Shown: piece after piece, positions 1-64,000 of the stretch | Layout: every line of letters begins with the position of its first letter | Position numbering within the stretch: the first letter of the stretch is position 1 | NCBI RefSeq assembly: GCF_004321985.1 | Contig: NZ_SCQN01000005.1 | Location: forward strand, 1 to 64,000 | DNA: 64,000 nucleotides | DNA from: Castellaniella sp. | GTDB taxonomy: Bacteria > Pseudomonadota > Gammaproteobacteria > Burkholderiales > Burkholderiaceae_B | Direction of reading: 5' to 3' | Position numbers and translations under genes: made by a program | The notes under the pieces: generated by a model | What the model was told of the DNA's origin: nothing | Databases searched by the model: none | The model's input: the letters and a program-made list of their open reading frames with translations, nothing else

Positions 1-490
1 TAGCTTCGTCGCAACCCGCCACATCAGCGAAGGTGATGTTGTTGTTGTTTTCGTCCATCATGCGGGCACGCGACTTGCCGAAGCTGAACGCCCCGCCCTT
101 GCCGCCGCCCTGCATCTGACGCATGAAAAAGACCCATACCCCGATCAGCAACAGCATCGGGAACCAGGAAATGAACAGGCTGGTGAGGAAAGAAGGTTCT
201 TCACGCGCCTTCCCGGAGACCTGGACGCCGTCCTTTACCAGTTCAGGGACCATCCACAGGTCGCCTGGTGAGGTCAGGCTGTAGGAACGGCCGGATTCTG
301 GTGTCACGTAGAGAGTGTCACCCTGAATGTCGACCTTGTTGATGCGACCGGCCTTCGCATCTTCCATGAACTGCGTATACGTGACTGCATCACCACTCGT
401 CACGGGGCGTCCATCGAACTGTTTGAACACCGTGAAAAGCACGAGCGCGATCACCAGCCAGACCGCGATCTTGGAAAACGAGTTGTTCAA
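1..490 (-). CDS. ftsH: ATP-dependent zinc metalloprotease FtsH, N-terminal part (runs off the window)
   Basis: Membrane-anchored AAA+ protease that degrades misfolded and regulatory membrane proteins. About 163 N-terminal residues are present. They show a first membrane segment near residues 6-22, a periplasmic region, a second membrane segment starting near residue 105 with the family sequence FFMRQMQGGG, and then the linker motif ITFADVAG that opens the AAA domain. The start is most likely the TTG at 490 (product MNNSFSKIAVWL), because AGGAGA lies 8-9 bases upstream and the N-terminus matches the usual FtsH start; no ATG fits. It lies downstream of rlmE on the same strand with a 76-bp gap, the common rlmE-ftsH order. 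The catalytic Walker and HEXXH motifs lie outside the window. Confidence 0.95.
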   Translation of the reverse strand, partial: MNNSFSKIAVWLVIALVLFTVFKQFDGRPVTSGDAVTYTQFMEDAKAGRINKVDIQGDTLYVTPESGRSYSLTSPGDLWMVPELVKDGVQVSGKAREEPSFLTSLFISWFPMLLLIGVWVFFMRQMQGGGKGGAFSFGKSRARMMDENNNNITFADVAGCDEA

Positions 491-566
491 CGCCAATCTC
501 CTGGGTGTGTACTGCCGGCCAGCCCGACATGCGTAATTACATCAAGCTGACACATCCGTCAATCCT

Positions 567-1265
567 TCATTCTACCCGAATCGTCGCCGCTTCCGCAGGA
601 AGACCCGACGAGCCGGCGGGGCGCCCACGCGGCGATTTCAGTCCTCTTGCCACCAGATAGGTCTCTGCGGATTCGTCTCGCGAGGCCTTGGGTTTGCGCT
701 CCACCACCCGCACGAAATGCTGCTTGAAAGTCTGAACGATCTGCGAAAAACCACTGCCGTGAAACGCCTTCACGATCAGAGCTCCCTCGGGTTTCAGATG
801 CCCACAGGCGAAATCCATCGCCAATTCGCAGACATGCGCAATACGCGCCGAATCCGCCGAGGCCACACCGGACAAGTTGGGGGCCATGTCCGAAATCACA
901 AGGTCCACGTCCTGGTCCTGCAGCAGATCATGCAACTGGCGCAGCACGGCATCATCCCGGAAATCTCCCAGGATGAATTCCACACCGGCGACCGGTTCCA
1001 TTGGCAGCATGTCCAGCGCCAGCACCCGGCCATCGATCACACCTCCGGCACCCAGCAGCCGCTCGCGCACGACTTGGGACCAGCTGCCAGGCGTGGACCC
1101 AAGGTCCACCACCACATCGCCGTGCCGCAGCAAGCGCTCAGTTTCCAGAATTTCGGTCAGCTTGAAGGCCGCACGGGCCCTGTAGCCCTTCTGTTGCGCC
1201 ATTTTGACGTAAGGATCCTGAATGTGCCGCTGCACCCAGGCTTTAGAGAATTTTTTCTTGGCCAT
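567..1265 (-). CDS. rlmE: 23S rRNA (uridine-2'-O-)-methyltransferase RlmE (RrmJ/FtsJ)
   Basis: SAM-dependent methyltransferase that 2'-O-methylates a uridine in the A-loop of 23S rRNA on the large subunit. The 232-residue protein has the SAM-binding segment [15 protein letters not shown] near residues 52-66, the acidic motif [10 protein letters not shown] near 120, and the lysine in [10 protein letters not shown] near 165. These fit the K-D-K-E catalytic set of the FtsJ family. The C-terminus carries a short Arg/Pro/Ala-rich extension beyond the usual end. It is co-directional with ftsH. Its ATG lies only 17 bp from the divergent yhbY start, so each promoter must sit partly inside the other gene. 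Confidence 0.96.
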
Positions 1266-1282
1266 TCCCGTACAATTCCAGT

Positions 1283-1894
1283 ATGCCGAAACTCGAACTT
1301 ACCCCTGGACAGCGCCGCGAACTGCGCGCAGCAGCCCATTCCCTGCACCCCGTCGTCCTGATCGGAGACCGGGGCCTCACCGCGCCAGTGCTGGAAGAAA
1401 TCGACCGCAACCTGAACGCCCATGGGCTGATCAAGGTCCATGTAGCGGGCGCGGAACGCGATGCCCGCGAGACCATACTGGCACACATCTGCGACACGCT
1501 TTCTTGTGCTGCGGTGCACCATATCGGCAAGATGCTGATTATCTACCGTCCCGATGCGGCGGCGCAAGCAGCGGATGCACTGCCCACCACACGCGCCACA
1601 CATCGCAAGTCCGAACCGTATGTGCCGAAGAAGCAGGCCGCACACGGTCACGACGCCAAGCCCGCTGCGCGCCGCACGGCCGCTCGCGGGCCCAAGATCG
1701 AACCGGCGAAACCCGGGCGCCGCCCGGTAGACGGCCGGCCAGGCCAGAAACCCCGTTCGGCCGACACAGCGGCCCGTGCGTCCAACCACGCAGCTCGCCC
1801 CGCAATCGCCCACGGCATCCCCAGGCGTAGCGGCAACGGCAGCGCGTTGACGCTGCGGGCTGGTGCGCGGCGAGGCCGCACTACTCGTAGCTGA
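1283..1894 (+). CDS. yhbY: YhbY/CRS1 RNA-binding domain protein with long basic tail
   Basis: The first ~95 residues are a CRS1/YhbY (CRM) RNA-binding domain, with [20 protein letters not shown] at the start and the basic loop-strand VLIGDRGLT. Members of the family bind pre-50S ribosomal particles. The usual bacterial protein is about 100 residues; this one is 203, and residues ~100-203 are a low-complexity tail rich in Ala, Arg, Pro and Lys. The tail is probably disordered and binds nucleic acid non-specifically (inference). The gene diverges from rlmE, matching the conserved rlmE/yhbY neighbourhood, and its 3' end overlaps the convergent greA by 14 bp. A TACAAT hexamer just before the ATG may be its -10. 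Confidence 0.88.
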
Positions 1895-2357
1895 CGGAAC
1901 GCACCTCGTATTCCCGCACGCCAGCGGGTGCGCGGACTTCGACCACGTCACCTTCGCTGCGCCCGATGAGCGCCCGCGCCATGGGACTGGATATGGAAAT
2001 CATGTTGGCCCGAATGTCCGCTTCCAAATCGCCGACGATCTGATAGGCCAGGCGTTCTCCGGATTCCAGATCTTCGATCTCGACGGTGGCCCCGAACACG
2101 GCCTGACCTTCCAGGTCCAGATCCGCCGGATCGATGATCTGGGCGTTGGACAGAGAGCCCTCGAGTTCCTGGATGCGGCCCTCGACGAAGCCCTGGCGCT
2201 CACGCGCCGCATCGTATTCCGCGTTTTCGGAGAGGTCACCGTGCGAACGCGCCTCGGCGATGGCATTGATGACCTGGGGGCGTTCCACCGTCTTGAGACG
2301 TTGCAACTCAGCTTGTAAACGCTCTGCCCCGCGAGCTGTCAAAGGGATCGCAGACAT
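1881..2357 (-). CDS. greA: Transcription elongation factor GreA
   Basis: GreA binds RNA polymerase's secondary channel and stimulates cleavage of backtracked transcripts. The 158-residue length is normal for the family. The N-terminal coiled-coil hairpin carries the acidic tip ([20 protein letters not shown], residues ~43-62) that reaches the active site. The C-terminal FKBP-like domain ends with [16 protein letters not shown] near residue 130. The ATG at 2357 is preceded by only a weak ribosome-binding sequence and, 12 bases upstream, by a terminator-like hairpin listed separately. The gene lies downstream of the carAB-uraA cluster on the same strand, but a terminator after the permease separates them. 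Confidence 0.97.
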
Positions 2358-2368
2358 AAATCCAACCC

Positions 2369-2400
2369 AAAAGTAAAAGACGCCCCATGCGCAGGGCGCC
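2369..2400 (-). promoter_or_regulatory. Terminator-like hairpin in the greA leader (candidate attenuator)
   Basis: On the minus strand, positions 2400-2379 read GGCGCCC, an 8-base loop region, then a GGGCGTC-type arm. They pair as a 7-bp GC-rich stem (one G-U) followed by TTTTACTTTT. The U-rich tract ends 11-12 bases before the greA ATG. A factor-independent terminator this close to the start should end most leader transcripts. In E. coli the greA leader has a terminator producing the small RNA GraL, so a similar arrangement is plausible here. The hairpin is visible in the sequence; the regulatory role is inference. Confidence 0.5.
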
Positions 2401-2543
2401 TGACGAACACAGAAAAAGAAAGATCGCGGCGATGAGCGCCGCCCAAGCTCGGGCTGCCCGACACGAGGCCAGCTTCAATCGCCAGCCTGCACGCACGAAG
2501 TCAGCACCTCACGCGGTGCCGGGGGGCCTGCTGGCCCGCCCGT

Positions 2544-2567
2544 AAAAAACCCCGGCAATCACCGGGG
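2544..2567 (-). terminator. Rho-independent terminator after the nucleobase permease
   Basis: Minus strand: a six-pair stem CCCCGG/CCGGGG around a six-base loop, directly followed by six T residues (2549-2544). It lies 70-90 bases past the stop of the permease gene and ends the carAB-SDR-permease transcription unit before greA. Confidence 0.85.
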
Positions 2568-2636
2568 TCGCTGAGGCTATTGTGGGCGATCCCCCCAGGA
2601 AAAGCAAGCCTGAGAGGATTCCCGGCGGTAAGTCGC

Positions 2637-3971
2637 TCAGGGCCGCGCGGCAACAGCCTTATTCTTCCGACCCCGCAACAACGCATGCAGCAGAATCGCC
2701 CCGAACGTGGCGGTACCGATGCCATCCAGCCGCAGATCGCCCAGAGCCAGGGAGAAGTTGCCGGCCCCCAGGACCAGCGTGACGGCGGCGACGATGAGGT
2801 TGCGGTTGTCGCTGAAGTCCACCTGGTTGACTACCCAGATGCGGGCACCGGCAATCGCAATCAGTCCGAAGACGACGACCGACATGCCGCCCAGCACAGG
2901 GCCCGGGATGGCGTGAATGACCGCACCGAATTTGGGGGAAAAACCCAGGATCAGGGCCACCAGCGCTGCCACCACGAACACCAGCGTCGAATAGATCCGG
3001 GTAGCGGTCATCACGCCGATATTTTCGGCATAGGTGGTCACCCCCGTGCCCCCAAAGGATCCGGAAATCATGGTGGCAATGCCATCGCCCATGAAGGCGC
3101 GGCCGAGGTAGCGATCCAGGTTCTGGCCGGTCATGGCGCTGACCGCTTTGATGTGGCCCAGGTTTTCCGCCACCAGGATGATGGCCACCGGCGCAATGAT
3201 GCTGATGGCGTGCGACTCGAACACTGGATGGGTGATGTTGGGCAAGCCCAGCCAGGATGCAGCGGCAATGGCGGAGAAGTCGATGGGCTTGCCCAGCCCA
3301 AGCCCATTGGCCAGAACTGCATAAATGACGCAAGCGGCAAAGAGCCCGACCAGGATGAGCAGCCGCTGAACCAGTCCGCGGGTGTACACGGCCACCACGC
3401 CAACCGACAGAATGGTGAGCAAGGCCATGCCGGATTCGAACAGGGACCCGCCCATGGCACCCTTGGCGGCCAGAGGAGCGAGATTCAGGCCGATGACGGC
3501 AACGACGGCGCCAGTCACCACGGGCGGCATCCAGCGGTCGATCCAGTCCGCAGCATCACCTTGCCAGGCGTTCACCAGCGCGGTCAGCACCCCGATGCCG
3601 GTGTAGATGAGCCCGCAGATGATGATGGCGCCGAGCGCGACGCCGATGTTCAGGTTCGGACCCGTGCCGGAATAGCCACTGACGGCCACCACACCACCAA
3701 TGAAGGCGAAGCTCGAACCCAGGTAGCTGGGCACCCGGCCGCCAACGAACAGGAAAAAGATTAGCGTGCCGACCCCGGACATCAGGATGGCCATATTGGG
3801 ATCGAACCCCATGATCAACGGGGCGAGGATGGTGGAACCGAACATTGCGACCACGTGCTGCGCGCCCATGGCCACGGTTTGCGGCCATGGCATGGTTTCA
3901 TCAGGTTGCACGACAGCATCTTCTGTCGTGCCGGAGACCAGCCGCCAGCGAGGGAAGTAGGATGAGTTCAT
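2637..3971 (-). CDS. uraA: Nucleobase:cation symporter-2 family permease (uracil permease UraA/RutG type)
   Basis: Inner-membrane proton-coupled uptake of uracil or a related pyrimidine. The 444-residue protein is hydrophobic with about 14 predicted membrane segments. Family features are QHVVAMFGSTILAPLIMG near residue 40, VPSYLGSSFAFIGG near 85, the substrate-site segment ILVAENLGHIKAVSAMTG near 265-285 and FGGTGVTTYAENIGVMTATR near 310-330. These are typical of the UraA branch. Its place downstream of carA-carB supports a pyrimidine substrate. I chose the ATG at 3971; an in-frame TTG at 3986 is possible but neither has a clear ribosome-binding site. A terminator follows. Confidence 0.88.
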   Translation of the reverse strand: MNSSYFPRWRLVSGTTEDAVVQPDETMPWPQTVAMGAQHVVAMFGSTILAPLIMGFDPNMAILMSGVGTLIFFLFVGGRVPSYLGSSFAFIGGVVAVSGYSGTGPNLNIGVALGAIIICGLIYTGIGVLTALVNAWQGDAADWIDRWMPPVVTGAVVAVIGLNLAPLAAKGAMGGSLFESGMALLTILSVGVVAVYTRGLVQRLLILVGLFAACVIYAVLANGLGLGKPIDFSAIAAASWLGLPNITHPVFESHAISIIAPVAIILVAENLGHIKAVSAMTGQNLDRYLGRAFMGDGIATMISGSFGGTGVTTYAENIGVMTATRIYSTLVFVVAALVALILGFSPKFGAVIHAIPGPVLGGMSVVVFGLIAIAGARIWVVNQVDFSDNRNLIVAAVTLVLGAGNFSLALGDLRLDGIGTATFGAILLHALLRGRKNKAVAARP

Positions 3972-4036
3972 CGGGGGGCGGCTCAAGGCCGTTCAGAAAG
4001 GGTTTGAGAAATGGTGTTGAAAAGTTTCGCGACAGT

Positions 4037-4882
4037 TTACGGCGAGAATTGACGGGGCTTGCGCTTGCGCCGTGCCGCCACGGCGTCGAACAGGGGGCGC
4101 GGCACGCACTGCAGCAACCCCGCCACCCAGGCCATGGGCCAGGGGATCACGCGGTAGCGGTCGCCGGCGGCGATCGCACGCGCAGCGCGCTCGACGAAGC
4201 GATCCACGGGCATGAGAAACGGCATACGGTAGGGATTGTCAGCGGTCATGGGTGTCGCGATGAAACCAGGCGCCAACGTGACGACCCGAACCCCGGTGCC
4301 CCGCAGTTCCACCCGCAGGCTTTCACAATACAGGCGTACGGCGGCCTTGGAGGCGCAATAGGCACCCGCACCAGGCAACCCACGTACGCCCGCGACGCTG
4401 GCGATACCGACCAGCACCCCGTGCCCGCGAGCCTGCATGGCCGCCAGAAAGGGGGCGAAGGTGGCTGCGGTACCGACCACATTGGTATCGAACACGGCCT
4501 GGAAGGCGGCATGGTCATCGGGCTCGGTGGTCAGCGTACCGACGCTGATGCCGGCACTGGCGATGACGATGTCGACCGGCCCCTCCCGCAGGAAGTCCTG
4601 GGCGGCTGCCCGCAAGGCATCCGCGTCCCGGACGTCCAGGACGTAGGATCGGTGTCCGGCTCCGGGGAGCCGAGCGCACAGCGACTGGAGGATCTCGGCG
4701 CGGCGCCCCGCCAACCCTAGCGTTGCACCCCGAGCGGCGTAGTACCGCGCGAAGGCCTCACCGATGCCGCTAGTGGCGCCGGTAATGAAAATCCTGCCCC
4801 CCCTGGCTGGAGAAGCAGGATTCCGAAACGGCCCTGACATGGAGCCGTGAGATCCAGCGGACGGGGTGGCCGCGTCCGCCAT
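4037..4882 (-). CDS. Short-chain dehydrogenase/reductase (SDR) family oxidoreductase
   Basis: Classical SDR of 281 residues. The NAD(P)-binding motif is FITGATSGIGEAFARYYAARG near residues 32-52, followed by LAGRR, which favours NADP. The catalytic Ser lies in GIASVAGVRGLPG, and Tyr/Lys in YCASKAAVRLY near residue 185. The C-terminal ~40 residues are basic and include a hydrophobic stretch (PWPMAWVAGLLQCVPR) resembling membrane-associated SDRs. The substrate cannot be told from sequence. It begins 6 bp after carB's stop and is followed by the permease 65 bp later, so it is probably co-transcribed with them, though no pyrimidine role is evident. Confidence 0.88.
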   Translation of the reverse strand: MADAATPSAGSHGSMSGPFRNPASPARGGRIFITGATSGIGEAFARYYAARGATLGLAGRRAEILQSLCARLPGAGHRSYVLDVRDADALRAAAQDFLREGPVDIVIASAGISVGTLTTEPDDHAAFQAVFDTNVVGTAATFAPFLAAMQARGHGVLVGIASVAGVRGLPGAGAYCASKAAVRLYCESLRVELRGTGVRVVTLAPGFIATPMTADNPYRMPFLMPVDRFVERAARAIAAGDRYRVIPWPMAWVAGLLQCVPRPLFDAVAARRKRKPRQFSP

Positions 4883-4888
4883 GATGGC

Positions 4889-7800
4889 TCAGGCCGCCTG
4901 CGTGGCAGCGTGCATGGCCTGCAGTGAGTAGACCGTGAGGCCGCTACCATGACGCAAATACTGCATGCCCTCGACCGCCGCGCTGGCACCGGCAATCGTG
5001 GTGTAGAAGGCCACCCGATTGGCCAGTGACTGCGTGCGGATGGCACGCGAATCGGCGATGGCGTTGCGTCGTTCCTCGACCGTGTTGATGACCAGCGCGA
5101 TCTCGCCGTTCTTGATCATGTCCACGATGTTCGGACGACCCTCGGTGACCTTGTTCACCACGGCAACCGACAAGCCGGCCGCTTCGATGACAGCCGCCGT
5201 CCCGCGCGTGGCCACCAGCCTGAAGCCCATGCCGATCAGGCCGCGCGCAACTTCGACCGCGCGCGGCTTGTCCTGATCGCGCACGCTGATGAAAACCTGG
5301 CCCGACTCGGGTAGGCTCACCCCAGCCGCGATCTGGGATTTGACGAACGCCTCGCCAAAGGATTCGCCCACCCCCATGACCTCGCCGGTGGACTTCATCT
5401 CGGGTCCCAGGATGGTATCCACGCCCGGGAACTTCACGAACGGGAAAACGGCTTCCTTGACACAATAATGGGCCGGACTGGGAATGGACGTCACCCCCTG
5501 GGTCGCCAGCGATTCACCCGCCATGATGCGCGCCGCGATCTTGGCAAGCTGCTTGCCGGTTGCCTTGGACACATAAGGTACGGTACGCGAAGCACGCGGA
5601 TTGACTTCCAGTACGTACACGTCGCCGTCCTGGACCGCGAACTGCACGTTCATCAGGCCCTTGACATTCAGCGCCCTGGCCATGAGCGTGGTCTGGCGCT
5701 TGATCTCGTCCACCACCACCGGCGACAGCGAATACGGCGGCAGGCTGCAGGCCGAATCGCCAGAATGCACGCCCGCCTGTTCGATGTGCTCCATCACACC
5801 GCCGATCAGCACCTGGTCGCTGTCGGCCAGACAGTCCACGTCGATCTCGGTGGCATGGTTCAGAAAACGATCCAGCAGCACCGGCGAGTCGTTGCTGACC
5901 TTTACCGCCTCGCGCATGTAGCGCTCCAGATCCTGCGGCTCGTGCACGATTTCCATGGCGCGGCCACCGAGCACATAGCTGGGGCGCACAACCAGCGGGT
6001 AGCCGATCTCGCTTGCCAGCGCCAGGGCTTCGCTTTCAGTGCGCGCCGTGCGGTTCGACGGCTGGCGCAGGCCAAGCTTGTTGAGCAGCTTCTGGAACCG
6101 TTCACGGTCCTCGGCCACATCGATGGAATCCGGGCTGGTGCCGATGATGGGCACGCCGTTGGCTTCCAGCGCCCGCGCAAGCTTCAGTGGGGTCTGGCCG
6201 CCGAACTGGACGATCACGCCGACCGGGTTTTCCTTGTGGACGATCTCCAGCACGTCTTCGAGCGTCAGCGGCTCGAAATACAGACGATCAGAGGTATCGT
6301 AGTCGGTGGACACGGTTTCGGGGTTGCAGTTGACCATGATGGTCTCGAACCCGTCGTCCCGCAGCGCGAAGGCCGCGTGCACGCAGCAGTAGTCGAATTC
6401 GATGCCCTGGCCGATGCGGTTGGGGCCACCACCCAGCACGATGATCTTCTTGCGATCGCTGGGATTGGATTCGTCTTCGTCCTCGTAGGTCGAATACATG
6501 TACGCCGTCGTGGTGGCGAACTCGGCCGCGCAGGTATCGACCCGCTTGTAGACGGGGCGCACGTTCATCTGGTGACGTAGCTTGCGCACCTCGGCTTCCG
6601 TCGTGTCGAGCAGAAACGCCAGACGGCGATCCGAAAACCCACGCCGCTTCAGGCCGCGCATGGTCTCTTCGTCGAGCTCAGTCAGCGTACGCTGCTCCAG
6701 GCCGAGTTCAATATCGACGATTTCTTTGATCTGCGCCAAGAACCAGGGATCGATGCTGGTGAGATTGTGGACCTCTTCGAGACTGAATCCCTGGGCAAAC
6801 GCATCACCTACATACCAGATGCGCTCCGGACCCGGCTCGCCCAACTCGATCTGCAGGCGTTCACGATCGGTCGTCTTCTGGTTCAGGCCATCCACCCCCA
6901 CTTCCAGGCCGCGCAGGGCCTTCTGGAAGGCTTCCTGGAAGCAGCGGCCAATCGCCATGACCTCGCCCACGGACTTCATTTGCGTCGTCAGGCGGGCATC
7001 AGCCTGCGGGAATTTCTCGAACGTAAAACGCGGCACCTTGACGATCACGTAATCCAGCGTCGGTTCGAACGAGGCCGGCGTAGCACCGCCAGTGATTTCG
7101 TTGCGCAGTTCGTCCAGCGTGTAGCCCACTGCCAGACGGGCCGCTACCTTGGCGATCGGAAATCCGGTCGCCTTGGATGCGAGCGCCGACGAACGCGAGA
7201 CACGAGGATTCATCTCGATCACGATCATGCGGCCGTTCTTGGGATTGACGGCGAACTGCACGTTCGACCCACCCGTTTCCACCCCGACTTCGCGCAGAAT
7301 CGCCAGCGAGGCGTCGCGCATGATCTGGTATTCCTTGTCGGTCAGCGTCTGCGCCGGCGCCACCGTGATCGAATCGCCCGTATGAACGCCCATGGGGTCC
7401 AGGTTCTCGATGGCGCACACGATGATGCAGTTGTCTGCACGATCGCGCACGACCTCCATTTCGAACTCTTTCCAGCCCAGCATGGATTCTTCGATCAGCA
7501 ATTCGTGGGTGGGCGAGAGGTCCAGGCCACGCTTGCAGATGAATTCGAACTCCTCGGGGTTGTAGGCAATGCCGCCGCCGGTGCCGCCCAGCGTGAAGCT
7601 GGGGCGGATGACGACAGGGAAACCCGAGCCTCCGTTATAGGCGGCGATTTCCTTCTGCATCGCCCAGGCCTCATCCAGCGTATGGGCGATACCGGATTTG
7701 GCCGACTCGAGCCCGATGGACGTCATGGCATCCTTGAACTGCAGGCGATCCTCGGCCTTTTCGATGGCCTTGGCATTGGCGCCGATCAGTTCGACATTGT

Positions 7801-8131
7801 ATTTTTCCAGCACCCCGTGACGATCCAGGTCCAGGGCCGTATTCAGTGCCGTCTGCCCGCCCATGGTGGGGAGCACGGCGTCGGGCCGCTCGATTTCAAT
7901 GATCTTTTCGAGGGCCTGCCATGTAATGGGTTCGATATAGGTGACGTCCGCCGTTTCCGGGTCCGTCATGATGGTGGCCGGGTTGCTGTTGACCAGAATG
8001 ACGCGGAAGCCGTCGCTCTTCAGGGCTTTGCAGGCCTGGGCGCCGGAATAATCGAATTCGCAAGCCTGACCGATGACGATCGGGCCTGCGCCAATGATGA
8101 GAATGCTTTTGATGTCTGAACGCTTGGGCAT
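4889..8131 (-). CDS. carB: Carbamoyl-phosphate synthase large subunit CarB
   Basis: Makes carbamoyl phosphate from bicarbonate, 2 ATP and ammonia delivered by CarA, feeding pyrimidine and arginine synthesis. The 1080-residue length is normal. The duplicated ATP-grasp halves are clear: [20 protein letters not shown] at the start, [18 protein letters not shown] near residue 170 in the first half, and [20 protein letters not shown] near 565 with [16 protein letters not shown] near 715 in the second. The MGS-like allosteric domain occupies the last ~140 residues. It follows carA by 16 bp in one operon. Confidence 0.98.
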
Positions 8132-8147
8132 GAGGAAGCTGTGTTTT

Positions 8148-9317
8148 TTATTTGGACGGCCGCGCCTGATATTGCGTCATCAGGTCGATGAATTTGTCGA
8201 AGAGCACCAGGATGTCATGCGGCCCCGGGCTGGCCTCAGGGTGGCCCTGGAAGCAGAACACCGGTCGATCGGTGAGCTCAAAGCCCTGGAGCGTACCGTC
8301 GAACAGGGACCGATGCGTCACCTTCGCATTGGCGGGCAGGCTGTCCGCATCCACCGTGAAGCCGTGATTCTGACTGGTGATGAACACGCGCCCCGTCGTG
8401 ACGTCCTGGACCGGGTGGTTGGCGCCATGGTGCCCGGCCTTCATCTTGACCGTGCGTCCGCCAAGCGTCAGGCCCAGGATCTGCTGGCCCAGGCAGATGC
8501 CGAACAGCGGGATGCCGCGATCCAGCACCGCGCGGCAGGTATCGATGGCGTAGTCGCAGGCCGCCGGGTCGCCGGGGCCATTCGACAGGAAGACGCCATC
8601 CGGGTTCTTGGCCAGAATATCGGCCACCGGCATCGTGGCCGGAACCAGCGTGACGTGGCAGCCGCGATCCGCCAGCAGGCGCAGAATGTTGAACTTGATC
8701 CCATAATCGTAGGCCACTACGTGGAATCGTGACTGGTCCGGACGACGGAAACCGCTGCCGAGCTGCCAAGTCCCCTGGGTCCAGGATTCGGCCTTGTTGG
8801 TGGAAACCTTCTGGGCCAGGTCCTGGCCGTCCATCCCGCTGTAGCCGCGCGCGAATTCGACCGCGCGCGCAGTGTCTCCACCCACCAGGATGCAGGCGCC
8901 CTGGGCCCCGCGCTCGCGCAAGATCCGAGTCAGCTTGCGGGTATCGACATCGGTGATCGCCACAATGCCCTGGGATTTCAGGTAGTCGGGCAGCGACTGG
9001 CTGGAGCGGAAGTTCGATACCAGGGCGGGACAGTCGCGAACGACCAGTCCTGCGACCTGGATGCGGCTCGATTCGACGTCTTCGGCGTTGATGCCGGTAT
9101 TGCCGATATGTGGATAGGTCAGCGTGACGATCTGGCCGTTATAGCTGGGATCGGTCAGGATCTCCTGATATCCGGTCATCGCCGTGTTGAACACGATCTC
9201 GGCGACGCTGGTGCCCTCTGCACCAATGGAAATCCCCCTGAATACCGTACCGTCAGCCAAGGCGAGAATTGCTGGGACGTGGCCATAAGGACCCACTGGA
9301 AAGATGGACGGCAGCAA
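8148..9317 (-). CDS. carA: Carbamoyl-phosphate synthase small (glutaminase) subunit CarA
   Basis: Hydrolyses glutamine and channels ammonia to CarB. The 389-residue protein has the small-subunit N-terminal domain ([17 protein letters not shown], then [17 protein letters not shown]) and a class I glutamine amidotransferase domain. The nucleophile Cys lies in [14 protein letters not shown] near residue 273, and the His/Glu pair in [12 protein letters not shown] near 360. The start appears to be TTG at 9317, preceded by GGGG about 8 bases upstream. An in-frame GTG at 9296 is the alternative. First gene of a carA-carB-SDR-uraA unit. Confidence 0.97.
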
Positions 9318-9356
9318 AGTAGACCCCGGTTATAAATTCAACAATTAAACCTTCCC

Positions 9357-9362
9357 ATTATA
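9357..9362 (-). promoter_or_regulatory. Candidate -10 element for the carA operon
   Basis: Perfect TATAAT on the minus strand, 40 bases before the carA TTG, in an AT-rich patch of the 228-bp carA/tal gap. No convincing -35 hexamer is seen 16-18 bases further up, so activator dependence is possible. The rest of the gap shows no recognisable element. Confidence 0.45.
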
Positions 9363-9545
9363 CAGCCCACGAGGCCTTGGCCCGGGGCGGCGCACCGGCA
9401 CGAAGACCTGTCACCGCAGCCGCCAGGCGCACGTCGAATCGCGATCACTGATCCTGGTTCGCACCAGAGGACCCGCACCTGGCGAAACACCGTGGCGAAA
9501 TGGTCTACAGTAGGACCTCTGAAACCTTCTGCCCTGCCCGACGCC

Positions 9546-10499
9546 ATGAGCACTCAACTGGACGCCCTCAAGAGTCTGACCACCGTAGTGGCCGATACGG
9601 GCGACTTCGAATCCATGCAGACTTACCGGCCGACGGACGCGACGACCAACCCGTCGCTGATCCTGAAGGCCGTGCAGCAGGACGCCTACCGCCCATTGCT
9701 GAAGCAGATCCGACGGGACCACTCGTCGGCCGCACTGACGGAGCAGGTGGACCAGCTGCTGGTTGCCTTCGGCTGCCGGATTCTGGACATCGTGCCAGGC
9801 CGTGTTTCGACGGAAGTCGATGCACGCCTGTCGTTCGACGTCCAGGCCAGCATCGAACGGGCACGCCAGATCATCGCTCTCTATGAAGCCCGGGGCGTCG
9901 ACCGGGAGCGCGTCCTGATCAAGCTCGCCTCGACCTGGGAGGGCATCCAGGCCGCCCGCGCACTGCAGACCGAAGGCATCCAGTGCAACATGACGCTGCT
10001 GTTTTCGCTCACACAGGCCATCGCCTGTGCCCAGGCACGCGTGCGCCTGGTCTCACCCTTCGTGGGCCGCATCTACGACTGGCACAAAAAGGCCGCCGGC
10101 GCCGACTGGAACGAGGCGGCGCACGCCGGCTCGGCCGACCCGGGTGTACAGTCCGTCAGCCTCATCTACCAGTACTTCAAGGCGTATGACATCCCGACTC
10201 AGATCATGGGTGCGAGCTTTCGCAACATCGGTCAGATCCGCGCGCTGGCTGGCTGTGATCTGCTGACCATCAGCCCTGCGCTGCTGGGTGAACTGGCGTC
10301 CTCCAGCGAGCCGCTGCCCGCGGCCCTGACAGTGGCTGCCGCAAAGGAACATGCCCCCGAATGGGTGGCCAGCAACGAGGTCACCTTCCGCACACAATTG
10401 AACCTGGATGCCATGGCCACGGAAAAGCTGGCTGAAGGCATCCGGATCTTCACGGCCGACGCGCACAAGCTGGATGTGCTGATGGCACAGGTCGACTGA
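9546..10499 (+). CDS. tal: Transaldolase (TalB type)
   Basis: Pentose-phosphate pathway enzyme moving a dihydroxyacetone unit from sedoheptulose-7-P to glyceraldehyde-3-P through a Schiff base. With the ATG at 9546 ([20 protein letters not shown]) the protein is 317 residues, the usual length for TalB. The [10 protein letters not shown] motif lies near residue 31, the Schiff-base lysine in [12 protein letters not shown] near 132, and [10 protein letters not shown] near 176. An upstream in-frame ATG at 9492 would add 18 residues with no family match. It stands alone between divergent carA and the convergent ABC permease. Confidence 0.97.
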
Positions 10500-10506
10500 C
10501 TCCCGA

Positions 10507-11295
10507 TCAGGTCTTGTCGGCCAATCCTGGACCTGGCTGCCAGACCAGCAGCCGGCGCTCGGCCAGAGACACCAGACCATCCAGCAGCAGCGCAAAGATC
10601 GTCAGCACGACAATCCCGGCAAAGACCGTGTTCACGTCCAGCGTGCCTTCGGCCTGCAGGATCAGATACCCCACGCCGGCCGCCGACCCCAGATACTCTC
10701 CCACGACCGCGCCCACGAAGGCCAGGCCCACTGAAGTATGCAGGCTGGAGAACACCCAGCTCGTGGCGGACGGAATATAGACGTGGCGCAGCAACTGACG
10801 CTGGGTGGCACCCAGCATCCGCGCATTGTCCAGGAGCGTGGGGCTGACTTCGCGTACCCCTCTGTAGACATTGAAGAACACAATGAAGAACACCAGGGTG
10901 ACGGCCAGCGCGACCTTGGACCAGATGCCCAGTCCGAACCACATGCCAAAAATGGGTGCCAGGATCACGCGCGGCATGGAATTCGCCGCCGTGACGTAAG
11001 GTTCCAGCAACGCGCTGGCGCTGCGCGACAACCCCAACCACAGACCGAAGGCCAGCCCGCCCACGGTCCCGATCACGAAGGCCAGGACAGTTTCCGACAG
11101 GGTGATCCAGAGATGGCGGTAGACGCCGCCATCCGTCACGAACCACGCCCAGATGACTTTGGCCACCTCGATCGGCTGACCAAAGAAGAACGCAATATTG
11201 CGGTTCAGCGACGCCCACCACCACACTACCAGGATGGCGACGAGCAACGTGACCTGCAGCAGACGCAGCACCGGCTTGGAGAGACCGCCCGTCAT
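10507..11295 (-). CDS. ABC transporter permease, SsuC/TauC type
   Basis: Inner-membrane permease of a nitrate/sulfonate/taurine-class importer, 262 residues with about six membrane segments. The binding-protein-dependent transport signature (EAA loop) lies near residues 140-165 (REVSPTLLDNARMLGATQRQ). It is the last gene of a three-gene unit and overlaps the ATPase stop by ATGA, implying translational coupling. The substrate cannot be read from sequence; aliphatic sulfonates, taurine, nitrate and thiamine precursors are all known for this class. Confidence 0.9.
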   Translation of the reverse strand: MTGGLSKPVLRLLQVTLLVAILVVWWWASLNRNIAFFFGQPIEVAKVIWAWFVTDGGVYRHLWITLSETVLAFVIGTVGGLAFGLWLGLSRSASALLEPYVTAANSMPRVILAPIFGMWFGLGIWSKVALAVTLVFFIVFFNVYRGVREVSPTLLDNARMLGATQRQLLRHVYIPSATSWVFSSLHTSVGLAFVGAVVGEYLGSAAGVGYLILQAEGTLDVNTVFAGIVVLTIFALLLDGLVSLAERRLLVWQPGPGLADKT

Positions 11296-12101
11296 GACGA
11301 GGCCCCCAGCTGTCGCTCATAGCCTTTGAGAACTTCGTCGCGCAACACATCCCAGATGGCCTGATGCAGTTCGACGAAGCGGGGTTGTGTGCGGATCTCC
11401 GCCACGTCACGCGGGCGTGGAATGTCGATGCGGAATTCCCCGATGGGGTGTGTATCAGGCCCAGCCGACAACACCACGACGCGATCACTCATGGCAATGG
11501 CTTCGTCCAGGTCGTGCGTGATGAACAGCACCGCCTTGCGGCGCGCCATCCAGAGGTCCAGGACTTCGTTCTCCATCAGTTGCCGCGTCTGGACGTCCAG
11601 AGCCGAAAACGGTTCGTCCATCAGGATGATGTCCGGATCCCGGATGAGCGTCTGCGCCAGCATCGCGCGCTTGCGCATGCCGCCCGACATCTGATGCGGG
11701 TAGCGGTTCTCGAACCCGCCCAGGCCCACCCGACGCAGCCACTCGCGCCCGCGATCGGCGGCGTCGGCTGCCGGCACACCAGCAAACTCCAGACCAGCCG
11801 TGATATTGGCCAGGGCATTGCGCCAGGGCATCAGGGCCTCACCCTGGAACATGTAGCCGGCGCGGGCATTGATGCCGTGCAGCGGTTGGCCGAAGACCCG
11901 CACAGACCCCGACGTCGGCCGGAGCAGGCCCGCAGCCATATTGAGGAGTGTGGATTTGCCGCACCCGGTGGGGCCCACCACCGACACGAACTCGCCAGCC
12001 GACACCGAGACGGTGGCATCCCGCATGGCCGTGTACGCCCCACCATCAGGTGAGGCAAAGGCGCAGGTCACACGGTCCAGCAGCAGAGCTGCATCAGGCA
12101 T
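11292..12101 (-). CDS. ABC transporter ATP-binding protein, SsuB/TauB type
   Basis: Cytoplasmic ATPase of the same importer. With the ATG at 12101 (MPDAALLLDRVTCAF) it is 269 residues. Walker A GPTGCGKSTLLNMAAGLL lies near residue 46, the Q-loop in GYMFQGEALMPWRN near 88, the signature as MSGGMRKRAMLAQTL near 138, Walker B ILMDEPFSALD near 162 and the switch His in LFITHDLDEA near 195. The start overlaps the binding-protein stop by 8 bases. A longer frame back to 12203 only reads through the upstream gene. Confidence 0.92.
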   Translation of the reverse strand: MPDAALLLDRVTCAFASPDGGAYTAMRDATVSVSAGEFVSVVGPTGCGKSTLLNMAAGLLRPTSGSVRVFGQPLHGINARAGYMFQGEALMPWRNALANITAGLEFAGVPAADAADRGREWLRRVGLGGFENRYPHQMSGGMRKRAMLAQTLIRDPDIILMDEPFSALDVQTRQLMENEVLDLWMARRKAVLFITHDLDEAIAMSDRVVVLSAGPDTHPIGEFRIDIPRPRDVAEIRTQPRFVELHQAIWDVLRDEVLKGYERQLGASS

Positions 12102-13140
12102 GGGGATATTTCTGGCCGGCCTTGATGGCGAACTGGTTGGTCCAGATCCGCGAAATGTCGATCCTGGTCCGATCGAAATGCGGCACGTATCCCGCCAAGG
12201 CATTCAGCGCAGTCTGCGGACCGTCTTCGGGCACCATGCCGTCGGGCGACAAGGCCTCGTGGTTGCCCTTCAGAGCGAGCTTGTAGAGTTCCGGGTCGCC
12301 CAACAGGTACGACTCGGGGACCAGCTTGGCAATCTCGTCCGGAGTCACGGCCTGGATCCATTTGTCGGCCCGCACGATTGCATTGGCCAGCGCCTGCGTC
12401 GTCACCGGGTTGGCATCGATGAAGGACTGCGAGGTATACAGGCAGCCGGCCGGCATGTTGCCACCAAAAATGGCGCGGGAATCCTTGAGCGTACGCGTAT
12501 CGGCAACGATATGAAGCACATCGTCCTTCACCAACGTACTGATCACGGGGTCCAGATTGGACATGGCATCGACCTGTCCCGAGCGGATGGCGGTGACGGC
12601 CCCCGCTCCCGCTCCCACGCCCACATACGACGCGTCATTTGGCTTGAGGCCGTGCTGGGCCAGGAAGAAGCTGACCATCATGTTGGTCGAAGAACCCGGC
12701 GCCGTAACGCCGATCTTCTTGCCCTTCAGGTCGGCCGGCGACTGGTATTTGGGCATGGTCTTCTTGGAAACGCCCAGCACGATCATGGGCGCCCGCCCCT
12801 GCAGGGCGAAACAACGATAAAACTGGCCCTTGGCCTGCAGATTGATCGTGTGCTCGAAGGCGCCGGACACCACGTCGGCGCTGCCGCCCACGACGGCCTG
12901 CAAGGCCTTGGAGCCACCCGCAAAGTCAGCGATCGTGACGTTCAGGCCTTCTTCCTTGAAGTAACCCTTCAGGTGCGCCACGGACAGCGGCAGATAGTAG
13001 ATCAGCGCCTGCCCGCCCACGGCGATCGTCAACGACGGTTTTTCCGGCTTGACGGCCTGGGCGCGTGCCACCATGGGGAGCACCCCAGTCAAACCGGCAG
13101 CACCGGCAGTTTTCAGGAGTTCACGACGGGAAATGGACAT
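12094..13140 (-). CDS. ABC transporter substrate-binding protein with twin-arginine signal, SsuA/TauA-like
   Basis: Periplasmic binding protein of 348 residues from the ATG at 13140. The N-terminus MSISRRELLKTAGAAGLTGV has a twin-arginine motif (SRRELLK), then a hydrophobic stretch and the cleavage-like end ARAQA, so Tat export is likely. The rest fits the NMT1/SsuA-like fold: GGQALIYYLPLSVAHLKGYF followed by EEGLNVTIADFAGG, then GKKIGVTAPGSSTNMMVSFF near residue 130. It is first in the operon with the ATPase and permease. The ligand is unknown. Confidence 0.9.
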   Translation of the reverse strand: MSISRRELLKTAGAAGLTGVLPMVARAQAVKPEKPSLTIAVGGQALIYYLPLSVAHLKGYFKEEGLNVTIADFAGGSKALQAVVGGSADVVSGAFEHTINLQAKGQFYRCFALQGRAPMIVLGVSKKTMPKYQSPADLKGKKIGVTAPGSSTNMMVSFFLAQHGLKPNDASYVGVGAGAGAVTAIRSGQVDAMSNLDPVISTLVKDDVLHIVADTRTLKDSRAIFGGNMPAGCLYTSQSFIDANPVTTQALANAIVRADKWIQAVTPDEIAKLVPESYLLGDPELYKLALKGNHEALSPDGMVPEDGPQTALNALAGYVPHFDRTRIDISRIWTNQFAIKAGQKYPHA

Positions 13141-13186
13141 GGTGCTGTCTCCGCAGAATTCGTTGGTCGAACGCTGCATAATAACG

Positions 13187-13795
13187 CTAGGTGGACCGCC
13201 GCTCCATCAGGGCCCAGGCGATGGTGCCCGCATCCACATATTCCAGCTCGCTGCCGCTAGGCACCCCACGGGCGAGCCGCGTCACGTTGAGGCCACGGGC
13301 CCGCAGCATATCCGCCAGATAATACGCCGTGGTCTCGCCTTCGGCGGTGAAATTGGTGGCCAGGATGACCTCGCGCACCTGGCCATCGCTGGCGCGTTCC
13401 ATGAGCTGGCCGAAATGCACCTGATCCGGCCCCACACCCTCCAGCGGCGCAAGCCGGCCCTGTAGCACATAGTACAGACCACGATAGCCATGACTGGCCT
13501 CGATCATGTTCTGATCCGCCGGTGTTTCAACCACGCACAGCAGGGATGCGTCCCGGTCCGGATTGCGGCAGGTGGAACAGATCGGTTCCTGGGAAAAGGA
13601 ATTGCAGCGTTCGCAGTGACGCAGGTCCGTGACAGCCTGGTTGAGGGCAGCCCCCAGCCGCAGGGCGCCTTCCGGATCGCGTTGCAGCAAATGATAGGCC
13701 ATCCGCCGCGCGGACCGCACCCCGACGCCCGGCAAACAGCGCAAGGCTTCCACCAGCGTCAGCAGCGGCTCGGGCTCGGGCAGGCCGGTTGCCAT
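13187..13795 (-). CDS. recR: Recombination mediator protein RecR
   Basis: Works with RecO/RecF to load RecA at gaps. Normal length of 202 residues. An N-terminal helix-hairpin-helix ([20 protein letters not shown]) is followed by the zinc site [16 protein letters not shown] near residues 58-73, then the Toprim domain ([20 protein letters not shown]) and a C-terminal [18 protein letters not shown]. It starts 5 bp after the ybaB stop, completing the conserved dnaX-ybaB-recR unit. Confidence 0.97.
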
Positions 13796-13800
13796 ATGGA

Positions 13801-14127
13801 TCAGAACGGCAGCTTCATACCGGCGGGCAGCGCCATGCCGGCAGTCACCGCCGACATTTTTTCCTGGGCGGCGGCTTCCGCCTTGCGCTGCGCATCGTTG
13901 AAGGCGGCTGCGACCAGATCTTCGATCATGTCGCGATCGTCGTCATAGAGCGAAGGATCGATGGCCACACGCTTGACGTCATATTTCCCGGTCATGGTGA
14001 CCTTGACCAGCCCCCCGCCCGCAGCGCCCTCGACCACGAGGTCCGCCAGGGACTCCTGGGCCTTCTTCATGTTTTCCTGCATCTGCTGGGCCTGACGCAT
14101 CAGGCCCGCAATTTGTCCTTTCATCAT
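13801..14127 (-). CDS. ybaB: Nucleoid-associated protein YbaB/EbfC
   Basis: Small dimeric DNA-binding protein of 108 residues. [20 protein letters not shown] opens a coiled-coil helix, and [20 protein letters not shown] near 30-50 and [18 protein letters not shown] near 65-82 are family hallmarks. The start at 14127 has AGGA eight bases upstream; a second ATG follows immediately. Open reading further upstream is the 3' end of dnaX in another frame. It lies between dnaX and recR. Confidence 0.96.
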
Positions 14128-14200
14128 GTTGATATCCTGATGAGATGAATTGATCGACGAAAAAAGGCGACTATACCGCAGCAACCAGGCCCGTGGCCGA

Positions 14201-16006
14201 CTAGAGCATGTGCCCGGGCGGCTGTACGGACCCAGGCACGACACGGGCTGCAAACTCCCGCACCAGCGCCTGGACCAGCGGATCCTGAGCCACGGCCTCT
14301 TCGGCCGCCTGCTGACGGCGGCCGCGCTCCGCCTGGTCGACGGCGTAGGCGGTGTCTTCGCCGGTATCGCCGTATTCGACATCCAGCCGCAACACCCGTC
14401 CGAAGTGTTCAGACAGCATGGTCCGCAACCGGTCCTGGCTGCTGCTCTCCACCAGGCTGTGAATGGCCACCCGAAGCCGAATCTGCCGTTCGTCGCCCGC
14501 CAGCCATTCACTGTTCACGGCCAGCGCCCGTGCCGCCCCGCCGACGGGGAGGCTCGCCGCCAGGGCCGGCCAGTCCGCGGCGGTCATGCGCGCCGGATCC
14601 GGTATTTCAATATCCGCGCGCTGCGAGACAGGTGGGAGGGTCGACAGTACCGGATCCACATCGTCCGCAGCCAGCGATACCGACGAGTCGAAATCTTCTG
14701 TGGGTTCGGGCACGTCCTGCGTCCAGTCTCCCGCATCTTCGGCGGCGTCCGGGACCGCAAGCGATACCGACGGCGCACCATTCACGTCGGGCCCGCCAGG
14801 CGCGCCGACGTCACGCGCCGGTTCGGTTTCCAGCCCGGGCATCGCATCGCTGGTAGCTACCGAAGCCACCGGCGCCTCTGCGGCCACAGACGGAGACGGC
14901 TCCGCAATGACGGGAGGCACCCGATCCGCCGGCAGCAGTGCCAGCATGCGCAGGCAAGCCATCACGAACCCGGCATACTCGTCGGGCGCCAGGCTGAGTT
15001 CGCGGCGGCTATGGACGGCAACGGTATAAAAAAGCTGGGTTTCGTCCGGAGCAAGCGCACCGGCGAGCGCCTCGATGTCGGGCGCCAGCGGATCGTCGGG
15101 CTGCGCGTGGCCCAGCCGCTGGGCGATGGCCACACGCGACAGCATGACAGCCAGATCGGCCAGCGCCGATTGAAACGACAGGCCACGCAGCGCCAGATCA
15201 TCAGCCACCGCGACGACCGCCGCGGCATCTCCCGCCGTCAGGGCCTGCAACAGGTGTACCAGATGATGCTGGTCCAGCGTGCCCAGCATTTCGCCCACAG
15301 CCGCCGCAGTCAGATCCCCGGCGGAATAGGAGATCGCCTGGTCCGTGAGCGACAGCGCATCACGCATCGATCCGGCGGCAGCCTGAGCGATCAGCCGCAG
15401 GCCCTGGGTTTCCGCCGGAATGGACTCCTCGGACAGGACATGCCGCAGATGCTCGACGATCGCGGGCACCGTCATCTGCTTGAGATTGAACTGCAGGCAG
15501 CGCGACAGGACGGTCACAGGGATCTTCTGTGGGTCCGTTGTCGCGAGAATGAACTTGACGTGCTCCGGCGGTTCTTCCAGCGTCTTCAACATGGCGTTGA
15601 AGGCATGGCCCGTGAGCATGTGCACTTCGTCGATCATGTAGACCTTGTAGCGGCCGACCGACGGCGCGTAAACCGCCTGCTCCAGGAGCTGGGTCATCTC
15701 GTCCACCCCCCGGTTGGAGGCGGCATCCAGCTCGATGTAATCCACATAGCGGCCCGCATCGATCTCGGTGCAGGCCTGGCAATGGCCGCACGGAGTAGCC
15801 GTCACGCCTTCGGCGCAATTCAGGGACTTGGCCAGGATGCGTGACAGGGTGGTCTTGCCCACACCACGCGTACCGGTAAACAACCAGGCATGGTGCAGTC
15901 GCCCGGAAGACAGGGCATGGGTCAATGCCCGCACGACGTGATCCTGACCGATCAGCGTATCAAAGGAGCGGGGGCGCCACTTGCGCGCCAGGACGAGATA
16001 GCTCAT
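14201..16006 (-). CDS. dnaX: DNA polymerase III subunits gamma/tau (DnaX)
   Basis: AAA+ clamp-loader subunit, 601 residues. Walker A is [20 protein letters not shown] near residue 43. The zinc module has Cys at [16 protein letters not shown] near 64-79. Walker B-type [20 protein letters not shown] lies near 123, and the SRC arginine-finger motif in [14 protein letters not shown] near 168. Domain III follows to about 360. Residues ~365-480 are an acidic, Pro/Ala/Ser-rich linker, then a C-terminal tau-type domain. I see no A-rich slippery heptamer, so a shortened gamma form by frameshifting is not evident. It is first of dnaX-ybaB-recR, with ffs just upstream. Confidence 0.96.
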
Positions 16007-16033
16007 GAATGGCCGCCCAAAGGGGGGGAAAGA

Positions 16034-16133
16034 AGTGGCGAGCCTGACTTCGGCACTGGTTCTGCACGGCTATGGCTGCTTCGTTCCCGACCTGACCAGG
16101 TTCACCGCCGAACCATGCGAAGGGGCCCGCCAC
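16034..16133 (-). ncRNA. ffs: 4.5S / signal recognition particle RNA (small bacterial type)
   Basis: Minus strand. The hairpin tip carries the near-invariant Ffh-binding segment GGTCAGGTCGGGAACGAAGC followed by AGCC (E. coli: GGTCAGGTCCGGAAGGAAGC then AGCC). The ends pair: AGTGGCGGGCC at the 5' side against GGCTCGCCACT at the 3' side, with one G-U. The length of about 100 nt fits the compact SRP RNA of proteobacteria. It lies directly upstream of dnaX, a common position for ffs. Exact ends are approximate. Confidence 0.92.
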
Positions 16134-16137
16134 TGGC

Positions 16138-16143
16138 ATTCTA
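16138..16143 (-). promoter_or_regulatory. Candidate -10 of the SRP RNA promoter
   Basis: TAGAAT on the minus strand, five to seven bases before the predicted 5' end of the SRP RNA. A TTGCAG-like -35 lies 15 bases upstream (slightly short spacing). Its position fits the RNA's start. Confidence 0.45.
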
Positions 16144-16248
16144 ACCTATCGCGGGAAACTGCAACGCAGTATGGTGTGTGCAACAAGCGTGAGCGGCGCC
16201 GATTCAGGCGTGGGCTCACGCCACATCGAAGGAATCCCACCTCAAACC

Positions 16249-17796
16249 ATGGAAACGGCTGTTCGCAAACACCCGGACTTCGACTCGGAACCCTCTCCTC
16301 CCCTCGCCCACCGCGGGTGGATACTGACCGCCCTCATGATGTCCATGTCGCTGGCGGCCATGGACATCACCATCGTAGCGACCGCCGTGCCCCAGATCGT
16401 GGGGGACCTGGGGGGATTTGACCTCTTCAGTTGGCTGTTTTCCATCTACCTGCTGGCCCAGACTGTCACCATCCCCATCTATGGCAAGCTCGCCGACCTG
16501 TATGGCCGAAAACCCGTGCTGATCTACGGCACCCTGGTGTTCCTGGCGGGGTCGGCGGCCTGCGCGACGGCCTGGAACATGGTGGCGCTCATCGCCTTTC
16601 GCGGCCTGCAAGGTCTGGGAGCCGGCACCATCATGGCGACTGTGAACACGCTGGCCGGCGACCTGTACTCGGTGCGCGAGCGGGCTCGGATCCAGGGGTG
16701 GCTGTCCAGCGTCTGGGGAATCGCCGCAATCGTGGGGCCTACGCTGGGCGGTGCCTTTGCGCAATACGCCACCTGGCACTGGGTCTTCCTGGTGAATCTG
16801 CCGATCGGCCTGGTGGCGCTGATCCTGCTGGCGCGTTTTCTGCACGAAAAAGCACCCGAACACCGCCACGCCATCGATTTCACGGGCGCTGGCCTGATGA
16901 TGCTGGCGGGGTCCGCGGTGGTGTTCGGCCTGCTGCAAGGCGGTAACGCATGGGCCTGGGATTCGCTGCCCAGCCTGATCACCTTCGGTCTGGCGGTACT
17001 CCTGATCGCCGCCATGGTCGTCCGTGAACGGACAGCGGCCGAACCCATCATGCCCGGCTGGGTCTGGAGCCGACCCGTACTGCTGGGATCCAATCTTGGG
17101 ACGCTGGGGATGGGGCTGGTGATGATGGCTCCCAACACCTACCTGCCCGTCTTCGCCCAATCGGTCCTGGGCCTGGGGGCTATCTCCGCCGGGCTGGTGC
17201 TGGCCAGCCTGAGCATCGGCTGGGTGGCCGCCTCAACCTGGTCGGGGAACCTGTACCTCAAATTCGGCTTCCGCGACACGGCGCTGTTCGGCGCCGTGCT
17301 GATGGCAACCGGTGCGCTGGGCTTCGTCGTGCTGCCTCCGGGTCCCTCTACCTGGCTGGTGTTGCTTGACCAAATCCTGCTGGGAGCGGGCTTCGGGATG
17401 CTCTCCACGCCCTTGCTGGTGGGCGTGCAGTCCATCGTGCCGTGGAACCAGCGCGGCGTGGTCACCAGCGCCAACATGTGGTCCCGCTACCTGGGCCAGA
17501 GCCTGGGCGCAGCGATCGCCGGCGCCATCTTCAACGCCGCCATGCTGGATCAGCTCCATCAGGCGCCCGACGGCCTGCAGCAGACGCTGCCCCACGTGAA
17601 CGACGTGGTCACCGTGCTGCAAAACCATGCGGCCGATGCTGAGCTGCACCGATACCTGCAGGGCGCCTTCGACGTTTCGACGCACCAAGTCTACGTCGGC
17701 ATGACCGGCGTAGCCATCGCAACCCTGCTGCTGGTGTTCTGGATCGTCCCGCGTCACCCCGGGACCGAAGAAAGCCCCGGCGTCGTCTCGGGCTGA
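16249..17796 (+). CDS. MFS drug exporter, DHA2 (EmrB/QacA) type
   Basis: Proton-driven multidrug efflux protein of the 14-helix class, 515 residues from the ATG at 16249 (METAVRKHPDF). Helix 1 carries MDITIVATAVPQIVGDLGG. Loop 2-3 has the MFS motif A, GKLADLYGRKPVLI, near residue 85, and helix 5 has the antiporter motif VWGIAAIVGPTLGGAF near 165. The substrate is unknown. No strong ribosome-binding site decides the start: AAGGA lies about 15 bases before this ATG, and an upstream in-frame ATG at 16171 is less likely. It runs convergently with pgk; no adaptor (EmrA) or regulator is adjacent. Confidence 0.88.
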   Translation: METAVRKHPDFDSEPSPPLAHRGWILTALMMSMSLAAMDITIVATAVPQIVGDLGGFDLFSWLFSIYLLAQTVTIPIYGKLADLYGRKPVLIYGTLVFLAGSAACATAWNMVALIAFRGLQGLGAGTIMATVNTLAGDLYSVRERARIQGWLSSVWGIAAIVGPTLGGAFAQYATWHWVFLVNLPIGLVALILLARFLHEKAPEHRHAIDFTGAGLMMLAGSAVVFGLLQGGNAWAWDSLPSLITFGLAVLLIAAMVVRERTAAEPIMPGWVWSRPVLLGSNLGTLGMGLVMMAPNTYLPVFAQSVLGLGAISAGLVLASLSIGWVAASTWSGNLYLKFGFRDTALFGAVLMATGALGFVVLPPGPSTWLVLLDQILLGAGFGMLSTPLLVGVQSIVPWNQRGVVTSANMWSRYLGQSLGAAIAGAIFNAAMLDQLHQAPDGLQQTLPHVNDVVTVLQNHAADAELHRYLQGAFDVSTHQVYVGMTGVAIATLLLVFWIVPRHPGTEESPGVVSG

Positions 17797-17844
17797 TCGG
17801 GCGGAACAGCCGCGCGGGCACGCTCCCCGCCACCCGAAGCAGGT

Positions 17845-19032
17845 TCAGCCCGCCCGCGCCTCCAGGGCGGCCACGGCGGGCAGCGTCTTGCCTTCCAGGA
17901 ACTCCAGGAATGCGCCGCCGCCGGTCGAAATGTACCCGACCCGGTCGGTGATGCCGAACTTGGCGATGGCCGCCAGCGTGTCACCCCCGCCAGCAATCGA
18001 AAACCCGTCAGAATCTGCAATCGCGCGGGCAATGACTTCAGTACCGTGCGCAAAGGCCTCGAATTCAAAGACTCCGACCGGACCGTTCCAGACGATGGTG
18101 CCCGCTTCGCGCAACCGCACCGCCAGTTGCTCTGCCGTCTGTGGACCGATGTCCAGGATCAGGTCTTCGGGACCAACATCCGCCGCGGCCTTGACCGTCG
18201 CCGGCGCATCAGCCGCGAATGTTTGCGCGACGACCACATCCACGGGGATGGGGACCTGGACGCCACGCGCCTGCATGGACCGCATCACGGCGCGTGCCTG
18301 GTCGACCTGATCCGGCTCGGCGAGGGATTTGCCGATGGGCAGGCCGGCCGCCAGCATGAACGTATTGGCAATGCCACCGCCCACGATCAGTTGATCGACC
18401 TTGTCGGCCAGTGATTGCAGGATGGAGAGCTTGGTGGAGACCTTGGATCCGCCGACGATGGCCGCCATAGGACGGCGCGGCGCCTGCAGCGCACGCCCCA
18501 GCGCATGAAGCTCGGCCTCGAGCAGAGGACCGGCACAGGCCACGGGCGCGAACTGCGCCATGCCCACAGTGGTGGCCTCGGCACGGTGGGCCGTCCCGAA
18601 GGCATCGTTCACATAGACGTCACAGAGCGCTGCCATGCGCCGGGCCAGCTCGGGGTCGTTCTTCTTTTCGCCAGGGTTGCAGCGGCAGTTTTCCAGCAGC
18701 ACGATTTCACCCGGGGCCAGATCCACCCCGCCCACCCAGTCGGCAACCAGACGCACAGGCCGCCCCAGCAGTTCAGCAAGGCGCCGCGCCACCGGCGCCA
18801 GCGTATCGTCGGGCCCGACCACACCTTCCTTGGGGCGCCCCAGGTGCGAGGTCACCATCACCGATGCACCCGAGTCCAGCGCCAACCGGATCGCCGGCAC
18901 CGAGGCGCGTACGCGGGTGTCCTCGGTGATGCGGCCGGCTGCCAGCGGCACATTCAGATCCGAACGGATGAACACGCGCTTGCCCTTCAGGGCGCCTTGT
19001 TTTGCCAGCGCGGACAGTGTCAGGACAGTCAT
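17845..19032 (-). CDS. pgk: Phosphoglycerate kinase
   Basis: Glycolytic/gluconeogenic kinase converting 1,3-bisphosphoglycerate and ADP to 3-phosphoglycerate and ATP. 395 residues, normal for bacteria. [20 protein letters not shown] lies near residue 19, [11 protein letters not shown] near 60, [20 protein letters not shown] near 190, and [15 protein letters not shown] with [13 protein letters not shown] near 345-380, the nucleotide-binding end. It starts 8 bp after gap in the tkt-gap-pgk unit. Confidence 0.98.
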
Positions 19033-19040
19033 TGAATCGG

Positions 19041-20051
19041 CTACTTCGCGGCCATGAACGCGACCGTGGTGTCAAGCATGCGATTGGAGAAACCCCATTC
19101 GTTGTCATACCAGGACGCCACCTTTACCAGCGAACCTTCGACCTTCGTCAGGCCAGCATCCACCGTGCTGGAGAGCGGGCTGTGATTGAAATCGCTGGAT
19201 ACGAGAGGCTCGGTGGTATAGGCCAGGATACCCTTCAGTGAACCGTTGGCGGCTTCTTCCAGGATGCCGTTGACTTCCTCGACCGACGTGTCGCGCTTGG
19301 CGACGAAAGTCAGGTCTACGATGGAGACGTTCAGCGTCGGAACGCGAATGGCGAATCCGTCGAGCTTGCCATCGAGTTCCGGCAATACCAAGCCCACCGC
19401 CGAGGCCGCGCCCGTCTTGGTCGGGATCATGTTGTGCGTGGCCGAACGGGCGCGACGCAGGTCTTTGTGGTAGACGTCCGTGAGTACCTGGTCATTGGTG
19501 TACGAGTGCACCGTCGTCATCAGGCCATGCACGATGCCCAGCTTGTGGTGCAGCGGATAAACCAGCGGTGCCAGGCAGTTGGTGGTGCAGGACGCGTTCG
19601 ATATCACGGTATCCGAAGACTTCAGGACCTTGTGGTTCACGCCGTAGACGATCGTGGCGTCTACGTCCTTGCCGCCAGGCGCGGAAATGATGACTTTCTT
19701 TGCACCACCGCGCAGGTGTGCCGAGGCCTTTTCCTTGGTGGCGAACAGACCCGTGCATTCCAGCACCACGTCGACCTTCAGCTTGCCCCAGGGCAGCTTG
19801 GCCGGATCACGCTCGGCCAACACCCGGATACGGTCCCCGTTGACCACCAGGTAATCGCCTTCCACTTCGACCGTCCCGGGAAAGGGACCATGCGCCGTGT
19901 CGTGGCGGGTCAGGTGGGCATTGGTGTCGGGGTTGCCCAGGTCATTGATGGCAACGATCTGGAGGTCGTGCTTCTTGCCGTCTTCGTAGTGAGCACGCAG
20001 TACATTGCGACCGATGCGGCCGTAGCCGTTGATTGCGACGCGAATGGTCAT
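19041..20051 (-). CDS. gap: Glyceraldehyde-3-phosphate dehydrogenase
   Basis: NAD-dependent oxidation of glyceraldehyde-3-phosphate. With the ATG at 20051 ([20 protein letters not shown]) and AGGAGA upstream it is 336 residues, the usual length. NAD is bound by INGYGRIGR. The catalytic Cys is in [20 protein letters not shown] near residue 156. [15 protein letters not shown] near 316 is the C-terminal signature. A frame continuing upstream to 20270 is transketolase sequence in another frame. It lies between tkt and pgk. Confidence 0.98.
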
Positions 20052-20065
20052 GATGGTTCTCCTGT

Positions 20066-22111
20066 TTACAAAAGCTGCTCGACGGCGGCGGCCACATGTG
20101 CCGCCGTCAGATTGAAATATTTGAACAGCACGCCGGCCGGTGCGGACTCGCCAAACGTGTCGATCCCCACGACGGCGCCAGTGGTGCCCACGTACTTGTA
20201 CCAAGTGGTGGTTCCACCCGCCTCGACCGCCACGCGCGGGAGGTCGGGCGGCAGCACGGCAGCCCGCCAACCGGCATCTTGCACATCGAAGATCTGGGTG
20301 CAGGGCATGGACGCTACCCGTGTCGCTACGCCGCGCGCGGCGAGCTGGTCCTGGGCCTGAAGGGCGAGTTCGACTTCTGAACCCGTGGCGATGATGACGG
20401 CGCGGGCGCCGACCATATCGCGCAAGACATACCCGCCCCGGGAGATGGCCTCGGTCGTGGCCGCATCGCGCGCGACGAAAGGCAGGTTCTGTCGCGACAG
20501 CAACAGCGCGGAGGGGCCGCCGCCCTGGACGTCCATGCCCACGCTGGCGGGGCGCGACAAGGCCATCTGCCAGGCCACAGCGGTTTCTGTGGTGTCGCAG
20601 GGGCGCCAGACATGCAGATTGGGAATGAGCCTCAGGCTGCCTGCGTGTTCGATCGGCTGGTGCGTGGGACCGTCCTCGCCCAGGCCGATGGAATCGTGGG
20701 TGAAGACATGAATGACGCGCTGGCGCATGAGCGACGCCATGCGCAGCGCATTGCGGGAATAGTCCGAGAAGGTGAGGAAGGTTCCACCGAAGGGAAGATA
20801 CCCGCCATGCAGCGCAATGCCGTTCAGGATCGCCGCCATGCCGAATTCCCGCACGCCGAAATTGATGTGCCGCCCCGGCTGCAGATGCTGGGCCCCGCGG
20901 CGAAGGGGTTCCACGCCCGGCCAGTCAGTGAAGTTCGAACCGGTCAGGTCGGCCGATCCTCCGAGCAATTCGGGGAGCATGGCGGCAAAAGCCTGGATGG
21001 CCTGCTGCGACGCCTTGCGTGTGGCGATGGATTCCGCCTTGTCCTGTGTAGACTGCACGAAGGCACGCGCGCGCTCGACGAAATCGACCGGCAGCTTGCC
21101 TGCCATGCGGCGGCGCAGCTCTGCCGCGAGATCGGGATACTGAGCCGCATAACGATCGAAGCGCGACTGCCAGTCAGACTGCTGCCTGGCGCCCCGCGCT
21201 CGACCGTCCCAATAATCGTAGACGTCCTGCGGGATTTCGAAGGGCGGATGGGTCCAGCCCAGCGCCTTGCGGGTTGCTGCGACCTCTTCAGCCCCCAGCG
21301 GCGAGCCGTGGACCTTTTCCGATCCGGCCTTGTTGGGTGCCCCGCGCCCGATGACGGTCCGGCAGCAGATCAGGGTCGGTCCCCGCCCGGATGCCGCATG
21401 CGCGCGCGCCTGTACGATCGCGGCCTCGATGGCGGTCATGTCGTGCCCGTCCACGTCGCGCAACACATACCAGCCATAGGCCTCGAAACGCGACGGGGTG
21501 TCGTCCGCAAACCAGTTTTCCACGTGGCCATCGATGGAAATGCCGTTGTCATCGTAGAACACGATCAGGCGAGACAGCCCCAGCGTGCCAGCCAGCGAGC
21601 ACGCTTCGTGGGAAATGCCTTCCATCAGGCAGCCGTCACCAACGAACACATAGGTGTCGTGATCGATGACGGTGTGGCCAGGACGATTGAATTCCTGCGC
21701 CAGCAGCGCCTGCGCGAGCGCCATCCCCACGCCATTGGCCAGCCCCTGGCCCAGCGGGCCGGTGGTGGTCTCCACACCTGGGGTGACGCCGACCTCGGGG
21801 TGCCCGGGCGTACGCGAATGCAACTGGCGGAACTGGCGGAGTTCCGCCATGGGCAGGTCGTAGCCCGTCAGGTGCAGCAGCGCATAGAGCAGCATCGAGC
21901 CGTGGCCGTTGGACAGCACGAACCGGTCGCGATCGATCCAGGCAGGATCCGCCGGATTGTGCCGCAGATGGCGTGTCCAGAGCACATGGGCAATGTCGGC
22001 CATCCCCATCGGCGCACCGGGGTGCCCGGACTTGGCTTGTTGCACGGCATCCATGGCCAGCACACGAATTGCATTGGCCATGGAAGGATCTGGGGCGGGC
22101 AAAGCACTCAT
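20066..22111 (-). CDS. tkt: Transketolase
   Basis: Thiamine-diphosphate enzyme of the pentose-phosphate pathway or Calvin cycle, 681 residues from the ATG at 22111. [19 protein letters not shown] near residue 31 belongs to the substrate channel. [18 protein letters not shown] near 158 with [11 protein letters not shown] near 187 is the ThDP-binding motif. [20 protein letters not shown] near 475-494 is the central transketolase motif. The frame extends upstream to 22234 without family similarity. It heads tkt-gap-pgk; no RuBisCO or phosphoribulokinase is in the window to show a Calvin-cycle role. Confidence 0.97.
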
Positions 22112-22205
22112 AGGAATCTCGGTCGGAACGGCATCATGGCACGCGCCATGCGCCCACCCTAAAATACAGGGTGACAAAGCCTCGGATTTTACCATCCAAG
22201 CCCCC

Positions 22206-22928
22206 ATGCCAGCTCCCCGCTTCTTCTGCCCCACCCCCCTGCAGGCTCACACGACCATCGAGCTGCCGGCTGCCACAGCCCATCACGCCTTGCGTGCACT
22301 GCGGCTGGCCCATGGCGATGCCGTGATTCTGTTCGACGGCCGGGGCGGCCAGTACCCGGCCACCCTCAGCACATCCAGCACCGCCCCGCAGGCCAGCACC
22401 GGCGCGCACGAACCCATCGAATGCGAGCTGCAGGGCCGCATCCATCTGATCCAGGGCATCGCCTCGGGCGACAAGATGGACTGGGTGGTTGAAAAGGCCG
22501 TGGAACTGGGGGTGAGCGACCTGCATCCGATCGCGGCGGATCGCAGCGTGCTCAGGCTGACCGGCACACGGCTGGAAAAGCGCCTGGAACACTGGTGCGC
22601 AATCGTGCAAGCGGCCAGCGAACAATGTGGGCGCAATCGCCTGATGCGGGTTCACGCACCCGTGCCGCTCGCGCACGGTCTCAATGGACTGTCGGGTCCC
22701 GTTCTGTTCTGCCATCCCGACGGGGCTCAATCCTTCGCCTCGACACTGCGGGGCGTGAAGGACGAAGTGAATTTCGTGATTGGACCCGAAGGCGGGTGGT
22801 CGGCCGAAGAGCTTGCCCAGGCGCGCCGGCAGGCGCTGCAGGCCGTCCAGTTCGGGCCCCGCGTGCTGCGCACCGAGACGGCCGGCGTGGCCATCGTGGC
22901 CGCCGCCACGGCGTTGCTGGGCTGGTGA
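22206..22928 (+). CDS. rsmE: 16S rRNA (uracil-1498-N3)-methyltransferase RsmE
   Basis: SPOUT-class methyltransferase modifying U1498 of 16S rRNA in 30S subunits. From the ATG at 22206 ([13 protein letters not shown]) it is 240 residues, normal length. An N-terminal PUA-like domain ([20 protein letters not shown]) is followed by [20 protein letters not shown] near 95. The knotted SAM site has [19 protein letters not shown] near 193-210 and [20 protein letters not shown] near the end. It is divergent from tkt across 94 bp. Confidence 0.95.
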
Positions 22929-22932
22929 AGGG

Positions 22933-23394
22933 TCAGACTTCCGCACGTCCCGAATAGGGGGTGGGATCCACGCCAGGCTCTGGGGCTGGATGGGCACCCG
23001 CATGCTGGACGGCGTAGGCAAAGCGCCGCTCGTTGTTCCGGCCGAACTCGACCACGTCGTTGCAGACCAACGCGATGGCTTCGGCGTCTTCTGCCAGAGC
23101 AGGATCGCCCGAATGGAGATGGCGGAACCACAGGAACAGCCCCACCTTCTGGTCCAGAAGCGTGTCGCACAGGCAGTCGTAGAGTGCGTCCAGATTGCCG
23201 CCGAAGAATTCCGGATAGTCGATCGCCTTGACCACCGCACGCAGGACCGCCGAACGATTGCGAGCCCGATCACAGTCCACGACGAACGCCGACAGACCAG
23301 CCTCGGTCGCCGCGGCCAGGGCATCGTGCTCGGGAACCACCTCGGCATCCACGACGCCCTGGGTGAGCATTTTTTTGATCTGGGCCGAACTCAT
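22933..23394 (-). CDS. Barstar-family protein
   Basis: 153 residues. Barstar proteins are small intracellular ribonuclease inhibitors of the barnase type. The match is the segment around residues 60-80 (AIDYPEFFGGNLDALYDCLC), the family's conserved helix that plugs the RNase site, with LFLWFRHLH after it. No barnase-like gene lies next to it. The chosen ATG (23394) overlaps the stop of the upstream patatin gene as ATGA, with GGAG 12 bases upstream, so the two are translationally coupled. An ATG three codons earlier (23403) is also possible. The C-terminal ~30 residues are Pro-rich and probably disordered. Target unknown. Confidence 0.75.
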   Translation of the reverse strand: MSSAQIKKMLTQGVVDAEVVPEHDALAAATEAGLSAFVVDCDRARNRSAVLRAVVKAIDYPEFFGGNLDALYDCLCDTLLDQKVGLFLWFRHLHSGDPALAEDAEAIALVCNDVVEFGRNNERRFAYAVQHAGAHPAPEPGVDPTPYSGRAEV

Positions 23395-24602
23395 GCGGAC
23401 CACTCCTTGAAAAAAGCGATGACCTTCTCAGCATGGTTCATGCTGTCTGCCCTGCCCAGTGCAATCAGCTCCTGGGTATACCCTGCCTCGAAGAGCAGGT
23501 AGGACGCCAACGCACCCCCCCCTGCCTCGACTTTTCGCGGTGAAACACCCAGCACACGGAACAGGGTACGCACGGCACGCGGCAGTTCATCCAGGTGCTC
23601 AAGCGCCAGCTCGTCTAGCGAGCGGCTGGGCGCGATCATCAAGGTATGGATGGGTCGCAGTGACTCGCTTTTTAATCCATTTGTCGGGATTCGTGCAAGC
23701 AGCTCATTGATGCGCTCCATCCGCTCCAGATCGATGGACACGCCGTCCAGGAAAATGTTTGACAAGGTGTGTCCGGCAATCTGCGCCAAATTGGGGTAAG
23801 GCGGACTGAGTTCGCACCTTTCCAGGTGGGGTTCCTCGTCGAAATTGGTGCTCACCACGAAGACCCGATCGGCCCCCAGATGAATGACTGGACTGATGGG
23901 CGCCAGTTGGCGCATGGACCCGTCACCGCACCAGAGGGTATGACCACCCGTCAGAATGGCGCGCGCCGGGAACACGAAAGGGATGGCACTGGATGCCATC
24001 AAGTGGTCCACCCCAATGTCGCAGGCCACCGCACGGCGCATGGTCCGGGTCCAGGGCTGGATGGTCCGGCGCGCCTGATAGAAGGTGAGATGCTCGCCGG
24101 TCGTATAGGCTGTCGCCGTAATGGCCAGGGCATCCAGATGCCCGCGGTCCAGATTGGTGCGCAAGCGCGAGAAATTCATCGCCCGCGCCAGCAGCCCGGT
24201 CAGGGGTTCATTGTTCAGCAGCGAATGCGGCGCGTGGTGAGCCAGTTGCGGCCGAATCCACCCCAGGCCGAACATACCAAACCACTGCAGTGCTGAAGCC
24301 AGCAGATGGGGCGCATCGGCATAGTAGATATCGGGGGTGCGCAACGACCCCCACAGGCGGCACAGATGGTCCGCAGCGCGGTGAGTCTGATGCGCCCGGC
24401 AGGCGAGCGCCGCGGCGTTGATGGCACCTGCAGAGGTGCCGCTGATGATGGCAAACGGATTGCGGAACCCCGGTTTCCGGTCAGGGTCCAGAACATCCAG
24501 GATGCCGGACAACACGCCAGCCTGATAGGCGGCGCGTGCACCGCCGCCAGTCAGGACCAGCCCGACAGCCGGTCTTTCAGGGGTGGCGTGGCTTGTTGGC
24601 AT
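23391..24602 (-). CDS. Patatin-like phospholipase family protein
   Basis: Predicted lipid acyl hydrolase with a Ser-Asp dyad, 403 residues. The oxyanion loop LTGGGARAAYQAGVLSGI lies at residues 17-34, the nucleophile Ser57 in IISGTSAGAINAAAL, and the Asp in LWCGDGSMRQLAPI near 225, all intact. No signal peptide is seen, so it is probably cytosolic or membrane-associated from the inside, like RssA-type proteins. Its start overlaps the end of maeB by 26 bp, and its end overlaps the barstar-like gene by ATGA, so all three genes are likely on one transcript. Confidence 0.88.
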   Translation of the reverse strand: MPTSHATPERPAVGLVLTGGGARAAYQAGVLSGILDVLDPDRKPGFRNPFAIISGTSAGAINAAALACRAHQTHRAADHLCRLWGSLRTPDIYYADAPHLLASALQWFGMFGLGWIRPQLAHHAPHSLLNNEPLTGLLARAMNFSRLRTNLDRGHLDALAITATAYTTGEHLTFYQARRTIQPWTRTMRRAVACDIGVDHLMASSAIPFVFPARAILTGGHTLWCGDGSMRQLAPISPVIHLGADRVFVVSTNFDEEPHLERCELSPPYPNLAQIAGHTLSNIFLDGVSIDLERMERINELLARIPTNGLKSESLRPIHTLMIAPSRSLDELALEHLDELPRAVRTLFRVLGVSPRKVEAGGGALASYLLFEAGYTQELIALGRADSMNHAEKVIAFFKEWSA

Positions 24603-26871
24603 CGACCACGGTCAGCGCGGCCATGTTGACGATACGGCGCACGGTCGAACTGGAGGTCAGGATATGCACCGGGGCGCTGGCCCCCAGCAGGAACGGGCCC
24701 ACCGCGACGTTCCCGCCCGCCGCCGTCTTCAGCAGGTTGTAGGCAATGTTGCCGGCATCCACGCTGGGGCAAATCAGCAGATTGGCTTCTCCATGCAGAG
24801 TCGTGGACGGCAGGATGCGCTCGCGCAACGACGGATCCAGAGCACAGTCGCCGTGCATTTCACCATCGATTTCCAGTTCCGGATCCCGCTCGCGTACCAG
24901 CGCCAGCGCAGCCCGCATCTTTTCACCCGAAGAAGAACTGCCGGTGCCGAAGTTTGAGCGCGACAACAGGGCGACCTTGGGGACGATGTTCAGGCGGCGC
25001 ATTTCTTCGGCGGCCAGGAGCGTGATCTCCGCGATCTGGGCAGCGTCAGGGTTGTCGTTCACGTGCGTATCAGCCAGCGCGATGGTGCGCTCATCCAGCA
25101 GCAGGATGTTCATGGCCGCATAGGTATGGGTTCCGGTCTGGCGTCCCAGCACCTCGTCGATGAAGCGCAGGTGGTTACCGTACGAGCCCACGGTTCCACA
25201 AATCATGCCGTCGGCATCCCCCAGGCGCACCATCATGGCACCGATGAGCGTCAGGCGGCGGCGCATCTCGACCCGCGCCATTTCCTTGGTGATGCCGCGG
25301 CGGCACATGAGTTCCCAATAGGTCGTCCAGTACTGATGAAAGCGCTCGTCGTGCTCCGGATTGGTGACCTCCACATCCCGATCCAGGTGGATGCGCAAGC
25401 CATATTTTTCGATGCGGGCCGCCAGCACCGCTGGCCGGCCGATCAGGATGGGCCGTGCCAGGCCTTCGTCCACCACGATCTGCACGGCGCGCAGCACACG
25501 TTCGTCTTCGCCTTCGGCAAACACGATGCGGGATTTCCCGCCCTCGAGCACCATGGCGCGGGCCGCCGAGAACAGGGGCTTCATGAAGGCGCCGGAATGG
25601 TACACGAACTGCTCGAGTTGGCTCGCGTAGCTCTTCAGATCGGCGATCGGGCGCGTCGCCACGCCGTCTTCCATGGCCGCCTGCGCCACGGCCGGCGAAA
25701 TCCGCACGATCAGGCGCGGGTCGAACGGCTTAGGAATGAAATACTTGGGCCCGAAAGAGACGTCGTACAGACCGTAAGCAGCAGCCACCACGTCGTTCTG
25801 TTCTTCGCGCGCCAGCTTGCACATGGCCAGGGCTGCCGCCTTTTCCATGCCGCGTGTGATCGTGGTCGCCCCTACGTCCAAGGCACCTCTGAAGATGTAG
25901 GGAAAGCACAGGACGTTGTTGACCTGATTGGGGAAGTCCGACCGCCCGGTCGCGATCACCGCGTCGGGGCGGGCCTCGATCGCATCCGACGGCAGGATCT
26001 CTGGGTTGGGGTTGGCCAGGGCCAGGATCAGTGGCCGTTCGGCCATTTTCTTGACCATGGCCGGCTTGAGCACGCCCCCGGCCGACAAGCCCAGGAACAC
26101 GTCTGCGTCGCCAATGATGTCACCCAGCGTGCGCGCGTCGGTCTTTTTGGCGAAGCGGGCCTTTTTCTCGTCCATCAGAGTGGTGCGGCCCTCGTAGACC
26201 ACGCCTTCAATGTCGGACACCCAGACGTGTTCCACCGGCAGCCCCACGTCCATCATCAGGTCCAGGCAGCCCATCGCGGCGGCCCCAGCCCCGGAGACCA
26301 CTACCTTGACCTTGGAGATGTCCTTGCCCACCACTTCCAGCCCGTTGATGAATGCGGCCGTGACGCAGATCGCAGTCCCGTGCTGGTCATCGTGAAACAC
26401 GGGGATCTTCATGCGTTCCCGCAGCTTGCGCTCGACCTCGAAGCACTCGGGCGCCTTGATGTCTTCAAGGTTGATGCCGCCAAAGGTCGGCTCCAGGCCG
26501 GCGATGATGTCCACCAGTTTGTCCGGATCGCGCTCGTTGATCTCGATGTCGAAGACGTCCAGACCGGAAAACTTCTTGAACAGGACGGCCTTGCCCTCCA
26601 TGACTGGCTTGGCAGCCAGCGGCCCGATCGCGCCCAGGCCCAGAACGGCCGTGCCATTGGTGATCACCCCCACCAGATTGCCACGCCCGGTGAAACGGAA
26701 AGCATTGTGCGGATCGGCGACGATCTCTTCGCAAGCAGCGGCAACGCCCGGTGTGTATGCCAGCGCAAGATCGCGCTGGTTGGACAACTGCTTGGTCGGG
26801 GTGACAGAGATTTTCCCGGGGCGGCCATGTTCGTGATATTCCAGAGCCGCCGCACGCAACGATTCGTCCAT
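24577..26871 (-). CDS. maeB: NADP-dependent malic enzyme with phosphotransacetylase-like domain (MaeB)
   Basis: Decarboxylates malate to pyruvate with NADP reduction. 764 residues, the length of the fused MaeB type. The malic domain covers residues ~1-430: [15 protein letters not shown] near 37, [20 protein letters not shown] near 190, and [15 protein letters not shown] near 280. The phosphotransacetylase-like half runs from ~440 to the end ([52 protein letters not shown]). In this class the second half is regulatory (acetyl-CoA response), not an active acetyltransferase. The following patatin gene overlaps its 3' end. Confidence 0.96.
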
Positions 26872-26959
26872 GATGAAGTTGCCTTGATCCGTAAATGAAA
26901 GTGACTATGCCAGCCATTCTAGCCGCTTGCAGCGGACGATGACACGCACCAATCGAATG

Positions 26960-27868
26960 CTATGAGAACTGCTGCGCATGGGCGGGGAACAGGCAGTCTG
27001 GATCGAACAGCAGCTTTACATCCCGGTCGACGGGGACGTCCGCCAGAGCACTGCCGGGGCGCTGACCGTAACGGTCCGCATAGTCGCGCTGCAGCGGCTG
27101 GCCGAGACGCTCGTCGAAAACCAGCCACTCGACCCAGCCCAATTCACCACCATGGCCCAGCAGAAGATGAGCCAGGTTCAGCGATTGCCCGCCATCCACC
27201 TGCAAGGCGTCGAGCCGGTAGCGGCCGTTCCACCAGGCGCCCTGCCGCAGGCCGGCGGCCGCCTCGCCGCCACTGAGCTCGAAAAGCCGGGATACCATGC
27301 GTTGCACACGCAGGTTGTCGAGCGGCTTGCGGTTGTCCGCGCCGAAAGCCCCCAGATTCGCCTGCGTGCCATCGGCCAGAAGAACCAACGCGTGCACAAG
27401 CCCGCTGGCGGCGGTATTGCGGCAATCCCAATCGCAACTGCTGCGATCCGCCAGCCAGGCCGCGACTGTCAGATGCGGCGGCTCATCCCGGAACTGCGCC
27501 AGGCCCGCCTGCTCCAGCTCGCCAATCATGCACCCCGGCTGCACGAACCAGCGGGAGTCGCCCGGGCTCAAGCGTTCGTGGCGCTCCATCTCGTGACCCG
27601 GCTCCACCCACAGCACTGGCTGATCTTCCAGGCGGGAGGCGTGGGGAATCCCATCCAGTGCGAGGCAAACGCCAAATTCCAGGCACAGGGCCCGGGCGTG
27701 ATAGACATCCTGCATGTGCTGCGGAATCAGCCGCGCGCTGCCCACCGGCGTGGAGAAGTCGTAGACCCGCCCCTGTGCCACCCGATGCAGTCGATCGAGG
27801 AACGTCTCCCACGGGGAGCCCTGCGTACGGCGTCCGGTCAGAAAGGCGCGGCGGGACGGGGACTGCAT
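26960..27868 (-). CDS. FAD-linked-oxidase-like protein of unknown function
   Basis: 302 residues, not confidently recognised. The N-terminus MQSPSRRAFLTGRRTQG has paired arginines but no clear hydrophobic signal core. Segments such as VEPGHEMERHERLSPGDSRW, DCRNTAASGLVHALVLLADG and the terminal LLFDPDCLFPAHAQQF resemble parts of FAD-linked oxidases of the glycolate oxidase type: the PG loop, the domain with a T/S-G-L pattern, and the DP..iFp end. The protein is short and lacks a full FAD domain, so it may be a degenerate relative. It is divergent from the aminotransferase gene across 60 bp. Confidence 0.5.
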   Translation of the reverse strand: MQSPSRRAFLTGRRTQGSPWETFLDRLHRVAQGRVYDFSTPVGSARLIPQHMQDVYHARALCLEFGVCLALDGIPHASRLEDQPVLWVEPGHEMERHERLSPGDSRWFVQPGCMIGELEQAGLAQFRDEPPHLTVAAWLADRSSCDWDCRNTAASGLVHALVLLADGTQANLGAFGADNRKPLDNLRVQRMVSRLFELSGGEAAAGLRQGAWWNGRYRLDALQVDGGQSLNLAHLLLGHGGELGWVEWLVFDERLGQPLQRDYADRYGQRPGSALADVPVDRDVKLLFDPDCLFPAHAQQFS

Positions 27869-27928
27869 GGCACTGGCTCCTGAAGTGACGGGCTACAATC
27901 GGGCTTTGAACCAAGCCGAGATTCATCC

Positions 27929-29125
27929 ATGCCCCGACTGGCTGACAGAACTGAACGTACGGTGCCATTCTACGCTGTAGAGGTCCTCAAGCAGGCCCAG
28001 GCACTGGCCGCCCAGGGGCACGACATCATCAGCCTGGGCATCGGCGAGCCAGACTTCACGGCGCCAGCCCGCGTGCTGGAAACGATGAACCGCGCGGCCG
28101 AAGCCGGCCTGAGCGGCTATACCGCACCGGCCGGCATTCCGGCGCTGCGCGAGGCCATCGCGCATTACTACCAGACGAAATTCGGCGCGGCCGTGGATCC
28201 GGCGCGCGTCCTGATCACGGCGGGAGCATCCGGCGCGCTGATGCTGGCCGCGCTCTCGCTGGTCAACCCGGGCGATGAGGTTCTGATGCCGGACCCTTCG
28301 TACCCTGCCAACCGAAACTTCATTATGGCGGCGGGCGGAACCACGCGCCTTGTGCCAACCACGGCCGAACACCGCTTCCAGCTTCAGGCCAGCGACATCG
28401 CCGCCTGCTGGGGGCCGCACACGCGGGGGGTTCTGATCGCTTCGCCCAGCAACCCCACCGGCACCTCCATGCCGCGCGAAGCGCTGAGGGCGCTGATCGC
28501 GGCCGTGCGCGAACGTGGCGGCTATGTGATCATGGACGAGATCTACCTGGGCCTCTACTATGACGACACCCCGCAAAGCGCACTCACTCTGGATGACGAC
28601 CTGCTGGTCATCAACAGTTTTTCCAAATACTTCCATATGACCGGCTGGCGACTGGGATGGCTGATCGCTCCCGCCGCCATGATGCCGGCCATCGAACGGC
28701 TGGCGGCAAGCCTGGTGATCTGCGCTCCGGCGCTGGCGCAGCACGCTGCCCTGAGCTGCTTCGAGCCCGAAGTCATGCGGATCTACGAGCAGCGGCGGCT
28801 GTCCTTCAAAGAGCGTCGCGACTACCTGCTGCCCGCCTTCGCCGATCTGGGCCTGAGCGTTCCCGCCGCACCCGACGGCGCGTTCTACATCTTTGCCGAT
28901 GTTCAGAACTTCGGGCTGGACGGGGCGGCCTTCTGCCGCCGGCTGCTGAACGAGGCACATGTGGCCGCTGTCCCGGGGCTGGATTTCGGCGAAGCCTTTG
29001 CGCGGCATACCGTCCGGTTTTCCTATGCCACGGGGCTGGATCGCCTGAAGGAAGCGGTTCACCGTATGGCGGGGTTCCTGGGAGAACTGCGGCATCACGA
29101 CGCCGCCACCACCGACCCGGCCTGA
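27929..29125 (+). CDS. Pyridoxal-phosphate-dependent aminotransferase (class I/II)
   Basis: 398-residue fold-type I aminotransferase. ISLGIGEPDFTAPARVLETM lies near residue 35, GASGALMLAALSLVNPGDEV near 94-112, and ASPSNPTGTSMPREALRALI near 172 carries the cofactor-contacting Asn. MDEIYLGLYY near 205 has the Asp and Tyr that hold PLP. The Schiff-base Lys is in NSFSKYFHMTGWRLGWLIAP near 235. RFSYATG near 365 contains the substrate-carboxylate Arg. The substrate is not determined; alanine, aspartate or aromatic donors are possible. Confidence 0.9.
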   Translation: MPRLADRTERTVPFYAVEVLKQAQALAAQGHDIISLGIGEPDFTAPARVLETMNRAAEAGLSGYTAPAGIPALREAIAHYYQTKFGAAVDPARVLITAGASGALMLAALSLVNPGDEVLMPDPSYPANRNFIMAAGGTTRLVPTTAEHRFQLQASDIAACWGPHTRGVLIASPSNPTGTSMPREALRALIAAVRERGGYVIMDEIYLGLYYDDTPQSALTLDDDLLVINSFSKYFHMTGWRLGWLIAPAAMMPAIERLAASLVICAPALAQHAALSCFEPEVMRIYEQRRLSFKERRDYLLPAFADLGLSVPAAPDGAFYIFADVQNFGLDGAAFCRRLLNEAHVAAVPGLDFGEAFARHTVRFSYATGLDRLKEAVHRMAGFLGELRHHDAATTDPA

Positions 29126-29140
29126 TAGCCGGACAAAGTA

Positions 29141-30061
29141 TCAGCCCTGGCCAGGCGGAACCCCCGAGGCCAGGGCCATTCGCCGGCGCTCGGCCAGCAC
29201 CCGGGACCCATAACCGCCATCGCCCACACCCGTCGCTCCGACATAGCAGGCCAGCCCCCCCTGCACGGAACCTCGGCGGCGGATGCAGTCCGACAGAATC
29301 TGCGCACCCACCCGAATGTTCACGACCGGGTTGAACACGGCCGCGCGACCGCCTCTGGTCTTGAGCTTGTCGCGATGCACGCTGCCCATGATCTGCATCA
29401 ACCCCTGGGCCCCGACAGAACTTTCTACGAACGGGTTATAGCGCGATTCGATCGCAACCACCGCCAGCAACAACTGAGGATCCACGTGCTCATCGGCCCC
29501 TACGGCAAATGCCGTCCGGATCAGCGCCCCCGCCACGCTGGGCGCGATGCGGTATTTGCGGGCGAGATAGCTGCGCAAGCCGTGATCCTGGGATCTGGTC
29601 ATACCCTTGACGGGCTTGTCCTGCATGCTGGCAAGCAGTGCCTGAGCAAAGGTGAGCTGACCTTCCTGGGCTATTTTCTCGTCGGGCTCGGGCGCCACGG
29701 CCGGGCCGGTGGCGGCTTTCTGATCCGGCGGGCTGGTGCCCGCGGAGGCAGTCGGGCCAGAAGAGGCACCGGCACCGGGCACCGCAGCCACGGGGGGAGA
29801 CACAGCGGGTACCGTCCAGTCAGGCGAATCGGTATCGTCCTGTCCTCCGTAGCTCCCGTCATTGGCCTGGAACATGGTCAGGACAACCTCGTGCAACTGC
29901 TGGGATTGCTGGCGCATCGACGGCAGGACCAGACTCAGGCCCAACGTGGTCAGAACGGCCAGCCCCACATAGATGGCGCTGACGTGGACGAACTCGCCGA
30001 CGGGCGCAATCCCGGCCCGCAAACCCAGCAGCACCCGTTCTTGCACGGAAGGATCAGACAT
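29141..30061 (-). CDS. Lytic transglycosylase, SLT (Slt/MltC-like) domain
   Basis: Cleaves peptidoglycan glycan strands to 1,6-anhydro products. 306 residues from the ATG at 30061. One N-terminal membrane segment near residues 28-46 (IYVGLAVLTTLGLSLVLPSM) anchors it with the rest outside. A Pro/Ala-rich linker spans ~75-125. The SLT domain follows: catalytic Glu in VAIESRYNPFVESSVGAQGL, then MQIMGSVHR and NPVVNIRVGAQILSDCIRR. Convergent with the aminotransferase gene; upstream, it diverges from ubiD. Confidence 0.85.
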   Translation of the reverse strand: MSDPSVQERVLLGLRAGIAPVGEFVHVSAIYVGLAVLTTLGLSLVLPSMRQQSQQLHEVVLTMFQANDGSYGGQDDTDSPDWTVPAVSPPVAAVPGAGASSGPTASAGTSPPDQKAATGPAVAPEPDEKIAQEGQLTFAQALLASMQDKPVKGMTRSQDHGLRSYLARKYRIAPSVAGALIRTAFAVGADEHVDPQLLLAVVAIESRYNPFVESSVGAQGLMQIMGSVHRDKLKTRGGRAAVFNPVVNIRVGAQILSDCIRRRGSVQGGLACYVGATGVGDGGYGSRVLAERRRMALASGVPPGQG

Positions 30062-30141
30062 GGACGGCCCCGGCAGCCGATCGGTGAAGGTCGGTGGTAA
30101 TCTTTGGCACGACGCCACTGTAACCCGATTGACGATTCCCT

Positions 30142-31686
30142 GTGAAATACCGCGACCTCAGAGACTTCATCCAGCAGCTCGAAAGCCGGGGCGACCTCAA
30201 ACGCATCGCACACCCCGTGTCCACCCTGCTGGAAATGACGGAAATCAGCGACCGGGTCCTGCGGTCAGGTGGACCCGCCCTGCTGTTCGAGCATCCGATC
30301 CACAGCGGCGCGGCGAGCAGCACGCCCGTCCTCACGAACCTGTTCGGGACTCCCGACCGCGTGGCCTGGGGCATGGGCGCAGCCGATGTCAGCGCCCTGC
30401 GCGAGACCGGTGAGCTGCTCGCGTCCCTGCGCGAACCCGCGCCACCCCACGGCATGCGCGATGCGATCTCCAAGGTCGCCTTCCTGAAGTCGGCTCTTTG
30501 GGACATGAACCCTCGCACGATCCGCTCAGCGCCCTGCCAGGAAGTCGTGCTCGAAGCCGACGACGTGGATCTGTCTGCGCTGCCGCTTCAGAGCTGCTGG
30601 CCGGACGACGTGGGTCCATTGCTGACCTGGGGACTGGTGACCACACGCGGGCCTCACGCGCGGCGCCAGAACCTGGGCATCTACCGGCAACAGCTCATCG
30701 GCCGCAACAAGCTCATCATGCGCTGGCTCTCGCACCGAGGCGGCGCGCTGGATTTCCGTGATCATGCGCTCGCCCACCCCGGCGAGCCGTTTCCCATCGC
30801 CGTGGCGCTGGGAGCGGACCCCGCGACCACGCTCGCCGCCGTCACGCCAATTCCGGACAGCCTCTCCGAATACCAGTTTGCCGGACTGTTGCGCGGCTCG
30901 CGCACAGAACTGACGCAGACGCTGGGCAGCGATCTGCTGGTCCCGGCCACGGCCGAGTTCGTCCTGGAGGGTCACATCCTGCCGGCCGGACACCCGGCTG
31001 CGCGCGTACCCACCGTGCCGCAAGGTGCGCCAGAGCCGCCCGACACCGGTTACGAGATGGCGCTGGAGGGCCCCTACGGGGACCACACAGGGTATTACAA
31101 CGAGCAGGACTGGTTCCCCGTCTTTACGGTGCAACGCATCACCCACCGGCGCGATCCGATCTACCACAGCACGTACACTGGCAAGCCTCCAGACGAACCC
31201 GCCATCTTGGGTGTGGCTCTCAACGAAGTCTTCGTGCCGCTGCTGCGCCGGCAATTTCCTGAGATCACGGACTTCTACCTGCCCCCGGAGGGCTGCAGCT
31301 ACCGGCTGGCGGTGGTCTCGATGCGCAAGCAATACCCGGGGCACGCCAAGCGCATCCTGTTCGGCCTGTGGAGTGTGCTGCGCCAATTCATGTACACCAA
31401 ATTCATCATCGTGGTGGACGACGACATCGACATCCGTCGATGGACGGAAGTGGTCTGGGCAATGACCACTCGCATGGACCCCGTGCGGGACACAGTTCTG
31501 GTCGAAAACACGCCCATCGACTACCTGGATTTTGCATCGCCAGTCTCGGGGCTGGGCGGCAAGATGGGGCTGGACGCCACCAACAAGTGGCCGGGTGAAA
31601 CCCAACGCGAATGGGGACGGCCCATTCAGATGGATGCTGCCGTCAAGGCCCGGGTGGACGCCATGTGGGGAGAACTAGGTCTATAG
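30142..31686 (+). CDS. ubiD: 4-hydroxy-3-polyprenylbenzoate decarboxylase UbiD
   Basis: Prenylated-FMN-dependent decarboxylase of ubiquinone synthesis, which needs UbiX (not in the window) to make the cofactor. 514 residues. It opens [20 protein letters not shown] from a GTG at 30142. [20 protein letters not shown] near residue 180 and [19 protein letters not shown] near 312 (conserved E/D cofactor-metal region) follow, then [20 protein letters not shown] near 380 and [19 protein letters not shown] near 418. A strong hairpin follows its stop. Confidence 0.95.
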
Positions 31687-31716
31687 CGACCCGCCGGAAC
31701 CACCAGACGCCGACAC

Positions 31717-31745
31717 CCCGATCAGGGCTGATCGTCCTGATCGGG
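31717..31745 (+). terminator. Hairpin after ubiD (likely terminator)
   Basis: A perfect 10-bp stem CCCGATCAGG/CCTGATCGGG with a 9-base loop, followed on the plus strand by CTTTCT. It lies 30 bp past the ubiD stop. The T-tract is short, and the right arm overlaps the last codons of the convergent yqjK-like gene. Confidence 0.5.
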
Positions 31746-32087
31746 CTTTCTGGATCGATGCCGGCCCAGCCAGATCAGCCCACCCATCAGGGCCGCCTTC
31801 AGCAGCACAGGCCGCCGACGCGTCCCCGAAAACAGGGTGGACGCCAGGGACAGCAGAAGGGGAAACCGCCGCACGGCTTCGAGACTGTGCCCCAGCCACC
31901 CCAGACCCAACGCCCCCAGGCCATCGCGAGCCTGCGCCGCCAGTGCACGCGGCTGCAATTCCGCCACCAGCCGGCAGGCGCTGCGCTGAAGTTCCAGGCG
32001 CTGGTAGCTGGCGCGCAGGCGCAGCAGTTCGATGCGCACGCGGCGCTCCTGGGGCGACGAAACATGCGAAACCGCCCGGTCCGTCAT
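31722..32087 (-). CDS. YqjK-like small basic protein
   Basis: 121 residues, called mainly from context as the third gene after yqjD- and yqjE-like genes. It is Arg/Leu-rich; an amphipathic N-terminal region (RRVRIELLRLRASYQRLELQ) is followed by a hydrophobic segment near residues 85-105 (RRPVLLKAALMGGLIWLG) that could insert in the membrane. It overlaps the yqjE-like stop by ATGA. Function unknown. Family membership is weakly supported by sequence alone. Confidence 0.65.
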   Translation of the reverse strand: MTDRAVSHVSSPQERRVRIELLRLRASYQRLELQRSACRLVAELQPRALAAQARDGLGALGLGWLGHSLEAVRRFPLLLSLASTLFSGTRRRPVLLKAALMGGLIWLGRHRSRKPDQDDQP

Positions 32088-32536
32088 GGAGAGTCTCCAC
32101 CAGTCTGCGCCTGATCCTGCGATCCGCCCGACGACCCGGTTTGCGGACGATCCGACGCAGCCGTTGCCGCCCGGGCACCCAAGGCCTGGGCATCCGCCTT
32201 CAGCACATCGATCGTGACCTCAAAGGGTTCGGAATCGCGCTGGAATCGCGCCCACAGCCAAAGCAGGAGCAGCCCTCCGAGCACACCATAACCGAGCGCC
32301 AGGAGGCTTAGCGCGAGCGTGCGGTATTCCGCAGGCCATACGGAGAGGGCAAACGCCAGCGTTGCCACCAGCAGAGCCAGCATCAGCAGAAAGACAGCCA
32401 TGAGCAGTACGGCCAGACGCCACAGCAAGCGGTCACGCGCCTGCTGTGCCTCGAGGCCGAACAGCTCGAGCCGCGTGGCCACCAGGGTGGCCGCCTGCGA
32501 CGCCAGGTCCGCCAACGACCGGCCGAACGCCGCCAT
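32084..32536 (-). CDS. YqjE-like inner-membrane protein (phage holin superfamily III)
   Basis: 150 residues. A soluble amphipathic start (LADLASQAATLVATRLELFG) is followed by two membrane segments near residues 38-62 (LAVLLMAVFLLMLALLVATL) and 72-95 (LALSLLALGYGVLGGLLLLW), then a Pro/Ser/Gln-rich cytosolic tail. The two-helix hairpin with a preceding LELFGLE segment is the family pattern. It sits 5 bp after the yqjD-like gene. Members are envelope-associated, often under general stress control; the exact role is unknown. Confidence 0.8.
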   Translation of the reverse strand: MAAFGRSLADLASQAATLVATRLELFGLEAQQARDRLLWRLAVLLMAVFLLMLALLVATLAFALSVWPAEYRTLALSLLALGYGVLGGLLLLWLWARFQRDSEPFEVTIDVLKADAQALGARAATAASDRPQTGSSGGSQDQAQTGGDSP

Positions 32537-32541
32537 GCCTA

Positions 32542-32865
32542 TCAGCGCCGCGAAATCAGCGCGCCCAGGAGCAGGCCGGCTACCCCGGCGATCCCGACGG
32601 CCTTCCAGGGATTGGACTGCACATACTCATCCGTATCATGCGCAACCTTGCGCCCCTGCTCGATCAGATTTGCTTGCGTGTCGGCCAAGGCCTCGCGCCC
32701 TTGGTCCAGCGCCTGCAGCGCCCGGGCCCGGAGGTCGGCGGCCTTGTCGCCCGTCGTCTCCGCCGCCTCGCGCAGGAACTTCTCGGCCTCGTCCAGGCTG
32801 CTCTTGAGATCTTCGATCAGGGCGTCTCCAGCGGACTGGGTGGAAATGTTCTTACGAGTGGCCAT
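32542..32865 (-). CDS. YqjD/ElaB-type (DUF883) membrane-anchored protein
   Basis: 107 residues from the ATG at 32865, which has GGGAGA seven bases upstream. A long charged helix (LIEDLKSSLDEAEKFLREAA onward) is followed by VAHDTDEYVQSNPWKAVGIA and a C-terminal membrane segment GVAGLLLGALISRR, the family's tail-anchor with the NPWK motif. In E. coli these proteins bind ribosomes at the membrane in stationary phase. Lead gene of the yqjDEK-like trio. Confidence 0.9.
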   Translation of the reverse strand: MATRKNISTQSAGDALIEDLKSSLDEAEKFLREAAETTGDKAADLRARALQALDQGREALADTQANLIEQGRKVAHDTDEYVQSNPWKAVGIAGVAGLLLGALISRR

Positions 32866-32975
32866 GGGGTTCTCCCGTCGATGAGTCATGAACTCCATGC
32901 TAACTGAACGCGGTACGAATTTGAAGGCGGTATGAATCGTGCATCAAAAAATAACTGAAGTAGCCCGCCCGGGCG

Positions 32976-33614
32976 TCAGTCCGCCTTCTGGCGCGTCCCG
33001 AAGATCCGGTCGCCCGCGTCACCCAGGCCAGGGATGATGTAGCCATTCTCATTCAGATGATCGTCGATCGCAGCGGTATAAATGTGCACATCCGGGTGCG
33101 CCCGCTCGACCGCCGCGATCCCCTCGGGCGCGGCCACCAGCACCAGCGCCCGCACGTTGTGGCTGCCCGCTTGCTTGAGCATGTTGATCGCAGCGATCAT
33201 GGACCCGCCCGTCGCCAGCATGGGGTCGATGATAAGGGCGAGCCGCTGATCGAGCTGGCCGACCAGCTTTTCCAGGTACGGTTGCGCCTGCAGGGTTTGT
33301 TCGTTGCGCGAAATGCCGACGGCGCTGACCTTGGCGCCCGGGATCAGGCTGAGCACACCATCCAGCATCCCGATTCCGGCCCGCAGGATCGGTACCACCG
33401 TCACCTTCTTGCCGGCGAGCTTTTCCACATCCAGCTCGCCCGCCCAGCCGGTAATGCGGACAGGCTCCAGCGGAAGATCCTGGGTTGCCTCGTAAGTCAG
33501 CAGCGCGCCCACTTCCTGGGCCATTTCACGAAAGTTCTTGGTACTCAGGTCGGCGCGTCTCATCAGACCCAGCTTGTGGCGGATGAGCGGGTGGCGAATT
33601 TCGTGGATGGGCAT
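32976..33614 (-). CDS. upp: Uracil phosphoribosyltransferase
   Basis: Salvages uracil to UMP with PRPP. From the ATG at 33614 ([19 protein letters not shown]) it is 212 residues. [20 protein letters not shown] lies near residue 75. The PRPP loop [20 protein letters not shown] lies near 128-147, and [20 protein letters not shown] near 183-202 is the uracil-binding end. Together with the UraA-type permease elsewhere in the window it forms a uracil uptake/salvage route, though the two are not adjacent. Confidence 0.97.
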
Positions 33615-33748
33615 GGCAGCGGGATCTCGATCAAGGATGGCCGACAGTGTAACGCCCGGGCCAGGCCTGACGCGCCCAGGAAAACAACCGGGGCTGGCGC
33701 GGCCGCTGCGGCGGTCTCGATCAGCAGTGCCGCAGCAGCCAGCCAACG

Positions 33749-35173
33749 CTATTTGGAAGCCAGCCAGCGCACGATCGCATCATCGAAATTGCGCACTGCC
33801 CAAGAGCTGGGATCATTGACCAGGCTGACCAGAATGTAGCGTTTGCCGCTGGTCCCCCGCACGAACCCCGCCAGCGCGCGGGAATTGCGCAGCGTCCCTG
33901 TCTTCAGGTGTGCCTGACCGCGCGTGTCACCAGCGCGCAAACGTTTGCGTACCGTGCCGTCCACGCCCGAAATGGCCAGGGACGAAACGAATTCCGGCAT
34001 GAGCGGCGAGCGCCAGATATTGTCATACATCTGGGCCAGGCCGTGTGCGGTCACACGTCCTTGGCGCGAAAGCCCGGATCCATTCACCAGCACCCAGCCA
34101 GTGGTATCCACCCCCTGATTCTTCATGACCTCGAGGACGGCCTGAGCACTGCTGGACAAGGTCGCCCCTGTCCCTTTCAGCTCCGCCCCCAGCGTCAGGA
34201 AGGTCATGCGGGCCATGACGTTATTGCTGTTCTTGTTGATCTGGCGGATCACGTCGGACAGCCAGGGCGAATCGTGCCAGACCAGGGTCTTTGCGCTGGA
34301 AGGCGCCTTGCCCGACACGAAGCCGCGCGCAATGGTGCCACCCAGTTCCTGCCAGAGCAGGCGGAACAGGCCTTCGAAGTGATCGGCCTGAGAGCCAATC
34401 AACCGGTAGTAGCTGAATTCCCCGCAGGCGCCTGCGACCTTGCCGCCTATATGGACGACCGCCTGATGATTCTGCACCTGGATATTGGCCATCACCGCCG
34501 GAGAGCTGGTGCAACGCCCATCCAGCCACTGCAACTGGCCTTCGATACGCACATTGCGGGTGGGGGGGTCCACGATGGGAATCCACTGGCGCGTCTGCAC
34601 GTCGGGATAGAACAGGATACGGCTCGCGCCAAAACCTACCATCAAGGCGTCCGGACTGGCATTGTAGGGACTATCGGCAGCACCATCGAATTCGCCCGGA
34701 TCGATGGTCACATCGCCGAACCGGCTGCGATCCACCACCACTTCTGACAGATTCTTGACGCCGCGCAAGCGCAGTTGGCGCAACAAGTCCCAAAGATCGT
34801 CCGGCCTGAAGTAAGGGTCGCCACCACCCACCACATAGAGCGGCCCCTGCAACGTACCCTGGGCGTCGACCCGGGCGCCGGAATCGCTCGCGAGCCGGGT
34901 CCGCCAAGCGTAGTCCGGCCCCAGCGCCGAGAGCGCCGACCAGGTGGTGACGGTCTTCATGACGGAGGCCGGGTTGCGTGGTACCTCGGCATTGACGCGG
35001 GCAATGACCGGTCCGCCAGCTTCACGGATTTCGAGGGACAGCGAAGAATCCGGCAGCTTCGTCGCCTTCCAGGCCTTCTGCAATTCCGGTGGCAGCGCCT
35101 GCGCAGCCACCGCCAGTGAAGCCATGCCCAGCAAGGCCCCGGCCGCCCAGTGCGCGCAACGCCACAGCAGCAT
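33749..35173 (-). CDS. dacB: D-alanyl-D-alanine carboxypeptidase/endopeptidase (PBP4, DacB)
   Basis: Periplasmic peptidoglycan hydrolase of family S13. Catalytic Ser-Lys is in [12 protein letters not shown] near residue 70, the second motif Ser-x-Asn in [11 protein letters not shown], and the third as [11 protein letters not shown] near 435. From the ATG at 35173 the protein is 474 residues and starts with a signal peptide ([20 protein letters not shown], cleavage near AVAAQA). In-frame ATGs at 35251 and 35287 would prefix a long basic segment, so I prefer the shorter form. No strong ribosome-binding site settles it. Confidence 0.92.
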
Positions 35174-35390
35174 CGATCGGCCAGGCCGCAAGCGCCGCCC
35201 TTCGTTGAAATCCCGTCGGCGGATCGCCCGCCACCATCCTGCACCTTCCATACTGCCGCCCGACAAAAAAACACCAGCATAATCCAAAGCGGCACTTCCT
35301 CAGAAGTGCTCGGCAATCGCCGCGCTAAAATAGCCCGCTCAAACCGTCATCCGGCCCACTCGGGCCATCGAATCTCCCGTGCCCCAACCC

Positions 35391-37570
<2,180 letters not shown>

Positions 37571-37648
37571 CGCGCATTCGCCAATATCTCGCTACAATTA
37601 AAAGTTAACTTCCCACCATTTCATGATCGATTTTCTTCAGGAGCCTTC

Positions 37649-37993
37649 ATGTCCGTGCTCGACACCCTAACCCTGATGCCAGCCCAGGCGGCTGGTGGCG
37701 AACCCAATGCGCTGATGAGCATGCTGCCCATCATCCTCATGTTCGTCATCCTGTACTTCCTGATGATCCGCCCACAGATGAAGCGGCAGAAGGACCACAA
37801 GAAGATGGTGGAGACCCTGTCCAAAGGCGACGAGGTCATCCTGTCGGGCGGAATCCTCGGCAAGATCAGCAAGGTGAGCGACAACTACGTCACCCTGGAG
37901 ATCGCGCAGGCGGGCGACAAGCCCATCGAAACCATCGTGCAGCGCAGCGCGGTGACCTCCGTACTTCCCAAGGGCACCATCAAGTCGCTCTGA
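37649..37993 (+). CDS. yajC: Preprotein translocase accessory subunit YajC
   Basis: Small single-span inner-membrane protein associated with SecDF. 114 residues. One membrane segment near residues 25-45 (LPIILMFVILYFLMIRPQMK) is followed by the family motif RPQMKRQKDHKKMVETLSKG and GDEVILSGGILGKI. The start has CAGGAG nine bases upstream. It sits between tgt and secD, its usual location. Confidence 0.97.
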   Translation: MSVLDTLTLMPAQAAGGEPNALMSMLPIILMFVILYFLMIRPQMKRQKDHKKMVETLSKGDEVILSGGILGKISKVSDNYVTLEIAQAGDKPIETIVQRSAVTSVLPKGTIKSL

Positions 37994-38048
37994 TCCGGCG
38001 CGGGCGCCCCCAGGCGCCGCGCTCTCACTTGTCCGTCCCTGGTCGACC

Positions 38049-39926
38049 ATGAACCGCTATCCCATCTGGAAATACCTCATCGTCCTGGCTGCCCTGCTGA
38101 TTGGCGCGCTGTACGCGCTGCCCAATCTGTTTGGCGAATCTCCCGCCGTCCAGGTCGCGGGCGCCAAGGCGACCGTGAAGGTCGATCAGGACACGCTGGT
38201 ACGCGCCGAGCAGATCCTCAATCAGGCCCATATTCCATCTACCGCCAGTTCGATGGAAATGAACGGCCCGGTCGGCACCGTGCGGTTCCGCTTCGACTCC
38301 ACGGACACGCAGCTCAAGGCGAAAGACGAGCTGGAAAAGGCGCTGAACGCCGATCCGAAGAACCCTGACTACACGGTCGCGCTCAACCTCATGTCGGCCT
38401 CTCCCAATTGGCTGACTGCGCTGGGCGCCAATCCCATGTATCTGGGGCTGGACCTGCGCGGCGGGGTGCACTTCCTGCTTCAGGTCGATATGAACGGAGC
38501 CCTGACGGGCCGGTATGACTCCATGGCGGGCGAAGCACGCACCGCCTTGCGCGACGCGAAGGTCAAGTTCGACGACGTGGAGCGCAGCCAGATGTCGGTG
38601 CGCGCAACATTCGCCACCGAAGAGGCCCGCGGCGCGGCGACCGACGCACTGCGCCGTGCCATCCCCGAGCTGGTCTTTACGCCGGGCCGGGCGGGCGATC
38701 AGTGGCTGCTGGACGGCAAACTCAGCGATTCGGCCATCACACAGGTCGAAGGCAACGCACTGAAACAGAACATCCAGACCCTGCACAACCGCATCAATGA
38801 ACTGGGGGTGGCCGAGCCGGTGATCCAGCAACAAGGAGCGGACCGCATCGTGGTCGAGCTGCCCGGCGTGCAGGACATCGCAAAGGCCAAGGAAATCCTG
38901 GGCCGCACGGCGACGCTGGAAATTCATATGGTGGACGACTCGCCCGCCGCCATGGCCTCCCTGGCTCAGGGCAAGGTCCCGTTCGGCCTGGTCCAATACA
39001 AAGACACCAACGGCCAGCCCCTGCTGCTGCGCCGCCAAGTCATTCTGACGGGCGAAAACCTGCAGGATGCCCAGCCAGGACGCGATCAGCAGACGCAGGA
39101 ACCCACCGTCAACCTGACGTTGGACTCCAAGGGCGCGCGGATCTTTCGCGACGTCACACGCGACAACATTGGCAAGCGCATGGCCATCGTGCTGATTGAA
39201 AACGGCAAGGGCCAGGTCGTGACCGCTCCGGTGATCCGCTCCGAAATCCCCGGCGGCCATGTGCAAATTTCAGGCAGCATGACGGCCCAGGAAGCCGCCG
39301 ACGTTTCGCTGCTGCTGCGCGCCGGGGCGCTCGCCGCTCCGATGCACATCATCGAGGAACGGACCATCGGCCCCAGCCTGGGAGCCGCCAATATCAGACA
39401 GGGGTTTGAGTCGACGCTGTATGGCTTCATGGCCATCGCTGTCTTCATCATTCTCTACTATCACCTGTTCGGGGTGTTCTCCACGCTGGGCCTGTCGTTC
39501 AACGTGCTGCTGGTGGTTGCCATCCTCTCCATGCTGCAGGCCACGCTGACCCTGCCTGGCATCGCGGCCATGGCGCTGACCTTGGGCATGGCGATCGACG
39601 CCAACGTGCTGATCAATGAACGCATCCGTGAAGAGCTGCGGGAAGGCTACTCGCCGCAACAGGCCATCCACTTGGGATTTGAACGTGCCTGGGTGACGAT
39701 TTTCGATTCCAACCTGACCAGCTTGATCGTCGGGGTCGCCCTGCTCGCCTTTGGGACCGGGCCGGTGCGGGGCTTCGCCGTCGTCCACGTGATCGGCCTG
39801 CTGACCTCGATGTTCACCTCGGTCGTGGGCGTGCGTGCCCTGGCTAACCTGTACTACGGGCGCAAGCGCAAGCTCAAGGCGATCTCCATCGGTACGGTGT
39901 GGCACCCCAACAAGCAGCAGAATTGA
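38049..39926 (+). CDS. secD: Protein translocase subunit SecD
   Basis: Uses the proton gradient to help complete protein export with SecF. 625 residues. One N-terminal membrane segment (WKYLIVLAALLIGALYALPN) precedes a large periplasmic domain beginning LGLDLRGGVHFLLQVDMNG near residue 138. The C-terminal five-helix block includes GLSFNVLLVVAILSML, then ALTLGMAIDANVLINERIRE near 520, which carries the conserved functional Asp. It is 12 bp from secF. Confidence 0.98.
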   Translation: MNRYPIWKYLIVLAALLIGALYALPNLFGESPAVQVAGAKATVKVDQDTLVRAEQILNQAHIPSTASSMEMNGPVGTVRFRFDSTDTQLKAKDELEKALNADPKNPDYTVALNLMSASPNWLTALGANPMYLGLDLRGGVHFLLQVDMNGALTGRYDSMAGEARTALRDAKVKFDDVERSQMSVRATFATEEARGAATDALRRAIPELVFTPGRAGDQWLLDGKLSDSAITQVEGNALKQNIQTLHNRINELGVAEPVIQQQGADRIVVELPGVQDIAKAKEILGRTATLEIHMVDDSPAAMASLAQGKVPFGLVQYKDTNGQPLLLRRQVILTGENLQDAQPGRDQQTQEPTVNLTLDSKGARIFRDVTRDNIGKRMAIVLIENGKGQVVTAPVIRSEIPGGHVQISGSMTAQEAADVSLLLRAGALAAPMHIIEERTIGPSLGAANIRQGFESTLYGFMAIAVFIILYYHLFGVFSTLGLSFNVLLVVAILSMLQATLTLPGIAAMALTLGMAIDANVLINERIREELREGYSPQQAIHLGFERAWVTIFDSNLTSLIVGVALLAFGTGPVRGFAVVHVIGLLTSMFTSVVGVRALANLYYGRKRKLKAISIGTVWHPNKQQN

Positions 39927-39938
39927 GCAGGACGCATC

Positions 39939-40874
39939 ATGGAATTCTTCCGCATCCACAAGACCATCCCGTTCATGCGCCCGGCGCTGGTGCTGAACAT
40001 CATCAGTCTGATCACGTTCCTGCTGGCCGTATTCTTCATCGCCACACGCGGCTTTCAACTGTCAATCGAATTCACCGGCGGCACGGTGATGGAAATGCAC
40101 TACGAGCAGGCGGCGCCAGTCGACGACATCCGCTCCGCCGTGGACGCGCTGGGCTACAAGGACTTCCAGGTCCAGAACTTCGGCACATCCAAGGACGTGA
40201 TGATCCGTCTGCCGGTACGAGCCGGCCAAGACACGGCCGCTCAAAGCCAGACCGTCCTGAAGGAACTGCAGAAGGCGCATCCCCAGGTGAAGCTGCAGCG
40301 GGTGGAGTTCGTGGGCCCGCAGGTCGGACAGGAACTGCTGCACAACGCCCTGAAGGCGCTTGCGTTCTGCGTGATCGGCATTCTGCTCTATCTGGCCGTG
40401 CGATTCGAATGGAAGCTCGCCGCATCATGCGCCATCGCGAACCTGCACGACGTGGTGATCATCCTGGGATTCTTCTCCTTCTTCCAGTGGGAGTTCTCGC
40501 TGTCGGTGCTGGCGGGGGTACTGGCCGTGCTGGGCTACTCGGTGAATGAATCCGTGGTGGTGATGGACCGGATCCGTGAAAACTTCCGCAAGCAGCGCAA
40601 GGCGCCAGTGCGCGACATCATCGACGCGGCCATCACGCAGAACATTTCGCGGACGATCATCACCCACGGTTCGACCCAGATGATGGTGCTGTCGATGTTC
40701 TTCTTCGGCGGGCCGACGCTGCACAACTTTTCGCTGGCGCTGACGATCGGGATCTGGTTCGGGATCTACTCGTCGGTGTTCGTGGCGGCCGCGCTGTCGA
40801 TGTGGATGGGGATCAAACGGGAAGATCTGGTGAAGCACGTGAAGAAGGACGGGCCGGAAGTCGAGCTCGGCTGA
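39939..40874 (+). CDS. secF: Protein translocase subunit SecF
   Basis: Partner of SecD, 311 residues, six membrane segments. N-terminal MEFFRIHKTIPFMRPALVLN is followed by the periplasmic motif SIEFTGGTVMEMHYEQ. The C-terminal block has VLGYSVNESVVVMDRIRENF near residue 200 and SRTIITHGSTQMMVLSMFFF near 235. A GAGCAGGA ribosome-binding site precedes the ATG. It is the last gene of the queA-secF unit; the repeat-bearing gap follows. Confidence 0.98.
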   Translation: MEFFRIHKTIPFMRPALVLNIISLITFLLAVFFIATRGFQLSIEFTGGTVMEMHYEQAAPVDDIRSAVDALGYKDFQVQNFGTSKDVMIRLPVRAGQDTAAQSQTVLKELQKAHPQVKLQRVEFVGPQVGQELLHNALKALAFCVIGILLYLAVRFEWKLAASCAIANLHDVVIILGFFSFFQWEFSLSVLAGVLAVLGYSVNESVVVMDRIRENFRKQRKAPVRDIIDAAITQNISRTIITHGSTQMMVLSMFFFGGPTLHNFSLALTIGIWFGIYSSVFVAAALSMWMGIKREDLVKHVKKDGPEVELG

Positions 40875-40917
40875 TCGGCTTCATTCACTGGAGCACAGCT
40901 CTTTCTTATGTGAGATC

Positions 40918-41100
40918 GGGCCGGGGTACAAATGGGGATGCGCCCTACCCGGCGGTCTTCCCTTCGGTCAGACTTCCCGGTCCTTCCTCGTACAGCCGGG
41001 CGTTCACATCCGAGCAGGGTCGGATGTGAACGAATTCCCCGGCTTCCCTTCGGAAGCCACCGGCGCCTCCACGGTTGCATCCCCATTTGTACCCCGGCCC
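40918..41100 (-). repeat. Structured repeat element, copy A (~183 bp)
   Basis: Bounded by a perfect 24-bp inverted repeat (40918-40941 against 41077-41100). Inside, on the minus strand, is a core shared with copy B, including an identical 31-base run (41045-41075). A nested hairpin has a perfect 13-bp stem CGTTCACATCCGA/TCGGATGTGAACG (41001-41013 with 41020-41032) around a 6-base loop, extended by a 7-bp stem AGCCGGG/CCCGGCT (40994-41000 with 41038-41044). A GTCT/AGAC stem also lies in the core. Against copy B the paired positions change together. Family not recognised; it could be a structured RNA gene or a small mobile repeat. Reading frames across it look incidental. Confidence 0.8.
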
Positions 41101-41282
41101 TCTTCTTGTAGGGTGGGTCAGCAAAATCACTGTGGTATCGAGTCGGAAAGATCCCGCCCCCGCCCCTGCATCTGTCTATGCCTTGTTCCCCGGTGTTGGG
41201 TGCGAACTTATGCTTAGCTGTTAGCGCCACAGAACATCCTTTACCCTTGCCACCGCATCTTGGAAATCTCGAGGGACGCAGT
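41101..41282. other. Gene-free spacer between the two structured repeats
   Basis: About 182 bp with no credible coding frame. It includes GTAGGGTGGGTCAGC near 41108 and the AT-richer segment GCGAACTTATGCTTAGCTGT near 41202. I see no inverted-repeat boundary, tRNA or terminator here. With the flanks 40875-40917 and 41468-41595 it makes up the rest of the 721-bp secF-miaB gap. Confidence 0.5.
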
Positions 41283-41467
41283 GGGGTGGTGGATGGGGTG
41301 CCGGGTCGACCGTGGAGGCGCCGGTGGCTTCCGAAGGGAGTGCGGGGAATTCGTCGCCATCCGACCCTGCTCGGATGGCGACGCCCGCGCGGACGAGGAA
41401 GGACCGGAAAGTCCGACCGCAGGGAGGACCGCCGAGTAGGGAGAACCGGCAACCCATCCACCATCCC
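41283..41467 (+). repeat. Structured repeat element, copy B (~185 bp)
   Basis: Second copy, opposite orientation to copy A. The end arms 41283-41304 and 41446-41467 pair over 22 bases with one G-U and one mismatch, although their sequence differs from copy A's arms. The identical 31-base core run is at 41309-41339. The nested hairpin is CGTCGCCATCCGA/TCGGATGGCGACG (41352-41364 with 41371-41383) on GTGCGGG/CCCGCGC (41340-41346 with 41384-41390). The short stem GTCC/GGAC corresponds to GTCT/AGAC in copy A. Three pairs in the long stem, two in the lower stem and one in the short stem differ between copies yet keep Watson-Crick pairing. Confidence 0.8.
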
Positions 41468-41529
41468 GCGTCTCAAGAACTCAAACCCCGGCCCCTCAAC
41501 CGAAGATAGAGTCCTCCCAACGAACCCAG

Positions 41530-41535
41530 TACAAT
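41530..41535 (+). promoter_or_regulatory. Candidate -10 for the miaB operon
   Basis: TACAAT 61 bases before the miaB ATG, in the more AT-rich end of the gap after copy B. No good -35 is visible at the usual spacing. Confidence 0.3.
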
Positions 41536-41595
41536 AACCAGTTCCCATAAAGCCCACACCGCCCCCGGGATATAAACCCGTCACCGGCACTCCCC

Positions 41596-43065
41596 ATGCA
41601 AGAAACCACCGCGCACCGCCCCGGCGTCATCCACCACGCACCCGTCGCCGCGCTTACTCCGGAATCCGAAATCGCGGCTATCGCCAAAGCCCTGCAGCCC
41701 ACTGAACCCGGTGAGCACAAGAAACTCTTCATCCGCACCTTCGGCTGCCAGATGAACGAGTACGACTCGGAAAAGATGGCCGATATCCTGCAGGCCACCG
41801 AAGGCGTAGAACTCACCCAGACGCCGGAGGACGCCGACATCATCCTCTTCAACACCTGTTCCGTGCGCGAAAAGGCTCAGGAAAAGGTGTTCTCGGATCT
41901 CGGGCGTGTGCAGCACCTGAAGGACAGCAACCCCGACCTGCTGATCGGCGTCGGTGGCTGCGTAGCCAGCCAGGAAGGCGAAGCCATCGTGCGACGCGCC
42001 CCTTACGTGGACGTGGTGTTCGGCCCGCAGACCCTGCACCGGCTGCCGGAGCTCATCGACCGCCGCCGACAGACGGGTCAGTCGCAGATCGACGTCTCGT
42101 TCCCGGCCATCGAAAAGTTCGACGCGCTGCCGCCGGCCCACGTCAACGGACCCACGGCCTTTGTCTCCATCATGGAAGGCTGCAGCAAATACTGCAGCTT
42201 CTGCGTGGTGCCCTACACCCGCGGCCCGGAGGTCTCCCGGCCCTTCGACGACGTACTGACCGAAGTCGCCGATCTGGCTGACCAGGGCGTGCGCGAGGTC
42301 ACTCTGCTGGGACAGAACGTCAATGCCTACCGGGGAGCCACCGGGGATTCAGGCGAAGTTGCCGACTTCGCCATGCTGCTGGATTACGTGCACGACATCC
42401 CGGGTATCGAGCGCATCCGCTACACCACTTCGCACCCCAAGGAAATGACGGCGCGCCTGATCGAGGCCCACGGCCGGCTGCCCAAGCTAGTGCCCTTCCT
42501 GCATCTGCCAGTCCAGGCTGGCAGCGACCGCGTGCTGGGTGCCATGAAGCGCGGGTACACGGTGCTGGAATATAAATCCATCATTCGCCGGCTGCGCGCC
42601 ACTCGGCCGGACATGACGTTTTCGTCGGACTTCATCGTGGGCTTCCCTGTCGAGACCGAGCCCGACTTCCAGAAGACGATGGATCTGGTGCGCGACGTGG
42701 GTTTCGACCAGTCATTTTCCTTCGTTTATTCGCCGCGTCCGGGTACGCCGGCCGCTCTGCTGGTGGACTACACGCCCCAGGAAGTCAAGCTGGACCGGCT
42801 GCACCGGCTGCAATCGCTGATCAATGACCAGGCCGGCGCGATCAGCCAAGCCATGGTGGGCAGCGTGCAGCGGCTGCTGGTGGAAGGCCCGTCGAAAAAG
42901 GATCCACACGATATGAAAGGCCGCACCGAAAACAACCGCATCGTGAACTTTGCAGGTGAACCGCGTCTGATCGGACAAATGGTGGACGTGCGTATCACTG
43001 CGGCGCTCACCAACACGCTGCGCGGCGAGGTACTGACGCGCGACTCCGTGCAGATTCCAGCATGA
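41596..43065 (+). CDS. miaB: tRNA-2-methylthio-N6-dimethylallyladenosine synthase MiaB
   Basis: Radical-SAM methylthiotransferase acting on i6A37 of tRNAs. 489 residues. The UPF0004 domain begins [19 protein letters not shown] near residue 43 with Cys ligands there, in NTCSVREKA near 86 and [11 protein letters not shown] near 121. The radical-SAM triad is CSKYCSFC in [20 protein letters not shown] near 193-212. The TRAM domain is at the C-terminus. An N-terminal extension of about 40 residues precedes the usual start; no ribosome-binding site is evident for the ATG. It overlaps phoH by ATGA. Confidence 0.96.
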
Positions 43066-44087
43066 ACGGCGATTCTCGGGAAAAACCGCGCACGGCAGCC
43101 GCACATACCCGGCCCGTCACATTGCAGCTTGCCGGCAGCAACACGCAGCTGGCCAACCTGTGCGGTCCTCTGGACGAAAACCTGCGACAGATCGGCCAGG
43201 CCTACGGCACGGGAATCAGCCGTCGAGGCAGCCACGTCAGCATTCGGGGGCCGCAGGCCCGCCGCACAGCCGACGCGCTGCGCTGGTTCCATGATCGGGC
43301 CGCCAACACACCCTTGTCACTGGAAACCCTGCAGCTTGGCCTGGTCGAACTGGGGGCTCAGCCGGACGCAGCCGTTCGTGCCAGATCCGATCTGCCCGAT
43401 CCACCGCCAGTGGACGACGCGAGCCTGCACCTGCACACCCGCAAGCCTGATCTGCGGCCCCGTACGCCCCGCCAGCGCGACTACCTGAACGCCATCCTGA
43501 AACACGACGTCACCTTTGGCGTCGGGCCGGCCGGCACGGGCAAGACGTGGCTGGCCGTCGCCTGCGCCATCGACGCACTGGAGCGCGAAACGGTCTCCCG
43601 TCTGGTGCTCACTCGTCCGGCAGTGGAAGCGGGCGAACGCCTGGGTTTCCTACCCGGTGACCTGGTCCAGAAGGTGGACCCCTACCTGCGGCCGCTGTAT
43701 GACGCCCTGTACGACCTGATGGGGTTCGAGCGCACGCAGCACCTCTTCGAGAAGCAGACCATCGAGATCGCACCGCTGGCCTACATGCGCGGCCGCACGC
43801 TCAACCAGGCGTTCATCATCCTGGACGAGGCGCAAAACACGACGCCCGAGCAGATGAAGATGTTCCTGACCCGAATCGGCTTTGGCAGCAAGGCGGTGAT
43901 CAACGGCGACCCATCTCAGGTGGATCTGCCCAAGAGCCAACAAAGCGGGCTGCTGCATGCGCTGGATGTACTGGACGGGGTACCCGGAATCGCCCAGACG
44001 CGATTCACCAGCCGCGACGTGGTGCGCCATCCACTGGTAGCCCGCATCGTGGATGCCTATGAAAAGGCCGGCGACCATGTATCCTGA
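43062..44087 (+). CDS. phoH: PhoH-like ATPase (YbeZ)
   Basis: 341 residues. An N-terminal KH-like region ([20 protein letters not shown]) is followed by a P-loop ATPase domain: Walker [19 protein letters not shown] near residue 152, [19 protein letters not shown] near 185, and Walker [21 protein letters not shown] near 250. In E. coli YbeZ partners with YbeY, consistent with the next gene. Overlaps miaB at its start and ybeY at its end. Confidence 0.95.
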
Positions 44088-44562
44088 CTTTTCGCTATCC
44101 GTTCAGTACGCCGTCGCCGCGCCCGACCTCCCCCGCTGGCGCCTGCGCCGCTGGGTTGGGCAGGCGCTGGAGCAGGCCCTGGTGACACCCGATCCCCGCG
44201 CCGGCCAGCCTGTGGCACTGACGTTGCGCATCGTGGACGCCGACGAGGGCCGCGCGCTGAACGCAAGCTACCGGCAGCGCGATTACGCGACCAACGTCTT
44301 GACATTCGAATATGGCGAAACCCCGGACGGCCTGATCAGCGGCGACATCGTGCTGTGCCTCCCCGTGCTGGTACGCGAGGCCGCCGAGCAGCACAAACCA
44401 CTGCCGCACCACGCAGCCCACCTGGTCACCCACGGCGTGCTGCACGCCCTGGGGTGGGACCACATCGTGCCTGACGAAGCCGAGCGCATGGAAGCGCTGG
44501 AGACCCGCATTCTCGCCGCACAACACATCCCCGACCCTTACCGGGTGGGGTCCCAGACCTGA
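44077..44562 (+). CDS. ybeY: Endoribonuclease/rRNA maturation factor YbeY
   Basis: Zinc metalloprotein involved in 16S rRNA 3' processing and ribosome quality control. From the ATG at 44077 ([13 protein letters not shown]) it is 161 residues. The zinc motif H-x3-H-x5-H is intact in [15 protein letters not shown] near residue 115-129. [20 protein letters not shown] near 70 is also typical. The start overlaps the end of phoH by 11 bases with AAGG upstream. Confidence 0.96.
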
Positions 44563-44627
44563 CGCCGCCACAGATTCTCCGGCGTTATCGGTTATGCTAA
44601 GAAATCCAGACACTCGTCCATCGGACA

Positions 44628-45521
44628 ATGCCAGACCCCCATTCCGACACTGAGCCCCGACCTGAACCGCCGGCGCCCAAATCCCTGTTCTCCAGACTGA
44701 AGTCCCTCCTGCGGCCCAACCCACCCACCGGCCGCGCAGAAATCAGGGCAGTACTCGAGGCCGCACACGATCACTCCATCCTGGACGGAGAATCGTACGC
44801 GATGATCTCCGGGGCATTGACCGTCGCCGACAAGACCGTCGCCGACATCATGGTCTCGCGTTCGCGCATGGACATGCTGGACATCTCGCGACCGCTGGCC
44901 GACCTGATGCCAGAGATCACCGACACCGGACACTCCCGGTTTCCCGTCTACGAAGGCGATCGGGACAACATCGTCGGGGTGCTGCTTACCAAAGACCTGC
45001 TGCTCGCCCTGTCGGACCATGCGCTGAACATCCGCACCCTGATCCGGCCGGCCGTCTTCATCCCCGAGACGAAACGACTGAACGAACTGCTGCACGACTT
45101 CCGCATGAGCCGCAACCACCTCGCCATCGTCGTGGACGAGCACGGCGGCATCAGCGGCCTGGTGACCATGGAAGACGTGCTGGAGCAGATCGTCGGCGAC
45201 ATCGAGGATGAATTCGACGACACGGACGAAAAGACGATCTTCCGCACCGGCGAGAACAGCTGGCGTGCCATGGGCACCACCGAGATCGACGACTTCAACG
45301 AGACCTTCGGGGTGCACCTTCCGGACCAGGACTGTGACACGCTGAACGGTTGGCTGGCGGCGGAAATCGGCCACATCCCGCGCCGCGGCGAACGCCTGGA
45401 ATCCCAGGGACTGGCCTTCACCGTCGTGGGCGCCGACGGCAAGCGGGCACGCTGGTTGCACGTCCAGCGGCTGGAATCCCCATCGCCCACCACCCCTCCT
45501 GCACAAGACGATGCCGCCTGA
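44628..45521 (+). CDS. corC: CorC/HlyC-type CBS domain protein
   Basis: Cytosolic member of the magnesium/cobalt efflux CorC family, 297 residues. VADIMVSRSRMDMLDI near residue 71 opens the CBS pair (first SRFPVYEGDRDNIVGVLLTK, second NHLAIVVDEHGGISGLVTME near 165). The C-terminal transporter-associated domain has WRAMGTTEIDDFNETFGVHL near 212. No membrane domain is present, as in E. coli CorC/YbeX. It lies between ybeY and lnt and overlaps lnt by 11 bases. Confidence 0.95.
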   Translation: MPDPHSDTEPRPEPPAPKSLFSRLKSLLRPNPPTGRAEIRAVLEAAHDHSILDGESYAMISGALTVADKTVADIMVSRSRMDMLDISRPLADLMPEITDTGHSRFPVYEGDRDNIVGVLLTKDLLLALSDHALNIRTLIRPAVFIPETKRLNELLHDFRMSRNHLAIVVDEHGGISGLVTMEDVLEQIVGDIEDEFDDTDEKTIFRTGENSWRAMGTTEIDDFNETFGVHLPDQDCDTLNGWLAAEIGHIPRRGERLESQGLAFTVVGADGKRARWLHVQRLESPSPTTPPAQDDAA

Positions 45522-47142
45522 CCACCGGAGGGGCTGGCGTCACTGGCTGGTCATCCTGCTGGCCGGTGGCATCCAGGCGCTGTGCTTTGCGCCCGGGCCT
45601 TTGCCCGAATGGAGCCTGCCGTTCGTTCAGATCGGCTCCCTGGCGGTCCTGGCTGCTTGCACCTGGGGTGCGGAACGCGTCCGGGCAGCCGCACTGGATG
45701 GCTGGCTGTTCGGTCTGGCCCAGTTTACCGTCGGCGTCTACTGGCTCACGATCAGCATGCACACGTTCGGCGGACTGGCCCTTCCGCTTGCCGTGGCAGC
45801 CCTGCTGCTGTTTGCGGCCGCCATCGCCCTCTATTCCGCTGCAGCCTGTGCCCTCAGCGCCTGGCTGTGCGCCGCCTGGCGGTCCCCACACCAGTACGCC
45901 CGCCGGCAGATCCTGAATGCGCTGGTCTGGGCCTCGTCCTGGACACTGTTCGAATGGCTGCGCGGCACTCTGTTCACCGGCTTCACCTGGCTGGACGCCG
46001 GCTATGCGCACGCCGAAGGCATGTTCGCTGCCTGGGCCCCGGTGGTCGGCGTCTACGGTCTGAGCTGGCTGGCGGCATTCTCGGCCGCCGCTGTGGCGCT
46101 CATGGCACGGGCCAAGGACAGCGCCCCCTACGACCGCAGCGCGGCCGCAGTCGTCGCACTGGCGCTGGTCTGCGGTCTGGCCGGCATCGCCGGCCAGCAT
46201 ATCCAGTGGTCCAGCCCGCTGGGGTCACCGCTGATGGTGCGTCTGGTGCAACCTGCCACGCCCCAGTCGGAAAAATTCGATCCACGGCAATTCGAAGCGG
46301 CCATCACCCGTACGCTGCGCCTGGCTGACCTGCCAGCGAAGGACAAGGCGGACCATCCAGCGCTGATCGTCTTCCCTGAAACCGTGATGCCGATCTTCCA
46401 GGACGAAATCCCGCCCGAGATATGGTCACGCTGGCAGGCAGTGGCGCAACACCAGCAAGCCACACTGCTCATGGGCATCCCGCTGCATAGTCGATCGTCC
46501 GTGGGCGACCGGTACACGAACGGCGCCATCGCCCTGCCCCCTGGCAACGCTTCATTCCCGGGCACACCCGCACCCTGGCACTACGACAAGCACCATCTGG
46601 TTCCATTCGGCGAATTCATCCCACCCGGATTCCGCTGGTTCGTCCATGCAATGCAGATTCCGTTGGGCGACTTCAACCGAGGCTCGCTGGTCCAACCGCC
46701 GCTTCGACTGGCCGGACAGGCCCTCGCGGTGGACATCTGCTATGAGGACACCTTCGGCGAGCAGATTGCGGCACATGTGGCTCCAGGCCCGGACGGGACT
46801 GCAGGCGCCAGCATCCTGGTGAACATCAGCAATCTGGCCTGGTTCGGCGACTCCTGGGCACTGCGCCAGCATCTGTGGATGGCCCGCATGCGTGCGCTGG
46901 AAACGGCACGCCCGCTGGTGGCGGCCACCAACACCGGCATGACGGCCGCCCTGGACCCGTACGGTCAGGTGCGCGGCATGCTGGACGCCGGAACACCGGG
47001 AGTACTGGACGTCGAGGTCCTGGGAACCCAGGGACTGACCCCCTATGTGCGCTGGCGCAACGCCCCCATATTGATCTGGCTGGCCTTGTGGCTGGCCATC
47101 GGGATTGGATGGCGGACCAGCCATCGTCCTCAGGGGCGCTGA
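45511..47142 (+). CDS. lnt: Apolipoprotein N-acyltransferase Lnt
   Basis: Adds the third acyl chain to bacterial lipoproteins in the inner membrane. 543 residues. About six membrane segments lie in the first 220 residues. The nitrilase-like periplasmic domain has catalytic Glu in ALIVFPETVMPIF near residue 290, Lys in WHYDKHHLVPFGEFIPPGFR near 355, and Cys in ALAVDICYEDTFGEQIAAHV near 410. MRALETARPLVAATNTGMTA near 460 follows. Last gene of the miaB-lnt unit; converges on the GGDEF gene with a 13-bp overlap. Confidence 0.96.
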   Translation: MPPDHRRGWRHWLVILLAGGIQALCFAPGPLPEWSLPFVQIGSLAVLAACTWGAERVRAAALDGWLFGLAQFTVGVYWLTISMHTFGGLALPLAVAALLLFAAAIALYSAAACALSAWLCAAWRSPHQYARRQILNALVWASSWTLFEWLRGTLFTGFTWLDAGYAHAEGMFAAWAPVVGVYGLSWLAAFSAAAVALMARAKDSAPYDRSAAAVVALALVCGLAGIAGQHIQWSSPLGSPLMVRLVQPATPQSEKFDPRQFEAAITRTLRLADLPAKDKADHPALIVFPETVMPIFQDEIPPEIWSRWQAVAQHQQATLLMGIPLHSRSSVGDRYTNGAIALPPGNASFPGTPAPWHYDKHHLVPFGEFIPPGFRWFVHAMQIPLGDFNRGSLVQPPLRLAGQALAVDICYEDTFGEQIAAHVAPGPDGTAGASILVNISNLAWFGDSWALRQHLWMARMRALETARPLVAATNTGMTAALDPYGQVRGMLDAGTPGVLDVEVLGTQGLTPYVRWRNAPILIWLALWLAIGIGWRTSHRPQGR

Positions 47143-50015
47143 ACCGAATCACGCAGGCGCTGTTCGAAAACGTCCTGGTCCAGCGGCTCATCGAACCAGT
47201 AACCCTGGCCCGCATCGCACCCAGCACCCAGCAGGAACTCGTACTGCTCGCGCACGGTGACCCCCTCTGCGACGACCGACAGCCCCAGTCGATGGGCCAA
47301 TTCGATGATGGATTCGAAAACCACGGGCGCGTGGCCGCCGGCCAGCAACTGTTCGGTCGCCTCACGCTCGAGCTTGAGCGTCTCGAAAGGTTGCTGCGGC
47401 ATCGCCAGGAGCGCGGACATCCCCAGTGACACCGCACCGACGCTGAAACGTATGCCTGCGGCACTCATGCGCTGCAGGCGCGCACGAACTTCCGCATCCA
47501 TATTCAGGAACAGGTGTTCACTGCATTCCAGCGACAGACAATCGGGGGGCAAACCGTGCGAATGCAGGAGGTCCAGCATGACCTGAAGATCGATCTTGTC
47601 CTCGGACAACTGTCCGGGAGACACATTCATGGTCAGTCGAAGCTCCGGCGACAGCGCACGCCATTCGGCGAGCTGGCGGGCGGCTTGCGCGAACACCCAG
47701 TCACTGAGCGGCCGGATCAGGTGACGCTCCTCGGCATAGGGAATGAAATCAAGCGGACTGATGATGCCGAATTCGGGGTGGCGCCAGCGCAGCAGGATCT
47801 CGGCGCGGACGATGTGACGGGTGTGGAAGGAATAGATGGGCTGATAGAGCAGGAAGAACTGGCCCGCAGCGATGGCCTGCGGCAGCGCATACAGCAGGTC
47901 GCGCTGCATGCGCACCCGCTCGCGCATGCTCACGTCAAAATAACGATACCCATTGCGGCCCGACTCCTTGGCCACATACATGGCCATATCCACGTGGCGC
48001 AACAGCATCTCGGCACTATCGGCATCGCGCGGGTACAGCGCCACTCCCAGGCTGGCCGAGATGTGCAGGGTCTTGCCACCGAGCAAATATGGTTGGGTGA
48101 TACGCGCCAGGATATCTTCGCACAGCGCATCGATCTGCACACGGTCAGGCGCATCGCGCACGAGGACGACGAACTCGTCGCCACCCAGCCGCGCCACGAA
48201 ACAGGCGTCTCCGGTCGCGCTGGCACGCAGACGCTGGGCGACTTCGACCAGTAACTGATCGCCCACCGCGTGCCCCATGGAGTCGTTGATCTCCTTGAAC
48301 AGATCCAGGTCCAGAAACAGCAGCGCCAGCGGCTGATGTGTGCTATCGGAAGCCTCGACGGACGTCTGCAGGCGCTCGTTGAAATACTGCCGGTTGGGAA
48401 GGCCCGTCAGCGGATCGTGATGCGCCTGGTTCCAGATCTGCGCCTCGACCTGCTTCTTCTGCGTCACGTCGCTGAGCATGGCCACCCGGCAATTGATGGA
48501 CCCATCATGATTCCAGGCAGTGTCCATGACCACGCGCTCGGCATATTCCTCGCCCGATTTCCGCTGCCCCCAGTATTCGCCTTCCCAGCGCCCCTTGGTG
48601 TTGATGGCGTGCCACATCTCGTCATAGAACTCGCGGTTGTGCCGCCCCGACCGCAACAGCGGGAGCATCTCGCCGGCCACTTCATCCGACCAGTACCCGC
48701 TCATGCGTGAATAGGCCGGATTGACGTCGATGATGACGCCGCTCGCGTCCGTGATTGCAATGGCCTCACTGCTGTTTTCGTAAGCAATCGCCGCCAGTTG
48801 GGCCGAGGCTTCCGCCTGCTTGCGCTCAGTCACGTCCTGGACCAGACCGATGATGGACACCTTGCCATCGACCGCGATGGCTGTGCCGAACACTTCGATA
48901 TCGACCACGGTGCCGTCCTTGCGCCGCCCATGGTGCTCGAAGCGCAGGGTCCCGTCCTGGCGCGACTGGCTGGCCTTGATCGCCTCGGCAACCAGATAAC
49001 GCTCCCGAGGCACGATAATGCTCAGGAGCGGCATGGACCCCGCCATCTCCGTGACCTCATAGCCAAAGATTTCAGCCATTTTCTGGCTGACGAAACTGAA
49101 GTGCTCTCCTTCGACCAGGAAGATCCCCACCAACGAATTCAGCGCCAGCCCTCGGAAAATGATGCCGGAGCGCTCCAGGCCCGCCTGATCCTCGCGGATC
49201 TTGTCCGACAGGCTGCGCAACTGTTCAGAGCCCGCATTGAAGGCACGCGCCACCAGGCCGAGTTCACCGGCACCCATGACGCGCACACGGGCGTCATAGT
49301 TCCCCTGAACCCAGCCGGCGCTGGCCTCGCACAGCTCACGCAATGGGTGCACCAGATAGCGCTGCAGCCACAGGAATAGAAACAGCAGCAAGGCCAGATC
49401 GGCCACCGCAAGCCCCAGCCCGAGGCTGACCGCGCGCTCCTTGGTGTCCAGCAACTGGGGGACCAGCACGTCTGAACATGCGTTCAGGATATTAAGCAGG
49501 TTTTTCGCATCATCCGCCATCCATTGGCGCTGGAGGACCTGGGGCGCATCCATCGGGTCATTCGCGCTGCTCTCCTGTGTATAGGAGCCCAGGATCACTG
49601 CCTGGAGGCGGCCCCGCATGATCTTCCAGTTGCGCCGGATCTGAGGCAGGAAATCCCGCGCCTGTGGCTGCGAGATCGGCGGGACCTCTTGGCCCGCCAC
49701 CACGCCGCCCTGATCCAGGGCCTGCAGGGCGTTCTCCACGATGTCGATGTCCTGGCTGAGCGTGGCTGTCTGGATGTAGGACCCGTCGGCCAGTCGCATG
49801 GCCTGAACGGCCAGTCGCTGGCTCAGCGTGCGGACGTCGTCGAGCGTCGAGATCTGCCGAATGGAGGCCTCGTACCCCGACATCAGAGAATACACGACCA
49901 CCGCGTTGCCCAATACGAAGACCAGCATCGCCAGGAAGAACACGGCAGACATGACCCCCAGCCCGAACGCATCACGCAGTGCAGACCAGGATGCCCGCAA
50001 AGATTGTGAGTTCAT
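47130..50015 (-). CDS. Membrane PAS-GGDEF-EAL protein with degenerate EAL domain
   Basis: 961-residue cyclic-di-GMP signalling protein. Membrane segments lie near residues 18-40 and 205-228 around a periplasmic sensor of ~165 residues, then HAMP (~228-280), two PAS domains (~290-520), GGDEF (~535-695) and EAL-like (~710-955). The GGDEF motif is intact (VARLGGDEFVVLVRD near 605), so diguanylate cyclase activity is likely; no RxxD inhibitory site precedes it. The EAL domain keeps AEILLRW near 737, NVSPGQ, LECSEHLF and VAEGV. However, the usual DDFGTG loop is replaced by VGAVSLGMSALL near 860, and KIDR reads KLER, so phosphodiesterase activity is probably lost. Not in an operon. Confidence 0.92.
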   Translation of the reverse strand: MNSQSLRASWSALRDAFGLGVMSAVFFLAMLVFVLGNAVVVYSLMSGYEASIRQISTLDDVRTLSQRLAVQAMRLADGSYIQTATLSQDIDIVENALQALDQGGVVAGQEVPPISQPQARDFLPQIRRNWKIMRGRLQAVILGSYTQESSANDPMDAPQVLQRQWMADDAKNLLNILNACSDVLVPQLLDTKERAVSLGLGLAVADLALLLFLFLWLQRYLVHPLRELCEASAGWVQGNYDARVRVMGAGELGLVARAFNAGSEQLRSLSDKIREDQAGLERSGIIFRGLALNSLVGIFLVEGEHFSFVSQKMAEIFGYEVTEMAGSMPLLSIIVPRERYLVAEAIKASQSRQDGTLRFEHHGRRKDGTVVDIEVFGTAIAVDGKVSIIGLVQDVTERKQAEASAQLAAIAYENSSEAIAITDASGVIIDVNPAYSRMSGYWSDEVAGEMLPLLRSGRHNREFYDEMWHAINTKGRWEGEYWGQRKSGEEYAERVVMDTAWNHDGSINCRVAMLSDVTQKKQVEAQIWNQAHHDPLTGLPNRQYFNERLQTSVEASDSTHQPLALLFLDLDLFKEINDSMGHAVGDQLLVEVAQRLRASATGDACFVARLGGDEFVVLVRDAPDRVQIDALCEDILARITQPYLLGGKTLHISASLGVALYPRDADSAEMLLRHVDMAMYVAKESGRNGYRYFDVSMRERVRMQRDLLYALPQAIAAGQFFLLYQPIYSFHTRHIVRAEILLRWRHPEFGIISPLDFIPYAEERHLIRPLSDWVFAQAARQLAEWRALSPELRLTMNVSPGQLSEDKIDLQVMLDLLHSHGLPPDCLSLECSEHLFLNMDAEVRARLQRMSAAGIRFSVGAVSLGMSALLAMPQQPFETLKLEREATEQLLAGGHAPVVFESIIELAHRLGLSVVAEGVTVREQYEFLLGAGCDAGQGYWFDEPLDQDVFEQRLRDSVQRP

Positions 50016-50183
50016 GCTGCGCCTGTCAGTGGAAACAACGGCGACCCCCGTGCCTTTGCACGCAGCACGACGCGCCGGAGCTTATATTAGCGGATCACCC
50101 GGCGAACCCACACTTACAAAAGCCGGATTTCAGGGTCGGAGATCGGGCTTTTGAAAATCGGCGGGGGTACGTGGAACTGGCCC

Positions 50184-50220
50184 AAAAACAAAAAACCCTG
50201 CCATCAGATGATCGGCAAGG
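50184..50220 (-). terminator. Terminator of the tRNA operon
   Basis: Minus strand: stem CCTTGCC/GGCAGGG (one G-U), extended inside by ATCA/TGAT, followed by TTTTTTGTTTTT. It lies 18 bases past the 3' end of tRNA-Asp. Confidence 0.85.
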
Positions 50221-50237
50221 CGTTTTGAATCGGAATT

Positions 50238-50314
50238 TGGCGGAGCGGACGGGGCTCGAACCCGCGACCCCCGGCGTGACAGGCCGGTATTCTAACCAAC
50301 TGAACTACCGCTCC
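50238..50314 (-). tRNA. tRNA-Asp (anticodon GTC)
   Basis: 77 nt with encoded CCA. The acceptor GGAGCGG pairs with CCGCTCC, the anticodon loop reads CTGTCAC, and the T-loop is GGGTTCGAGCCCC. Close to the E. coli tRNA-Asp sequence. Last of the Ala-Glu-Asp tRNA set. Confidence 0.97.
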
Positions 50315-50333
50315 GCAGCGGTCCAGGTCTCCC

Positions 50334-50409
50334 TGGCGTCCCCTAGGGGATTCGAACCCCTGTACTCACCGTGAAAGGGTGATGTCCTAGGCCTCTAGAC
50401 GAAGGGGAC
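50334..50409 (-). tRNA. tRNA-Glu (anticodon TTC)
   Basis: 76 nt with encoded CCA. The acceptor GTCCCCT pairs with AGGGGAC, the anticodon stem-loop is CACCCTTTCACGGTG, and the T-arm is CAGGGGTTCGAATCCCCT. Nearly identical to E. coli tRNA-Glu in its conserved parts. Middle of the tRNA operon. Confidence 0.97.
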
Positions 50410-50431
50410 CGGACATTCAATGATGGAAATT

Positions 50432-50507
<76 letters not shown>

Positions 50508-50537
50508 AGACAGCTTCTCCATCACTGAAGAAGCGAA

Positions 50538-50566
50538 ATTATGCATGAATTCTTTTTCACACGCAA
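50538..50566 (-). promoter_or_regulatory. Promoter of the tRNA-Ala-Glu-Asp operon
   Basis: Minus strand: -35 TTGCGT, 17-base spacer, -10 CATAAT, with the -10 about 31 bases before the first tRNA nucleotide. Spacing is ideal and the -10 matches at five of six positions. Confidence 0.6.
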
Positions 50567-50709
50567 GTTCGCTCCCAGGCTGTTGGCGCAACGTGAGAAT
50601 GCCCTCTGCACAAAGTAGAAATGTCCGGTCCGTTGCCGCAAGATCGGCTTGCCGGAAGGAATCTTGCGGGCCTACCATGCCGGCTGATCCGAATCAGTCC
50701 AGGCCGTCC

Positions 50710-51618
50710 ATGCACACGCTCATCATCAGCATTGCCTTCAGTGTCACCGTCTCGATCTTCCTGAAGCTGGCCCGCCGCTACCGGATCCAGGTCGAACAGG
50801 CCATCGCCGTGAATTACGTCACGGCCTCCGTCCTGTGTCTCTGGCTCTTCCACCCACCCCTGGCTGCAGTGCGGTCGATCACGACCCCCGCATGGGTGAT
50901 CCTGGGGCTGCTGGGTGTGTTGCTGCCGGCCGTATTCCTCGTGATGGCGGCGGCGGTACGACAGACCGGGATCGTGCTCAGCGACACAGCCCAGCGATTG
51001 TCCCTTGTTCTACCCATCCTGGCTGCCTTCCTGGTGTTCCACGAGGCGCTGTCCGGGCGCAAGGCGCTGGGGATCGCACTGGCGCTGTGCGCACTGGGGT
51101 GTCTGATCGCCAAGCCCCGGAGCAGTGCTCTGGCAACGGCAGGCACACCGGGATCACCCCTGGCCTTCGCAACACCACGCGCGGCCGCGAGGCCAGCCCG
51201 CTTCGCCTGGATCACGCTGCTGGGCGTCTGGGTGGGATACGGAGCGATCGACATTCTGTTCAAGCAGATGGCACGCTTGGGCGCGGGCTTCACCAGCAGC
51301 CTCCTGCTCAGTTTCGTCCTGGCGACCCTATTGATATTCCTGTGGCTGACCGCCTTCAGGCGTACTGCCTGGAACGGTCGCAGCCTGGCCTCGGGACTGC
51401 TGCTGGGCGCGCTGAATTTCGGCAATATCTACTTCTACATCCGCGCTCACCAGACCTTTCCCGACAACCCTACGCTGGTGTTCGCCGCCATGAACATCGG
51501 CGTGATTTCCATCGGGACGCTGGTCGGCGCTGGAGCTTTCCGCGAACGCATTACCTGGATTCAGGCAGCCGGCATCGCGCTCGCCCTGGCAGCCATCGTG
51601 TCACTGTTTCCCCGCTGA
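50710..51618 (+). CDS. EamA/DMT-family transporter
   Basis: 302 residues from the ATG at 50710 (MHTLIISIAFSVTVSIFL), with about ten membrane segments in two EamA-like halves. LSLVLPILAAFLVFHEALSG near residue 105 ends the first half. FAAMNIGVISIGTLVGAGAF then RERITWIQAAGI near 265-290 ends the second. The central linker (~140-165) is polar. Substrate unknown. Frames extending upstream to 50545 cross the tRNA promoter region and are not credible. It converges on the MFS gene with an 18-bp overlap. Confidence 0.85.
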   Translation: MHTLIISIAFSVTVSIFLKLARRYRIQVEQAIAVNYVTASVLCLWLFHPPLAAVRSITTPAWVILGLLGVLLPAVFLVMAAAVRQTGIVLSDTAQRLSLVLPILAAFLVFHEALSGRKALGIALALCALGCLIAKPRSSALATAGTPGSPLAFATPRAAARPARFAWITLLGVWVGYGAIDILFKQMARLGAGFTSSLLLSFVLATLLIFLWLTAFRRTAWNGRSLASGLLLGALNFGNIYFYIRAHQTFPDNPTLVFAAMNIGVISIGTLVGAGAFRERITWIQAAGIALALAAIVSLFPR

Positions 51619-52908
51619 GGCGGCTTCGGGGGTCAGGGCATCCGCCCCCACAGGGTCGTGGGAGATGTCCCGCTCGATGTCCACACGGGGGTCCAGCACG
51701 GCCATCACATGCGAATTCTGCAGCGTGTCCGCCATGGGTACGAACTGCGTGGGGGCGTCTTCGCTCAGGTGCCCGCCAGTGACGCGCTGCTTGCGAATGA
51801 ACACCACCAGCACGGCGGAACACCCCGAAATGAAGACGAAATACAGGCTGCTGCCCCACCCACGCATCAGCACACCAGCCAGCAACGGCCCAATGCAGGC
51901 CCCTACGCCGTAAACCATGTATAGCAGCGAGCTCAGGCCCACCCGCCGTTCCCGCGCGACGTTATCGTTCGCAAAGGCGGCCCCCATGGGGTAGAGCGTG
52001 AACTGCACGATTCCCTGAACTGCCGCAAACAGGATCAGGATAGGATACGGAAAATGCAGCCAGCCCCACAGCGGGATCCCCAACAGGCACAGCAACATCG
52101 CACCAAAGCGGATCAGACGCACGCGACTGACGCGGTCGGCCAGCCAGCCCAGGGGCCACTGGCACACCAGACCGGCTGCGATGGAGACTGCAATGAAGAC
52201 ACCGACTTGCTGATTGTCCATGCCCTGCTGCAGGCCATACACCGGCGCCAGACCATAGAAGGCGCCGTTCAGCATGCCAGCGATAAACAGAACCGTCAGC
52301 GACAGCGGCACTCGCGACAAGTAGTAGCGCCAGGCCAGCGGCGCAGGAACCTGCAGGGCCGGGTGCACGCGTCGGGTGAGCGCGATGGGCATCAGGCTGA
52401 GTACGCTACAGATGGCGACGAAGACCAGCGGCCCATCATCAAGACGAGGAAAGAGCCCCAGCACCAACTGCCCCAGCACGGTGCCCAGGCCGGTGGCCAC
52501 CATGTAGAACGCAAATACGGTGCCGCGCGAGGCGTTTTCCGTCTGTTCGTTGAGCCAGCTTTCGATCGCAACGAACAAGCTCACCATCGCCATGCCGGCG
52601 ATGAATCGCAGCCCCAGCCAGACCCATAGGTCATTCATCAGGATCATGACCAGGACGGTCACCGTCACCGCAGCTGCACAGGCCGCGTAGGTCCGGATGT
52701 GCCCGACCCGGATGATCAGCCGGTGCGCGTAACGCGCACCCAGCACCAGCCCCAGGTAATAAGACGCAATCATGGCACCCACCCAGACCTCGGACACCGA
52801 CAGTCCGGTCAGCCGCAACCCCAGGTAGGTATTGAAGAGCCCGGAACTCAGCAACAGAATCAGCGTCGCCAGATACAGGGAAAAGAATGCGCCGATCGTC
52901 TTGGCCAT
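51601..52908 (-). CDS. MFS transporter (YcaD/UMF-like, 12 helices)
   Basis: 435 residues from the ATG at 52908 (MAKTIGAFFSLYLATLILLL). Loop 2-3 reads YLGLVLGARYAHRLIIRVGH, and helix 4-5 has FIAGMAMVSLFVAIESWLNE, a pattern of the YcaD group. About 12 segments run to residue ~375, then a polar cytosolic tail of ~60 residues (THE sequence ADTLQNSHVMAVLDPRVDIE lies in it). Substrate unknown. It is divergent from moaC. Confidence 0.85.
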   Translation of the reverse strand: MAKTIGAFFSLYLATLILLLSSGLFNTYLGLRLTGLSVSEVWVGAMIASYYLGLVLGARYAHRLIIRVGHIRTYAACAAAVTVTVLVMILMNDLWVWLGLRFIAGMAMVSLFVAIESWLNEQTENASRGTVFAFYMVATGLGTVLGQLVLGLFPRLDDGPLVFVAICSVLSLMPIALTRRVHPALQVPAPLAWRYYLSRVPLSLTVLFIAGMLNGAFYGLAPVYGLQQGMDNQQVGVFIAVSIAAGLVCQWPLGWLADRVSRVRLIRFGAMLLCLLGIPLWGWLHFPYPILILFAAVQGIVQFTLYPMGAAFANDNVARERRVGLSSLLYMVYGVGACIGPLLAGVLMRGWGSSLYFVFISGCSAVLVVFIRKQRVTGGHLSEDAPTQFVPMADTLQNSHVMAVLDPRVDIERDISHDPVGADALTPEAASAGKQ

Positions 52909-52981
52909 GTCAGGTCTCGGAAGGGGCGAAAGCGCGTGGGTCGCACTGCGGCAAAGCGCCATTTTTGTATATCATAGAACG

Positions 52982-53479
52982 ATGAGCGAAACCGATATTT
53001 CACCAGTCCTGACTCACCTGGACGCAGAGGGACGAGTGCGCATGGTGGATGTGGGCCACAAGGCCGCCACCGAACGCACGGCCATCGCGGAAGGCGAAGT
53101 CCACCTGAGCGCACACGCCTGGAAGCTGCTGTCGGCCCAGGCCAACGCCAAGGGCGAGGTCCTGAACACCGCCCGCGTGGCCGGGATCCTGGCGGCCAAG
53201 CGCTGCGCAGAGCTGATTCCGCTGTGCCACAGCTTGCCGCTTTCGTTTGTGGGCGTGGATTTTACAGCCGACGAATCGCACCATGTGCTCACCATCCGCA
53301 GCACCTGCCACACGCATCACCAGACCGGCGTGGAAATGGAAGCCATGATGGCCTGCACGGTCGCGGCACTCACCGTCTACGACATGTGCAAGGCCGCCGA
53401 CAAAGGCATCCTGATCGATCAGGTCCGGCTCGTATACAAATCCGGAGGAAAAAGTGGCGAATGGCAACGGGACCATTGA
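52982..53479 (+). CDS. moaC: Cyclic pyranopterin monophosphate synthase MoaC
   Basis: Second step of molybdenum-cofactor synthesis, converting 3',8-cyclo-GTP (made by MoaA) to cPMP. 165 residues. MVDVGHKAATERTAIAEGEV lies near residue 21, AAKRCAELIPLCHSLPLSFV near 71-90, and GVEMEAMMACTVAALTVYDM near 118-137, including catalytic Lys and Asp positions. The AT-rich sequence TTTTTGTATATCAT upstream probably holds the promoter. First gene of moaC-moaD-moaE-moeA. Confidence 0.97.
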   Translation: MSETDISPVLTHLDAEGRVRMVDVGHKAATERTAIAEGEVHLSAHAWKLLSAQANAKGEVLNTARVAGILAAKRCAELIPLCHSLPLSFVGVDFTADESHHVLTIRSTCHTHHQTGVEMEAMMACTVAALTVYDMCKAADKGILIDQVRLVYKSGGKSGEWQRDH

Positions 53480-53711
53480 GGTCCTGTACTTTGCACGCAT
53501 CGCCGAACAAGCCGGCATGCGTCAGGAAACCCAGGCACTGACGGACCCCATCCGCGCCGGTGCCTGGCTGGCCGAGCTCGCGCAGCGTCACCCGGCACTG
53601 GAACCCATCGACAGACTCAAGATCGCCATCAACCAGGAATACGCCACCCGCGCCAGCCTCATCCGGCCGGGGGACGAGGTCGCGCTGTTCGAACCGGTCA
53701 CGGGGGGCTGA
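53454..53711 (+). CDS. moaD: Molybdopterin synthase sulfur carrier subunit MoaD
   Basis: Ubiquitin-like sulfur carrier, 85 residues, ending in the required Gly-Gly (FEPVTGG). The start is a GTG at 53454 preceded by GGAGGAAAAA, a near-perfect ribosome-binding site lying inside moaC. The overlap with moaC is 26 bases. The body includes RIAEQAGMRQETQAL and LIRPGDEVALFEPVTGG. Confidence 0.96.
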   Translation: MANGNGTIEVLYFARIAEQAGMRQETQALTDPIRAGAWLAELAQRHPALEPIDRLKIAINQEYATRASLIRPGDEVALFEPVTGG

Positions 53712-53717
53712 CCCCAT

Positions 53718-54215
53718 ATGGTCATCATCCAGACCGATCGCTTCGATATCGCCCAGTTGACGGCCCAGCTCCAGGCGGGCTGTGCTGGCCGGGCCGGCGC
53801 CTACGTGCACTTCATCGGTACCGTACGCGACTTCAGCCCGGATGCCGGATCGCACAGCCTGTACCTGGAACACTACCCAGGCATGTGCGAGCGCGAAATC
53901 CAGTCGCTGTGCACACAGGCAAAGCAACGCTGGGACATTCTGGACACGCTGGTCGTCCACCGAGTCGGCGAATTGCCGCTGGGCGATCCGATCGTGTTCG
54001 TGGGCGTGGCCAGCGCCCATCGTACCCAGGCCTTCCGCGCCTGCGAATTCCTGATCGATGCGCTGAAGACACGCGCGCCGTTCTGGAAGCGGGAAACGCT
54101 GTCCAGCGGACGGACATTCTGGGTACAGCAACAAGCAGCCGACGCCACGAAGGCAGCCGAGTGGGATTCACCACAGGCACAGGCGCACGCGCCAGATATC
54201 TCTCAAACCCGCTGA
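53718..54215 (+). CDS. moaE: Molybdopterin synthase catalytic subunit MoaE
   Basis: With MoaD converts cPMP to molybdopterin. 165 residues. HFIGTVRDFSPDAGSHSLYL near residue 36, EHYPGMCEREIQ near 56, VHRVGELPLGDPIVFVGVAS near 80, and the active-site lysines in LKTRAPFWKRETLSSGRTFW near 118-137 are all present. A short Ala/Gln-rich tail follows. Six bp after moaD. Confidence 0.97.
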   Translation: MVIIQTDRFDIAQLTAQLQAGCAGRAGAYVHFIGTVRDFSPDAGSHSLYLEHYPGMCEREIQSLCTQAKQRWDILDTLVVHRVGELPLGDPIVFVGVASAHRTQAFRACEFLIDALKTRAPFWKRETLSSGRTFWVQQQAADATKAAEWDSPQAQAHAPDISQTR

Positions 54216-54224
54216 TTTCACCCC

Positions 54225-55430
54225 ATGATCGATTTCGACACCGCACAAGCGCATCTGGCCGCACGCGCCACTTCGCCCCAGTCACAGGAGACCATCCGCC
54301 TCGAAGCGCTGAACGGCCGGGTGCTCGCCACAGACATCGAGGCACGGCTGGACCTGCCGCCCGCTGACAACAGCGCGATGGACGGCTATGCAGTACGTAC
54401 CGCCGAGGTGACGGCCGCCGGTACGACGCTACCCATCCAGCAGCGCTGCTTTGCGGGCCAGACCCCCAAGCCCTTGCGCCAGAACCAGGCCATCCGCCTG
54501 TTCACGGGCAGCGTCATGCCCCAAGGCGCCGACGCAGTGCTCATGCAGGAAGATTGTCAGGAGACCGACAACCAGGTCACCCTCGGGCGGGTCCCGAAGG
54601 CCGGACAATACGTCCGCGTCAGGGGCGAAGACATGGCGCGCGGCCAGACCGTACTGCAAAAAGGCACCGTGCTGGGAGCGCCCCAGATCGCTGTTCTGGC
54701 GGCCCAGGGATTCGCCGAAGCGCCAGTCTTCCCGCGCCTCTCAGTGGGAATCCTGACCACGGGGGACGAACTCATGATGCCCGGGCAACCCCTGCGCCCA
54801 GCCGCCATCTATGACTCCAACGCACCCATGCTGGCCAGCCTCTGCCTCGGGCTGGGCACCGCAAAACCCGTCGTCCGCCATGCCCGGGACGAGGCCGATG
54901 CCATCGAGCAGGCACTGACCGAGCTGGCCTCCCAATGCAACCTGGTGCTCAGCGTGGGGGGCGCATCCGTCGGGGAAAAGGACCTGGTGAAGCCCGCAAT
55001 CGAGGCACTGGGCGGCACGCTGGACCTATGGCGCGTGCGCATGAAGCCGGGCAAGCCAGTCGCGCTGGCCGAGCTGCACGGCCGGCCACTCGTCTGTCTG
55101 CCAGGAAACCCGGTGTCGTCATTCGTGGTGTTCGCGCTGCTGGTGAGCCCGTTGATCCGAGGCCTGCAGGGGCGGCAGACGCTGTTTCCCCCTGTGCGGC
55201 GCGGCGTCCTGACCGATGACCACGTCAAGGGCGGCGACCGCGAAGAATTCCTGCGGGTGCGGGCCGATTTGTCGGCGGCAGTGACGCGGCTCACCCCCTA
55301 TCACCAACAGAGCTCCGGCGCCATCAGCAGCCTGAGCTGGGCAGACGCGCTGGCACGCATTCCGGCGGGGTTCCAGACGCGGCCAGGGGCAGAAATTGCC
55401 TGGTATGCACTGGCCGACTGGCTGGGTTAG
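54225..55430 (+). CDS. moeA: Molybdopterin molybdenumtransferase MoeA
   Basis: Inserts molybdenum into adenylylated molybdopterin. 401 residues. LPPADNSAMDGYAVRTAEV lies near residue 45, TGSVMPQGADAVLMQEDCQE near 90, and VGILTTGDELMMPGQPL near 180. The MoCF fold has VLSVGGASVGEKDLVKPAIE near 242 and PLVCLPGNPVSSFVVFALLV near 288. It is 9 bp after moaE. No mog/moaB adenylyltransferase is in the window. Confidence 0.96.
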   Translation: MIDFDTAQAHLAARATSPQSQETIRLEALNGRVLATDIEARLDLPPADNSAMDGYAVRTAEVTAAGTTLPIQQRCFAGQTPKPLRQNQAIRLFTGSVMPQGADAVLMQEDCQETDNQVTLGRVPKAGQYVRVRGEDMARGQTVLQKGTVLGAPQIAVLAAQGFAEAPVFPRLSVGILTTGDELMMPGQPLRPAAIYDSNAPMLASLCLGLGTAKPVVRHARDEADAIEQALTELASQCNLVLSVGGASVGEKDLVKPAIEALGGTLDLWRVRMKPGKPVALAELHGRPLVCLPGNPVSSFVVFALLVSPLIRGLQGRQTLFPPVRRGVLTDDHVKGGDREEFLRVRADLSAAVTRLTPYHQQSSGAISSLSWADALARIPAGFQTRPGAEIAWYALADWLG

Positions 55431-55472
55431 CGCACGCTCACAGCGCCGGATTGGAACGATCAAAACAGGGCG

Positions 55473-56555
55473 TCAGCCGCCGATGTAGCTCATCTCGATC
55501 TTGTTATCGCGGTGCGCCTGGCCCCGCTGCTCGGAATAGCGGTCTTTCCGGGTCAGCCACACCCCCGACAGATGGGCGGCCAGCACTGCATCGTCCGCCC
55601 CCGTGCGGATCAGTTCGCGCAGATCGTGCCCATGGTCAGCGAACAGGCAAGTGAAGAGCTTGCCTTCCGGCGACAGGCGCAAACGGGTACAGTCGCCACA
55701 AAACGGTTGGGAAACGCTGGTGATCAGGCCGATCTCGCCGGCCCCATCGGCGTAACACCAGCGGCTGGCGACCTCGCCGCGATACTGCGCCTGCACGGGC
55801 ACCAATGGAAACTCCGCACTGATCAGCCGGATGATTTCCGCCCCCGTCACGACCTCGTCCATGCGCCAGCCATTGCTGTGGCCCACGTCCATGTATTCGA
55901 TGAAGCGCAATACCTTGTCGCTGTGACGAAAATGCCGCGCCATGGGCAGGATCTGATCGTCGTTCATGCCGCGCCGCACGACCATGTTGACCTTCACGGG
56001 CTGAAGCCCGGCCTGTACGGCCGCATCCATGGCCGCCAGAATGTCGGCCACGGGGACACCGCCGTCGCTCATGCGCTGGAAGACGGCATCATCCATGGCA
56101 TCCAGGCTCACCGTCACACGATTCAGACCAGCCCGCGCCAATGCCGCCGCCTGACGTGCCAGCAACGCGCCGTTGGTGGTCAGCGTCAGTTCGGGCGCGG
56201 CCCCATCGGGCGTTCGCAGCTCGGCCAGCATTCCGACCAGGACATCGAGCTGCTTGCGCATCAGGGGTTCCCCCCCGGTCAGGCGGATCTTGCGCACACC
56301 CAGTGTCAACGCAATACGCGCCACGCGGGTGATTTCCTCGAAGGTGAGCAGCGCGCTGCGTGGCAGGAACACATGATCGGCGCCATAGACCTCGCGCGGC
56401 ATGCAATAGCGGCAGCGGAAATTACAGCGATCAGTGACGGAAATCCGCAGATCCCGCAGCGGGCGCCCGTAGGCGTCCTGGACGGCCTGCCCAGGGGCAA
56501 GCGTGGGAACGGGGCGATCCACCCCGTTCTCTTCATGGAAAATCACACGACTCAT
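55473..56555 (-). CDS. moaA: GTP 3',8-cyclase MoaA
   Basis: Radical-SAM enzyme starting molybdenum-cofactor synthesis. 360 residues. The first [4Fe-4S] site is in [20 protein letters not shown] near residue 39-58. [19 protein letters not shown] near 93 binds SAM. The second cluster Cys set is [20 protein letters not shown] near 285-304. The C-terminus ends in the functional Gly-Gly (MSYIGG). It converges on moeA rather than lying in the same operon. Confidence 0.97.
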
Positions 56556-56610
56556 TCGACGGCCCGAATCACGATCGACTCGGGCTACCGCACCGGGTCA
56601 GATCAACCAA

Positions 56611-57072
56611 TCAATCGTTTTCCTTGACGCGGTACACCAGGGTGGCGACCTTGGCCAGCCCCAGGACCTTCACGGTGACGCTGCCCAGCAGCAGCCGCGA
56701 CAGGCCGCTGCGGCCATGGCTGCCGATGAAGATCAGGTCGCAGTTTTCTTCCTTTGCCGCGTGGACGATGCCGTCAGCGACATTGAAGTTGGAGACGACC
56801 TTTGCCTGGGCCTTCACACCCGCCGTCGCGGCACGGTCCAGCACCGCCTGCAGGTACTTTTTCGCCTGCTCGGCAGCGGAGCGGTCGTAGTCTTCATCGG
56901 TGATGGCATAAGCCGCAGCCATGCCATCGAAGCCCACCGTCGCCGCGAATGGCTGCGTCACGTGTAGCGCCAGAACCTCGGCCCCGATCGTGCGCGCAAA
57001 GCAGACACCCTTGTTGGCGGCCTGGGCCGAGAGCTTGGAGCCGTCTGTAGGGATCAGGATTTTCTTGAACAT
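56611..57072 (-). CDS. Universal stress protein, UspA family
   Basis: 153 residues. It begins MFKKILIPTDGSKLSAQAAN, and the C-terminal ATP-binding motif G-x2-G-x9-G-S is intact in IFIGSHGRSGLSRLLLGSVT near residue 114-133, so it is the nucleotide-binding class. An FNR-like site lies about 98 bases upstream of the start, suggesting induction under low oxygen. Monocistronic as far as can be seen. Confidence 0.92.
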   Translation of the reverse strand: MFKKILIPTDGSKLSAQAANKGVCFARTIGAEVLALHVTQPFAATVGFDGMAAAYAITDEDYDRSAAEQAKKYLQAVLDRAATAGVKAQAKVVSNFNVADGIVHAAKEENCDLIFIGSHGRSGLSRLLLGSVTVKVLGLAKVATLVYRVKEND

Positions 57073-57163
57073 ATGCAGACCTCCAAAAAACTATCCACAA
57101 TGCTCAGCATAACCGCTGACGGCGCGAAAGAATATTCGTATCAGCCCTGAGTCATGACACAGT

Positions 57164-57177
57164 TTGACACGGATCAA
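57164..57177 (-). promoter_or_regulatory. FNR/ANR-like binding site upstream of the universal stress gene
   Basis: TTGAC-ACGG-ATCAA on the plus strand, matching the palindromic consensus TTGAT-N4-ATCAA at nine of ten positions. A weak -10-like stretch near 57129-57140 on the minus strand would place the site at roughly -41 to -48, compatible with activation of the usp gene. No FNR gene is in the window. Confidence 0.55.
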
Positions 57178-57239
57178 TCAGGGGGCAAACGCAGTCATCG
57201 GGCGCCTCTTTCAGAGACCGCCAGGCCTGCGCGCCGCGT

Positions 57240-57590
57240 TCAGAGTTTTCCTAGATCGTGCGCTGATTCGAACAGCTTGGTGCAGCGCCCGCCCGTGCGG
57301 CAGAAAGCCAAGACCGGTGCCGGCAGCGTGCGCAAAATGCGGGCGAACTCCACGACGTCGGCTTCAGTGATGGAACCACTGACGACGGGCTGATAGCGGG
57401 CGTCCAGGCCCGCCTCGCGGGCTGCGCTCAGCACATCGGCCGACAGCGGTTGCTCTGCACCGCCCTCGCCATCCGGCCGATTGATGATGACCGACTTGAA
57501 GCCGGCGTCGGCCAGTGCCTGCATGTCGGCCGGCTGGAGCTGAGGCGACACGGCAAAATCCGGGGTCAGGGTACGATAGGGCAAGCTCAT
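57240..57590 (-). CDS. DUF442 / TIGR01244-type phosphatase-like protein
   Basis: 116 residues from the ATG at 57590 (MSLPYRTLTPDFAVSPQLQP). ALADAGFKSVIINRPDGEG lies near residue 27. The Cys-x5-Arg-type active loop is LAFCRTGGRCTKLF near 95-108, which makes it look like a small tyrosine-phosphatase-fold or rhodanese-like enzyme. Related domains are fused to beta-lactamase-like sulfur dioxygenases, but no such domain is here. It overlaps the stop of the ChbG-type gene by ATGA, so it is translationally coupled to it. Confidence 0.75.
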   Translation of the reverse strand: MSLPYRTLTPDFAVSPQLQPADMQALADAGFKSVIINRPDGEGGAEQPLSADVLSAAREAGLDARYQPVVSGSITEADVVEFARILRTLPAPVLAFCRTGGRCTKLFESAHDLGKL

Positions 57591-58450
57591 GCGAATGTCT
57601 CCCGAGACGCCGCGCCGCGCAATTCGCCGGCTCCGGCAACGATCAAATGATAGTCTGCCAGCCACTGGCCGAAGGGCGCACCGGATAGAACCGAAAATTC
57701 GGCCTGGCGCTGCTCCGACAGCGAATCGGCAGGATCCGCACCAGACGCGGGATGGCACATGAAGACATCCCCTGTCCGGCACTGCGACAACCAGTATGGC
57801 ACCCAGCGCTGATAGGCCGCAACGCCCCCCTGGAAATCATACACGCCCAGAAACCCCGGATTGCAGGAATACCCCTGCGCCTGCAGTTGTCGACGCAAGG
57901 ATGATGCCCCCAGGCCGGCAATCACTCGTGCCTTCAGGCGCAGGCGCAGCGGCAGTCCAAGCATTCTGGGGCGGCCCGTGTGACGAAGCCACGGCCGGTA
58001 GCCCGGGGATTCGCGCAGGACGTCCAGCAAGGCCTCGCGCACACCCGGGAGCTGATGCACATGCTGATGGCCATCAATGTAATCCGGCAGCCGTCCGACC
58101 AATGCCTGGAACAGCGCCAACTGACGTCGAATAGCCGTCTGCAGCATCGGCCGCTGGAGCCGCCGCCCATACGCAGCCAGAATCAGACGGCGCAACGGCC
58201 AGCACCGATCTGGCTGTCCGAAGGACTCCGTCAGGTTCAGGTGCAGCCCGATCTGCAGCGATGTCCTGACCAGCGCCGGCACGTCGGAGGCTGCTGCCGG
58301 TCCATCCACGAGCAGGCTGGTGGCCGACAGCCGGCCCAGCGACGCCAGCGCCAGAATCCCGGCATCCACCGCCGCATTCATGCCAAAGTCGTCGGCACAC
58401 AATACAATGCGCCGGTGTTCATCTAACGCAGGATGAGAGTCCGGATCCAT
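57587..58450 (-). CDS. ChbG/HpnK (YdjC)-family deacetylase, LgmC/NaxD-like
   Basis: Metal-dependent carbohydrate deacetylase, 287 residues from the ATG at 58450 (MDPDSHPALDEHRR). The metal Asp is in IVLCADDFGMNAAVDAGILA near residue 20, His in IGLHLNLTESFG near 70, and His pair in YIDGHQHVHQLPGVREALLD near 122. Next to ArnC/ArnT-like and GtrA-like genes it resembles Francisella NaxD and Bordetella LgmC, which deacetylate undecaprenyl-phosphate-linked N-acetylhexosamine before transfer to lipid A (known for those proteins; inferred here). Its ATG shares the bases CATG with the divergent gtrA-like start. An upstream ATG at 58489 would extend it into that gene. Confidence 0.82.
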   Translation of the reverse strand: MDPDSHPALDEHRRIVLCADDFGMNAAVDAGILALASLGRLSATSLLVDGPAAASDVPALVRTSLQIGLHLNLTESFGQPDRCWPLRRLILAAYGRRLQRPMLQTAIRRQLALFQALVGRLPDYIDGHQHVHQLPGVREALLDVLRESPGYRPWLRHTGRPRMLGLPLRLRLKARVIAGLGASSLRRQLQAQGYSCNPGFLGVYDFQGGVAAYQRWVPYWLSQCRTGDVFMCHPASGADPADSLSEQRQAEFSVLSGAPFGQWLADYHLIVAGAGELRGAASRETFA

Positions 58451-58841
58451 GTTGAAGAAGCTCGCTGCCCAGATCGGCTGGTTCGTCATTGTAGGCTGCG
58501 CGGCGGCAGCAACTCACTGGGCCGTAGTCGTGGCCTGCGTAGCTGGCGGCGGCCTGCCCCCGCTGGTCGCCAACGTCGTGGGCTGGCTGGTGGCGTTCGG
58601 GGTATCGTTCACCGGTCATTACCAGCTGACCTTCCGCCACCAGCACGCGCCGCTGGTACAGTCGGCCGTGCGCTTTTTCATGGTTTCGGCGCTGGGCTTC
58701 GCCGTCAACGAGACAGCCTACGCGATTCTCCTGAAATGGACCACCCTGCGCTACGACATCCTGCTGGCGCTGGTCCTCATCGTCATCGCGGGCATGACCT
58801 TCATTCTGGGGCGCTTCTGGGCGTTTCGCCACAGCCGCTGA
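58449..58841 (+). CDS. GtrA-family small membrane protein (putative lipid-linked sugar flippase)
   Basis: 130 residues, four membrane segments. FVIVGCAAAATHWAVVVACV near residue 12, LVANVVGWLVAFGVSFTGHY near 38 ending in the family's Y/W-rich boundary, then AVRFFMVSALGFAVNETAYA and LVLIVIAGMTFILGRFWAF. GtrA proteins are thought to flip polyprenyl-phosphate sugars. It is divergent from the ChbG-type gene with overlapping starts, and convergent with the ArnT-like gene with a 41-bp overlap. This matches the role of LgmD/ArnEF in lipid A modification (inference). Confidence 0.82.
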   Translation: MLKKLAAQIGWFVIVGCAAAATHWAVVVACVAGGGLPPLVANVVGWLVAFGVSFTGHYQLTFRHQHAPLVQSAVRFFMVSALGFAVNETAYAILLKWTTLRYDILLALVLIVIAGMTFILGRFWAFRHSR

Positions 58842-60447
58842 CTGTCTGACCGGCGGCCACTCGCCACAACCCCATCTTGCGAGCCGATGCCTGGGGATCG
58901 AGCCCGGCAAGCACTGGGAAACGATGCGCCTCGTCCAGATACCCTACCAGCCAGGTGGTGGGGTGATCGGGCGCACACAGGAAGCTTCGCAGCCGCGCCG
59001 GCAGCCAGAGCAACTGATGACCCAGACCGGGCTCAAACTGCGCCGCATCGTACAGTTCCAGCCGCCAGTCGTCGGCCTGCTTCAGGTCCGGATCATCCCA
59101 GTTCGACACCACGGCAATGGGCGCGCGCCAATCCACGTACATCGGGAGATCATAGGCATACTGGTCCAGCATCACGAGCTGGTCGCCGGCCCGGGCCTGC
59201 GCAGCCAGCACCTGGGCCAGCGGCTTCGTACTGCGCTGCGGAAACACCAGGAGGGCCGCCACCGCGAGCCAGCAGATGACAACCGCAATGACGACATGGC
59301 GTGCAATGGATCGCCCCACGCCGGCCGCGCCTCGTTCCTGCCGCTGCTCGAAGGCTTCCTGGATGAACCAGGCCAGCGGAGGCAACATCGCAATCACATA
59401 ACCCACGAGCTTGGACGTAGGAATCGAGAAAAACACCAGCACCACCAGCAACCAGGACAGCATCAGGCCGCGCAAGACCCGGCGATCGACCTGTTCCAGC
59501 CGATGCACCGGCGGGACGAAGGCCGCATTCAGCGGCCCCTGTGGCTGGCACCAGCGCCAGAGCTGGATCGACCAGGGCAGCGTCAGGACCAGCACTACCG
59601 GGACGTAGAACCAGAACGGATGTGGGTTGTTGAACCCCGGGTCCAGGAACCGCTGGAAATGCTGGACTACGATGTAGTAGTGGAAGAAATCCGGATGGCG
59701 CACCTGCATGATCACCATCCAGGGCAGCGTCAGGACCAGAAACAGGACGATACCCGGCCACCAGAGCAGGCGCAGAATGGCGTCGAACCGACGCCTGGCC
59801 AGCAACCAGAAGAACAGCACCCCACCCGGCAGCACCACGCCGATCAGGCCCTTGGCCAGAAAGCCGGCAGCCGCGGCTACATACATGCCGGTCAGCGACG
59901 CGCGGTCATCGAGGATCTGGTCGTGCCGGAAGACGGCATCAGCTCCCACCATGATGGTCAGGCTCATGAGCGTGGCCACCAGCATGTCCAGATTGGCATA
60001 ATGCGCAGCGCCGAACAGGAAGGGCTGCACGGCCAGGATCACCACCGCCAGCCCCGCTGCGCGCCGGCGCGCATAGCGCCGCAGGAAGACGTAGAAGAGC
60101 GTCACCAGGACAGCGGCGGCCAACACCGAACACAGGCGCCCAGCCCAGGCATTGTCACCAAAAACGTGCAGCGAAGCGGCCGTGAGCCAGTAGAACAGCG
60201 GCGGCTTGTGGAAGAACGGCAGGCCGTCCAGGCGCGGCGTCAGATAGTCGCCCGAAGCCAGCATGTGCCACGCCACCCCCACATAGCGGCCCTCATCGGG
60301 CAGCAACAGCGGATACATCCAGGTGGTCGTTGCGAGCCAGATGAAGCTCAGCACGAACACCCAGACCCAGGAACGTCGCGTGGACAGATCGATCCCGACC
60401 CGCTGAACCCCATCGACCAGCCGGCAACCCGCCGCCCGGAATCTCAT
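58801..60447 (-). CDS. ArnT-like glycosyltransferase (GT83 family)
   Basis: Integral membrane transferase moving an amino sugar from undecaprenyl phosphate to lipid A in the periplasm (family role). 548 residues, about 12 membrane segments in the first 400, periplasmic C-terminal domain after. The catalytic acidic motif in the first periplasmic loop is LLPDEGRYVGVAWHMLASGD near residue 49-68. Then PFFHKPPLFYWLTAASLHVF near 77 and AWAGRLCSVLAAAV. It overlaps the GT2 gene by ATGA. In Bordetella an ArnT ortholog adds glucosamine to lipid A phosphates; the sugar here is not determined. Confidence 0.87.
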   Translation of the reverse strand: MRFRAAGCRLVDGVQRVGIDLSTRRSWVWVFVLSFIWLATTTWMYPLLLPDEGRYVGVAWHMLASGDYLTPRLDGLPFFHKPPLFYWLTAASLHVFGDNAWAGRLCSVLAAAVLVTLFYVFLRRYARRRAAGLAVVILAVQPFLFGAAHYANLDMLVATLMSLTIMVGADAVFRHDQILDDRASLTGMYVAAAAGFLAKGLIGVVLPGGVLFFWLLARRRFDAILRLLWWPGIVLFLVLTLPWMVIMQVRHPDFFHYYIVVQHFQRFLDPGFNNPHPFWFYVPVVLVLTLPWSIQLWRWCQPQGPLNAAFVPPVHRLEQVDRRVLRGLMLSWLLVVLVFFSIPTSKLVGYVIAMLPPLAWFIQEAFEQRQERGAAGVGRSIARHVVIAVVICWLAVAALLVFPQRSTKPLAQVLAAQARAGDQLVMLDQYAYDLPMYVDWRAPIAVVSNWDDPDLKQADDWRLELYDAAQFEPGLGHQLLWLPARLRSFLCAPDHPTTWLVGYLDEAHRFPVLAGLDPQASARKMGLWRVAAGQTVSGCGETPRSAPE

Positions 60448-61439
60448 GGCTGATCCCGGTCCGGATCGACAAGCCCCTGACCCGTGCGTTCTCGCAGCAG
60501 ATAAACCGGCCGCGCCTTGACCTCGGTGAAAATGCGGGCGACGTATTCTCCCACCACCCCCAGCGACATCAGGTTCACACCCGAGAAGAACAGGACGACA
60601 GTGATGAGCGTCGCCCAGCCCTGGACCGGATCACCGTACAACCAATGGCTGATGATGACGAGGCCATACAGAAACGCCAGAAGGGACAGGCAAGCGCCCA
60701 GAAGGCTGAGCAGCCGCAAGGGCCAGGTCGTGAACGCCGTCAGCCCGTCCACCGCGAAACGCAACAGACGCACCGGACGGAACTTGCTCACTCCGTGCAG
60801 GCGCTGGGGCGGGACGTAAGGCAATGCTTCAGCGTCGAAGCCCACCCAGGCAAACAGTCCCTTCATGAACCGGTCCCGCTCGGGCAGCCGCAGCAAGGCA
60901 TCCACCACGACGCGATCCATGAGGCGGAAATCCCCGGCATTCGGCGGAACCCGCAGCCCATGAGACGTGCGCATCAATGCGTAGAACATCCGCGACCCCA
61001 GCCGCTTGAACCAGCTCTCGTCGTCACGTGTCGTGCGTACGGCGTAGACCATTTGCACGCCGGCCCGCCAGCGGGCCAGCATGGTGCGAATCATTGCAGG
61101 CGGATGCTGCATGTCCGCGTCCAGGCATACCACGGCCTGCCCGCGCGCCGCCTCCAGGCCAGCCGTCAGCGCGGCTTCCTTGCCAAAATTGCGCGACAGG
61201 CGCAGATAGACGATTTCAGGATGCAGGCTGGCCCAATGACGCATGAGGTCCGGCGTGCCATCGGTACTGCCATCGTCGACCACGATGATCTCTGGTGTGC
61301 AGTCTTCGCCGGCCAACGTCGCCAGCAGCTCAGGCAGCAGCACACCCAGGTTGGCTTGCTCGTTCAGGCATGGGATGACGCAAGACAGGGTGGCGGGCAC
61401 GGAGGGCATTCTCGAAACGCTTCGAAGAGCCCTGATCAT
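60444..61439 (-). CDS. Family 2 glycosyltransferase, ArnC/GtrB-like (polyprenyl-phosphate sugar synthase)
   Basis: 331 residues. The GT-A domain has LSCVIPCLNEQANLGVLLPE near residue 19, EIIVVDDGSTDGTPDLM near 50, the donor-binding VVCLDADMQHPPAMIRTML near 103, and GDFRLMDRVVVDALLRLPER near 168. Two C-terminal membrane segments (LLSLLGACLSLLAFLYGLVI and VVLFFSGVNLMSLGVVGEYV) anchor it. It probably makes an undecaprenyl-phosphate sugar used by the ArnT-like protein. The ATG at 61439 has a G-run upstream; the ATG at 61409 (MPSVPATL) is the alternative. Confidence 0.87.
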   Translation of the reverse strand: MIRALRSVSRMPSVPATLSCVIPCLNEQANLGVLLPELLATLAGEDCTPEIIVVDDGSTDGTPDLMRHWASLHPEIVYLRLSRNFGKEAALTAGLEAARGQAVVCLDADMQHPPAMIRTMLARWRAGVQMVYAVRTTRDDESWFKRLGSRMFYALMRTSHGLRVPPNAGDFRLMDRVVVDALLRLPERDRFMKGLFAWVGFDAEALPYVPPQRLHGVSKFRPVRLLRFAVDGLTAFTTWPLRLLSLLGACLSLLAFLYGLVIISHWLYGDPVQGWATLITVVLFFSGVNLMSLGVVGEYVARIFTEVKARPVYLLRERTGQGLVDPDRDQP

Positions 61440-61498
61440 AACTGAAGCCCCCCCTGCGATGCCATGGCCGCTGCCCCCGGGGGTTCCGCAACCGCATG

Positions 61499-61521
61499 AA
61501 GATAACTATAATATGAACCTT
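61499..61521 (+). promoter_or_regulatory. NsrR-like operator overlapping a TATAAT promoter element
   Basis: A 23-base site with outer halves AAGAT...CTT and an AT-rich middle. It matches the published NsrR pattern AAGATGCATTT-N-AAATGCATCTT at about 15 of 22 positions. A perfect TATAAT (61507-61512) lies inside it, 48 bases before the hemoglobin ATG, so a bound repressor would block polymerase. The downstream operon includes nsrR itself, which supports the reading. Confidence 0.6.
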
Positions 61522-61559
61522 TAAAAATCCCATCCATCCTCACCAACGGAAAGATCCGC

Positions 61560-61979
61560 ATGGCTGACGCCGAGATCTGCACCGAAGCAGAAATCACGAC
61601 CCTGGTCCATCATTTCTATCGGCGCGTACGCCAGGACAACGTGCTGGGGCCTATCTTCGAGGCCCACGTAGCCGACTGGGACGAGCACCTGGAACGCATG
61701 GTGCGCTTCTGGTCTTCGTTGCTGCGTCGCACGGGCACGTACAGCGGCACGCCAATGCCGCGCCACGTGGCACTGCCCGACCTGGAAGGCCCCATGTTCC
61801 TGCGCTGGCTGGATCTGTTCGGCCAGACACTGACCGAATTCGACAACCCTCCCTTTGTCGAACAGGCCCAGGAATTCGCCCGGCGGGTGGCGCGCAGCCT
61901 CTGGTACGGATACCAAATCAGCCACCAACCCGACCAACCCCCGATGGAACTTGCAAATGTCTCGCCTGGTCAATATTGA
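61560..61979 (+). CDS. Group III truncated hemoglobin
   Basis: 139 residues. EITTLVHHFYRRVRQDNVLG near residue 11 and IFEAHVADWDEHLERMVRFW near 32-51 are the group III pattern. The proximal His is likely in PRHVALPDLEGPMFLRWLDL near 67-86, and AQEFARRVARSLWYGYQI near 103 closes the fold. Related proteins bind oxygen and nitric oxide. A GGAAAGA ribosome-binding site precedes the ATG. First gene of a unit with nnrS and nsrR; overlaps nnrS by 23 bases. Confidence 0.9.
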   Translation: MADAEICTEAEITTLVHHFYRRVRQDNVLGPIFEAHVADWDEHLERMVRFWSSLLRRTGTYSGTPMPRHVALPDLEGPMFLRWLDLFGQTLTEFDNPPFVEQAQEFARRVARSLWYGYQISHQPDQPPMELANVSPGQY

Positions 61980-63228
61980 AGAGCACCCCGCCCACGAACC
62001 CGCACACCCGTCCCTGACCGCCTTCCTGGCGCTGGGATTTCGTCCGCTGTACCTGGCGGGCACGGCCTGGGCACTGATCTCGATCGCCTTGTGGATTTAC
62101 GCGCCACAGCTCTTGGGCGCGCCACTTTCACTGGTGGCCTGGCACGCGCACGAAATGCTGTGGGGCTTCATCATCACCATTGCGGTCGGCTTCCTGCTGA
62201 CTGCAAGCGCTACCTGGACCGGCTTCAATCCGTTGCACGGCCGTCCCCTGGGCGGACTGATGGTGCTTTGGCTGATCGCCCGCATTGGTTTCTTGTTCGG
62301 TGGCGTGACTGGATTCTGGTTCGCAACGGCTGCGGAACTGCTGTTCTTCCTGACGGCTGCGGTCTGCCTGGCCCGCGTGGTCCTGAAGGGCCATAGCCAG
62401 CGCAACTACGGATTGCCGCTGCTGGTACTGGCGCTGGGGGTGGCCGACCTGCTGTACTTGCTGGCCGCACTGCGCGGCGACTACGTCGTGCTCATGCAGC
62501 GCTTCGATCTGGGACTCATCGGCATGGCCACCATTGCCCTGCTGATCGCCCGTCGCGTGATCCCGTTCTTCTCCATGCGCATGGTGCCCGGCCTGAAGAT
62601 TCCCATGCTGACCCGATCCGGCCAGGCACAGATGGTCTTCAGCGTGGCAGCGCTGGCGGCCGGATTGCTGCATTGGCCCGTCGCCATGGCAGCCGCTCTC
62701 GCGCTCACCGGCCTCATCAGCCTGGTCCAGATCGCCTACTGGAACCCAGCAGCCGTGCTGCACAAGCCCATGCTCTGGATCTTGTATCTGGGGTACACAT
62801 TCATCGCCCTGGGCCTGCTGGCGGCGGCCGTTCAAATCAGCGGCCTGTTCGCTCCCACGCTGCTGCACGGCGTGCTCGCACGCTCCGCGACCCACGTCCA
62901 TCTGATCGGTCTGGCAGGCTTCTGCGTACTCATCATCGGCATGGTGACGCGGACCGCACTGGGACACCTGGGGCGGCCACTGGCGCTGGATCGCAGCATG
63001 CTCGCCAGCTACTGGCTGATGATCCTGGCCGCTCTGCTGCGGCTGGCCGCACTCTGGCCATCGACGGTCAGCGTGCATCTGTTGCATCTGGCAGCCGCAG
63101 CCTGGATCCTGTGCATGGGGCTGTATCTGTGGCGCTTCGCGCCCTTGCTCATCCGCCCGCGGCCCGCCAAACCCGCACCCGCGGCGGTGCCCCGGGAACC
63201 CATCGTGCCAGCTCCTCAGGCCCACTGA
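61957..63228 (+). CDS. nnrS: NnrS family heme/copper membrane protein
   Basis: 423 residues from the ATG at 61957 (MSRLVNIEEHPAHEPAHP), about 12 membrane segments. FLALGFRPLYLAGTAWALIS near residue 24, SLVAWHAHEMLWGFIITIAV near 58 with conserved His, ARRVIPFFSMRMVPG near 201, and ATHVHLIGLAGFCVLIIGMV then TRTALGHLGRPL near 310-340 are NnrS hallmarks. NnrS protects against nitric-oxide stress in denitrifiers and pathogens; its mechanism is unsettled. The tail after residue ~395 is Pro/Ala-rich. Confidence 0.92.
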   Translation: MSRLVNIEEHPAHEPAHPSLTAFLALGFRPLYLAGTAWALISIALWIYAPQLLGAPLSLVAWHAHEMLWGFIITIAVGFLLTASATWTGFNPLHGRPLGGLMVLWLIARIGFLFGGVTGFWFATAAELLFFLTAAVCLARVVLKGHSQRNYGLPLLVLALGVADLLYLLAALRGDYVVLMQRFDLGLIGMATIALLIARRVIPFFSMRMVPGLKIPMLTRSGQAQMVFSVAALAAGLLHWPVAMAAALALTGLISLVQIAYWNPAAVLHKPMLWILYLGYTFIALGLLAAAVQISGLFAPTLLHGVLARSATHVHLIGLAGFCVLIIGMVTRTALGHLGRPLALDRSMLASYWLMILAALLRLAALWPSTVSVHLLHLAAAAWILCMGLYLWRFAPLLIRPRPAKPAPAAVPREPIVPAPQAH

Positions 63229-63240
63229 GCGAATTGCGTC

Positions 63241-63696
63241 ATGCGTCTGACGAACATGAGCGACTACGCGGTGCGTCTGCTGATCTACCTCAGTGGACAC
63301 CGCGACCGCCTGTGCACCATCGCCGAGATCGCCCGAGCCTATGACATTTCAGAACCGCATCTGATGAAGATCACGCACCGTCTGGCCCAGCGTGGCTGGA
63401 TCCGTACGGTGCGCGGCAAGAACGGCGGCATGGCGCTAGCGCACGAGCCCGATGACATCCGCCTGGGCGACCTGATCCGCGATATGGAAAACGATCTGAC
63501 GCTGGTCGAATGCATGGGAACAGACAACCACTGCATTCTGAGCGGCCGCTGCGGCCTGACCGCCATCGTGACAAAGGCGCTTCAGGCCTTCATGGATACC
63601 CTGAACGCCCACACACTGGCCGACGTGCTGCCCCTGTCCTCGCCGTCATCCCAGGGCAAGGCGCCTGCGGTCGTGCACGCACGCCGCAGAGCCTGA
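63241..63696 (+). CDS. nsrR: Nitric-oxide-sensing Rrf2-family repressor NsrR
   Basis: 151 residues. N-terminal winged helix: MRLTNMSDYAVRLLIYLSGH and ISEPHLMKITHRLAQRGWIR near 41-60 (recognition helix), then GKNGGMALAH. The three cluster cysteines lie in VECMGTDNHCILSGRC near residues 87-102. Together with LGDLIRDMENDLTLVEC these identify NsrR rather than IscR. The cluster reacts with nitric oxide, releasing DNA. As third gene behind an NsrR-like operator it probably autoregulates. Confidence 0.92.
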   Translation: MRLTNMSDYAVRLLIYLSGHRDRLCTIAEIARAYDISEPHLMKITHRLAQRGWIRTVRGKNGGMALAHEPDDIRLGDLIRDMENDLTLVECMGTDNHCILSGRCGLTAIVTKALQAFMDTLNAHTLADVLPLSSPSSQGKAPAVVHARRRA

Positions 63697-63714
63697 ACCC
63701 CGGAAATCCCCCAA

Positions 63715-64000
63715 TCAGACGCGATCGCAGCGGATCGTGATTGGGTGATTGCGCAGGCCCTCGATCACCTGATCGGTCACATCCCCGTCCACGTCGGTAA
63801 CGGCATAGCCGATCTTCCCACGAGTCTGCAGTTGCTGGCTGACGATGTTGAGGCCATATTCGCCCATCAGATTGCTCAGCGCGCCCATGGCGCCCGGCAC
63901 GTTCTGGTGAATGTGGATGATGCGCGCCGTGCCCGCCAGTTCGTGATAGGGAATCTCGGGAAAATTCACCGCGCCCTTGGTGGTGCCGCTGCCGATGAAG
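63715..64000 (-). CDS. serA: D-3-phosphoglycerate dehydrogenase SerA, C-terminal part (runs off the window)
   Basis: About 94 C-terminal residues. FIGSGTTKGAVNFPEIPYHE leads into an ACT domain: RIIHIHQNVPGAMGALSNLM, then GLNIVSQQLQTRGKIGYAVT and the end TIRCDRV. E. coli SerA has the same layout (MHIHENRPGVL, NIAAQYLQT, TIRARLLY). The ACT domain binds serine for feedback inhibition. The catalytic domains lie beyond the window. Converges on nsrR with an 18-bp gap. Confidence 0.93.
   Translation of the reverse strand, partial: FIGSGTTKGAVNFPEIPYHELAGTARIIHIHQNVPGAMGALSNLMGEYGLNIVSQQLQTRGKIGYAVTDVDGDVTDQVIEGLRNHPITIRCDRV

Follow-up and report, generated by a model that had tools for sequence, protein, structure and literature searches.

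The window that we analysed, a stretch of 64,000 nucleotides of Castellaniella sp. DNA, holds a pair of similar elements, copy A and copy B, lying between two codirectional genes that we take to be secF and miaB and upstream of the latter (Table 1). An earlier reading of the letters alone (the sequence-only reading) had placed two copies of an unrecognised element here, and the sequence, a self-match and the folds bear out both intervals. A 31-base run that it called identical (41045-41075 and 41309-41339) does match, but as the reverse complement and not by direct identity, and the relation between the copies had to be corrected to that of an inverted, head-to-head pair, in which A reads from the minus strand and B from the plus strand. 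Elsewhere in the window lie a bacterial small SRP RNA (16034-16131, minus strand) and three tRNA genes (50241-50507, all on the minus strand).

Table 1. Features of the interval that holds copies A and B, in positions of the window.
Feature	Position	Strand	Basis
Upstream flanking gene (probably secF)	39939..40874	+	ORF
Copy A, whole element with closing stem	40918..41100	-	sequence, self-match, fold
Copy A, closing stem (24 bp), 3' arm	40918..40941	-	
Copy A, core	40945..41072	-	covariance model R1 match, 115.4 bits
Copy A, closing stem (24 bp), 5' arm	41077..41100	-	
Spacer separating head-to-head copies A and B	41101..41282	.	
Copy B, whole element with closing stem	41283..41467	+	sequence, fold
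Copy B, closing stem, 5' arm	41283..41304	+	
Copy B, core	41312..41439	+	covariance model R1 match, 113.1 bits
Copy B, closing stem, 3' arm	41446..41467	+	
Copy B, tail immediately beyond closing stem, GTCTCAAGAACTCAAA	41468..41485	+	
Downstream flanking gene (probably miaB)	41596..43065	+	ORF

The closing stem of copy A is paired at 24 of 24 positions, and that of copy B (22 bp) comprises 20 Watson-Crick pairs, one G-U and one mismatch, both as had been claimed; the stem changes said to distinguish A from B are likewise all present. Each copy has a fold that beats 200 dinucleotide shuffles by a wide margin (z -10.97 for A and -8.23 for B). Tails resembling CTTAAGAAC are present in many relatives, as judged by eye.

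To follow the elements into other genomes, we built a covariance model (R1) from a core alignment of 16 same-genus copies and a second model (R2) from 123 copies. Both were short-calibrated, so the E-values given here are rough, and searches over more than 40 genomes used stricter filters and missed weak copies. R1 matched all 10 same-genus genomes, the own genome included (E up to 0.01), and 35 of 268 genomes of the family, from 15 of 43 genera (E up to 1e-4). In an even sample of the order, R2 matched 73 of 399 genomes and 32 of 158 genera (E up to 0.001), with 68 genomes remaining at 1e-4. Across 369 genomes sampled from the whole class, few of them from Burkholderiales, the own genome alone was matched (E up to 1e-4). 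The covariance search of related genomes that the sequence-only reading had proposed thus returned many further copies in Burkholderiales. Ten element-bearing genomes were searched deeper with R2 (E up to 0.01), and copy numbers counted in this way were 9 in the own genome (A and B among them), 11, 12, 16, 19, 22 and 23 in six others, 61 in genome G041, 63 in G256 and at least 150 in G049 (150 from 150 scored candidates). A same-genus genome, G003 (loci L107 and L311-L313), carries a strongly diverged subfamily, with 8 matches at 31-42 bits to R1 and 12 matches to R2.

Copies A and B belong to a large structured repeat family scattered through Burkholderiales. The family is apparently not yet catalogued, and the open-access papers that we searched held no description of it. 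Plasmid and phage collections, searched at blastn sensitivity with copy B alone as query, yielded no relative.

The structure is directly visible in the aligned copies. A core of 29 pairs is paired in 96.5% of cells across 123 copies, so further genomic copies keep the pairing. Sliding the partner by 1-3 columns lowers pairing to 32-51%, and 574 cells show change on both sides compared with 38-95 in the slid controls; none of 500 shuffles reaches any of five measures. The 42 order-level matches, fitted to R2, are 91.5% paired with 225 double-change cells, and again 0 of 500 shuffles is as high on any of the five measures; in this set pairing falls to 72% of cells in helix 2. The fitting of both alignments to the model's structure works in favour of that structure; in both, the covariation is very strong and exceeds the controls.

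Each element is laid out as a closing stem, then a branched region, then an apical arm. The closing stem spans at least 20 columns in 110 of the 121 copies with both flanks, is perfect in 43 of these 110 and is missing in two copies, and its arms are similar inside one genome and dissimilar between genera. An apical motif, TGAG/CGAGT, which could form tandem G-A pairs, occurs in 69 of the 123 family copies under a strict pattern (99 under a looser one) and in 40 of the 42 order-level copies; A and B are without it and carry another apical hairpin instead. The basal motif GAAGGGA is found in 92 of 123 family copies vs 3 of 42 at order level, which indicates that the two sets do not have the sequence of the basal part in common, and a CGAGG-AG motif occurs in 4 of the 42. 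With the layout and the apical motif shared and the basal motifs rarely so, how closely the groups are akin is uncertain. By eye, many order-level relatives (loci L349-L372, around 1640-1700) have, immediately 3' of the closing stem, a stretch rich in T and another long hairpin, which resembles TTTGGTTACTTTCTTT...AAAGAAAGTAACC. One copy in the own genome (L110, 684-832) has neither the 3' part nor the closing stem and continues into a terminator-like hairpin.

We then asked which strand folds by comparing the two kinds of imperfect pair that a wobble on one or the other strand would leave. Across the closing stems, scored symmetrically, there are 89 G-U and 31 A-C pairs, alongside 83 mismatches of other kinds. 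In distinct contexts flanked by paired bases the counts are 60 G-U, 13 A-C and 22 others, and in those not flanked by pairs they are 25, 16 and 53. The model's own pairs give 75 G-U to 8 A-C, or 40 to 8 once the first helix is removed, in an alignment that favours wobble. The G-U excess indicates that the plus-oriented strand is the one that folds or is under constraint; as far as the sequence evidence goes this strand is the constrained one, and RNA and single-stranded DNA are alike compatible with it.

The head-to-head geometry of A and B recurs across the family. In G049, 11 of 11 loci, each fetched on one match (11 of 12 listed), have a partner in the minus-then-plus arrangement, and 13 pairs among the copies listed there each consist of a longer and a shorter subtype. 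In the order-level loci, adjacent copies no more than 1.5 kb apart form 15 pairs, of which 13 are minus-then-plus, one is plus-plus and one minus-minus. A further set of loci (A2) has 16 of 18 pairs minus-then-plus, one plus-minus and one plus-plus; it includes loci selected for a visible pair, and a minus-minus pair in L277 was dropped for a missing flank. The head-to-head halves in A2 lie 111-383 bp apart between cores. Units of G049 share up to 877 bp yet differ in their outer flanks (L082 and L092 share 742 bp at 91%), and by eye they have similar inverted outer ends. Single copies can also be far apart: at L109 of the own genome two of them (2128-2257 and 9066-9195) stand minus-then-plus about 7 kb apart, and the flank of one holds a piece that by eye resembles the closing arm of the other.

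Genes around 123 copies were called with a home-made gene caller, some of the loci being orthologous and not independent. In all of these copies any overlap with a called gene is 60 bp or less. The 90 gaps that hold elements comprise 46 convergent, 38 codirectional and 6 divergent ones, compared with 7, 22 and 22 among 51 gaps of 150 bp or more that lack an element; the copies are intergenic, favour convergent gene ends and are rare between divergent genes. Of 30 loci, 3 have elements adjoining miaB. In other genera, too, there are copies next to this gene, which could reflect vertical inheritance, and no element lies beside miaB at the same-genus loci L316 and L322, where by eye there are ordinary short terminator-like hairpins. 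In G037 (Candidimonas sp. SYP-B2681) three copies lie inside the secF-miaB interval (L102, 1843-5074), and the genes between them, presumably SnoaL-like, TerC-like and SRPBCC-like, look as if they were cargo between halves. The flanking genes showed no enrichment for a mobiliser among the 25 commonest of the 138 Pfam families found in 100 flanking proteins; these 25 are ordinary (ABC transporters, PPIases, MlaC and similar).

How the elements change was visible in eight orthologous locus pairs of sister species, recognised by their flanks, which diverge by about 1-6%. Direct observations include in-place inversion as well as orthologous loci that hold a copy in one genome and lack it in another. 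In two of the eight pairs (L298/L292 and L302/L305) the element is inverted in place; in L298/L292 it is 98% identical, and alignment of the flanks requires the opposite orientation. Position and orientation are kept in the other six (in one pair, for one half only), which implies that movement is slow within the genus. Copy A with the spacer is present in L105 and absent in the orthologous L293, and the remaining cores differ. The comparison of orthologous loci yielded neither a clean empty site with exact junctions nor an insertion bearing a clean target-site duplication. The orthologous loci L296 (2879-3016) and L301 (2558-2701) have near-identical flanks and closing stem but different types of apical arm in the segment from GAAGGGA to ACGAGG, which suggests conversion among copies.

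A stem-by-stem comparison of the closing stems in seven orthologous pairs (186 base pairs, gapped columns dropped) found 10 double Watson-Crick changes vs 9 one-sided G-U steps, together with 2 one-sided A-C steps and 3 others. Four of the 10 double changes are transversions, and a transversion double change cannot go by way of a G-U intermediate. So many independent double changes would not be expected at a flank divergence of about 1-6%. The 11 G049 copies show 14 double-change cells and 8 one-sided ones. Template switching during replication can perfect the arms of a hairpin and so yield compensatory changes, as set out in PMC8794818, and in these repeats it would also flip the loop. Coupled change of this kind explains much of what the orthologues show.

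The coupled transversions and in-place inversions leave the argument from compensatory change to selection weaker than it first appears. The sequence-only reading had taken compensatory change by itself as the signature of a selected RNA or single-stranded DNA structure; in that form the inference is not supported, since such changes arise here as transversions (4 of 10) and beside inversions (2 of 8 pairs) in orthologues. Selection on the fold is supported instead by the wobble asymmetry (60 G-U vs 13 A-C) and the order-wide branched layout.

Several described repeats share traits with the elements. ERIC, NEMIS/Correia and MITE-like repeats are non-autonomous palindromic intergenic repeats, and the elements are all three of these things; unlike ERIC and NEMIS/Correia, they have a multi-helix core that covaries and closing arms that resemble one another inside a genome and differ from genus to genus. 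At integron attC sites one strand folds and the structure is kept with the stem sequence free, as in the elements, but the element loci that we looked at held no cassette arrays. HEARO/omega RNA is structured, repeated and of similar size, and the elements differ from it in giving no Rfam match at gathering score. The comparison with Rfam 15, which covered the window and 25 fetched loci, produced no match on the elements at that score, and two sub-threshold E-value scans gave chance-level matches only, so no known family of that collection covers them, HEARO/omega RNA included. The sequence-only reading had offered an undescribed structured RNA family or a non-autonomous mobile element; a small structured repeat without a protein of its own holds, and identity as an RNA does not follow.

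REPs are described as intergenic, multi-copy sequences that form head-to-head dimers and fold on one strand (PMC3733652, PMC3116915), and PMC3733652 defines them as palindromes of 20-40 bp with a GTAG or CGTC tag. The elements resemble REPs, BIMEs and REPINs in being intergenic, in having tens to hundreds of copies, head-to-head dimers and hairpins, and in lacking their own protein. They differ in that A and B form a branched fold of about 184 nt, in place of a single hairpin of 20-40 bp, which in most copies is the length of the closing stem. By eye, no GTAG tag is shared at the foot of the elements, and CGTC follows the closing stem in some copies, not all. The BRE repeat, as described in PMC3110155, which also names ERIC and NEMIS/Correia-type repeats, is a GC-rich, mostly intergenic repeat of Alcaligenaceae and other Betaproteobacteria, 75-91 bp long and often in tandem with varying copy number. 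The elements are likewise mostly intergenic, GC-rich and betaproteobacterial, but they are mostly inverted dimers and about 184 nt long, which sets them apart from the BRE as described there.

Profile PF01797, for the Y1 transposase of IS200/IS605 or RAYT type, was absent from 18 of the 20 genomes tested. The two that have it, G003 and G029, are both element-bearing, which makes 2 of 12 element-bearing genomes and 0 of 8 genomes without a listed copy; it was not found in G049, G256, G041, G043, G258, G037, G236, G000, G001 or G002. The link to IS200/IS605 that the sequence-only reading had raised is not borne out by these absences. A RAYT or other Y1 protein as general mobiliser was rejected because the domain is missing from 10 of the 12 element-bearing genomes, among them G049 with its 150 or more copies.

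On balance we lean towards reading A and B as the two halves of a head-to-head unit of a non-autonomous, REPIN-like structured repeat family, Burkholderiales-wide and of a new architecture. Each half would be a branched one-strand fold of roughly 100-160 nt; in most copies a closing stem of 20-40 bp seals it, and this stem would keep its pairing even as its sequence drifts. The unit would behave like a REPIN or BIME, settling in intergenic gaps, convergent ones above all, and multiplying in some lineages. A trans-acting enzyme may recognise the folded strand and spread the unit; the search for a mobilising protein (PF01797 in 20 genomes, Pfam families of 100 flanking proteins) found none. Selection on the fold, together with template switching at the replicating hairpin, could keep the stems near-perfect. 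More tentatively, and on the doubtful side in our estimation, the repeats could represent an undescribed class of mobile nucleic acid, with a dimeric, branched, strand-specific fold, spreading along the chromosomes of Burkholderiales by way of a dedicated recognition enzyme and a single-stranded DNA or RNA intermediate, in which template switching re-perfects the stems and flips the core.

The family reaches at least 150 copies within a single chromosome and has members across the order; it has no match in Rfam 15 and no description that we found in the open-access papers searched. Since some orthologous copies are seen in inverted orientation, the family offers a natural test of how much template switching, as against selection, contributes to compensatory changes, and it may point to a novel enzyme for the recognition of folded single strands.

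Other readings account for parts of the evidence. A structured non-coding RNA family, with both halves transcribed away from the spacer and working as RNAs, would show the G-U/A-C asymmetry and a branched fold with conserved unpaired positions, and head-to-head halves with cores 111-383 bp apart, as in A2, would suit a two-way promoter. We consider this rather unlikely: a single-stranded DNA fold would give the same wobble asymmetry, copy number varies widely among genomes, orthologous intervals can be element-free, and in most copies the tail beyond the stem is by eye A-rich and without a T-run. A scan of 119 copies for promoters of the sigma-70 type alone found no excess around the elements, the mean best score being 7.08 upstream vs 7.00 in the reverse direction. 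Mobilisation by a RAYT (Y1) transposase, which would make the elements a REP/REPIN family in the ordinary sense, would fit their head-to-head, intergenic, many-copy, one-strand character, as given for REPs (PMC3733652, PMC3116915), as well as the presence of elements in both PF01797-positive genomes. With the domain in 2 of 20 genomes and missing in the copy-rich G049, G256 and G041, and with size and branching unlike REPs of 20-40 bp, we regard it as very improbable.

The hairpins might also be function-neutral palindromes, made and perfected by replication template switching alone with the fold unselected. The mechanism is described in PMC8794818, and the coupled transversions in orthologous stems and the in-place inversion in 2 of 8 locus pairs are what it would leave, but it should affect the two strands equally and produce about equal numbers of G-U and A-C, where 60 and 13 are seen, and it leaves the order-wide branched layout and motifs unexplained; we hold it to be highly unlikely. 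Scarcely more credible is a role as two-way transcription terminators or insulators at gene ends, to which the enrichment in convergent gaps, the depletion in divergent ones and the great stability of the hairpins would point. Terminators have no need of a branched core, conserved loops or a single-strand asymmetry, most copies are by eye without a T-run, 38 of the 90 element gaps are codirectional, and the pair in the window sits upstream of miaB, where the element-free L316 and L322 of the same genus make do with short hairpins of ordinary terminator-like appearance. We also considered the idea that cores may insert into the loops of pre-existing terminators; copy A and the terminator of L316 have GGGCCGG/CCGGCCC in common.
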